DNA from: Nitrospirota bacterium
GTDB taxonomy: Bacteria; Nitrospirota; Thermodesulfovibrionia; Thermodesulfovibrionales; UBA9159
DNA length: 37,404 nt
Assembly (NCBI GenBank): GCA_021790195.1
Contig: JAJYIF010000031.1
Coordinates: 1 to 37,404 of the forward strand
Direction of reading: 5' to 3'
Shown here: piece after piece, positions 1 to 37,404 of the stretch
How the letters are laid out: each line of letters begins with the position of its first letter
How positions within the stretch are numbered: position 1 is the first letter of the stretch
Made by a program: the position numbers and the translations under genes
Notes under the pieces: generated by a model
Database searches by the model: none
Seen by the model: the letters and a program-made list of their open reading frames with translations, nothing else
What the model was told of the DNA's origin: nothing

Positions 1-460
1 CCGTTCCAGCTTGCACCACTTTCTCCTGTGACATAAACATTGCCGCTGCCGTCAACCGCTAGCCCGTCGCCCTCACCATAGCTTGACGAGCCGTAGAAGG
101 TGTGCCACTGGTATTCGCCGCTTGAGCTCAGTTTCAAAACAACGATGTCGCCGGCGCCGCTGTATGCATTAAGGGGACTCTGTCCCGATGGGCCGTTCCA
201 GCTTGCACCACTTTCTCCTGTGACATAAACATTGCCGCTGCCGTCAACCGCTATCCCATAGCCCGCATCATAGCCTGACGACGAGCCGTAGAAGGTGTGC
301 CACTGGTATGCGCCGCTTGAGTCCAGCTTCAAAACGAAGATGTCGTAATTGCCGCTGTAAGGATTCTTAGGGGCAGGCGATCCGAGGGAGACGGGGCCGT
401 TCCATGTCGCAAAACTATATCCTGTGACATAAACATTGCCGCTGCCGTCAACCGCTATCC
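1..460 (-). repeat. Near-identical DNA repeats encoding SBBP blades
   Basis: A block of about 60 bases at 1-60 recurs at 193-252 without change, and a diverged copy starts at 397. The spacings are 192 and 204 bases, both multiples of three, as expected for in-frame blade duplication. The copies encode the VDGSGNVYVTG segment of the propeller blade. Such identity at DNA level suggests recent duplication or gene conversion within the gene. Confidence 0.85.
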
Positions 461-1187
461 CATTGCCGTAATTATAGTTTGACGACCCGTAGAAGGTGTG
501 CCACTGGTATGTCGGGTCTATAATAAGGTCCCGGGTCCGGTCGTATTCTCCCACTTTGAAACCAACCTGTCCCTTGTCAAGCCTGAAGGCGACTTCTACG
601 GGTCTCCTCTTCCCTTCTATCTCCTGCCACGCAACCGGCTTGCTCTCCGTCATCCACCCCCGGTCCGTGGGAAGCTTTATCCTCAATGAGCCGTCTTTCC
701 GGAGCTCTGCTTCAGCGCTGTATTTAAGCCTTATATCACCCGCATCCGCTCCAGGCCTTATCCTGTATGCGCTCTCCGCTATCCCCCCTGCGGCGCCTTC
801 ATAACTTAAAGTGACCCCTTCCCATAGGTCCTGATACTCAACCCTGCCGAGACTCTGAAGCCCCTTCCCCTGGGCCTTGCCTGCCGATGTCACCTTAGGC
901 ATTACTCCTTTTGTCCCCATAAACTCAACACTAAGGAAACCAGCCGTGCTCACAAGATAGACCTTGTCGGGCTTAAAGCCCAGGATGTGGCCGCCAGCCC
1001 TGAATTGCAAGATGTCTTTTCCCAGCGGTACGGGGGTCGTATGGTCTAAAGGTCCAATGCCGGTAAAATTTACAGGGTGTACAGCCGGAAGGGACCCTCC
1101 CTGCCCTTTTACCCCTATTGCGGCAGATGCCGCAAACGGCGCAAAGATCAGCGCATAACACAAAAATAAAATGGCTGCTTTTTTCAT
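1..1187 (-). CDS. Secreted SBBP-repeat (beta-propeller) protein, C-terminal part beyond the window
   Basis: The reading frame opens at the ATG at 1187 with a good Shine-Dalgarno (GGGAGG, 7 bases upstream) and stays open to base 1, so about 395 residues are visible and the C-terminus is missing. The N-terminus is a Sec signal peptide (MKKAAILFL..., Ala-rich cleavage region near residue 23). A globular region follows to about residue 230, resembling the domain that precedes SBBP repeats. From about residue 235, repeats of 64-68 residues begin, each with YQWHTFYGSS, then VDGSGNVYVTG, then WNGP. Three copies are seen before the edge. SBBP repeats form beta-propeller blades in exported or surface proteins; the ligand and function are unknown. 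It is transcribed alone, away from the MFS gene. Identification of the repeat family is firm; the role is not. Confidence 0.85.
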   Translation of the reverse strand, partial: MKKAAILFLCYALIFAPFAASAAIGVKGQGGSLPAVHPVNFTGIGPLDHTTPVPLGKDILQFRAGGHILGFKPDKVYLVSTAGFLSVEFMGTKGVMPKVTSAGKAQGKGLQSLGRVEYQDLWEGVTLSYEGAAGGIAESAYRIRPGADAGDIRLKYSAEAELRKDGSLRIKLPTDRGWMTESKPVAWQEIEGKRRPVEVAFRLDKGQVGFKVGEYDRTRDLIIDPTYQWHTFYGSSNYNYGNGIAVDGSGNVYVTGYSFATWNGPVSLGSPAPKNPYSGNYDIFVLKLDSSGAYQWHTFYGSSSGYDAGYGIAVDGSGNVYVTGESGASWNGPSGQSPLNAYSGAGDIVVLKLSSSGEYQWHTFYGSSSYGEGDGLAVDGSGNVYVTGESGASWN

Positions 1188-1265
1188 TGCTTGTCCTCCC
1201 GATAATAAGTAAGCTTCAAGTTTGTAACTTCAGCGTTAATATCTATATGTATTGAGAATACCAGA

Positions 1266-1294
1266 ATACTATGGTATCTCATTCTTATTGTCAA
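1266..1294 (-). promoter_or_regulatory. Sigma-70 promoter for the SBBP gene with an overlapping operator-like palindrome
   Basis: On the minus strand there is a perfect -35 TTGACA (1289-1294), a 17-base spacer and a -10 TAGTAT (1266-1271). This predicts a leader of about 70 bases before the ATG at 1187. An inverted repeat ATACCA-N8-TGGTAT (1258-1277), with flanking GAG/CTC, covers the -10, which is a usual place for a repressor site. A second palindrome, GTGACC-N7-GGTCAC (1302-1320), lies just upstream of the -35. Confidence 0.6.
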
Positions 1295-1385
1295 GAGTAA
1301 AGTGACCCATATGTGGTCACGGTCGGAGCGCAAGTTGACCGATTCCCTGCCGCAACCCGAAGGAAGCTTTTTGAACCGGATAGCG

Positions 1386-1451
1386 AGCCTGCCTGACGGC
1401 AGACAGGCCTGCCTACCGGACAGGCAGGCGCATTCTTAGCAGCTTGCTGCG
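1386..1451. repeat. REP-like cluster of GC-rich palindromes
   Basis: Two or three adjacent hairpins are packed here. They include GCCTGCCT/AGGCAGGC around a 7-base loop (1411-1429) and GCAGC-TT-GCTGC (1439-1450). The 16-base core CTACCGGACAGGCAGG at 1413-1428 occurs again, inverted, at 23214-23229 after fdhA. The location between genes and the palindromic structure fit a dispersed repetitive extragenic element. Confidence 0.55.
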
Positions 1452-1685
1452 ATGTCCTTCATCCCCGCGCAGTAGATTGCCTGGGCACTATTTCCCTTCA
1501 GCAGAAATCTACTCTTGCTTCCTGTTCCGATTCTGCAAACTCGGGGAGGGGAGGTCGCACGCGATAGCAATCGGCAGGTTGTTTCTCCCTGGTTGTAACC
1601 TTGCCATGTATCAAAAAGGCAACAGGTTAGACTTCAGGAAGGAACTCCTGGCGCAATTGCCAGTGCGCGATAAGTTGTAATGATC

Positions 1686-2927
1686 TTAATGCGTCGTCTG
1701 CGGTCTTTTCAGAAAAGCGGTGAGCAGTATCGCAATCGCAGCAAAAGCCGCCGCCATATAAAAGCTTCCCGAAAAGCTGCCCGTCTTTTCTGCTAACATT
1801 CCCGCCACCGCAGGCCCTATGATTTGCCCGAATCCGAAGATAAATGTCACAAAGCCGAATGCCTGTCCGGCCCTATGGGCGCCGAAATAATCGCCTACGG
1901 CCGCGGCCATTATCGACGGTATGCTCCAGGCGACGATGCCGTAAAAGCCTATCGACAGATAAAGGAAAAGGCCCGGAAGTTTCGTGGCGACCAGAAGATA
2001 TGAAATCATCTGGAGGAAGAAGACAGCCATCAGCCCGGCCTTCCTTCCCAGTCTGTCCGAAAGCGTTCCGAAGACCGGACCGGAAAAGAGACTTAGAAAC
2101 CCGACCCATGACCAGAAATTTCCGGCAATAGATTCTGAAAAGCCGCGCTCCTTTACAAGGGTCGTGACAATAAAGGTGGCGTAAATGACATATGTATAAC
2201 CAAAGAGGAAGTATATCGCTCCCAGGTGATAGATAACCTTCTTCTTATGAAGTCTCGCCTTCATCTTATCTATGGCCTCCGAATAGAAAGGCGCAGAGGC
2301 CCCGCTTCCTATCGGCCTCAGTCCCTTCTCATCAGGCCTGTTTCTTATGAGGATGAGACTTATGAAGGCGATGACCAGCACTGTGCATCCGAGTGCCAGC
2401 CAGCTCGTGCGCCATCCCCCGGGACCGACGACTCTGTTGACGAAGGGAATCAGCTTTCCGGAAAGGACGATGGCAAAGCCGCTTCCGATGACAATGAATC
2501 CCGCGGCCTTTCCCCTGATCGTGCTCTCAAACCAATGCGAGACAAGGCCCATCACCGGAACGTTCGAAGCGCCGCTTCCGATGCCTGTCAGGAAATAGAG
2601 GGCGAGCACCGAGTTGAAGCTCTTGGCCCTGCTCACGAGTATCATCGAAAACCCGACCAGAAGCAGTGCAAGGAAGATGAGCTTCCGCGCCCCTATTTTT
2701 AGTGCGAGGGAGCCGCTGACCAGCACCGAAGCGAGATAGCCCAGGAAATTCCCCGTGCTGATGAAACCCATTTGAGAATAGGTAAGATTAAGAGTCGTGG
2801 CCATCGAGGGCAGGAGCATTCCGAGGGCGAAACGCCCCAAGCCGAGACAGGCGAATATGCAGAGGGTCCCCGTAAAGACGACGACCCAGCCGTAATGGAA
2901 AGGAAGGTGACTATTCGAGTTCTGCAT
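1686..2927 (-). CDS. Major facilitator superfamily transporter
   Basis: The 413-residue protein is of normal length for an MFS permease and shows about twelve hydrophobic spans, beginning right after a short N-terminus (FHYGWVVVFTG). The loop after the second span carries the MFS-type basic motif (KIGARK), and the matching second-half loop has SDRLGRKAG. These features place it in the MFS; the substrate cannot be read from sequence. Its layout resembles the YbfB/YjiJ or oxalate/formate antiporter-like groups. It lies 56 bases downstream of bioF on the same strand, so the two are probably cotranscribed. Transport of a biotin precursor or related acid is a guess from context only. Confidence 0.8.
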   Translation of the reverse strand: MQNSNSHLPFHYGWVVVFTGTLCIFACLGLGRFALGMLLPSMATTLNLTYSQMGFISTGNFLGYLASVLVSGSLALKIGARKLIFLALLLVGFSMILVSRAKSFNSVLALYFLTGIGSGASNVPVMGLVSHWFESTIRGKAAGFIVIGSGFAIVLSGKLIPFVNRVVGPGGWRTSWLALGCTVLVIAFISLILIRNRPDEKGLRPIGSGASAPFYSEAIDKMKARLHKKKVIYHLGAIYFLFGYTYVIYATFIVTTLVKERGFSESIAGNFWSWVGFLSLFSGPVFGTLSDRLGRKAGLMAVFFLQMISYLLVATKLPGLFLYLSIGFYGIVAWSIPSIMAAAVGDYFGAHRAGQAFGFVTFIFGFGQIIGPAVAGMLAEKTGSFSGSFYMAAAFAAIAILLTAFLKRPQTTH

Positions 2928-2983
2928 CTAGGAATATACCATTGTCCCGGTTAAATACAAAAGGGAAGTGGAGGCGGAGGAGG

Positions 2984-4147
2984 CTAGATCTTCACGGAGG
3001 GCAGAGCGTCGGCAAGCATCGCAATATCCTCTTCCGAATGCTCCGCCGTGACGGTTATCCGCACTCTCGGCGTCTTCACCGTCGGCGGTCTTATTGCGGG
3101 GGCATATATGCCTTTTTCATAGAGATGCCGGGAGAGCCTCAACGCCTCTTCGACGCTATCTACTCTCAAGGGGATGACGGGAGTTCCGCTTCCCCCTGTG
3201 TCATATCCCTTCATCTTCAACATGCCGACCGTTTGATTGCGGTTCTTCCAGAGTTGCAGAACCAGCTTTGGTGTCGTCTCTATGAGTTCTATAGCCCTCA
3301 GCGCCGCTGCGACCGAACAGGCCGGGACAGCCGTTGAGAACATGAAAGACCTTGCTGAATTTGTCAGCCATTCGATAATGTTTCTGCTTCCTGCGATGAA
3401 TGCCCCGAAGGAGCCGAGTGCTTTTGATAGAGTACCCATTTGTATTATCCAGGGTTCAGGGCAGATGCCGAAGTGAGCAAGGGCGCCCCTGCCGCTTCCG
3501 AGAACTCCCGTGCCGTGAGCGTCATCTAAATAAAGAAGTGTTGAATGTTGGCTGTCGGGTTTTGAGTTTTGAGCAAGACAAATATTATAAATATCTCTTA
3601 AAGGGGCGATATCTCCGTCCATGCTGAAGACGGTGTCTGTTAGGACAACTTTCCTGCGCCCATTTTCTTTTTCCATGAGATATGAAAGGTGCTCTGCGTC
3701 TCTGTGCCTATAAATGATGGTCTTCGCCTTGCTCAGCCTGCAGCCGTCCACAATGCTTGCATGATTCAGCTCATCGCTGAAAATGACGTCGCCCTCCTCT
3801 GCGAGGGCGGAGATTGTCCCGGTGTTTGCCGCGTATCCGCTGTTGAAAATAAGGGCGGCTTCTGTTCCTTTGAGTCCGGCGATTTTTTCTTCGAGCATCC
3901 TGTGCAAGCTGCTCCCGCCTGCCAAAAGCCTCGAAGCGCCTCCCCCGAATCCGAATTCGTTCATGGCCGTGGCTGCTGCGCGCACGACATCAGGATGGCC
4001 TGCAAGACTGAGATAATCGTTGGACGCAAAATTGAGGAATTCTCTGCCTTCTAAGAATATGTGCGCCCCCTGTTTCGAAGCGCGGTCTATGACAGTGCGA
4101 TGCAGATTCCCGGCTCGCAACTCCTTAAGTTCCGGAGAGAACATCAT
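2984..4147 (-). CDS. bioF: 8-amino-7-oxononanoate synthase (BioF)
   Basis: This PLP-dependent alpha-oxoamine synthase of 387 residues condenses pimeloyl-ACP/CoA with L-alanine in biotin synthesis in the cytosol. Visible motifs are FASNDYLSLAGHP near residue 40, NHASIVDG near 128, the cofactor-binding DDAHGTGVLG near 208 and the Schiff-base lysine K242 in GTLSKALGSFG. The glycine C-acetyltransferase (kbl) is the close alternative, but the HASIVDG and DDAHGTGVLG context favours BioF. Residues 192-202 (AQNSKPDSQHS) are an extra segment just before the DDAHG strand, encoded by degenerate heptanucleotide repeats. No other bio genes are next to it. The start has no strong Shine-Dalgarno. Confidence 0.88.
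   Translation of the reverse strand: MMFSPELKELRAGNLHRTVIDRASKQGAHIFLEGREFLNFASNDYLSLAGHPDVVRAAATAMNEFGFGGGASRLLAGGSSLHRMLEEKIAGLKGTEAALIFNSGYAANTGTISALAEEGDVIFSDELNHASIVDGCRLSKAKTIIYRHRDAEHLSYLMEKENGRRKVVLTDTVFSMDGDIAPLRDIYNICLAQNSKPDSQHSTLLYLDDAHGTGVLGSGRGALAHFGICPEPWIIQMGTLSKALGSFGAFIAGSRNIIEWLTNSARSFMFSTAVPACSVAAALRAIELIETTPKLVLQLWKNRNQTVGMLKMKGYDTGGSGTPVIPLRVDSVEEALRLSRHLYEKGIYAPAIRPPTVKTPRVRITVTAEHSEEDIAMLADALPSVKI
3540..3574. repeat. Five degenerate heptanucleotide repeats inside bioF
   Basis: Plus-strand units read GTTGAAT, GTTGGCT, GTCGGGT, TTTGAGT and TTTGAGC, head to tail. They coincide with the extra residues at 192-202 of BioF and with a local drop in GC. The reading frame is kept. 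Confidence 0.6.
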
Positions 4148-4219
4148 TTATGCTATCACAAGTTCATTAAAAATTTTAATTAATAGTTATGTTCCATTTA
4201 TAATTTCTGAAGATCGGCC

Positions 4220-4261
4220 ATTATCAAGGGTTTGCGGGCATCCGGTGCAAGCCCCGATAAT
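4220..4261. other. Long interrupted hairpin between bioF and the ATP synthase operon
   Basis: Arms ATTATC/GATAAT (4220-4225 and 4256-4261) enclose GGGTTTGC/GCAAGCCC (4228-4235 and 4247-4254, one G-U pair) around an 11-base loop. That gives 14 paired positions broken by a small internal loop. It lies upstream of the atp promoter and in the presumed leader region of bioF on the other strand. No T-run follows on the plus strand, so it is not a simple terminator there. It could be an operator or a leader RNA element. Confidence 0.5.
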
Positions 4262-4283
4262 CGACTTTATGCGGCCCTGCTTC

Positions 4284-4311
4284 TTGACAAGGTTTTTGTT
4301 CCTGTGATAAC
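4284..4311 (+). promoter_or_regulatory. Promoter of the ATP synthase operon
   Basis: A perfect -35 TTGACA (4284-4289), a 16-base spacer and an extended -10 TGT-GATAAC (-10 at 4306-4311) stand about 30 bases before the atpF' start codon. This is a housekeeping-type promoter, as expected for ATP synthase. Confidence 0.6.
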
Positions 4312-4347
4312 CTGCTTACGCTTGTAAATCAAGGAGGAGAAGCCAAA

Positions 4348-4770
4348 GTGTTAGACATTATCCCCAAATGGTTTGTTATCTTGCTCTTGAATTTTCTCGT
4401 TCTTCTTTATGTCCTCAACATCATCCTCTTCCGGCCGCTCATGAAGCTTTTCAAGGAGAGGGACAATTCGACAAGGGGCTCCATCGACGCAGCAAAGGAG
4501 ATGGACAAGAAAAGGGAAGAAGTGATCGCCGAGATGAACCGCGAGCTCAAGGAAGCGAGAAGCAAGGCGGCGGAGATCTTCGAGAATATGAGAAAAGAGG
4601 GGCTGAGCAATCAGAAGGAGATGCTCGAAGAGGCCAACAGGAACGCACGGGACCTTATAGAAAAGGCGAGGGCGGAATTGAAGACCGAGGCCCAGAATGC
4701 GAGACAGAAATTGCACTCGGATGTTGAGGCCTTCTCTGATGAGATAGTGAGGAAGCTGGTGAAGGTATGA
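4348..4770 (+). CDS. atpF': F1Fo ATP synthase subunit b' (stator)
   Basis: The 140-residue protein has one N-terminal membrane span (WFVILLLNFLVLLYVLNIILF) followed by a long charged coiled coil rich in E, K, R and A, the form of the b/b' peripheral stalk that ties F1 to Fo. The start is GTG at 4348 with the Shine-Dalgarno AAGGAGG at 4331-4337. Its stop overlaps the start of a second b-type gene, so the two probably form a b/b' heterodimer. It is the first gene of the operon; no a or c subunit genes precede it. Which of the two is called b or b' is a matter of convention. Confidence 0.85.
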   Translation: MLDIIPKWFVILLLNFLVLLYVLNIILFRPLMKLFKERDNSTRGSIDAAKEMDKKREEVIAEMNRELKEARSKAAEIFENMRKEGLSNQKEMLEEANRNARDLIEKARAELKTEAQNARQKLHSDVEAFSDEIVRKLVKV

Positions 4771-5372
4771 CGGGGAAAGTTCAAAGTTCAAGGTTCAAAG
4801 TTCAAAGCAGATTGCTTTCGGTTTTTTCATTTTGCATTTTTCAGTTTGTATTTGTGTCTCTTGCCTTTGCCGAGGAGGCGGCCGCTCATGAAAGCTTATT
4901 CGATGACTATAAGTGGAAGATCGTTAATTTTGCGATCCTCGTCGCCGTGCTCGTCTGGTTCCTGAAGAAGCCGCTGAAGGAATTCTTGAGGAAGAGGACC
5001 GAGACTATCGAGAAGACCCTGAAGGAGGCCACGGAAGCGAAGGAGCTTGCGCAGAAGGCGCTTGCAGCCGTCGAAGACAGACTGAAACTCAAGGACAAGG
5101 AGATACAGGAAATCCTTTCCCGTTCGCAAGGCTCCGCCGTGGGCGAAAAGGAGGCCTTGATCAAGCAGGGCGAACAGATGAAAGAGAAGATCCTTGAGCA
5201 GGCCAGGAACAATATAGACTACGAAGTGAGACTCGCGAAGGAGTCTATCAAGGCCGAGGCGGCCGGGATAGCCCTCGAACTTGCCGAGAAGAAGCTCAGG
5301 GACAAACTGACAAAGGAAGAACAGATCAGACTCATAGAAGAGTCCCTGAAAAGGATGGAGACGAAGAATTGA
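4767..5372 (+). CDS. atpF: F1Fo ATP synthase subunit b
   Basis: The 201-residue protein has a signal-like hydrophobic segment (residues 16-35), then a true membrane anchor (KIVNFAILVAVLVWFLKKPL), then a long coiled coil ending in the delta-binding region. An N-terminal signal-like segment before the anchor is common in this type of b subunit. The first residues (KVQSSRFKVQS) come from a heptanucleotide repeat and are probably not functional. The ATG at 4767 overlaps the stop of the preceding gene in an ATGA arrangement, implying translational coupling. A later internal start is possible if the repeat-encoded leader is not used. Confidence 0.85.
   Translation: MTGKVQSSRFKVQSRLLSVFSFCIFQFVFVSLAFAEEAAAHESLFDDYKWKIVNFAILVAVLVWFLKKPLKEFLRKRTETIEKTLKEATEAKELAQKALAAVEDRLKLKDKEIQEILSRSQGSAVGEKEALIKQGEQMKEKILEQARNNIDYEVRLAKESIKAEAAGIALELAEKKLRDKLTKEEQIRLIEESLKRMETKN
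4777..4807 (+). repeat. Heptanucleotide tandem repeat (AAGTTCA) at the 5' end of atpF
   Basis: Four units follow each other (AAGTTCA, AAGTTCA, AGGTTCA, AAGTTCA) and then AAG. They begin ten bases after the atpF start codon and are translated as KVQSSRFKVQS. The composition differs from the surrounding GC-rich coding DNA. Confidence 0.8.
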
Positions 5373-5908
5373 GACGCCAGCAGGCTGTGAAACGTTACGC
5401 AAAGATGTTTTTCAACACCATCGAGGTGGATGCGGTCCCCAAGGCGCTGGACGAACTTGCGGTCGTCGGCAGAGTCATGGATAAAAGCCCGCATTTCAGG
5501 GGGCTCCTCGAAAACCCTCTTTTCAGCGGTGCGGACAGGGAGAAGGCCGTAAAGCAGGTCTCAGGGAAGATAGGGGTCTCCGACTCCACCGCCAAGTTTG
5601 TCCTCTATCTCTCGGAACAGATGGCGGTCTCGCAGCTCGACAGGGTTATACAGACCCTTACCGCCCTGTATCTTGAAAAGAAGAAGAGGGCGAAGGCCAC
5701 TGTAGTGCTTCCGGTGGACACGGGCAAGAGGTACGACGATTTCCTGAAGCCTTCACTGAAGAAATTGACCGGCAGAGAGGTGGACCTGGAGTATGTTGTG
5801 GATCCTTCTCTCCTGGGCGGTGTTGTTATAAAGGTCGGCAGTACGCTGTACGACAGTAGTTTAAGAGGCCAGTTGCGGCTTTTGAAAGATGATCTAATAA
5901 AGGGGTGA
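5369..5908 (+). CDS. atpH: F1Fo ATP synthase subunit delta
   Basis: The 179-residue cytosolic protein matches the delta/OSCP family in length and layout: an N-terminal helical domain starting [15 protein letters not shown], and a C-terminal region ending in the family-typical [20 protein letters not shown]. It links the b stalk to the top of F1. The start is a TTG at 5369 overlapping the stop of atpF (TTGA), so it is likely translationally coupled. Confidence 0.92.
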
Positions 5909-5912
5909 TGTC

Positions 5913-7421
5913 ATGGAAATCAATGTCGCAGAGATAAGTGAACTGTTAAAGAAGCAGATAACGGATTTTGAAAAGAAGGTGGATGTCAGCGAGATCGGTA
6001 CGGTGATCTCTGTCGGCGATGGTATCGCCAGGGTCTACGGTCTCGAGAAGTGTATGGCCTCCGAGCTTCTCGAATTCCCGAACGGTATAATGGGCATGGC
6101 CCTTAACCTCGAGGAAGACACGGTCGGCGCGGTCCTCTTCGGCGAAGATTCGCTGATCCATGAAGGGGACATAGTGAAGCGCACCGGAAGGATCATGTCG
6201 GTGCCGGTCGGAGAGGCCATGAGAGGCAGGGTCGTGAACGCAATCGGCCAGCCCATCGACGGCAAGGGCCCCATCAACACCAAGGAGACCAGGATAGTCG
6301 ACGTCGTGGCCCCCGGTATCGTCGACAGGCAGCCTGTTGCAGAGCCGATGCAGACCGGCCTGAAGGCCATCGATTCCATGATACCCATCGGGCGGGGACA
6401 GAGAGAGCTTATCATCGGCGACCGCCAGACAGGAAAGACGGCAGTGGCGATCGACGCGATCATCAACCAGAAGGGCGGCGACGTCACCTGCATATATGTT
6501 GCAGTCGGACAGAAACGCGCCAATATCGCCCGCGTCATGAAGACCCTTGAGGAAAACGGCGCCATGGAGCATACGATCATCGTTTCCGCGACCGCAAGCG
6601 AGCCGGCCCCCCTTCAGTATATCGCCCCTTACACAGGCTGCGCGATCGGCGAGTATTTCAGGGACGGCGGAAAGCATGCGCTGATAATATACGATGACCT
6701 CAGCAAGCAGGCGACCGCTTACAGACAGCTCTCGCTGCTGCTCAGGCGTCCGCCGGGACGTGAGGCGTTCCCCGGAGACGTTTTCTACCTGCATTCGAGA
6801 CTGCTCGAAAGGGCCGCAAAGCTTTCGAAGGACCTGGGAGGCGGTTCTCTTACTGCGCTTCCTATAATAGAGACCCAGGCAGGCGACGTTTCGGGTTACA
6901 TCCCTACAAATGTTATTTCGATCACAGACGGACAGATATATCTGGAGCCCGAGCTTTTCTATGCGGGCGTCAGACCTGCGGTCAACGTCGGTCTCTCGGT
7001 AAGCCGCGTCGGCGGCGCTGCGCAGACCAAGGCCATGAAACAGGTGGCAGGCACCCTGCGTCTGACTATGGCCCAGTTCCGCGAGCTGGCGGCATTTGCC
7101 CAGTTCGGCTCCGATCTCGACAAGGCCACCCTGGAGCAGATCGAGCGAGGCAAGAGGATGGTTGAACTCCTCAAGCAGGACCAGTTTGTGCCGATGACTA
7201 TGGAAGACCAGGTTTCGATAATATTCGCGGGAACTCAGGGCCACCTTGACGACGTGCCTGTGGAGGCGGTCAGGAAGTTCGAGACCGAATTCCTGCGCTT
7301 CATGGCTGACCGTAAGGCCGATGTCAAGAAGGCGCTTGGAGAAAAGAAGGCCATCGACGACGATATCAAGGCCAAGCTGACCCAGGCGATAGAAGAATTC
7401 AAGAAAGGATTCCAGGCGTAA
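5913..7421 (+). CDS. atpA: F1Fo ATP synthase subunit alpha
   Basis: The 502-residue protein is of family length. It has the Walker A GDRQTGKT near residue 170, the beta-barrel N-terminal domain, the signature [17 protein letters not shown], and a helical C-terminal domain. It forms the non-catalytic nucleotide sites of the F1 head together with beta. A GGGGTGAT Shine-Dalgarno lies just before the ATG, four bases after atpH ends. Confidence 0.97.
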
Positions 7422-8294
7422 ATGCCTACACTAAGAGACATAAAGAGAAGAATCAAGGCCGTCCAGAGCACCAGCAAGATCACTAAGGCCATGAAGATGG
7501 TGGCCGCGGCTAAATTCAGGAAGGCCCAGCAGAGGATGTTCGAGATGAGGCCTTATGCCGACAAGATGAATTCCGTGCTCTCGATCCTTGCGGGTATGAC
7601 CGAGGGAGAAGTGCATCCCCTCCTTGTGGTCCGTCCCAGAAAGACTGTGGAGGTCCTGGTGATTACCAGCGACAGGGGGCTCTGCGGCGCCTTCAATACC
7701 AATATCCTGAAGGCGGCTATGAGACATGTCGCCGAGTTAAAGAACCAGGGCTTCGAGGTAAGCGTCAGCTCGGTTGGGAGAAAGGCAAATGATTATTATA
7801 AACGCAGAAACATTGTACGGCGCAAATCCTGGTCGGGCATTTCAGGGAAGATTTCCTACGCCAGCGCGCAGGAGATCGCAGGCGATGTCATCGAGAGCTA
7901 TATAAATGAGACGGTCGATGAAGTAGTGCTCATCTATAATGAGTTCAAGTCAGTGGTCGCTCAAAAGGTGATAATCAAGACGATCCTGCCTATAGGGTCC
8001 ATAGAGGAAACAGGCGTAGAAGCACTTCCCACGGCGATCTTTCTGTATGAACCTACGCAGCAAGAGGTCTTCAGCAGACTTCTCCCCAAGAATATAGAGA
8101 TACAGATATTCCGCGCGCTTCTGGAATCGCAGGCGTCGGAAGAGGCCGCCAGGATGTCGGCGATGGAGAACGCAACCAAGGCAGCCAATGATATGATCGG
8201 CAGTCTTACACTCCAATTCAATAAGGCGAGACAGGCTGCCATTACGAAAGAGCTCATGGATATCGTCGGCGGCGTTGAGGCGTTGAAAGGGTAG
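7422..8294 (+). CDS. atpG: F1Fo ATP synthase subunit gamma
   Basis: The 290-residue central rotor shaft is recognised by the N-terminal helix (PTLRDIKRRIKAVQSTSKITKAMKMV), the SDRGLCGAFN motif, and the C-terminal helix with TLQFNKARQAAITKELMDIVGG. The ATG follows the atpA stop directly. A 121-base gap with inverted repeats separates it from atpD, unusual in an otherwise compact operon. Confidence 0.96.
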   Translation: MPTLRDIKRRIKAVQSTSKITKAMKMVAAAKFRKAQQRMFEMRPYADKMNSVLSILAGMTEGEVHPLLVVRPRKTVEVLVITSDRGLCGAFNTNILKAAMRHVAELKNQGFEVSVSSVGRKANDYYKRRNIVRRKSWSGISGKISYASAQEIAGDVIESYINETVDEVVLIYNEFKSVVAQKVIIKTILPIGSIEETGVEALPTAIFLYEPTQQEVFSRLLPKNIEIQIFRALLESQASEEAARMSAMENATKAANDMIGSLTLQFNKARQAAITKELMDIVGGVEALKG

Positions 8295-8310
8295 GTAAGA
8301 TTCAGAGCAT

Positions 8311-9831
<1,521 letters not shown>

Positions 9832-9837
9832 AACTTT

Positions 9838-10248
9838 ATGGAAAATAAATTGAGATTAGAGATTGTAACACCATACGGTTCTGTCTTCAGCGACGAGGTG
9901 GATGAAATTACCGCTGCGGGAAGCGAAGGGGAATTCGGCGTATTTCCGCAGCATGCGCCGTTCATTACAATGCTCAAGACAGGAATGCTTATGTGTAAGC
10001 AAGGCAGTTCTACCTTGATCTTCTTTGTGAGCGGTGGCTACGCCGAGGTCGGTCCTGACAAGGTGGTCATCCTCGGCGACAGCGCGGAGAAGTCTGAAGA
10101 TATCGACATTGAAAGGGCGAAGGCCGCCATGCAGAGGGCCGAGGAGCGGTTGAAGAAGATCGATAATATCGATTTCGGAAGGGCGACTGCCGCTCTTGAA
10201 AGAGCGACCATCAGGATACAGGTGGCGCAAAAGTTGTCTCCGAAGTAG
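9838..10248 (+). CDS. atpC: F1Fo ATP synthase subunit epsilon
   Basis: The 136-residue protein has the N-terminal beta-sandwich (LRLEIVTPYGSVFSDEVDEI, EGEFGVFPQHAPFIT) and the C-terminal helical hairpin (ERAKAAMQRAEERLKK). It couples gamma to the c-ring and can inhibit ATPase activity. It lies six bases after atpD with no strong Shine-Dalgarno, so coupled translation is likely. It is the last gene of the operon. Confidence 0.95.
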   Translation: MENKLRLEIVTPYGSVFSDEVDEITAAGSEGEFGVFPQHAPFITMLKTGMLMCKQGSSTLIFFVSGGYAEVGPDKVVILGDSAEKSEDIDIERAKAAMQRAEERLKKIDNIDFGRATAALERATIRIQVAQKLSPK

Positions 10249-10260
10249 AAGCAGTCATTT

Positions 10261-10287
10261 CCCGCGTGAACCTTCACGGGATTTTTC
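10261..10287 (+). terminator. Rho-independent terminator of the ATP synthase operon
   Basis: The stem CCCGCGTGAA / TTCACGGG (with a two-base bulge) is followed by ATTTTTC, 12 bases after the atpC stop codon. A second small hairpin, CCGTTG-N7-CAACGG, lies just downstream. The rest of the gap to cysK (to 10529) contains only a promoter-like sequence. Confidence 0.7.
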
Positions 10288-10457
10288 TTCCGTTGCGGCA
10301 AACAACGGACGCTTTCCATTTATACGTAACCTGAATTTCTGTCCTTCTTCCGGTCAAGGGCGGAGTCTATCCCGATTATTCATGAGCTTCGCTGCCCATT
10401 TTTTGTGATGCGGGCCGTATCTATTTACCCGCCGGTTTTCCCTTCTCTCTTTGATTA

Positions 10458-10466
10458 TGCTAATAT
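10458..10466 (+). promoter_or_regulatory. Putative extended -10 promoter of cysK
   Basis: TGC-TAATAT (10458-10466) forms an extended -10; no good -35 is seen. It lies about 60 bases before the cysK start. A short palindrome, CAGG-AAA-CCTG (10480-10490), is downstream. The cysK Shine-Dalgarno is GGGGAGG near 10518-10524. Confidence 0.4.
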
Positions 10467-10529
10467 TTCTCCCATGATGCAGGAAACCTGAGCAATCGAA
10501 TTTCTCATATCAAGAAAGGGGAGGCATTT

Positions 10530-11456
10530 ATGGCGAGGATATTTGAGGACATCACAAAGACTGTGGGAAATACGCCACTGGTAAGATTGAATCGCATTTT
10601 TTCCGGGGCGAAGGCGGCAGTGATTGCAAAGATAGAGTCTTTTAATCCCCTGTCCAGCGTCAAGGACCGGATAGGGGTGGCTATGATCGAAGACGCCGAA
10701 AGGAAAGGGATCCTGAGGCAAGGTTCCGTGATTGTCGAGCCTACAAGCGGCAACACCGGGATTGCACTCGCCTTTACAGCAGCGGCAAAGGGATATAGAT
10801 TGATCCTGACAATGCCGGAGACGATGAGCGTCGAACGGAGACACTTATTCCGCATCTTCGGCGCCGAGCTTGTTCTCACGCCCGGTGCGGAAGGCATGAA
10901 GGGGGCGATAAGAAAGGCGGAGGAGTTGGCGGCATCCGTGCCCGGGGCCTATATGCCGCAGCAATTCAAGAACCCCGCCAACCCTGAGGTCCATCGAAGG
11001 ACGACCGCTGAAGAGATATGGAATGACACAGACGGCAGGGTTGATATACTTGTCTCCGGCGTCGGAACGGGAGGGACGCTGACCGGCGTATCTGAAGCCA
11101 TAAAAAAAAGAAAGCCGGGCTTCAGGGCCGTCGCAGTCGAGCCCGATTCCTCACCTGTCCTGTCGGGCGGAAAGCCTGGCCCTCACAAAATCCAGGGCAT
11201 CGGCGCTGGCTTTGTCCCGGATGTGCTCAATACAAAAATTATCGATGAGATTATTAGAGTGAAAGACGAGGACGCCGGAAACACTGCAAGACGCCTTGCC
11301 AGGGAAGAAGGCATCCTCGGAGGGATTTCGAGCGGCGCCGCTGTCTGGGCCGCACTGGAAGTTGCGAAGAGAGAGGAAAACAAAGACAAGCTCATCGTCG
11401 TCGTGCTTCCTGATACAGGAGAGAGATATCTTTCGACATGGCTGTTTCAGGAGTGA
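10530..11456 (+). CDS. cysK: Cysteine synthase (O-acetylserine sulfhydrylase)
   Basis: The 308-residue PLP enzyme makes L-cysteine from O-acetyl-L-serine and sulfide. It has the PLP lysine in SSVKDRIG near residue 45, the substrate loop [10 protein letters not shown] near 71, the phosphate-binding [10 protein letters not shown] near 177, and the C-terminal [11 protein letters not shown]. These match the CysK/CysM fold-type II family; length and loops fit CysK. It stands alone between its own promoter and a decayed region. Confidence 0.93.
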
Positions 11457-11504
11457 TGGAGGCAAATAGCATAGATACTGGACTCATTGCCTTATCTTTT
11501 GAAG

Positions 11505-11633
11505 ATGCCTTCAAAGAAGATGTGGATTGATTATGACGATGAGGCGGACGTGAGCTTATCGTGGTCTCGGCGTGAGGTGTCCAGGAAGTACATCTTCGTA
11601 AGCAATAGAAGGCGAAGGGTTTTCAGCTTATAG
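11505..11633 (+). pseudogene. Truncated DUF2283-like antitoxin remnant
   Basis: The 42-codon frame starts MPSKKMWIDYDDEADV, which resembles the first beta strands of DUF2283 proteins (typically xDYDxEADVLYI). The sequence then turns arginine- and serine-rich and stops early. DUF2283 proteins are usually 60-80 residues long and occur in toxin-antitoxin-like pairs. This is therefore probably a frameshifted relic. The match is from memory and short. Confidence 0.35.
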
Positions 11634-11748
11634 TAGTCAGGCCCAATGCCTTAACATCCTCATCAAAAGACAGTGCAGGCATGTTTCTGAGTTCGCCGGT
11701 GATAAGGACGCACGAAAGGGCGTCTGCAAGGCCACTCGGGGAGATTAG
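11623..11748 (-). pseudogene. PIN-domain-like C-terminal fragment
   Basis: The minus-strand frame reads LADALSC then LSFDEDVKALGL before a stop. This resembles the last helix and strand of PIN-domain ribonuclease toxins (DA, then SFDxDF, then GL). There is no upstream coding part because the gph gene begins there, so it is at best a truncated relic. With the DUF2283-like piece it would make the 309-base gap 11457-11765 the scar of a lost toxin-antitoxin locus. Confidence 0.3.
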
Positions 11749-11751
11749 TGT

Positions 11752-11757
11752 TATAAT
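11752..11757 (+). promoter_or_regulatory. -10 element very close to the gph start (leaderless transcript candidate)
   Basis: A perfect TATAAT ends only eight bases before the gph ATG at 11766, and there is no Shine-Dalgarno in between. Transcription starting about seven bases downstream would give an mRNA beginning at or next to the AUG. The -35 region is weak. Confidence 0.5.
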
Positions 11758-11765
11758 CTCTCTGT

Positions 11766-12416
11766 ATGTCTCTGAAACTTATTATCTTTGATCTCGACGG
11801 CACCCTTATAGATTCGAGCGTTGACATAACCAATGCCCTGAACTATGCGCTGGAGCCCCATTCCGTCAAGAGGCTTACTGTTGACGATACCATAAAGCTG
11901 GTCGGCGAAGGCATAACGAGATTACTCGAAAGAGTTGCCGGCGACAGAGGCGATGCTGTTTCGGATTCCGTTACAAAGCGATTTCTTGAACACTATACAG
12001 CGCACATCCTCGATTACACGACTGTCTATCCAGGTGTGAAAGAGACCCTCGCCGGACTCGGTCGATATAAAAAAGCGGTTATATCTAATAAGAGAGAAAA
12101 GCTCTCGATGGCGGTCCTCGAAGGGCTCGGCCTTTCCCAATACTTTGACATTATTGTCGGAAGCGATTCCACGTCCGAAAGAAAGCCCTCTCCGGTCCCG
12201 GTCCTGAAGGTCCTGTCCGATCTGAGCATCAATGCTTCAGATGCTGTCATAGTGGGGGACAGCAACTACGACGTCGACGCCGGGAAGGCCGCAGGCGTCA
12301 CGACGATCGCGGTCACCTACGGGTACAGACCGCGCGAAGTCATAGCCCATGCCGACTACATTATCGACAGGATGACCGATCTGGTGGCGCTTATTGATAG
12401 GATTAGCGGCCGTTGA
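11766..12416 (+). CDS. gph: HAD-family phosphatase, phosphoglycolate phosphatase-like
   Basis: The 216-residue cytosolic hydrolase has HAD motif I FDLDGTLIDS (nucleophile D9, acid D11), motif II serine in VISNK near 105, the motif III lysine in RKPSPVP near 140, and motif IV VGDSNYDVDAG near 165. The cap lies between motifs I and II. This is the Gph/PGMB-like subfamily, which removes 2-phosphoglycolate. Substrate range in such enzymes is broad, so the exact substrate is inferred. Its end lies directly before, or overlaps, the following methyltransferase gene. Confidence 0.8.
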   Translation: MSLKLIIFDLDGTLIDSSVDITNALNYALEPHSVKRLTVDDTIKLVGEGITRLLERVAGDRGDAVSDSVTKRFLEHYTAHILDYTTVYPGVKETLAGLGRYKKAVISNKREKLSMAVLEGLGLSQYFDIIVGSDSTSERKPSPVPVLKVLSDLSINASDAVIVGDSNYDVDAGKAAGVTTIAVTYGYRPREVIAHADYIIDRMTDLVALIDRISGR

Positions 12417-12417
12417 C

Positions 12418-13146
12418 GTGGAAGTCACCCTCGACAGCATACGGGACATAAAGCTCTACCAATCCAAAGACGGCTATCGGTTTTCTGTCGATGCCCTTTT
12501 GCTCTATTCCTTTGTGAACCTCCCGAGGGCCGGAAAGATTGCCGACCTCGGGGCCGGTTCGGGTATCGTAGGACTCCTCCTGGCCAAGAAGTATCCCGAC
12601 TCAATGGTTTCGCTTATCGAGCTTCAGGCAGGTCTTGCGGACCTCGCAAGAAAAAATGTCGTATTAAACTCTCTTGAAGAGAGGGTCAGCGTAATGGAGA
12701 AAGACCTCAGGGAGATAGCATCATGTCCTTCTTTTCCGTCAACGGAAGACCGGTTTGACATAGTCGTCTCAAACCCCCCGTTCAGGAAACCCAGGACCGG
12801 ACTTATCAGTCCCGAAGAGGAAAGGGCCATCGCAAGACATGAGATAAAGCTGAAACTCTCCGAACTCGTCGGGGCTTCCCACAGACTTCTGAGGTCGAAG
12901 GGAAGGTTCTTCCTCATCCATCATCCGGAGAGACTTTCCGAGCTTGTTTGCGCCCTCCGTGAAAAGGAAATGGAGGTGAAGCGCCTTCGGTTTGTGCACT
13001 CAAATATTTCATCCGGGGCGAAGATGGTATTGGCGGAAGCCGTGAAAGACGGCGCAGCGGGGACGAAGGTTGACCGCCCTTTGTGCATTTATAAAGAAAA
13101 TGGCGGATACAGCGATGAAATGAAAGAAATCTACGAAGGGGTTTAG
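12418..13146 (+). CDS. N6-adenine tRNA methyltransferase, TrmN6-like
   Basis: The class I SAM-dependent methyltransferase has the family-typical start TLDSI then GYRFSVDALLL, the SAM loop ADLGAGSGIVGLLLA, the acidic EL at the end of strand 2, and the catalytic SNPPF motif of N6-adenine methylation. TrmN6 modifies A37 of tRNA1(Val); the exact tRNA target here is inferred. I choose the GTG at 12418, one base after the gph stop codon; a TTG at 12394 in the same frame would overlap gph and add eight residues. Length is 242 residues with the GTG start. Confidence 0.75.
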   Translation: MEVTLDSIRDIKLYQSKDGYRFSVDALLLYSFVNLPRAGKIADLGAGSGIVGLLLAKKYPDSMVSLIELQAGLADLARKNVVLNSLEERVSVMEKDLREIASCPSFPSTEDRFDIVVSNPPFRKPRTGLISPEEERAIARHEIKLKLSELVGASHRLLRSKGRFFLIHHPERLSELVCALREKEMEVKRLRFVHSNISSGAKMVLAEAVKDGAAGTKVDRPLCIYKENGGYSDEMKEIYEGV

Positions 13147-13184
13147 TACGACGCTTTTGCTGTATAGCGCAGATGAGAATAGAG

Positions 13185-13190
13185 TATAAT
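13185..13190 (+). promoter_or_regulatory. -10 element upstream of the exonuclease gene
   Basis: A perfect TATAAT sits about 25 bases before the ATG at 13216. A candidate -35 (TTGCTG, 13157-13162) is 22 bases away, too far for a normal promoter, so only the -10 is convincing. Confidence 0.4.
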
Positions 13191-13215
13191 ATATAGGGAA
13201 AAAAGAGAAGGTCCG

Positions 13216-13998
13216 ATGATCAGAAACACTTTCAGCATGCTGAACGGCATAGGCGAAAAAATGGAGCGCAGGCTCTGGACGGAAGGCATTCTGACATGGG
13301 ACGATTTCATCTCGGCGGACGATATATGCTTCATCAGTCCGGAGAGAAAGGCGGCGTTCGACTGGTCGCTTAACACGGCGGCACAGAAATTAGGGGAAAG
13401 AGACGCCGTTTTCTTTGCGAGGCGCGTCAGGAGGAGGGAGCATTGGAGACTCTTTGATATATTCAAGGAAGATTCCTTGTATCTCGACATCGAGACCAAC
13501 GGTCTCATGCCCGGCAGGGGCGGATATGTAACGGTTGTCGGCCTTTACGACGGACATGACTGGAGATGTCTTGTGGCCGGCGATAATCTTACCGCGGAAA
13601 ACCTCAGAAGAGAGCTTTCAGGATACAAATGCCTCGTGACATTTTATGGTTCATCCTTCGATGTCCCCTTCCTGCAGAGGGTCTTCCCCGATGTGAGGTT
13701 CGACATGCCGCACTTCGATCTTTGCTTCGCGGCGAAGCGTCTGGGGATCGGCGGCGGCCTGAAGAAGATTGAAGTGTTATTCGACATAGAACGGGATGAC
13801 GATGTGAAAGGCATGGACGGCTACGATGCGGTAAGGTTGTGGGAGTATGCCAGGAGAGGGAACAACGACGCGAGGCGGTTATTGCTCTGTTACAACAGGG
13901 AAGACACTATCAACCTGCTGAGGATTGCGGATATACTCTATCACCGCTTGAAGCAGTCCACGGGAATAGAGGAGCATTTTGTCTGTGGCGCCACTTAA
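13216..13998 (+). CDS. DEDDy-type ribonuclease H-like exonuclease (YprB-like)
   Basis: The 260-residue protein begins with a helix-hairpin-helix-like segment (MLNGIGEKMERRLW). The nuclease fold follows: motif I LDIET (D91, E93), motif II FYGSSFDVPFL (D149), and motif III YNRED (Y226, D230). These are the four acidic residues of the DEDDy 3'-5' exonuclease class, seen in YprB-like RNase_H_2 proteins. The likely substrate is DNA or RNA ends; the physiological role is unknown. The end overlaps the Xer gene by 20 bases (14 if the GTG start is used), suggesting coupled translation. Confidence 0.75.
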   Translation: MIRNTFSMLNGIGEKMERRLWTEGILTWDDFISADDICFISPERKAAFDWSLNTAAQKLGERDAVFFARRVRRREHWRLFDIFKEDSLYLDIETNGLMPGRGGYVTVVGLYDGHDWRCLVAGDNLTAENLRRELSGYKCLVTFYGSSFDVPFLQRVFPDVRFDMPHFDLCFAAKRLGIGGGLKKIEVLFDIERDDDVKGMDGYDAVRLWEYARRGNNDARRLLLCYNREDTINLLRIADILYHRLKQSTGIEEHFVCGAT

Positions 13999-14887
13999 GG
14001 ATTTCCTCATATATCTGTCCGTCGAGAAGGGGCTGGCGCCAAACACGGTCGAGTCCTACAGGATGGACCTCGAGAAGTTCGGCACTTTCCTCGACTCGAG
14101 GGGGAAGGACGTCGGCAGCTTTCTGAGGGAAGATGTGATGGATTTCCTGGACAAGATGCGCGATGAGGCTTATGCGATTTCGAGCGTCTGCCGTTTCATT
14201 TCGTCGGTAAAGGGCCTCTGCAAATTTCTGGTAATGGAAAAGGCCATGGACGAGGACCCGACTGAAAACCTCAGGTCCCCGAAGAAATGGGAGAGGGTGC
14301 CGAAGGCCCTGAGCGTCGATCAGATAATGGAGGTTCTACGTGCCGCCGGCGATCCGGCGGCTGCCGGGAGGTCCCCTTTAGAGAAGGCCTTGCTTTCCAG
14401 GAATTCCGCTATGGTGGAGCTGCTCTATTCTTCAGGTCTCCGGGTCAGCGAACTCGTGAAGCTTAGGCTTTCCGATGTCAACTCGGAAGGCGGCTTTATC
14501 AGGGTCCTGGGGAAGGGCTCGAAGGAGAGAGTGGTGCCCGTGAACCCGAGGGCCAAGGAGAAGGTAGGAAGATACGTAACCGAGTTCAGGCCGTTCTTTC
14601 TCAAGGGGCGGTACTCGGACTATCTTTTCGTCACGAACAGGGGAGCGGCCATGACGAGGCAGCGTTTTTGGCAGGCAATGAAGGCCTATGGAAGGCAGGC
14701 CGGGATAGACCTTTCCCCTCATACAGTGAGGCACAGCTTCGCAACGCATCTCCTAGATGGCGGCGCAGACCTGCGCTCTCTGCAAAAGATGCTCGGGCAC
14801 TCGGACATATCTACGACGCAGATATACACAAAGGTCACGATGGACAGGATCAGAAAGGTCTATCTCGAACATCATCCGAGGGCGTGA
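13979..14887 (+). CDS. Tyrosine recombinase XerC/XerD
   Basis: The 302-residue protein is the normal size of Xer recombinases that resolve chromosome dimers at dif. The catalytic set is complete: R155 (SSGLRVSEL), K179 (LGKGSKER), H248/R251 (HTVRHSFATH), H274 (LGHSDISTT) and Y283 (QIYTKV). The N-terminal SAM-like domain is present. The start is TTG at 13979 (GGAG at 13971-13974) or GTG at 13985. There is no integrase-type context (att sites, phage genes), so a housekeeping role is likely. XerC and XerD cannot be told apart here. Confidence 0.88.
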   Translation: MSVAPLKDFLIYLSVEKGLAPNTVESYRMDLEKFGTFLDSRGKDVGSFLREDVMDFLDKMRDEAYAISSVCRFISSVKGLCKFLVMEKAMDEDPTENLRSPKKWERVPKALSVDQIMEVLRAAGDPAAAGRSPLEKALLSRNSAMVELLYSSGLRVSELVKLRLSDVNSEGGFIRVLGKGSKERVVPVNPRAKEKVGRYVTEFRPFFLKGRYSDYLFVTNRGAAMTRQRFWQAMKAYGRQAGIDLSPHTVRHSFATHLLDGGADLRSLQKMLGHSDISTTQIYTKVTMDRIRKVYLEHHPRA

Positions 14888-14912
14888 TATGAAATCGATT
14901 ATTCCAGAAGAC

Positions 14913-14921
14913 TGTTATATT
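14913..14921 (+). promoter_or_regulatory. Extended -10 promoter of the lon-like operon
   Basis: TGT-TATATT (14913-14921) is a good extended -10; no clear -35 is present. A strong Shine-Dalgarno (AGGAGGTGA) precedes the ATG at 14948. Confidence 0.45.
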
Positions 14922-14947
14922 AGCTCTTAATCCTCAGGAGGTGAATA

Positions 14948-17446
14948 ATGATTAAGAAACTCGGCGTGGACGAACTCTACAGGTGCTGTGATGAAAAAGT
15001 TCTGGGATTTAAGACCACGGATGAAATACCTCTCCTTGAGGGGACTATAGGTCAGGAAAGGGCCCTCAACGCCATTGATTTCGGCCTGAGTCTCGACAGT
15101 TCCGGATTCAATATCTTCCTCCTGGGAGAAAACGGGACAGGGAGGATGTCCACGATAAAGGCCATCGTTGAAAAGCAGTCTCTCACGAGACCGGTGCCCT
15201 CGGACTGGTGCTACGTTTATAATTTCAGGGACCCGGATGCGCCTACTGCCATTTCGCTTGAACCCGGCCAGGCCGTGATCTTCCAGAAGGATATGGATGA
15301 GCTTGTCAAAATACTCAAGGTCGAGATCCCAAAGGTGTTCGAGTCGAAGGAGTACGAGAGACAGAAGAACAAGATCATGGAGGACTTCCAGAAGAGGCAG
15401 CGGGACCTTTTCGGCGGCCTCGAGGGAGAGGCCCAGGCAAAGGGTTTTTCCATAAGAAAGACCGTGAGCGGCCTTCTGATCGTTCCGGTGAAGAAGACGG
15501 GCGAGCCGCTGACGGAGGAAGAGTTCGAAAACCTTGACGCCAATACGAAGAAGAAGATAGAGGAGATCGGGAAGGGCCTGCAGGACAAGCTGGACGATGT
15601 GGTCAGGGCGGTGAGGGAAGGTGAGAAGCTCCTGAAGGAGGAGCTTTCAAAACTCGAAAAGGACGCGGCGCTTTCCGCTGTCGGTCACTTGATCGAGGAC
15701 ATAAAGAAGAAACACCAGGACAATGAAAAGATCACCGCCTATCTCGACAACGTCAGAGAGGACATACTGGAGCACCTCGAGGACTTCAAGACGACGGAGG
15801 AGCAGGCCCCTCCCCTGCCTTTTATGAAGATGCCCAAGGCCGAGCCTACGTTCACGAGATACACGGTAAATGTCCTCGTGAACAACAAGGAGCGGAAGGG
15901 CGCCCCCTGCGTGTTTGAGAGCAACCCGGCATATTACAATCTGTTCGGAAGGATCGAGCATAAATTCCAGTACGGCGTGGCGATGACCGATTTCTCTATG
16001 ATCAAGGCCGGATCCCTCCACAGGGCCAACGGCGGTTATGTCGTAATCGAAGTCCTCGACCTCCTGAGAAATCTTTTTGCATACGACGCGCTCAAGCGGG
16101 CCATAAGAAACCGCGAGATAAAGATAGAGGACGTATGGGAGCAGTACAGGCTCATCTCGACCACCGCGCTCAAGCCGGAGGCTATACCGCTCGACGTCAA
16201 GGTCGTGCTCATAGGGAGCCCTTATCTCTATTATCTGCTTTACAGTCTCGACGAGGAGTACCGGGAGCTCTTCAAGGTCAAGGCGGACTTTGACAGCAGG
16301 ATGGAGCGGACGGTCGAGAATGTCCAGAAATACGCCCAGTTCGTAGCCACCCTGTGCAAACAGGAGAAACTTCTTCCCTTTGACAGGTCCGGTGTGGGCA
16401 AGATTGTTGAATACGGGTCGAGACTCTCCGACCACCAGGAAAAGCTCTCCTCGAGGTTCAGCGAGGTGGCCGACCTGGTGCGTGAGTCCGTCTACTGGGC
16501 GGGTAGAGCGGGCAGCAATTTAGTCAAGGCCGAGCATATAGAAAAGGCGATCAACGAGAAGATTTACAGGAGCAACAGGATCGAGGAGAGACTCAGGGAG
16601 ATGATGGCGGACGGCACTTTGATCGTCGAGACCTCGGGCGCCAGAGTGGGGCAGGTCAACGGTCTTGCGGTCCTGGAGCTGGGTGATTACGGGTTTGGAA
16701 AGCCCTCAAGGATAACCGCGAGGACTTATGCGGGCAAGGCCGGGGTAGTGAACATAGAGCGCGAGACGAAGATGAGCGGAAAGATCCACGAGAAGGCGAT
16801 TTTGATACTGACGAACTACCTGGGAAGCAAATACGCCGTTAAGAAGCCGATAAGCCTTTCTGCCTCCATAACGTTTGAGCAGCTGTATGATATGATAGAA
16901 GGCGACAGCGCTACCTGCGCAGAGTTTTACGCGTTGGCCAGCAGCATTGCGGGTGTGCCGCTTAAGCAGAGTTTTGCAGTCACGGGCTCCATGGACCAGA
17001 CGGGCGTGGTCCAGCCCATCGGCGGAGTGAACGAAAAGATAGAGGGCTTTTTCGAGCTCTGCAGGCTCAGGGGACTCGACGGAAGCCACGGGGTCATTAT
17101 TCCGAGGAAGAATGTGAAGAACCTTATGCTGAAAAAGGATGTGGTCGATGCGGTCAGAGAAGATAAATTCCTGATCTTCCCTATGGACACGGTCGAAGAA
17201 GGACTTGAGGTGCTTACAGAGATGAAGGCGGGAGAACCCGGACCTGACGGGAGCTATCCCGAAGGCACGGTAAATAATCTTATCATGAAGCGTCTGACAG
17301 AGATTTCCGAGGCCTTCAAGGAAAAGAAGGACGAGAAGGAAGAAGAGGAAAAGGCAAAGGATTCCGGGTCTACGGATAAGCAGAAGACGACGAGATCCAG
17401 GAAGAGCAGGAGGACGGTTCGTGGCGGAGATGACGGCAGGAGATGA
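14948..17446 (+). CDS. LonB-type ATP-dependent protease (AAA_32 / Lon_2, S16 family)
   Basis: The 832-residue protein has an N-terminal ATP-binding region with the loop LLGENGTGRMST near residue 60, where the usual lysine of Walker A is arginine. I recall GTGR as common in this branch. A coiled-coil insertion occupies roughly residues 120-280. The C-terminal S16 protease domain has catalytic S654 (GDSATCAE) and K697 (GGVNEKIEG), 43 residues apart as in Lon. The tail (after about 790) is a highly charged low-complexity stretch. It resembles E. coli YcbZ-type proteases rather than housekeeping Lon; no N-terminal LON domain is seen. It overlaps the next gene by four bases, so it is cotranscribed with an acyltransferase and a response regulator. 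Confidence 0.85.
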   Translation: MIKKLGVDELYRCCDEKVLGFKTTDEIPLLEGTIGQERALNAIDFGLSLDSSGFNIFLLGENGTGRMSTIKAIVEKQSLTRPVPSDWCYVYNFRDPDAPTAISLEPGQAVIFQKDMDELVKILKVEIPKVFESKEYERQKNKIMEDFQKRQRDLFGGLEGEAQAKGFSIRKTVSGLLIVPVKKTGEPLTEEEFENLDANTKKKIEEIGKGLQDKLDDVVRAVREGEKLLKEELSKLEKDAALSAVGHLIEDIKKKHQDNEKITAYLDNVREDILEHLEDFKTTEEQAPPLPFMKMPKAEPTFTRYTVNVLVNNKERKGAPCVFESNPAYYNLFGRIEHKFQYGVAMTDFSMIKAGSLHRANGGYVVIEVLDLLRNLFAYDALKRAIRNREIKIEDVWEQYRLISTTALKPEAIPLDVKVVLIGSPYLYYLLYSLDEEYRELFKVKADFDSRMERTVENVQKYAQFVATLCKQEKLLPFDRSGVGKIVEYGSRLSDHQEKLSSRFSEVADLVRESVYWAGRAGSNLVKAEHIEKAINEKIYRSNRIEERLREMMADGTLIVETSGARVGQVNGLAVLELGDYGFGKPSRITARTYAGKAGVVNIERETKMSGKIHEKAILILTNYLGSKYAVKKPISLSASITFEQLYDMIEGDSATCAEFYALASSIAGVPLKQSFAVTGSMDQTGVVQPIGGVNEKIEGFFELCRLRGLDGSHGVIIPRKNVKNLMLKKDVVDAVREDKFLIFPMDTVEEGLEVLTEMKAGEPGPDGSYPEGTVNNLIMKRLTEISEAFKEKKDEKEEEEKAKDSGSTDKQKTTRSRKSRRTVRGGDDGRR

Positions 17447-18360
17447 AAAGGGTCATTTGGGGACTTCAGGCGGCCGGCATACTGGCGGTCTCGTTCCCCC
17501 TCTCTTTGCTTCCGGCCGGCTTTGGGGAGGTCCTTGGAGGTCTTCTCTATCGCATATGGAAGAGCAGGAGGCTGATAGCCATTGACAATCTGACGAAGAG
17601 TTCGGCGTTTCTCGGGCTTTCCGCAGACAGTCCTCCGGAAAAGATTATAGAGGAAAGTTTCCGGAACCTCGGGCGTTTTTTTATGGAGGTCGTCAAGATC
17701 TATTACGGCAGGGGGAGCAGGATAGTCGGAGAGACCGCGGTCAACGGAATAGATAATTTTGAGAAGGCGAAGGCGAAGGGGAAGGGAGTTATCTTTATCA
17801 CCGGTCACTGCGGCAACTGGGAACTTCTGGCCATAACCTGGTCCTCCAAGGGAGTGCCCTTTTCGGTAGTGGCCAGACCCCTGAACAACCCCTATCTCAA
17901 CGGCGTCCTGGAGAGGGCGCGGGCCAGGTTCGGCAACGCGGTGATTTACAAGAGAGGCGCCCTGCGACAAGTACTCTCGACCCTGAAGGGCGGAGGATGC
18001 GTAGGTATCCTCATGGACCAGTCGGTGCTCCCCGAGGAAGGATATGTGATAAGTTTTCTCGGAAGGGGCGCATGGACGACGAAGGCGCCTGCGCTGATAG
18101 CGAGAAAAACCGGTGCGCCCGTTCTTCCCGCGTTTATCAGGAGGACGGGGAACGGCAATGAAATCACGATATATCCGGAGGTGGAATTGTCGGCGAACGA
18201 CGATCGTGAGGACGCCTTAAAGGACGACACGCAGAGGTTATCGAGTTTTATAGAGGATTACATAAGAGAGAATCCATCCCAGTGGCTTTGGCTGCACAGG
18301 AGGTGGAAGCGGGTCCCGCAGGGGGCGACAGGCCTACCGGATACTGCTATTAAGGGGTGA
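17443..18360 (+). CDS. LpxL/HtrB-family lysophospholipid or lipid A acyltransferase
   Basis: The 305-residue protein has an N-terminal membrane segment (residues 4-24), the catalytic HX4E in GHCGNWELL (H122, E127), and the downstream motif GILMDQSV near 187. These define the family that adds the secondary acyl chains to lipid A at the inner membrane. Acyl specificity is not readable. The start overlaps the lon-like gene (ATGA). The end overlaps or abuts the response regulator, so it is the middle gene of a three-gene operon. Confidence 0.82.
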   Translation: MKRVIWGLQAAGILAVSFPLSLLPAGFGEVLGGLLYRIWKSRRLIAIDNLTKSSAFLGLSADSPPEKIIEESFRNLGRFFMEVVKIYYGRGSRIVGETAVNGIDNFEKAKAKGKGVIFITGHCGNWELLAITWSSKGVPFSVVARPLNNPYLNGVLERARARFGNAVIYKRGALRQVLSTLKGGGCVGILMDQSVLPEEGYVISFLGRGAWTTKAPALIARKTGAPVLPAFIRRTGNGNEITIYPEVELSANDDREDALKDDTQRLSSFIEDYIRENPSQWLWLHRRWKRVPQGATGLPDTAIKG

Positions 18361-18365
18361 GGGAG

Positions 18366-19766
18366 ATGAGAGAAAAGATCCTTGTTGTAGACGACGAAAG
18401 ACTTATCAGATGGTCCCTGAAAGAGAACTTGGGGAAGTCGAGATACGAGGTAATAGAGGCCGAGAACGGAAACGATGCCTTGAAGATTTTCTCCGAGTCC
18501 CTTCCCGACATAGTCTTGCTGGATATAAACCTCCCGGACATGTCGGGTATAGAGGTGCTGCGGTCCATCAAGGGCATGGACAAGGACGTGCCGGTGGTCA
18601 TCATAACCGCCTTCGGTAATATACAGACCGCTGTCGACGCCATGAAGTTCGGGGCGTATGATTTCATCGAAAAGCCTTTCGAGATAGAGAAGCTGAACAT
18701 CGTGATAGAGAAGGCCCTGGAGAATGCGTTCCTCCGGCGGGAGGTCACGAGATACAGGACAAAGGACGGGGATTACGCCCTGGAAAGCATTGTGGGCAAT
18801 TCGCTTAGGATGCAGGAGCTTAAGAAGATCATCAGGCGTATAGCGGCCAGCAACACCACTACCGTCCTGCTCGAGGGAGAGACAGGGACCGGCAAAGACT
18901 TTATCGCGAGGGTGATACATGACCAGAGCTCGCGTTCTCATAAGTCCTTTATAGATGTTAACTGCGCGGCCCTTCCGGGAAACCTTATCGAGTCGGAGCT
19001 CTTCGGGTACGAGCGGGGGGCATTTACCGGAGCGAGCGGGTCCAAAAAAGGTCTTTTCGAGATTTCAAGCGGGGGTACTATTTATCTGGATGAGATAGGG
19101 GACATGAACTACGACCTGCAGGCAAAGCTGCTGAAAGTAATCGACACCAAGACCTTCAGGAGGCTGGGCGGGACCACGGAGATCATGACCGACGTGAGGA
19201 TCATAGCGGCGACAAACAGGGACCTTCAGGCCAAGATGAAGGCCGGCACATTCAGGGAGGACCTGTACTGGAGGCTGAAGGTCATGCAGCTTCTCATGCC
19301 GCCACTCCGGGAGAGGGGAGAAGATATCCTTCTTCTTTCTCAGAAGTTCATAGACCGTCTCAACGTCGAATTCAAGAAACATATCAAGGGGCTGTCCGAG
19401 GAAACGATGAAACTGTTCCTGTCATACAAGTGGCCCGGTAACGTGAGAGAGCTTAAGAATGTCATCGAAAGGGCCATGATCCTCGAAAGCGAGGAGTATA
19501 TTACGCCGGAGCACCTGCCTGCCGAGATCGCGCAGTCCGACGATTTGAGGACAGTGAAACAGAAATCGGGTGAGAGATTCGACATTCCTATCCCTGAGGG
19601 GGGCCTCGATATAGAGAATGTCGAAAAGGAATTGCTGAGGAAGGCCCTCGAGATGGCCAAGGGCAACCAGTCAAAGGCGGCAAGGCTCTTGAACCTCGGC
19701 AGGGACGCCTTCAGATACAGGGTGCAGAAGTTCGGCCTCGAAGGCGAGATGAGCGGGGAGAACTGA
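18366..19766 (+). CDS. NtrC-family sigma-54-dependent response regulator
   Basis: The protein has a receiver domain with phospho-acceptor D53 (LLDINLPD) and switch K103 (IEKPF). An AAA+ sigma-54 activator domain follows, with Walker A GETGTGKD, the sigma-54 contact loop GAFTGA and the arginine-finger region. A Fis-type helix-turn-helix closes the protein (NQSKAARLLNLGRDAFRYRV). All parts expected of a full NtrC-type activator are present. I prefer the ATG at 18366 (467 codons including the stop); a GTG at 18357 would add three residues and overlap the acyltransferase. No sensor kinase gene is adjacent, so its signal is unknown. A sigma-54 promoter at 31322 in this window is a possible but unproven target. 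Confidence 0.92.
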   Translation: MREKILVVDDERLIRWSLKENLGKSRYEVIEAENGNDALKIFSESLPDIVLLDINLPDMSGIEVLRSIKGMDKDVPVVIITAFGNIQTAVDAMKFGAYDFIEKPFEIEKLNIVIEKALENAFLRREVTRYRTKDGDYALESIVGNSLRMQELKKIIRRIAASNTTTVLLEGETGTGKDFIARVIHDQSSRSHKSFIDVNCAALPGNLIESELFGYERGAFTGASGSKKGLFEISSGGTIYLDEIGDMNYDLQAKLLKVIDTKTFRRLGGTTEIMTDVRIIAATNRDLQAKMKAGTFREDLYWRLKVMQLLMPPLRERGEDILLLSQKFIDRLNVEFKKHIKGLSEETMKLFLSYKWPGNVRELKNVIERAMILESEEYITPEHLPAEIAQSDDLRTVKQKSGERFDIPIPEGGLDIENVEKELLRKALEMAKGNQSKAARLLNLGRDAFRYRVQKFGLEGEMSGEN

Positions 19767-19772
19767 GCATTT

Positions 19773-19790
19773 ACCGGACTGCCGGTTTTC
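19773..19790 (+). terminator. Rho-independent terminator after the response regulator
   Basis: ACCGG-ACTG-CCGGT followed by TTTC lies seven bases after the stop codon. The T-run is short, but position and stem are right. Confidence 0.6.
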
Positions 19791-20130
19791 TGTCCATGTG
19801 GATTTATCTTTCAAAATGCAATAGCATATTCTATTTTCTTTCGCCTTGTTGTCTCAAGATAACAATGTCCCTACTTTCTTTAAACTGACTTCGTACATCA
19901 GACTCGCCAATGGCCCGCTGCTTACATAAAAGGACGCCTCCACATAATACCTATCCTGTCGGTTATGCTTCAAAGCTGAGAATGATGTTTTTTGTTTGTA
20001 TGACGCTTAACGTATTACGCTACGCGTAACACCATAGGATTGACTTGCTTTCCCCGCACTGAAGCTTTATCGCATACGGTATGCTCTTCTTGTAAAAGCG
20101 TTAGGCCATAATGTATATTACGGTAAAGAA
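19791..20130. other. AT-richer gene-free interval with palindromes upstream of the modE-like gene
   Basis: No complete gene is seen. Perfect palindromes are TTACGC-TAC-GCGTAA (20015-20029) and GCATAC-G-GTATGC (20072-20084). On the minus strand a 50-codon stretch ends at a stop near 19855, with no clear start and no recognised family. The GCGTAA-type palindrome followed by a SFKH-like codon string on the minus strand recalls the upstream region of HigB-type toxin genes. This is a weak resemblance to a decayed copy. Confidence 0.35.
20090..20119 (+). promoter_or_regulatory. Putative promoter of the modE-like/fdhA genes
   Basis: TTGTAA (20090-20095), an 18-base spacer and TATATT (20114-20119) lie just before the ATG at 20131, giving a very short leader. 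The -10 lies inside a TAAT/ATTA inverted repeat, TAATGTATATTA (20109-20120). Confidence 0.4.
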
Positions 20131-20529
20131 ATGAACAGGAAAGCTGATCAGAAGAGGAAGGCTGCGCCTCCATCTCTCAGAGGACATATCTGGATAGAGG
20201 GAAGCGAGGGGACGTTCTTCGGCTACGGAAGGGTAGCCCTGCTCGAACGCATACGAAAATATGGATCGATCACGGAGGCTGCGAAGTCATTGGGAATACC
20301 TTACAGAAAAGCCTGGATGCTTATTGATTCAATGAACCGCCAGGCGCCGAGGCCATACATTATCACGGCCTCAGGGGGCAAGAAGGGCGGCGGGACTATA
20401 GTGACGCCGGAAGGGGAAATGGCTATCGGCCTGTTCTGGAAAATCCACGAGGAATTTCGGAAGTTCATAGAAAGCCAGACTGGTCAGGTCCGGTCTCTCT
20501 TTGTGAATAAGAAGAGTGGTCGCAGATGA
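20131..20529 (+). CDS. ModE-like winged-helix regulator without molybdate-binding domain
   Basis: The 132-residue protein matches the ModE/LysR-type winged helix: a helix-turn-helix in SITEAAKSLGIPYRKAWMLIDSMN and a wing with GGKKGGGTIVTPEGE. Full ModE has about 260 residues with C-terminal Mop/TOBE domains that bind molybdate. Here the protein ends after the dimerising helix, so the metal-sensing part is missing. It overlaps fdhA by four bases (ATGA), and modABC follow, which supports a role in molybdenum or tungsten regulation. How it senses the metal, if at all, is open. Confidence 0.8.
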   Translation: MNRKADQKRKAAPPSLRGHIWIEGSEGTFFGYGRVALLERIRKYGSITEAAKSLGIPYRKAWMLIDSMNRQAPRPYIITASGGKKGGGTIVTPEGEMAIGLFWKIHEEFRKFIESQTGQVRSLFVNKKSGRR

Positions 20530-23210
20530 GTAAGGAAATTGTCATTAACGGAACCGAAATCCAGGTCTACGGAGAAAAGACGATCCTCGACGTCTGCCGT
20601 CAGGCAGGCATTTATGTTCCCACAATATGTCATGACGAAAGACTTGAGCCTTACGGCGGGTGCAGGCTCTGCATGGTCGAAATTCAAGGCATGGCCAAGC
20701 CGCTTGCCGCCTGCACTACGCCGGTTCAGGACGGAATGAAGATCACTACCGAAAGCCATAACCTGTCCCGTCTTAGAAGGACGATGCTCTCACTGCTTTT
20801 GTCCAACCACCCCAATGACTGTCTATGTTGCGAAAAGGCAGGTGACTGCGCGCTTCAGGAACTTGCCTATGCCTATGGCGTGAAGCATGGCGAGTATGAA
20901 GGCGAGCGATCGAATCAGGCGGTGAGGGAAGACAACCCTTTTATCACGTTCGAACCTGATAAGTGCATCGTCTGCAGCCGATGTACGCGGATATGCAATG
21001 ATGTGGTCATGGCTGGCACGATCAATCTTACCGGGAGGGGTTTCAGGGCCATGCCGGATACGGCCTTCGGCAGACCGCGCTCCCTTGAGAACTGCGAGTT
21101 TTGCGGACAGTGTGTCTCTACCTGCCCGACGGGCGCTCTCACGGACAGAAAGGGAAGAGGCAAGGGCCGTTCGAGTGACGTGCGCAAGGTGAAGACGACT
21201 TGTTCATATTGCGGTACCGGCTGCAACTTCTATCTGCATGTAAAGGACAACAGGGTCATCCGGGTCTCTTCCGACTACGAGGCCCCGGTGAACCGGGGGA
21301 ACCTCTGTATCAAGGGCCGTTACGGCTATGACTTCATCCACAGTACCGACCGTCTTACAACACCGCTCATCAGGAAAGGCGGGACCTTTGAGAAGGTGAG
21401 CTGGGATGAGGCCCTTAATCTTGTAGCGTCGAAGTTTAAGGAACTGATCGAAAAATACGGTCCTGAGCAAGTTGGAGGTTTTTCGTCCTCCAGATGCACC
21501 AACGAAGAGAATTATCTTCTTTCCAAATGGGTGAGATGCGCAATTGGGTCCAATAACGTGGACAATTGCGCCCGGGTCTGACACGCCCCGACGGTGGCCG
21601 GTCTGGCCACAAGCTTAGGGGCAGGGGCCGCCACGAATTCCCTGAATCAGATGCCGGACCTGGATACGCTCTTCCTCTTCGGGTCTAATCCGACAGAAGG
21701 CCACCCCATTGTCTCGCTGTGGATGAAGAAGGGCCTGCGTAACGGCGCAACACTTATTGTCGCGGACCCCAGGAAGACCTGGATGGCAAGAAAGGCCGCG
21801 GTCTGGCTGAACCTCAGACCAGGCACGAATATCGCGCTTCTCAACGGCATGGTCAATGTAATCCTCCATAACGGCTGGGCGAACACGAGCTTCATAGAAA
21901 GACGGGTGGAGGGTTTTCATGAACTGAAGGCAAAGGTCGCCGAGTACGGACTCGAACGCGTTGAAGCTATAACCGGCGTTGCCGGAGAAAAGATTGTTGA
22001 AGCCGCACGCTTATATGCCAGGGCCGGCAAGGCGATGATCGTCTACGGCCTAGGCATAACCGAGCACCGGACAGGCACTGAAAATGCGATGGCGATAGCG
22101 AACCTTGCCCTTGTATGCGGCCATATCGGAAGACCATCCACGGGCATTATGGCCCTTAGGGGGCAGAATAATGTCCAGGGCGCCTCTGACCTCGGTCCGC
22201 TTCCGGCGACCTTGCCGGGGTATCAGCCGGTTTCTGATGAAAAGGTCCGCGAAAAGTTCGGACGGGCCTGGAATGTCAGGATCAGCCCTAATGCCGGGCT
22301 CAAGTCAGTCGAGATGCTGGACGAATGCAAACGCGGAAATTTCAAGGGCTTATTTATACTCGGCGAGGACCCCGCCCAGACAGACCCCGACCTCAACCAT
22401 GTGAGGGAGGCCTTGGAGGCAGTGGAATTCTTGGTGGTGCAGGACATCTTTCCCACGGAAACGACCCGTTTCGCAGATGTCATACTCCCCGGCGCAAGCT
22501 TCGCTGAAAAAGACGGCACCTTTACAAACGGCGAACGCAGGGTGCAGAGGGTGCGAAAAGCCATCGAGCCCCTTGCGGGAATGGCAGAATGGGAGGTCAT
22601 CTGCCGTCTTTCCACACTGATGGGATATACTATGCACTACAGTCATCCGTCGGAGATCATGGATGAGATCAGCCGTCTCGTGCCGATCTACGGAGGTATC
22701 GGCTATGGCCGCATAGAAAAACAGGGACTTCAGTGGCCCTGTCCGACAACAGACCACCCCGGTACAGAGACGCTCTATACGGACGTTTTCTCCCGGCCAG
22801 GCGGCAAGGCCAGGTTTGTCGCACTCGACCATCAGGGCCCCGGAGAGGCAACGGATGCGGAATATCCCTACGCTCTTATAACAGGGAGGATACGCGAGCA
22901 TTACAATAATGGTTCGATGACGAAGCGCTGTTCAGGGATCGCCGAAATAGCGCCCGAGGAGATGCTCGAGATGAGCATCGAAGATGCGGCTAAAATGAGA
23001 ATCAAAAGCGGTGACTGGGTAAATGTCTCTTCCAGAAGAGGCAGGGTCACTGTCAAGGTGAGAGTCACGGAGCGCTCGCAGCCGGGCAATGTCTTTATGA
23101 CCTTTCATCACCGCGACGCCCTTACGAATGTCCTGACTTCAGGGTACAGGGACCCTGTTACCGGCACACCGGAATATAAGTATTGCGCCGTAAGAGTTGA
23201 GAAATTGTGA
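20526..23210 (+). CDS. fdhA: Selenocysteine-containing formate dehydrogenase, alpha subunit
   Basis: The gene is read through an in-frame TGA at 21579-21581 as selenocysteine (Sec352) in the context DNCARV-U-HAPTVAGL, the active-site motif of molybdenum/tungsten formate dehydrogenases. The 894-residue product has a [2Fe-2S] domain (C35, C46, C49, C63) and a NuoG-type cluster (H95, C99, C102, C108). Two [4Fe-4S] sets follow (C147/150/153/157 and C190/193/196/200), then the catalytic-domain cluster (C226, C229, C233, C261). The molybdopterin domains and the C-terminal dinucleotide-binding domain complete it. This is the NAD- or ferredoxin-linked cytosolic type, oxidising formate or reducing CO2. 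No NuoE/NuoF-like partner is next to it. Confidence 0.93.
21579..21610 (+). promoter_or_regulatory. Bacterial SECIS element of fdhA
   Basis: The TGA is followed after 18 bases by the loop GGTCT. The stem is GTGGCC/GGCCAC (21594-21599 and 21605-21610). As I recall the E. coli fdhF element, it has the same GGUCU loop at the same distance. The hairpin binds SelB and directs selenocysteine insertion. Confidence 0.92.
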
Positions 23211-23257
23211 GGACCTGCCTGTCCGGTAGTCAGGTTTGATTCGGCATCCGGATCAAA
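23211..23257 (+). other. Repeat core and hairpin directly after fdhA
   Basis: The inverted copy of the REP-like 16-mer (23214-23229) is followed by a ten-pair hairpin, TTTGATTCGG-CAT-CCGGATCAAA (23235-23257, one G-U pair). No T-run follows, so termination would be weak or Rho-assisted. It may reduce read-through from fdhA into modA or stabilise the fdhA mRNA. Confidence 0.5.
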
Positions 23258-23305
23258 TGTGAAGATTCCGATATTTTGTTCCGTGAAAAGGTTATTTCTA
23301 TCTCG

Positions 23306-23328
23306 CGTTATGCAAGTCTTCCATAACG
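23306..23328 (+). promoter_or_regulatory. ModE-like operator upstream of modA
   Basis: A perfect palindrome, CGTTATG-N9-CATAACG, matches the ends of the E. coli ModE operator as I recall it (CGTTAT ... ATAACG with about 12 bases between; here 11). It lies about 100 bases before modA and beside the ModE-like gene's operon, so it is the best candidate binding site for that protein. Confidence 0.65.
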
Positions 23329-23425
23329 AATTAGTCTTCAAAAATAGTCTAGATCGAAGAGTGCGGAAACGCAGTACGACAACAGTCCGTATTAGCCGCC
23401 CATAAAGCATATAGGAGGTAAGGCC

Positions 23426-24199
23426 ATGTCACGAAAACCGTTTCTCTTAGTGGCCGTCGTTGCATCTCTATTAGCGTTTTCATTCGGAGCGGCCCAGGCC
23501 GATGCTGCCGAGATCACCGTTTCAGCGGCAATAAGCCTCAAGAACGCCTTTGAAGAGATGGGAAAACTCTATGAAGCAACGAATAAGGGAGCGAAGGTCT
23601 TATTTAATTTTGGCGCTTCCGGCGATCTGATGAGGCAGCTCGAAGGGGGAGCCCCGGTGGATGTCTTTGCCTCGGCAGCGCAAAAAGATATGGACGAGGC
23701 AGATAAGAAGGGGCTGCTTCTTTCCGGATCGCGCGTGAATTTTGCGGCGAATACGGTAGTGCTCGTGCTGCCTGCCGCTTCAAAAGCGCCGATTAGGTCC
23801 TTTGAGGACCTCAAGGCTGACGGCATAAATAGCATCGCTGTCGGAAATCCGAAGACCGTGCCTGCCGGCCGGTATGCCGAAGAGGTCTTCACCTATTATA
23901 AGATTCTCGATCCCCTGAGGGGCAAACTTATTTTTGCGGAGAATGTGCGTCAGGTGCTAGACTATGTGGCGCGTGATGAAGTCGATGCCGGAGTTGTCTA
24001 TTCAACCGATGCGATGGCCAGGGCGAGAGAAGTCAGAATCGCTGTGGTCGCTCCAGACAGGAGTCACAAGCCTGCAATCTATCCGATAGCTGTTGTGAAG
24101 AGTACAAGAAATGAGTCGCCTGCAAAGGCGTTTATTTCATTAGTCGTGTCTCGTGAAGGTCAGCGAATTCTTGAAAAGTACGGCTTCAAGACACCATAA
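23426..24199 (+). CDS. modA: Molybdate (or tungstate) ABC transporter, periplasmic binding protein
   Basis: The 257-residue protein has a Sec signal peptide (SRKPFLLVAVVASLLAFSF..., cleavage near AQADA). The ModA-type oxyanion site is visible: the serine in SAAISL, the serine in FGASGDL, and the tyrosine in GVVYSTDA. It captures molybdate or tungstate in the periplasm. The ATG has a strong Shine-Dalgarno (AGGAGGT at 23413). It begins the modABC set downstream of fdhA. Confidence 0.9.
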   Translation: MSRKPFLLVAVVASLLAFSFGAAQADAAEITVSAAISLKNAFEEMGKLYEATNKGAKVLFNFGASGDLMRQLEGGAPVDVFASAAQKDMDEADKKGLLLSGSRVNFAANTVVLVLPAASKAPIRSFEDLKADGINSIAVGNPKTVPAGRYAEEVFTYYKILDPLRGKLIFAENVRQVLDYVARDEVDAGVVYSTDAMARAREVRIAVVAPDRSHKPAIYPIAVVKSTRNESPAKAFISLVVSREGQRILEKYGFKTP

Positions 24200-24223
24200 T
24201 GAACTGATGTTTGAGAAATAGGC

Positions 24224-24889
24224 ATGAGTTCGAACGCGTTTTTTTCGATGAGGCTCTCTTTGCAAGTGGCATCTATGGCGACGTTTTTCGTCGTCCTTGT
24301 CGGGACGATTATTGCCTACACTTTGGCCAGGAAAGAGTTCAGGGGAAAGGAACTGCTCGACGTGCTGTTCACACTGCCCCTGGTGCTGCCGCCCACCGTC
24401 ACCGGATATTATCTTATAGTTGTCTTTGGCAGAAACGGACTGATTGGAAAGATAATTTATGAATGGACAGGTTTTACGATTATGTTCACATGGTATGCGG
24501 CGGCCCTTGCGTCCTTTGTCGTGGCCCTTCCTCTTATGATTAAGACAACGAGGGCCTCAATAGAATCGGTGGATAGGAACCTCATTAACGCAGCATATAC
24601 TCTTGGGCATGGTGAAATGGAAACAGCGCTCCGCGTAATTCTTCCCCTTGCGAAGAAGGGAATTATAGCCGGGGCAGTACTTTCTTTTGCGAGGGCACTG
24701 GGAGAGTTCGGAGCGACCCTGATGCTGGCAGGCAATATCACCGGCAGGACGGATACCATGCCTTTAGCCATTTACAGTCTTGCAGGAAGCGGCGAGTGGA
24801 CACAGGCCCATGCTATGGTCATCCTGCTCACGATCATGTCCGGAGTCTTTCTTTATCTCGCGAACATGTACTCGAAAAGGGGCACGTGA
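24224..24889 (+). CDS. modB: Molybdate ABC transporter permease
   Basis: The 221-residue inner-membrane protein has about five or six spans and the binding-protein-dependent permease motif ARALGEFGATLMLAGNITGRTDTMP near residue 160, the conserved cytoplasmic loop that contacts ModC. Length and motif fit ModB. It lies between modA and modC, and its stop is followed at once by the modC ATG. Confidence 0.92.
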   Translation: MSSNAFFSMRLSLQVASMATFFVVLVGTIIAYTLARKEFRGKELLDVLFTLPLVLPPTVTGYYLIVVFGRNGLIGKIIYEWTGFTIMFTWYAAALASFVVALPLMIKTTRASIESVDRNLINAAYTLGHGEMETALRVILPLAKKGIIAGAVLSFARALGEFGATLMLAGNITGRTDTMPLAIYSLAGSGEWTQAHAMVILLTIMSGVFLYLANMYSKRGT

Positions 24890-25591
24890 ATGGGACTTTC
24901 GGTAAGACTCAAGAAGAAGGTCAATGGCTTCAGCCTCGATGTGGAGTGGGAAATCGCAAACGAGCTTGCGGTCCTTTTTGGATATTCCGGCTCCGGCAAA
25001 TCAATGACCCTGCAAATGATTGCCGGATTGGTGAAGCCTGATGAGGGCTTTGTTCGTGCCGGACACAAGACTTTCTTTGACAGCGCTGCTCACGTCGACG
25101 TCCCGCCCCGGGAGAGAGACTTCGGCTATGTCCTTCAGGACCTTGCCTTATTCCCTCATATGACCGTTATGAGAAATATCCTTTTTGGCGCGCCCCGCGT
25201 TTCGAAACAGGACAAGCTCTCGAGGGCCAAAGAAATGATAGAGGCCTTTAAACTCACCGGCCTGGAAGACCGATACCCCTCCGAAATTTCAGGTGGACAA
25301 AAGCAGAGGGTCGCCTTTGCTAGGGCGCTCATACGTCATCCTGAGGCTTTGTTGCTTGACGAACCATTCTCAGCCCTCGACAACCCTCTCCGGATAGAGA
25401 TGAGGTGTTTTCTGGAGGAGGTGAGGAAAAAGTTCCACATACCTGTAATCCTCGTGACCCATGATTTTTACGAGGCCGCCTTCCTTGCTGAGAAGATCAT
25501 TGCATACTCTCACGGTGAGGTTGCTCAAATCGGCTCATTAGAGCAGATGACGGGACAGCTTCGATTCAGCCGTGAACAGTTACCTTATTGA
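24890..25591 (+). CDS. modC: Molybdate ABC transporter ATPase (short form, no TOBE domain)
   Basis: The 233-residue ATPase has Walker A GYSGSGKS near residue 32, the Q-loop LQDLALFPH, the ABC signature SGGQKQR near 137, Walker B ALLLDEPFSALD near 157 and the switch histidine VTHD. ModC of E. coli is about 350 residues with a C-terminal molybdate-binding TOBE region; here the protein ends shortly after the ATPase core. Inhibition of transport through molybdate binding to ModC would therefore be absent. It is the last gene of the cluster, converging on rmlD. Confidence 0.9.
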   Translation: MGLSVRLKKKVNGFSLDVEWEIANELAVLFGYSGSGKSMTLQMIAGLVKPDEGFVRAGHKTFFDSAAHVDVPPRERDFGYVLQDLALFPHMTVMRNILFGAPRVSKQDKLSRAKEMIEAFKLTGLEDRYPSEISGGQKQRVAFARALIRHPEALLLDEPFSALDNPLRIEMRCFLEEVRKKFHIPVILVTHDFYEAAFLAEKIIAYSHGEVAQIGSLEQMTGQLRFSREQLPY

Positions 25592-25677
25592 CATAGAGCT
25601 GATATGGGAAGTGCGCGGCAAAGGCCTTCCGAAAAGAACCCGGGTCTATTATGTGAGAGGTCTTGCGTTCGCCGGGG

Positions 25678-26514
25678 TCAGCCCAGATATTCCTTCAGAG
25701 CTTCTTTCCAGTCTCTTGGTTCAAGTCCTGTTGCCAATGAAAAGAGTGCAGTGTCAAGGACAGAGTTTTTTGGTCTTCTTGCAGGCCGGGGAAATTCTGC
25801 AGTTGTGATAGGAATAACCTTTGTCTTACAGCCGGACATGCGAACGACTTCTTCGGCGAAATCGAACCAGCTGATGCCGTCTTCGGTCTTGTCGGTAAAA
25901 TGATATATACCGTATGCTCCGGTCGAAATAATCTTCTTTATCGCGTGTGACAAAGACACGGTATTTGTGGGAGAGCCCCTCTGGTCTCTGACTACCCGTA
26001 TCTCCGGCTTCTCTTTGACGAGCCGCAATATTGTGGCGACAAAGTTGTTGCCTGCTTTCCCGTAAAGCCAGCTTGTCCTGATGATATAGAACCTGTTCAT
26101 TATCCACTCGATATATCTTTCTCCTGCGAGCTTCGATTCGCCGTAGACGTTTATGGGATTGGTGTTGTCGAAGGGCGTGTAAGGCCTGCTCTTTGTCCCG
26201 TCAAAGACGTAATCTGTGCTTATGTGGCAAAGCCGGATGCCCTTGTCCTGACACGCAAGGGCAATATTCTGCACCCCGAGACCATTGATGAGAAGCGCCT
26301 TGTTCCTCTCCTCTTCGGCCTTATCAACGAGGGTATAGGCGGCGCAATTGACAACAACATCCGGGGAAGTCCCTTCGAGGACCGAAAAAACAATGTCTCT
26401 CCTCGTGATATCGAGATCGTCTTCAGCGGGCGCAACGACCTCGCAGTCTTCTCTGAGTATGGGAACAAGGTTGCTTGCGAGCATACCTCTAGCGCCTGTA
26501 ACGAGGATTCTCAT
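25678..26514 (-). CDS. rmlD: dTDP-4-dehydrorhamnose reductase
   Basis: The 278-residue extended SDR protein begins MRILVTGARGMLASNL and has the catalytic pair Tyr/Lys in YGESKLAGE near residue 125, with the threonine/serine in HISTDYVFDG. It reduces dTDP-4-dehydrorhamnose with NAD(P)H, the last step to dTDP-L-rhamnose for surface polysaccharide. It is the final gene of the minus-strand set rmlA-rmlC-rmlB-rmlD, eight bases after rmlB. Confidence 0.9.
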   Translation of the reverse strand: MRILVTGARGMLASNLVPILREDCEVVAPAEDDLDITRRDIVFSVLEGTSPDVVVNCAAYTLVDKAEEERNKALLINGLGVQNIALACQDKGIRLCHISTDYVFDGTKSRPYTPFDNTNPINVYGESKLAGERYIEWIMNRFYIIRTSWLYGKAGNNFVATILRLVKEKPEIRVVRDQRGSPTNTVSLSHAIKKIISTGAYGIYHFTDKTEDGISWFDFAEEVVRMSGCKTKVIPITTAEFPRPARRPKNSVLDTALFSLATGLEPRDWKEALKEYLG

Positions 26515-26521
26515 CTTGTCC

Positions 26522-27523
26522 CTATCTGCTCCAGAAGCCCTTGCTCTCGGATGCCAATCTCTCTTTCAGCGGCCCCCACCACCATTCGTTCTCCTTATAC
26601 CACTGCACGGTCTTCAAAAGCCCTTCGTCGATCCAGACAGACGGTGTCCAGCCGAGTTCGCGGTCTATCTTTGAGATGTCCAGGGAATACCGGTAATCGT
26701 GTCCCGGCCTGTCCTTCACAAAGGTAATAAGCGATTCGTCCTTCCCCATAATATCGAGGACCTTCCGGACAATATCGATATTTCTCGTCTCCGAGTCTCC
26801 GCCGACATTATAGGTTTCTCCTATTTTCCCTTTGTGCAATATCAGGTCGATGGCCCTGCAATTGTCCTCTACAAAAAGCCAGTCTCTCACATTCAGGCCC
26901 TCTCCATAAACCGGCACAGGCATGTCCGCGAGGAGGTTTGTTATCATCAGGGGGATTAATTTTTCGGGGAATTGATAAGGTCCGTAATTGTTTGACGGTC
27001 TGACTGTGATCACAGGCATTTTGTATGTCTCGCAATAAGCCCTGACCAGCATGTCTCCGGAGGCCTTTGACGCGGCATACGGGGAGTTGGGTCTGAGAGC
27101 GGTTTCCTCGGTGAACTTCCCTTCGTCGCCAAGGGCGCCGTATACTTCGTCGGTAGAAATATGGACGAACTTCTTTATCGAAGCCTCCTTTGAAGCGGCA
27201 AGCAATGCATGAGTGCCGATTACGTTTGTGCGCAGGAAAGGCCCCGCATCGACAATCGACCTGTCGACGTGGCTCTCAGCGGCGAAATGGACAATGCAGT
27301 CCGCATCCCCGACAAGGCCCTTCAGAAGAGCGGTATCTTCAATCCTTCCTTTTATAAACGTATACCTGTCTCCCGCGGACAGGTCTTTGAGGTTACCGGG
27401 ATTCCCGGAATAAGTGAGGGCATCGAGGTTGACTATCCTGTAATGCGGGTACTTGTTAAGGATGTGCCTGATGAAATTCGAGCCGATAAACCCGCACCCG
27501 CCGGTCACAAGGACATTCATCAC
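26522..27523 (-). CDS. rmlB: dTDP-glucose 4,6-dehydratase
   Basis: The 333-residue SDR enzyme has the NAD loop TGGCGFIGSNF, the active-site STDEVYG near residue 122, and YAASKASGD (Tyr/Lys) near 149. It oxidises and dehydrates dTDP-glucose to the 4-keto-6-deoxy sugar. Its start overlaps the stop of the upstream epimerase gene (ATGA, with a second ATG one codon later). It sits in the rhamnose operon. Confidence 0.94.
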   Translation of the reverse strand: MMNVLVTGGCGFIGSNFIRHILNKYPHYRIVNLDALTYSGNPGNLKDLSAGDRYTFIKGRIEDTALLKGLVGDADCIVHFAAESHVDRSIVDAGPFLRTNVIGTHALLAASKEASIKKFVHISTDEVYGALGDEGKFTEETALRPNSPYAASKASGDMLVRAYCETYKMPVITVRPSNNYGPYQFPEKLIPLMITNLLADMPVPVYGEGLNVRDWLFVEDNCRAIDLILHKGKIGETYNVGGDSETRNIDIVRKVLDIMGKDESLITFVKDRPGHDYRYSLDISKIDRELGWTPSVWIDEGLLKTVQWYKENEWWWGPLKERLASESKGFWSR

Positions 27524-27978
27524 TCCACCTTAAAGGGACTTTCAGAATCGTTTTCATACCTTATCTCGTCCACTTCTTCCTTCTTGCCCCGGCCCGCATA
27601 GAGTCTGTCGGGGAAATTCAGGACCATTCCTTCAGCGTCTCCGGAGTTCTTGTATGCATGGACAACGCCGGGGGGGACCGTCACTATCAGCTTGTCGGCA
27701 TTGCCGATAACCATTTTGGTTTTGTATGTGGCCGAGTCTTTTCTGTTGTCCCAGAGGTAGAGGGTGAATTTCCCAAGAAAACAGAAATAGTCCGTCTGCT
27801 CCCTGTGTTCGTGCGGGCCTCTCGCTACGTTGGGGAAGGTGACCGATATATAGCCCATCTGGGGCTTGTAGTCTCCGAGCTCGTCGACCCTGTAGGTCTC
27901 GGCAAGCCAGCCCCGGTTGTCGTGGAACTGCCTCAGGTCCTTTATGGTGACTCCCTCTATCTTTCCCTCGGTGAACAA
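27520..27978 (-). CDS. RmlC-like cupin, probable dTDP-4-dehydrorhamnose 3,5-epimerase
   Basis: The 152-residue cupin has the motif ARGPHEHREQTDYFCFLG, matching the catalytic-His strand of RmlC, and PPGVVHAYKN in the second half. Classic RmlC enzymes have about 180 residues. This shorter form lacks part of the C-terminus and may act as a 3-epimerase or 3,5-epimerase. Its location between rmlA and rmlB supports the rhamnose pathway, but the exact reaction is uncertain. Confidence 0.75.
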   Translation of the reverse strand: MFTEGKIEGVTIKDLRQFHDNRGWLAETYRVDELGDYKPQMGYISVTFPNVARGPHEHREQTDYFCFLGKFTLYLWDNRKDSATYKTKMVIGNADKLIVTVPPGVVHAYKNSGDAEGMVLNFPDRLYAGRGKKEEVDEIRYENDSESPFKVE

Positions 27979-27979
27979 A

Positions 27980-29047
27980 TCAGACCTCTATGGTGGAATC
28001 GTCCCCCACCATCAGACGGAGGGCCTTATGGTGAGTGTCTTTCCTGATGACCCTCGTGTTCTTTCCCACAAGACTGTCCTCAAGCCTTTCGATTCCGGAC
28101 AGAAAGGCGTTGTTCAGGACGACTGAATGCTCGATGACGGAGTTCCGGACGGTCACGCCGTCGCCGATGCTCGTGAAGGGACCTATGAAGGAGTTTGCGA
28201 TCTCCGTACCCTTCCCGATGATCACAGGCCCCCTTATCGTGCTGCACCTGACGCTCGCGCCGCGCTCTATGGTGACCCTCCCGGTGATCTGGCTGTTGCA
28301 GTCAACCGAGCCCTTCACATTTCTCTTTATATACTCGTCGAGCACGACGGTATTGGCCTGGAGGAGGTCGTCCTTCTTGCCTGTATCGAGCCACCAGCCG
28401 TCGAGTATCTCGCTCCTTACGTCATGCCCCATATTGATCAGTTCCTGTATCGCATCCGTTATCTCGAGCTCGCCCCTGAAAGACGGTTTTATCCTCGAGA
28501 TCGCAGCGTGTATCTCCCTTGAGAATATGTACACCCCGACCAGGGCGAGGTTTGAAGGCGGCCTCTTGGGTTTCTCGACCAGATGCAGGATATTGCCCTT
28601 TCTGTCGAGCTTCGCCACGCCGAACTGCTTTGGGTTGTCCACTTCCTTGAGGAAGATCAGGGCCTGGGGGGATTCCTTCCTGAACTTCTTTATGGAATCA
28701 CTGACCCCGTGGCTGAGGAGATTATCGCCGAGGTACATGATGAAGGAGTCGTCCTTGAGAAAGTCCCTTGAGATTATCACGGCATGGGCGAGTCCGAGGG
28801 GCTCCGACTGAGGGATGAAGGTGACACGGATGCCCCATCTCTTCCCTGCGTCGATGTACCTTTTGACTTCTTCCCCGGTCTCCGGCGATATGATGACCCC
28901 GACCTCTTTTATGCCCGCGTCTCTTATATGGTCGATCACATAGCCGAGAATCGGCTTGTTCGCCACCGGGACGAGTTGTTTCGCAGTGGTATAGGTGAGG
29001 GGTCTCAGACGGGTCCCCTTGCCCCCGCTCAGGATCAAGGCCTTCAT
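27980..29047 (-). CDS. rmlA: Glucose-1-phosphate thymidylyltransferase, long form
   Basis: The 355-residue protein starts MKALILSGGKGTRLRPLT, the nucleotidyltransferase signature, followed by KQLVPVANKP and VEKPKRPPS. The C-terminal 120 residues are left-handed beta-helix hexapeptides (SQITGRVTIERGASV, GPVIIGKGTEI, and so on), which defines the long RmlA branch. It makes dTDP-glucose from dTTP and glucose-1-phosphate. The ATG at 29047 is the natural start; an upstream ATG at 29119 would add 24 residues lying across the promoter. It is the first gene of the operon. Confidence 0.92.
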   Translation of the reverse strand: MKALILSGGKGTRLRPLTYTTAKQLVPVANKPILGYVIDHIRDAGIKEVGVIISPETGEEVKRYIDAGKRWGIRVTFIPQSEPLGLAHAVIISRDFLKDDSFIMYLGDNLLSHGVSDSIKKFRKESPQALIFLKEVDNPKQFGVAKLDRKGNILHLVEKPKRPPSNLALVGVYIFSREIHAAISRIKPSFRGELEITDAIQELINMGHDVRSEILDGWWLDTGKKDDLLQANTVVLDEYIKRNVKGSVDCNSQITGRVTIERGASVRCSTIRGPVIIGKGTEIANSFIGPFTSIGDGVTVRNSVIEHSVVLNNAFLSGIERLEDSLVGKNTRVIRKDTHHKALRLMVGDDSTIEV

Positions 29048-29078
29048 TTTTGGTATCTCATAGTTATAGAATTGTTGT

Positions 29079-29087
29079 ATTATAGCA
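29079..29087 (-). promoter_or_regulatory. Extended -10 promoter of the rhamnose operon
   Basis: The minus strand shows a perfect extended -10, TGC-TATAAT (TATAAT at 29079-29084), about 30 bases before the rmlA ATG at 29047. The -35 is poor. The site supports the internal rmlA start and lies in the 86-base divergent gap with the epimerase gene. Confidence 0.6.
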
Positions 29088-29133
29088 AACACATTATTCG
29101 AACAGGAAGGGCGAAGCAAATTACGGAGGTTAA

Positions 29134-30126
29134 ATGAAGACGGTTTTAGTGACAGGATGCGCGGGTTTTATAGGCTGGATGGTTTCGAAGAAGCTGCTTG
29201 ACAGCGGCCATTCTGTCCTGGGCATAGACAACGTCAACGGCTACTACGATCCGAGGCTGAAGAGGTGGAGGCTTGAGGCGCTGTCTTCCCATCGCAAATT
29301 CGCTTTTCATGAGGAGGACATAGCCGACCATGAGAAGATGAAAAAGATAATCGAGCCGAAGGAGGTCTCAAAGTCGCTCGGAGACCCTGTGGATGCAATC
29401 ATTAACCTCGCCGCAAGGGCAGGGGTGAGGGCGTCGGTCGAGGACCCATGGGTCTATCTAGATACCAATACGAAGGGGACCCTCAATCTCCTTGAGTGCT
29501 GCAAGGACTTCGGCATAAAGAAATTCGTCCTCGCCTCGACCTCGAGCATCTACGGACTGAATGAAATGCCCTTCAGGGAGACGGACAATACGGACCATCC
29601 CCTGGCCCCTTACTCGGCGACCAAGAAGGCCGCGGAGGCCATGTGCTATACGTATCACTTTCTCCACGGCATTGACGTAAGCGTCCCCCGGTATTTTACC
29701 GTGTACGGCCCCGCCGGAAGACCCGACATGAGCATCTTCAGGTTTATCAGGAATATCGATACCGGGAAGAAGATACCGGTGTTCGGGGACGGCAAGCAGA
29801 AAAGGGATTTTACCTATATAGACGACATAGCTGACGGCACGTTGAAATGCCTGCAGCCCTTTGGATACGAGGTCTTCAACCTCGGCAACGACGATCCCTC
29901 GGAGCTCATGTACGTAATAAGCCTCATTGAGGAGAACCTCCAGAGAAAGGCCTCGATAGAATGGCTCGACAGGCATCCCGCCGATGTCCCCGCCACATGG
30001 GCAGATATAGAGAAGTCCAAACGGATGCTGAAGTGGTCTCCCACGGTGAGCGTCGAGGACGGCGTCAGGAATACGGTCCGGTGGTACAAGGAGAACAGGG
30101 ATTTTCTCCTGACGCTAAAGGGATAA
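29134..30126 (+). CDS. NAD-dependent sugar epimerase, UDP-glucuronate 4-epimerase-like
   Basis: The 330-residue extended SDR protein has the NAD loop TGCAGFIGWMV, the serine region LASTSSIYG near residue 130, and the Tyr/Lys pair in PYSATKKAAEAM near 150. The PRYFTVYGPAGRPDM segment is typical of UDP-glucuronate 4-epimerases (GalE-like, making UDP-galacturonate). It has a clear Shine-Dalgarno (GGAGGT at 29125). It lies divergent from the rhamnose genes and likely supplies another sugar nucleotide for the same surface glycan. Confidence 0.82.
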   Translation: MKTVLVTGCAGFIGWMVSKKLLDSGHSVLGIDNVNGYYDPRLKRWRLEALSSHRKFAFHEEDIADHEKMKKIIEPKEVSKSLGDPVDAIINLAARAGVRASVEDPWVYLDTNTKGTLNLLECCKDFGIKKFVLASTSSIYGLNEMPFRETDNTDHPLAPYSATKKAAEAMCYTYHFLHGIDVSVPRYFTVYGPAGRPDMSIFRFIRNIDTGKKIPVFGDGKQKRDFTYIDDIADGTLKCLQPFGYEVFNLGNDDPSELMYVISLIEENLQRKASIEWLDRHPADVPATWADIEKSKRMLKWSPTVSVEDGVRNTVRWYKENRDFLLTLKG

Positions 30127-30177
30127 ACCCTTTCCGCGCAAAGGTGTGAGGTAAAGTGGGAGTCGGCAGCCTTCTGT

Positions 30178-30846
30178 TTATTCCCCTTTGCTAGTGTAGC
30201 GGCTTTGCGTGAGGAATTTCTCCATAGCATCTCTGCTCACTACGCCTTCCCTGACCATCTCCGCGCCGCCGCCTGACACATCGACGATAGTCGAAGGCAG
30301 ACCCCCCGGCGTTTTCCCTCCGTCAACTATGAGATCGAGACTGCCGTCAAAGTAAGCCGACACTTTGCCCCCGTCATCAGCCGGCGGCATCCCGGAAGGG
30401 TTGGCGCTCGTTGCCGTGACCGGAAATCCGGCCTTTCTCGCCAGGGCGAGCGCAAGGGATTTGCCGGGGACCCTTACCGCAACCTTTCCGGTGTGCGCCG
30501 AGACATATTCAGACAGCCCTTCTATTGCAGGCATGAGCAGGGTGAGGGGCCCCGGCCAGTATTTGCCCATGAGCAGGCTTGCCGGCGCAGGGATCTTTCC
30601 GAGCCATTGCGGGGAGACCAGCATGCCAAGCAGCCCGATGTCGCCTATGATGAGCGGCATAGCTTTTTCGCGCGGCCGCTTCTTCAGGTCATAGAGTTTT
30701 TTCAGCGATTCGTGATTATCAAACCGGACTCCAAGGCCGTAGAACGTCTCGGTGGGATATGCGATGACGCCGCCGGACTGCAAAACATGGACCGCTTTTT
30801 CGATCGCGGCGCCAGCTCCTTCTCTATCGATGTTCAGATAAAACAT
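30178..30846 (-). CDS. L-threonylcarbamoyladenylate synthase (Sua5/YciO/YrdC family)
   Basis: The protein from the ATG at 30846 (222 residues) begins MFYLNIDREGAGAAIEKAV and has GGVIAYPTETFYGLG and KKRPREKAMPLI, which form the ATP/threonine-binding pocket, and SANPSGMPPA in the second half. The enzyme makes threonylcarbamoyl-AMP for the t6A37 tRNA modification. An upstream ATG at 30891 in frame is less likely, because a TATAAT lies between the two. Confidence 0.88.
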   Translation of the reverse strand: MFYLNIDREGAGAAIEKAVHVLQSGGVIAYPTETFYGLGVRFDNHESLKKLYDLKKRPREKAMPLIIGDIGLLGMLVSPQWLGKIPAPASLLMGKYWPGPLTLLMPAIEGLSEYVSAHTGKVAVRVPGKSLALALARKAGFPVTATSANPSGMPPADDGGKVSAYFDGSLDLIVDGGKTPGGLPSTIVDVSGGGAEMVREGVVSRDAMEKFLTQSRYTSKGE

Positions 30847-30857
30847 ACCGGGGAAGA

Positions 30858-30882
30858 GTCCACTACAGGTGGACACATTATA
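30858..30882 (-). promoter_or_regulatory. -10 element and hairpin before the Sua5-type gene
   Basis: Minus-strand TATAAT (30877-30882) is followed by a perfect inverted repeat, GTCCAC-N5-GTGGAC (30858-30874). The repeat would span the transcription start and the first leader bases, a plausible operator or 5'-end hairpin. It favours the start at 30846. Confidence 0.45.
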
Positions 30883-30900
30883 ATAAATCATAACAAATGA

Positions 30901-31321
30901 CTACCACCAAGGGCCAATCTGTCGTTGTTTCTGACAGAGAGAAATCCCTTCCAAATGGGGCAAAAGACACAGCGATTGCGATTTCACCCAAACATTCCTT
31001 AAATGTCTCTTTTGTCTTCTGCTGCCTATGCCATGCCGTCTTGCGGGTACACCAGCCTATCCAGACTCTGAATTTCTACCACGTTATCGCGCTGCGGAAT
31101 CGAAACCCTTCGCCCCTGACCGAATGACTTCTTGCTCCGCTCTGTCTCTTTAAAGTTGAGGGATAAAGAGGTCTAACTTTGTCTTGATTAAATGGTCCGG
31201 CTTAGGCTGTAATGCGTCGCCCTTTCAGGAGTTGCTCAAAGGGCGGCGGATGATCCCGCAATGAGATATTTCTTTTTCTGAAACTCGCGATTCTTACATT
31301 GCAATATGCAATAATTTGTCA
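30901..31321. other. Gene-free interval upstream of the cytochrome locus
   Basis: A 76-codon frame at 30897-31127 has no start context and no recognisable protein features, so I do not call it. A good hairpin, CGCCCTTT-N12-AAAGGGCG (31218-31245), lies about 75 bases upstream of the sigma-54 promoter. It could be a binding site for the sigma-54 activator or an RNA element. I see no c-di-GMP riboswitch consensus. Confidence 0.45.
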
Positions 31322-31341
31322 GGGCATGATAATTGCAATGT
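31296..31341 (+). promoter_or_regulatory. Sigma-54 promoter within a long inverted repeat
   Basis: GGGCATGATAATTGCA (31322-31337) matches the sigma-54 consensus TGGCACG-N4-TTGCA at all but two fixed positions, with the invariant GG (-24) and GC (-12) at the right spacing. The -12 element lies inside ATTGCAATGT (31332-31341), which is the exact inverse of ACATTGCAAT (31296-31305). It stands about 50 bases before the first gene of the cytochrome locus. Confidence 0.65.
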
Positions 31342-31387
31342 CAGACAAGGACAGGTAACGATCACAGACAGATAGCGGAAAGGGAGA

Positions 31388-31723
31388 ATGAGGCTGCAGG
31401 ACCGGAATTCAAAAAGGGCGCAAAGTACGAAAAGTAGAAAGATAGTCACACCCAAATACCTGTCGCTTCTATTGGTTGCCCTTATTTCTTATTCCCTTTT
31501 CATCGCATCTTTCCATCATGAAGAACCCTCAAGTCTGAAGGCCTGCGTCGATTGCAGCATCTGCAATTTCCTTCACAACGCATACTCCGGAGACAATGTA
31601 GATGTCCCTGTCCTCTCGGCTCCTTTCTCCTTCTGGTCGGATTACGGTCCTGAAAGTGACAGCTTCGCCAGCAGCATTGTCGTCTCTTCAATAAGCGGCC
31701 GGTCGCCGCCTCATTCCGCATAA
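31388..31723 (+). CDS. Small membrane-anchored CxxCxxC protein of unknown function
   Basis: The 111-residue protein has a basic N-terminus, one hydrophobic span (YLSLLLVALISYSLFIASF, residues 25-43), then HHEEPSSLKACVDCSICNFLHN, followed by an acidic and serine-rich tail. The CxxCxxC with flanking histidines, exported by the N-terminal anchor, recalls small DUF2946-like metal-associated proteins. It could bind a metal or haem, or serve in haem or copper handling for the cytochrome downstream. There is an AAGGGAG just before the ATG. It is the first gene after the sigma-54 promoter. Confidence 0.65.
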   Translation: MRLQDRNSKRAQSTKSRKIVTPKYLSLLLVALISYSLFIASFHHEEPSSLKACVDCSICNFLHNAYSGDNVDVPVLSAPFSFWSDYGPESDSFASSIVVSSISGRSPPHSA

Positions 31724-31825
31724 CTTCATTTACAAGAGCACAATCTATTAACCTGATGCAGGAAACACTGTAGGGTGTCTCATTTTGCATGAGCGTTCGC
31801 CGGTGGAAAAGGAATTAGATCTCGG

Positions 31826-31870
31826 ATGAAGAAAACTGTTTTCGGTACGGTGATACTAAGTGAGAAATAG
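31826..31870 (+). CDS. Possible 14-residue leader peptide overlapping the cytochrome start
   Basis: ATG at 31826 with an AAGGA about 11 bases upstream encodes MKKTVFGTVILSEK and stops at 31870, 11 bases past the GTG start of the cytochrome in another frame. This layout would couple cytochrome translation to the short frame. It may equally be chance, or a relic of an earlier signal peptide start lost by frameshift. Confidence 0.35.
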   Translation: MKKTVFGTVILSEK

Positions 31871-34800
31871 AAAGAGCGGCTGGATCGCGGGACTCCTGTC
31901 ATTCTTTGCAGCCGCAGGTCTTCTTTTGGTCTGTGCTGACGATTCCGGGGCGATAGGTCCGGGAGACGGCAATCTTCTTAAGCGCTCACCCGAAGAGACC
32001 TGTAATGCCTGTCACAGGACCGATCAGAACACACCTTCTCCCGGCGAAGCCGGCTATGACTCCACGATCTGGCCCAACGCCATTAAGATGCACAGCTCAG
32101 ACAATCTCGGCGCCTGTTCAGGAGCTGATCCCGCCTGCTCGACCTTTGTGACTAAAAGGGGATGCGGGACTGATGTCAGCTGCACATGGACACCGAACAA
32201 GTGGGCCTCCAGCGGGGGATGGGGGACCACCGGAGGTCAATATGGAGCATTTATGTGCACGACGTGCCACACGGCGCACGATACAAGTAATATTTATCTT
32301 ATAAAGGAGCTCATAACTACGCCGGACGCAAGCAACTTCAACTGGGGCTCCACTAACTCGGTGAGCGTTGATTTCAGGGTCAAGTCCGGCGTACCGGCAA
32401 GCGCAGGAACTCAGACGCCGGGTTTAATGGGGGATGATTCCGACACCCATGTAACTTCGTCAAAGGTATGCGAGGTGTGCCACAGTCAGACAAAGTATCA
32501 TAAGTACAACCAAGGTGCGGATTCCGGACACAACAACGCCGCCGACTGCTCGACATGCCACTCGCATAAGGACGCATTCAAACCGGGCTGCAACGCCTGC
32601 CACGGTTATCCGCCGCAGGCGAACACTCCCAGTGTAGGAGGACTCGTATCCGACCCCGCTCCCACCGGGTCTCAGTTCGGTGTCTCGCATATCAAGCATG
32701 CCACAGGGGGAAGCAATTACAGTTTTTCGTGTTATGTATGCCACACAGGGGGAATGACCTCGGCATCCCAGCAGGATTACCAGATCGAGATCGGCTTTAA
32801 TCTGTTCAATGGCGCGTATTCCGGAAATAGTACTACCTATACCGGGCAGTCTCTGACCAACAATTATAGTTATAACTTCACAAACGGGACTTCTCAAGGC
32901 TCGACCCAGTTCGAGTGTACTAATATATATTGCCACGGCGCGACCATGAGCGTTAACGGCGATATGAACGGCGGAACGGACATAACCCCCATGTGGAATG
33001 ACGACCCGACCAACCCGTCGACCGCCGCCTGCGGGGCATGTCACGGTGCGACAGCTGCAAGCCCTCCGCAGAGAGGCAGCCATGCGATACACACGGGCAA
33101 TACATCCACGAAGATCTCTCCGCTGGCGTGCGCAACCTGCCACAGCGCCACAGTGGACGGGACCAATTCTATCATCGACAAGACAAAACATGTAAACAAC
33201 GCCGTGGATTGGATGTTTAGTCCAACCGATAATAGGGTTGCCGGGGCGACTTATAACGGCTCTGCGAGCGGCTCTGAAAGCATGCTGCAGGTGTTCCCGA
33301 GGACTAACTACGGGACCTGCACAAATCTTTACTGCCACAGCAATGCCAACCCGGCGCCCAACCAGAACGACCCGACCAAGACAGTGCCTAATTCCTACAA
33401 GACAGTCACGTGGGGAGGCGCAAACAACCAAACGGACTGCCAGGCAAAAGGCGGGACCTGGGATTCAACGAACAATACCTGCAACAATATGATGAAGTGT
33501 TATTCCTGCCATCAGGGCCGTTTGACGGACAATACGCAAAGCAATTGCTCGACTATCGCCAATACATGGTGGGACACGTATTGTTCAATGCCTGTCATCC
33601 CGCAAAGCATCTGCACGAGCAGTGGAGGCACATGGGACCCTACGCTCTTGTTCTGCAGTATCAGTCAGACCAATTGCCAGAACGCAGGCGGCACATGGGA
33701 CGCGACCTTGGGGGTCTGCCGGGGCATCCAGGAAAGCGCCTGCGACGGTTCCGGAGGTCTCGGCGGAAGATGGGTCCAGCAGTGTATGCAGATCCTGAGC
33801 CAGACCGATTGCAGCGCCAAGAGCGGCACCTGGGACACATATTTTGATCCTACGTCCGGCCAGAACGGCGGGGCCTGCGAAAATGTCGCGGACGTCCTTA
33901 CCATGAGTTCCAACGGCCACCAGCGTCTTGCAGGCCCCAGATGGATCAGACAGTACCCCTGCACTTACTGCCACAGCGCCACCGTGTCGGGAGATAATAC
34001 GACCGGTGTTACGATCAGCGACAAGACACAACACGTCAACGGTATAAAGGACGTAAAGATATCGTCGCAATGGAATGTGGACTGGACGATCCCCGGCCAG
34101 CCGGCGCCTTCGTACGATCCGACCACCAAGGTCTGCTCCAATGTCTATTGCCACAGCGACGGCACTACAAACCCGGAGCAGGTGAGGCCCTTTGCGTGGA
34201 CCCAGAGCGGGGTGGAGTGCAACACTTGCCACGGGCACCCTCAGGGCAGCTGCAACACGAGCGGATGTCATGACGGGACGTCCTCGGGTCAGCCTACTAT
34301 CTGCGCGGGTTCGGGGATCACCCAAAGTGTCTGCGAGGCAAACAACGGCACATGGAACGGGGCATTGAATCTGTGCTACAACCTGCCGTATACCAGCACG
34401 AACGCCAATGTCGCGTCATGCAGCTCTCTCGGCGGCATGGTGGGATGGCCCGCGGGCATGGAATGGATGGCAGCCATGCCTATGTACACGAACACGGGCC
34501 CCGGCACAGCGCGGGCAAACTCTCATCCAAGGCATGTGCAGACAAACTTCACCTGCGATATATGCCATTACAAGACCATAGCCAACGGCGCCTGCACTAA
34601 CTGCCACTCGGGCGGAACGCCTTCGGGCGGCATGAACGAGGCCAACCATGTGAATGCCGCTTATCACGTCAACAAGGTCAAAGACGTCACCTTCCAGGAC
34701 CCGACCTGGAAATATAATGTGAACACGGGCAATCCGACCACTGAAAAGACCTGCCAGAACTCGTGCCACATAGGGGGAAATCCGCAATGGGGCGGCACAT

Positions 34801-37404
34801 TGAGCGACAGCGCCACTGTCTGTCTTGCCTGCCACGGGACCTCGGGCCCCGATGTGGACTATGTGACCTCCGGGAACTTCACAGGTTTCAACGGGAACTT
34901 CATAGGCTCCCTGAGCACCAGGCCCATGATCAACCTTACCGAATGGACCACCAGCGGCCACGGCAGGCCCGCGTCGGCCGGCAACTATCCCTATTCGGGC
35001 AACCCGCCCGCCAACTTCCCGAGCAACCCCTGCTGGTACTGTCACGACAACAACGTCCTGCACATGGATTCCACAAATCCCTACAGGCTGAAGAAGCACG
35101 ATGAATATCAGCAGAGGTTCAACAAGGAGTGCGTCTACTGCCATATGCAGGGGATAGACAGCGAATGTCTCGGCTGCCACGACAGCGTAAATTCCCTCGC
35201 GCCCCAGCTGGGCACTATAACAGCCGACTCTTCTGTGCTGACATGGACGGACGGCACGACTCTCGACACGACCGCCTATCCCAACGGGCGTCCCGACCAT
35301 ACCGGATATATCGATGCGAACGGCAACCTGACCTCGCCGTCCAACTCGTGCGTCTCTTGTCATACCGCCGACGGCAGACGGCATAACACAGGGGCCGGCC
35401 TCTGGACAGCGGCCCAGCAGGCGGATGTCAAAAACCAGTACATATGGATGGGCGTTTGTCTGAAGTGCCACGAGGACGACGGACCCGGCTATACCGACAG
35501 TTCGAATGTCTATCATTCCAGCGGCTCGTATTGCTACGGGTGTCACTCGGATTACGGTCAGCCCGGCTCGATACACACCCTTGGCTATGACCCCGGCACA
35601 GGTTACATAAAGGCGCAGAAGGCGAAGGCGACATCGGCGCATTTCGGCTACAAGCATTACAACTATTTCCTGGATACGGGTGGATGGAACTCCAACGGCA
35701 CGTGGAAAGGCGGGAAGTTCTGCTGGGACTGTCACGACCCTCACGGCGACCAGGACGCAAACGGAAATCCGAACATCTACATGATCCAGAGGAACGTGGC
35801 GACTTCCACGGACGGCAAATACGGCATACCGCGTACGATCGGAGCTGTCTCATTTACCCAGAAGACGGCGGGGACCGATTATGCCAGAAGCTCATATCCG
35901 TATAACGGCATATGCAATGTCTGCCACCAGGTCCTGACTAACGGCACCAATTACAGCTGTACCATTTCTCAATATACGGACCAGGCCTCATGCCAGGCAA
36001 ACGGCGGTACCTGGAGCAACGGCGTCCAGGCAAAACATTATACCAATAGCAGCGGTGACCACCACAACGAAGGAAAGATATGCACCCAGTGCCACAACCA
36101 CAGGTTCACAGACAGCCATTCGTCCGGTCTTGTATGCAATACATGCCATTTGAACAAGCCGATACCGAGGCATACAGCCTTCGGCCTTCCGAGGGACTGC
36201 ACCAAATGCCATAACGGTTCGATCGGCGGACGAATGGACATCGTGGGCCAGATGAACGGCAATTCCCACCATGTCCAGGGCGTTGCCCTCTCGAACAAAT
36301 ATTGCTACGCCTGTCACTGGGAGGCCACGCCGCTCGGTCTCATCAACACTACCTATCACTTAGGCTATAACTACAAGACGTATACGAGCACCCCTAATGC
36401 CCCCGTGTCCCTGGTCATATGGGGACCGGGCACGAGGCCGGTCAATTATTCCCTGACCGCTTCCGTGGTCCTTGGGACCGATGGAAATACTTACACTTGC
36501 ACGCAGGGCCATACCGCTTCAAGCGATAACGAGCCTGTGACTGGAGCGAACTGGTCGCAGTATTGGACGCTGGGCGGCTCAGGCGGCGTCGCCTGGTCGG
36601 TGGGGACGCAATATACTCCCGCGACCGCTACGACTTTCCTTGCCAGCAATGTGGGCACTGCGAGCGAGAGGAGCGAGATCTCCAAGATTACGAACGTCTG
36701 TCTCGGCTGCCACAGCGATCAAAATAATAATACGAAGCCGTTCGGATACTGCAGCATCCCGGCCACCAATCAAAGCGGAACGGTCCTGACCACGCAAGCT
36801 GCCTGCACTTCTGCCGGCGGCTCGTGGGCCACGGGTGTCTGCTACCTGACATCGCAGACTGCCTGCGCCGCAGCCGGCGGAACATGGATCAGTGACTGCA
36901 AGGTGCCCAGACAATATTCGTGGGACAAGCAGAGCATCGCGGCCCGCTATACCCAGAAAGGGACCACAACGTGGGGCAAATATCCAAACATTTCTCACGC
37001 CCTCATCATGCCGATGGATGAGACATCGTGGAACGGTACGTCGGGAGAAGTGAAAGATAAATCGCCGAACGGCAACAACGGCACGGCATATGGCGGGGCC
37101 AATACTGTGGAGTGGGGAAGATTCGAGAGGGCGGGGAGCTTCAACGGCGCGAACTACGTGACCGTCAATAACAGCGCGAGCCTTAACCCCACGTCAATTA
37201 CAATCACAGCGTGGGTGTATATATCGAGCACGCCTACCGCAAGCGGGAACATTGTGTCAAAGGGCGACAACAGCGGCTATCGTTTCAGGATAAGCAACAA
37301 TGGGACCGTGGCATGGTTCGATCGGGGCTGTGGAAGCAACGGGGTTGGAAGTTGCATTTCAAGCAAAGGACTGATTTCGTTGAATGCGTGGACGCTGATA
37401 GCAG
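31860..37404 (+). CDS. Giant multihaem c-type cytochrome (at least 32 haems) with Cys-GGTW repeats and a LamG-like domain; C-terminus beyond the window
   Basis: The frame starts at GTG 31860 (GGTGAT five bases upstream, in-frame stop just before) and has no stop to the last base, so at least 1848 residues. The N-terminus is a Sec signal (RNRKSGWIAGLLSFFAAAGLLLV). From 32001 to 36713 I count 32 haem motifs: 27 CXXCH, four CX4CH (32916, 33318, 34134, 34251) and one CX3CH (34752). The CX4CH form (CSNVYCH, CTNIYCH) is that of the Geobacter CxxxxCH/CXXCH family. Non-haem Cys-x3-GGTW repeats are inserted, mainly at 33432-34380. From about residue 1714 a LamG/concanavalin-like sandwich begins (GEVKDKSPNGNNG, FNGANYVTV, ITITAWVYIS). 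It is most likely a secreted or outer-surface electron conduit. Confidence 0.9.
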   Translation, partial: MRNRKSGWIAGLLSFFAAAGLLLVCADDSGAIGPGDGNLLKRSPEETCNACHRTDQNTPSPGEAGYDSTIWPNAIKMHSSDNLGACSGADPACSTFVTKRGCGTDVSCTWTPNKWASSGGWGTTGGQYGAFMCTTCHTAHDTSNIYLIKELITTPDASNFNWGSTNSVSVDFRVKSGVPASAGTQTPGLMGDDSDTHVTSSKVCEVCHSQTKYHKYNQGADSGHNNAADCSTCHSHKDAFKPGCNACHGYPPQANTPSVGGLVSDPAPTGSQFGVSHIKHATGGSNYSFSCYVCHTGGMTSASQQDYQIEIGFNLFNGAYSGNSTTYTGQSLTNNYSYNFTNGTSQGSTQFECTNIYCHGATMSVNGDMNGGTDITPMWNDDPTNPSTAACGACHGATAASPPQRGSHAIHTGNTSTKISPLACATCHSATVDGTNSIIDKTKHVNNAVDWMFSPTDNRVAGATYNGSASGSESMLQVFPRTNYGTCTNLYCHSNANPAPNQNDPTKTVPNSYKTVTWGGANNQTDCQAKGGTWDSTNNTCNNMMKCYSCHQGRLTDNTQSNCSTIANTWWDTYCSMPVIPQSICTSSGGTWDPTLLFCSISQTNCQNAGGTWDATLGVCRGIQESACDGSGGLGGRWVQQCMQILSQTDCSAKSGTWDTYFDPTSGQNGGACENVADVLTMSSNGHQRLAGPRWIRQYPCTYCHSATVSGDNTTGVTISDKTQHVNGIKDVKISSQWNVDWTIPGQPAPSYDPTTKVCSNVYCHSDGTTNPEQVRPFAWTQSGVECNTCHGHPQGSCNTSGCHDGTSSGQPTICAGSGITQSVCEANNGTWNGALNLCYNLPYTSTNANVASCSSLGGMVGWPAGMEWMAAMPMYTNTGPGTARANSHPRHVQTNFTCDICHYKTIANGACTNCHSGGTPSGGMNEANHVNAAYHVNKVKDVTFQDPTWKYNVNTGNPTTEKTCQNSCHIGGNPQWGGTLSDSATVCLACHGTSGPDVDYVTSGNFTGFNGNFIGSLSTRPMINLTEWTTSGHGRPASAGNYPYSGNPPANFPSNPCWYCHDNNVLHMDSTNPYRLKKHDEYQQRFNKECVYCHMQGIDSECLGCHDSVNSLAPQLGTITADSSVLTWTDGTTLDTTAYPNGRPDHTGYIDANGNLTSPSNSCVSCHTADGRRHNTGAGLWTAAQQADVKNQYIWMGVCLKCHEDDGPGYTDSSNVYHSSGSYCYGCHSDYGQPGSIHTLGYDPGTGYIKAQKAKATSAHFGYKHYNYFLDTGGWNSNGTWKGGKFCWDCHDPHGDQDANGNPNIYMIQRNVATSTDGKYGIPRTIGAVSFTQKTAGTDYARSSYPYNGICNVCHQVLTNGTNYSCTISQYTDQASCQANGGTWSNGVQAKHYTNSSGDHHNEGKICTQCHNHRFTDSHSSGLVCNTCHLNKPIPRHTAFGLPRDCTKCHNGSIGGRMDIVGQMNGNSHHVQGVALSNKYCYACHWEATPLGLINTTYHLGYNYKTYTSTPNAPVSLVIWGPGTRPVNYSLTASVVLGTDGNTYTCTQGHTASSDNEPVTGANWSQYWTLGGSGGVAWSVGTQYTPATATTFLASNVGTASERSEISKITNVCLGCHSDQNNNTKPFGYCSIPATNQSGTVLTTQAACTSAGGSWATGVCYLTSQTACAAAGGTWISDCKVPRQYSWDKQSIAARYTQKGTTTWGKYPNISHALIMPMDETSWNGTSGEVKDKSPNGNNGTAYGGANTVEWGRFERAGSFNGANYVTVNNSASLNPTSITITAWVYISSTPTASGNIVSKGDNSGYRFRISNNGTVAWFDRGCGSNGVGSCISSKGLISLNAWTLIA
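33432..34380 (+). repeat. Cluster of Cys-x3-GGTW repeats inside the cytochrome
   Basis: Units of the form [ST]-x-C-x3-[GS]-G-T-W-x(3-14)-C occur here several times: TDCQAKGGTW, SICTSSGGTW, TNCQNAGGTW, TDCSAKSGTW and SVCEANNGTW, plus degenerate copies. Further units are at about 35985-36020 and 36799-36900. The two cysteines are not in haem motifs and probably form a disulfide. The repeats lie between haem clusters. Confidence 0.75.
36999..37404 (+). other. LamG-like jelly-roll domain of the cytochrome (partial)
   Basis: The sequence from about residue 1714 follows the pattern of LamG/concanavalin A-like domains: LIMPMDE, then DKSPNGNNGTAYGG, then FNGANYVTVNNS, SITITAWVYI, NIVSKGDNSGYRFRI, and LNAWTLIA at the edge. 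Such domains bind carbohydrate or protein ligands at the cell surface. Confidence 0.75.

Follow-up and report, generated by a model that had tools for sequence, protein, structure and literature searches.

The DNA analysed here, a window of 37,404 nucleotides from a Nitrospirota genome assembly, ends inside a frame in which 32 haem-attachment motifs are followed by a LamG-like domain, and this raises the question of what an adhesion-type domain is doing in a very large multihaem cytochrome. A first-pass annotation, made from the window alone, had taken the LamG-like fold to be terminal and had proposed that the conductive protein carries a docking module of its own. The window is an entire contig, C16 (G000:C16), of a 3.3-Mb genome in 54 contigs that is 96% complete, and the frame is still open where the contig ends at position 37404.

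The cytochrome frame and its continuation

The frame runs on the forward strand from a GTG start at 31860 to 37403 (1,848 codons) and forms the 5′ part of a giant multihaem cytochrome gene (31860-37404), the rest of which we place on contig C1. The start codon is uncertain, since the GTG stands immediately after a TAA; a putative N-terminal signal sequence, MRNRKSGWIAGLLSFFAAAGLLLVCADDSGA, was read by eye at 31860-31956 (+). The 32 motifs found by motif search occupy residues 48-1618 (32001-36716, +), and a recount gave the same composition as the first-pass annotation, with 27 CXXCH, four CX4CH and one CX3CH (CQNSCH, at residue 965) in a single open frame. When the protein was shuffled 2,000 times, a mean of 0.56 and a maximum of 5 haem motifs were obtained, compared with 32 in the real protein, in which the reversed motif HC..C had no occurrence. 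A check for frameshifts found none, the frame being colinear with the complete paralogue on contig C33 of the same genome and with about 35 relatives. The window protein scored over the cut-offs of both the NCBIfam profile TIGR01904 (59.8 bits, cut-off 27) and the Pfam profile PF09698 (42.7 bits, cut-off 21.7), in agreement with its first reading as a very large multihaem cytochrome of the kind tied to extracellular electron transfer. No PDB chain matched the cytochrome at E <= 0.001, and hence no homology to the filament subunits OmcS, OmcE and OmcZ was found.

Cys-rich mini-insertions of a C-x3-GGTW type, recognised by sequence pattern, lie between the haem motifs at 33438-33461, 33612-33635 and 33675-33698 (+), with more at 35991-36014 and 36864-36887 (+). 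The corresponding DNA pattern has 12 copies in the 3.3-Mb genome (control hits, 0), all of them in cytochrome paralogues or in a giant partner protein described below (contigs C1, C13, C16, C33 and C52), and related cytochromes contain 0-1 similar Cys-rich motifs each. Directly 5′ of the cytochrome, a 111-aa frame (31388-31723, +), in which one segment is membrane-like and Cys residues are clustered, had no Pfam match.

Contigs C13 and C1 each have an end identical to the last 127 bp of the window (37278-37404), as expected from a branch in a k=127 assembly graph, and contig comparison thus marks an assembly-graph break at sequence shared by two paralogues. When C16 was read into C1, the frame was kept, the LamG domain was completed, and five more CXXCH motifs were followed by a stop codon, so that the stop expected beyond the contig end was reached, through a presumed join, in a protein of 2,386 aa with 37 haem sites. 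Contig C13 holds a paralogue with the same LamG domain that ends in the identical 127 bp, and the C1 tail would therefore be a property of one of the two paralogues, C16 or C13. Assigning it to C16 over C13 was considered and found unsupported, as both share the 127 bp and the bin has no second continuation. The layout of the protein is independent of this choice, since the tail of the complete paralogue on C33, which has 36 haem sites and no LamG, follows the identical order.

A scan of a genome collection returned 44 loci of this family, from Geobacter, Geotalea, Nitrospirota (Thermodesulfovibrionia), Desulfobulbaceae and others; two of them, L072 (Nitrospiraceae SURF_66) and L075 (a Thermodesulfovibrionia MAG), coincide in coordinates and frame length with class members G226 and G229. 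The 28 closed family frames have 31-56 haem sites, with medians of 35 haems and 1,648 aa. The window protein is colinear with Geobacter loci L071, L079, L083 and others, and its Geobacter relatives are 43-58% identical across the C-terminal part. By sequence it belongs to a known kind, the GSu_C4xC cytochromes with ~34 haems that occur in Geobacter and Nitrospirota. It resembles the GSu_C4xC__C2xCH cytochromes (TIGR01904/PF09698) in its CX4CH/CXXCH repeats and in having about 34-37 haems, and differs from those of Geobacter in a ~227-aa LamG insert, in its many Cys-rich mini-insertions and in coming from another phylum. Cytochromes with 34-37 haems have already been noted from Geobacter genomes (PMC2996986), and an effect on electron transfer between species has been described for Gmet_0581 (34 haems, 63% to OmcN, with an Ig-like domain) and for Gmet_0571 (34 haems; PMC10989804). 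The likeness to OmcN and OmcO of Geobacter is one of size and haem number. The longest family members are L099 4127-11347, with 53 haem sites, and L113 3926-11650, with 56. Three further cytochromes from the order, at L193 3154-10719 (+), L198 1-6846 (+) and L194 3035-10141 (-), contain 55-60 CX2-4CH motifs per frame, which exceeds the earlier maximum of 45 haems cited in PMC5566968.

An internal LamG domain in a variable loop

A LamG fold had been suspected beyond residue 1714, and it is real: Laminin_G_3 (PF13385) matched the window protein at residues 1762-1848 (37143-37404, +), covering profile positions 2-85 of 151, and in the joined protein the match was complete (residues 1762-1913, profile positions 2-151 of 151, 117.1 bits, E 9.8e-34, over the cut-off). 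The description of the domain as terminal did not hold: haem sites 32 and 33 flank it, and its apparent end is the assembly break. The domain belongs to an insert of ~227 residues (1709-1935 of the joined protein), the start of which occupies 36984-37404 (+), in a loop between GTTTWGKY and NFTKAFSAHGNA. At the insertion point C33 reads GTTTWGKYTDQTNAAKKNFTKAYSAHGNA, and C16 reads GTTTWGKY, then the ~227 residues with LamG, then NFTKAFSAHGNA. Both flanks of the loop are conserved in Geobacter and Nitrospirota, and the linker between them is short and variable. In an alignment of 38 sequences, no insert at the position of the C16 LamG loop was found in relatives outside its own genome; the insert is missing from the paralogue C33 and from 35 relatives, and LamG within the haem region is confined to two genes of one genome. 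Since the insert falls in the variable linker that separates haem site 32 from haem site 33, the chain of haems could stay unbroken if LamG is looped out, and the loop would then be exposed.

The closest solved sequence to the joined LamG was 4qvs, from an S-layer protein of Clostridium thermocellum (E 5.4e-8), a domain similar in sequence but free of any cytochrome. The truncated LamG gave an all-beta AlphaFold model (pLDDT 63) with a weak best Foldseek match, again to 4qvs (E 0.42). Judged on these comparisons, the likeness to an S-layer domain fits a surface role and proves none. For the 603 C-terminal residues of the family, AlphaFold run on 29 sequences gave a model with a pLDDT of 34, which was discarded.

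The DNA of C16 and C13 is mostly 44-81% identical up to about 36,890 and 86-100% identical from there on, a jump which indicates that the LamG block was recently copied from one gene to the other. An overlap of exactly 127 bp also joins the paralogue ends C35/C49 and C34/C3, suggesting that exchange among these genes is frequent. A LamG tree, made to find the donor, was without resolution. In the same order, the cytochrome of G116 (L144 9446-11965, -) is interrupted at this point of the loop by an unrelated insert of 224 aa; this was tried as a LamG, with no Pfam match and an hhalign probability below 1%, and was left unclassified. The G116 contig (L144) also ends just upstream of the 224-aa insert.

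A haem-free giant encoded downstream of the cytochrome

A porin partner, which the first-pass annotation had suggested looking for downstream, is absent next to the cytochrome, and the genes downstream on C1 encode a giant propeller/fn3 protein, a chemotaxis receptor and others. A homologous haem-free propeller/fn3 protein is encoded directly 3′ of the cytochrome, on the same strand, in 40 of the 43 loci with at least 1.5 kb beyond the cytochrome stop, and its frame starts -393 to +70 bp from that stop. Three loci (L078, L086 and L092) are without an adjoining partner. The 27 partner frames that are closed encode 1,387-3,355 aa (median 2,346); in the others the available sequence ends before the frame closes. 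A reverse search with the partner across the class recovered nine full-length copies, each of them directly after a family cytochrome, as are both full-length partners of the window's own genome (on C1 and C33). The partners have an apparent signal sequence, SBBP propeller repeats and many fn3 domains, sometimes with LamG or DUF2341, and a C-terminus that often reads ...YRVRA...SPYSN...GTC. Neither the C1 partner, which follows the joined gene, nor the C33 partner had a PF13385 match. A second type of Cys-rich insertion, C-x6-9-C-x2-DxDC-x4-7-C, is repeated in the propeller region of the C1 partner (L040 9287-17464, -). On the 5′ side, the cytochrome is preceded by genes for sugar-nucleotide enzymes and Sua5/YrdC, and a search at Rfam gathering scores found no GEMM or other riboswitches near the cytochromes of the window's genome and seven relatives.

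An operon of 16-haem and 26-haem cytochromes likewise places a secreted six-bladed beta-propeller protein beside large cytochromes (PMC5539420). Going by its description, that operon differs from the arrangement reported here, in which a single ~35-haem cytochrome is directly followed by a partner that is usually 2,000-3,400 aa long and contains fn3, often together with LamG or DUF2341. No description of the pairing of cytochrome and giant partner was found in the literature searched; the two-gene arrangement is a more general finding than the LamG insert, and it too appears to be undescribed.

Elsewhere among the relatives, LamG occurs inside the partner giants of L072, L087, L089 and L096, and in G172 it stands past the cytochrome C-terminus, where it is followed by an fn3-like domain. 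In G166, a single frame of 2,694 aa unites 26 haems, an SBBP propeller, TSP3 repeats, an Ig-like domain and two LamG domains, and is a Rosetta-stone fusion of the components of cytochrome and partner. Other cytochromes in the order end in a beta-helix with Calx-beta or in Big_2 domains, and the paralogue C34 of the window's own genome ends in fn3-like repeats (read by eye). Across these relatives the LamG, fn3-like, beta-helix/Calx-beta and Big_2 cases indicate that adhesion-type additions recur in such cytochromes, LamG being one among several. Multihaem cytochromes with an adhesion-type beta-sandwich, as in the C16 protein, have been described: OetF of syntrophic sulfate reducers has fibronectin domains and a proposed docking role (PMC10553843), and a 24-haem cytochrome of Geoalkalibacter has N-terminal fibronectin domains (PMC12016550). 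Compared by description, both carry fibronectin domains, unlike the internal LamG of C16. The literature searched held no relevant paper on LamG or laminin G with multihaem cytochromes, and within it the insertion of LamG in such a cytochrome appears undescribed.

Proposed role of the cytochrome and its partner

Given this architecture, we consider it rather probable that the gene product is a conductor which is secreted and works alongside an adhesive partner, and that LamG would be one interchangeable docking part. The predicted product, a secreted conductor of ~37 haems, would be made together with the haem-free beta-propeller/fibronectin giant encoded directly downstream, and the two would probably form a single extracellular or outer-surface complex. 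Electrons would pass along the chain of haems and reach an extracellular acceptor, as family knowledge suggests, and the beta-rich partner would hold or display the cytochrome. The LamG domain is predicted most likely to bind a glycan or protein of a matrix, of a mineral-attached film or of a neighbouring cell. The earlier proposal of a docking module built into the conductor is plausible in wording that allows for an internal domain, with docking itself a presumed function.

Other explanations of the LamG domain deserve weight. It might instead be an assembly interface, packing on the giant propeller/fn3 partner or on a second cytochrome copy and stabilising the complex, a reading we regard as unlikely but worth keeping in view. 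Several relatives have LamG and fn3 in the adjoining partner, G166 has all of these parts in one polypeptide, and the C1 partner is without PF13385, a gap that the cytochrome may fill; against this, most family cytochromes work without LamG, and C33 and its own partner both have no PF13385. It is distinctly less probable that the insert is neutral decoration, a passenger spread by recombination between repeated genes into a GTTTWGKY/NFTKAF loop that tolerates inserts. The jump in C16/C13 identity near 36,890, the 127 bp shared by the C35/C49 and C34/C3 ends of genes that seem to recombine often, and the unrelated insert of G116 at the same point would all suit a passenger. The insert, however, is in frame and keeps the full PF13385 profile, and adhesion-type domains recur in the cytochrome class in many forms.

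That the C16 cytochrome and the LamG domain come from different genes and were falsely joined in assembly is very improbable, even with a contig that ends in a 127-bp repeat common to three contigs. From the start of the insert it is about 290 bp to the shared 127-bp stretch, in frame and in sequence where C16 differs from C13 at single sites, the same junction is seen independently in C13, and LamG is found in the cytochrome class of other genomes too.

The reading of a secreted conductor with an adhesive partner can be extended, more tentatively, to the family. It is possible, though we would not yet rely on it, that these genes encode a widespread and so far undescribed two-protein machine, in which a giant haem-free beta-propeller/fibronectin scaffold would be the obligate partner of a ~35-haem conductor, and adhesive domains, LamG and others, moving from one protein to the other, would set the surface or cell to which the conductor docks. 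The Geobacter cytochromes with 34-37 haems are long known and have neither a solved structure (none by sequence) nor a clear mechanism, and the tightly linked giant, present in two phyla, is a concrete partner to test for them. Natural variants have LamG within the cytochrome, behind it, in the partner, or with all parts in one protein, and they suggest how these cells might select and keep hold of a partner cell or an acceptor for electrons.

One further observation concerns the same genome. Contig C13 carries a SECIS_3 element (Rfam, 85.6 bits; L010 11983-12041, -), and the organism therefore probably makes a selenoprotein.
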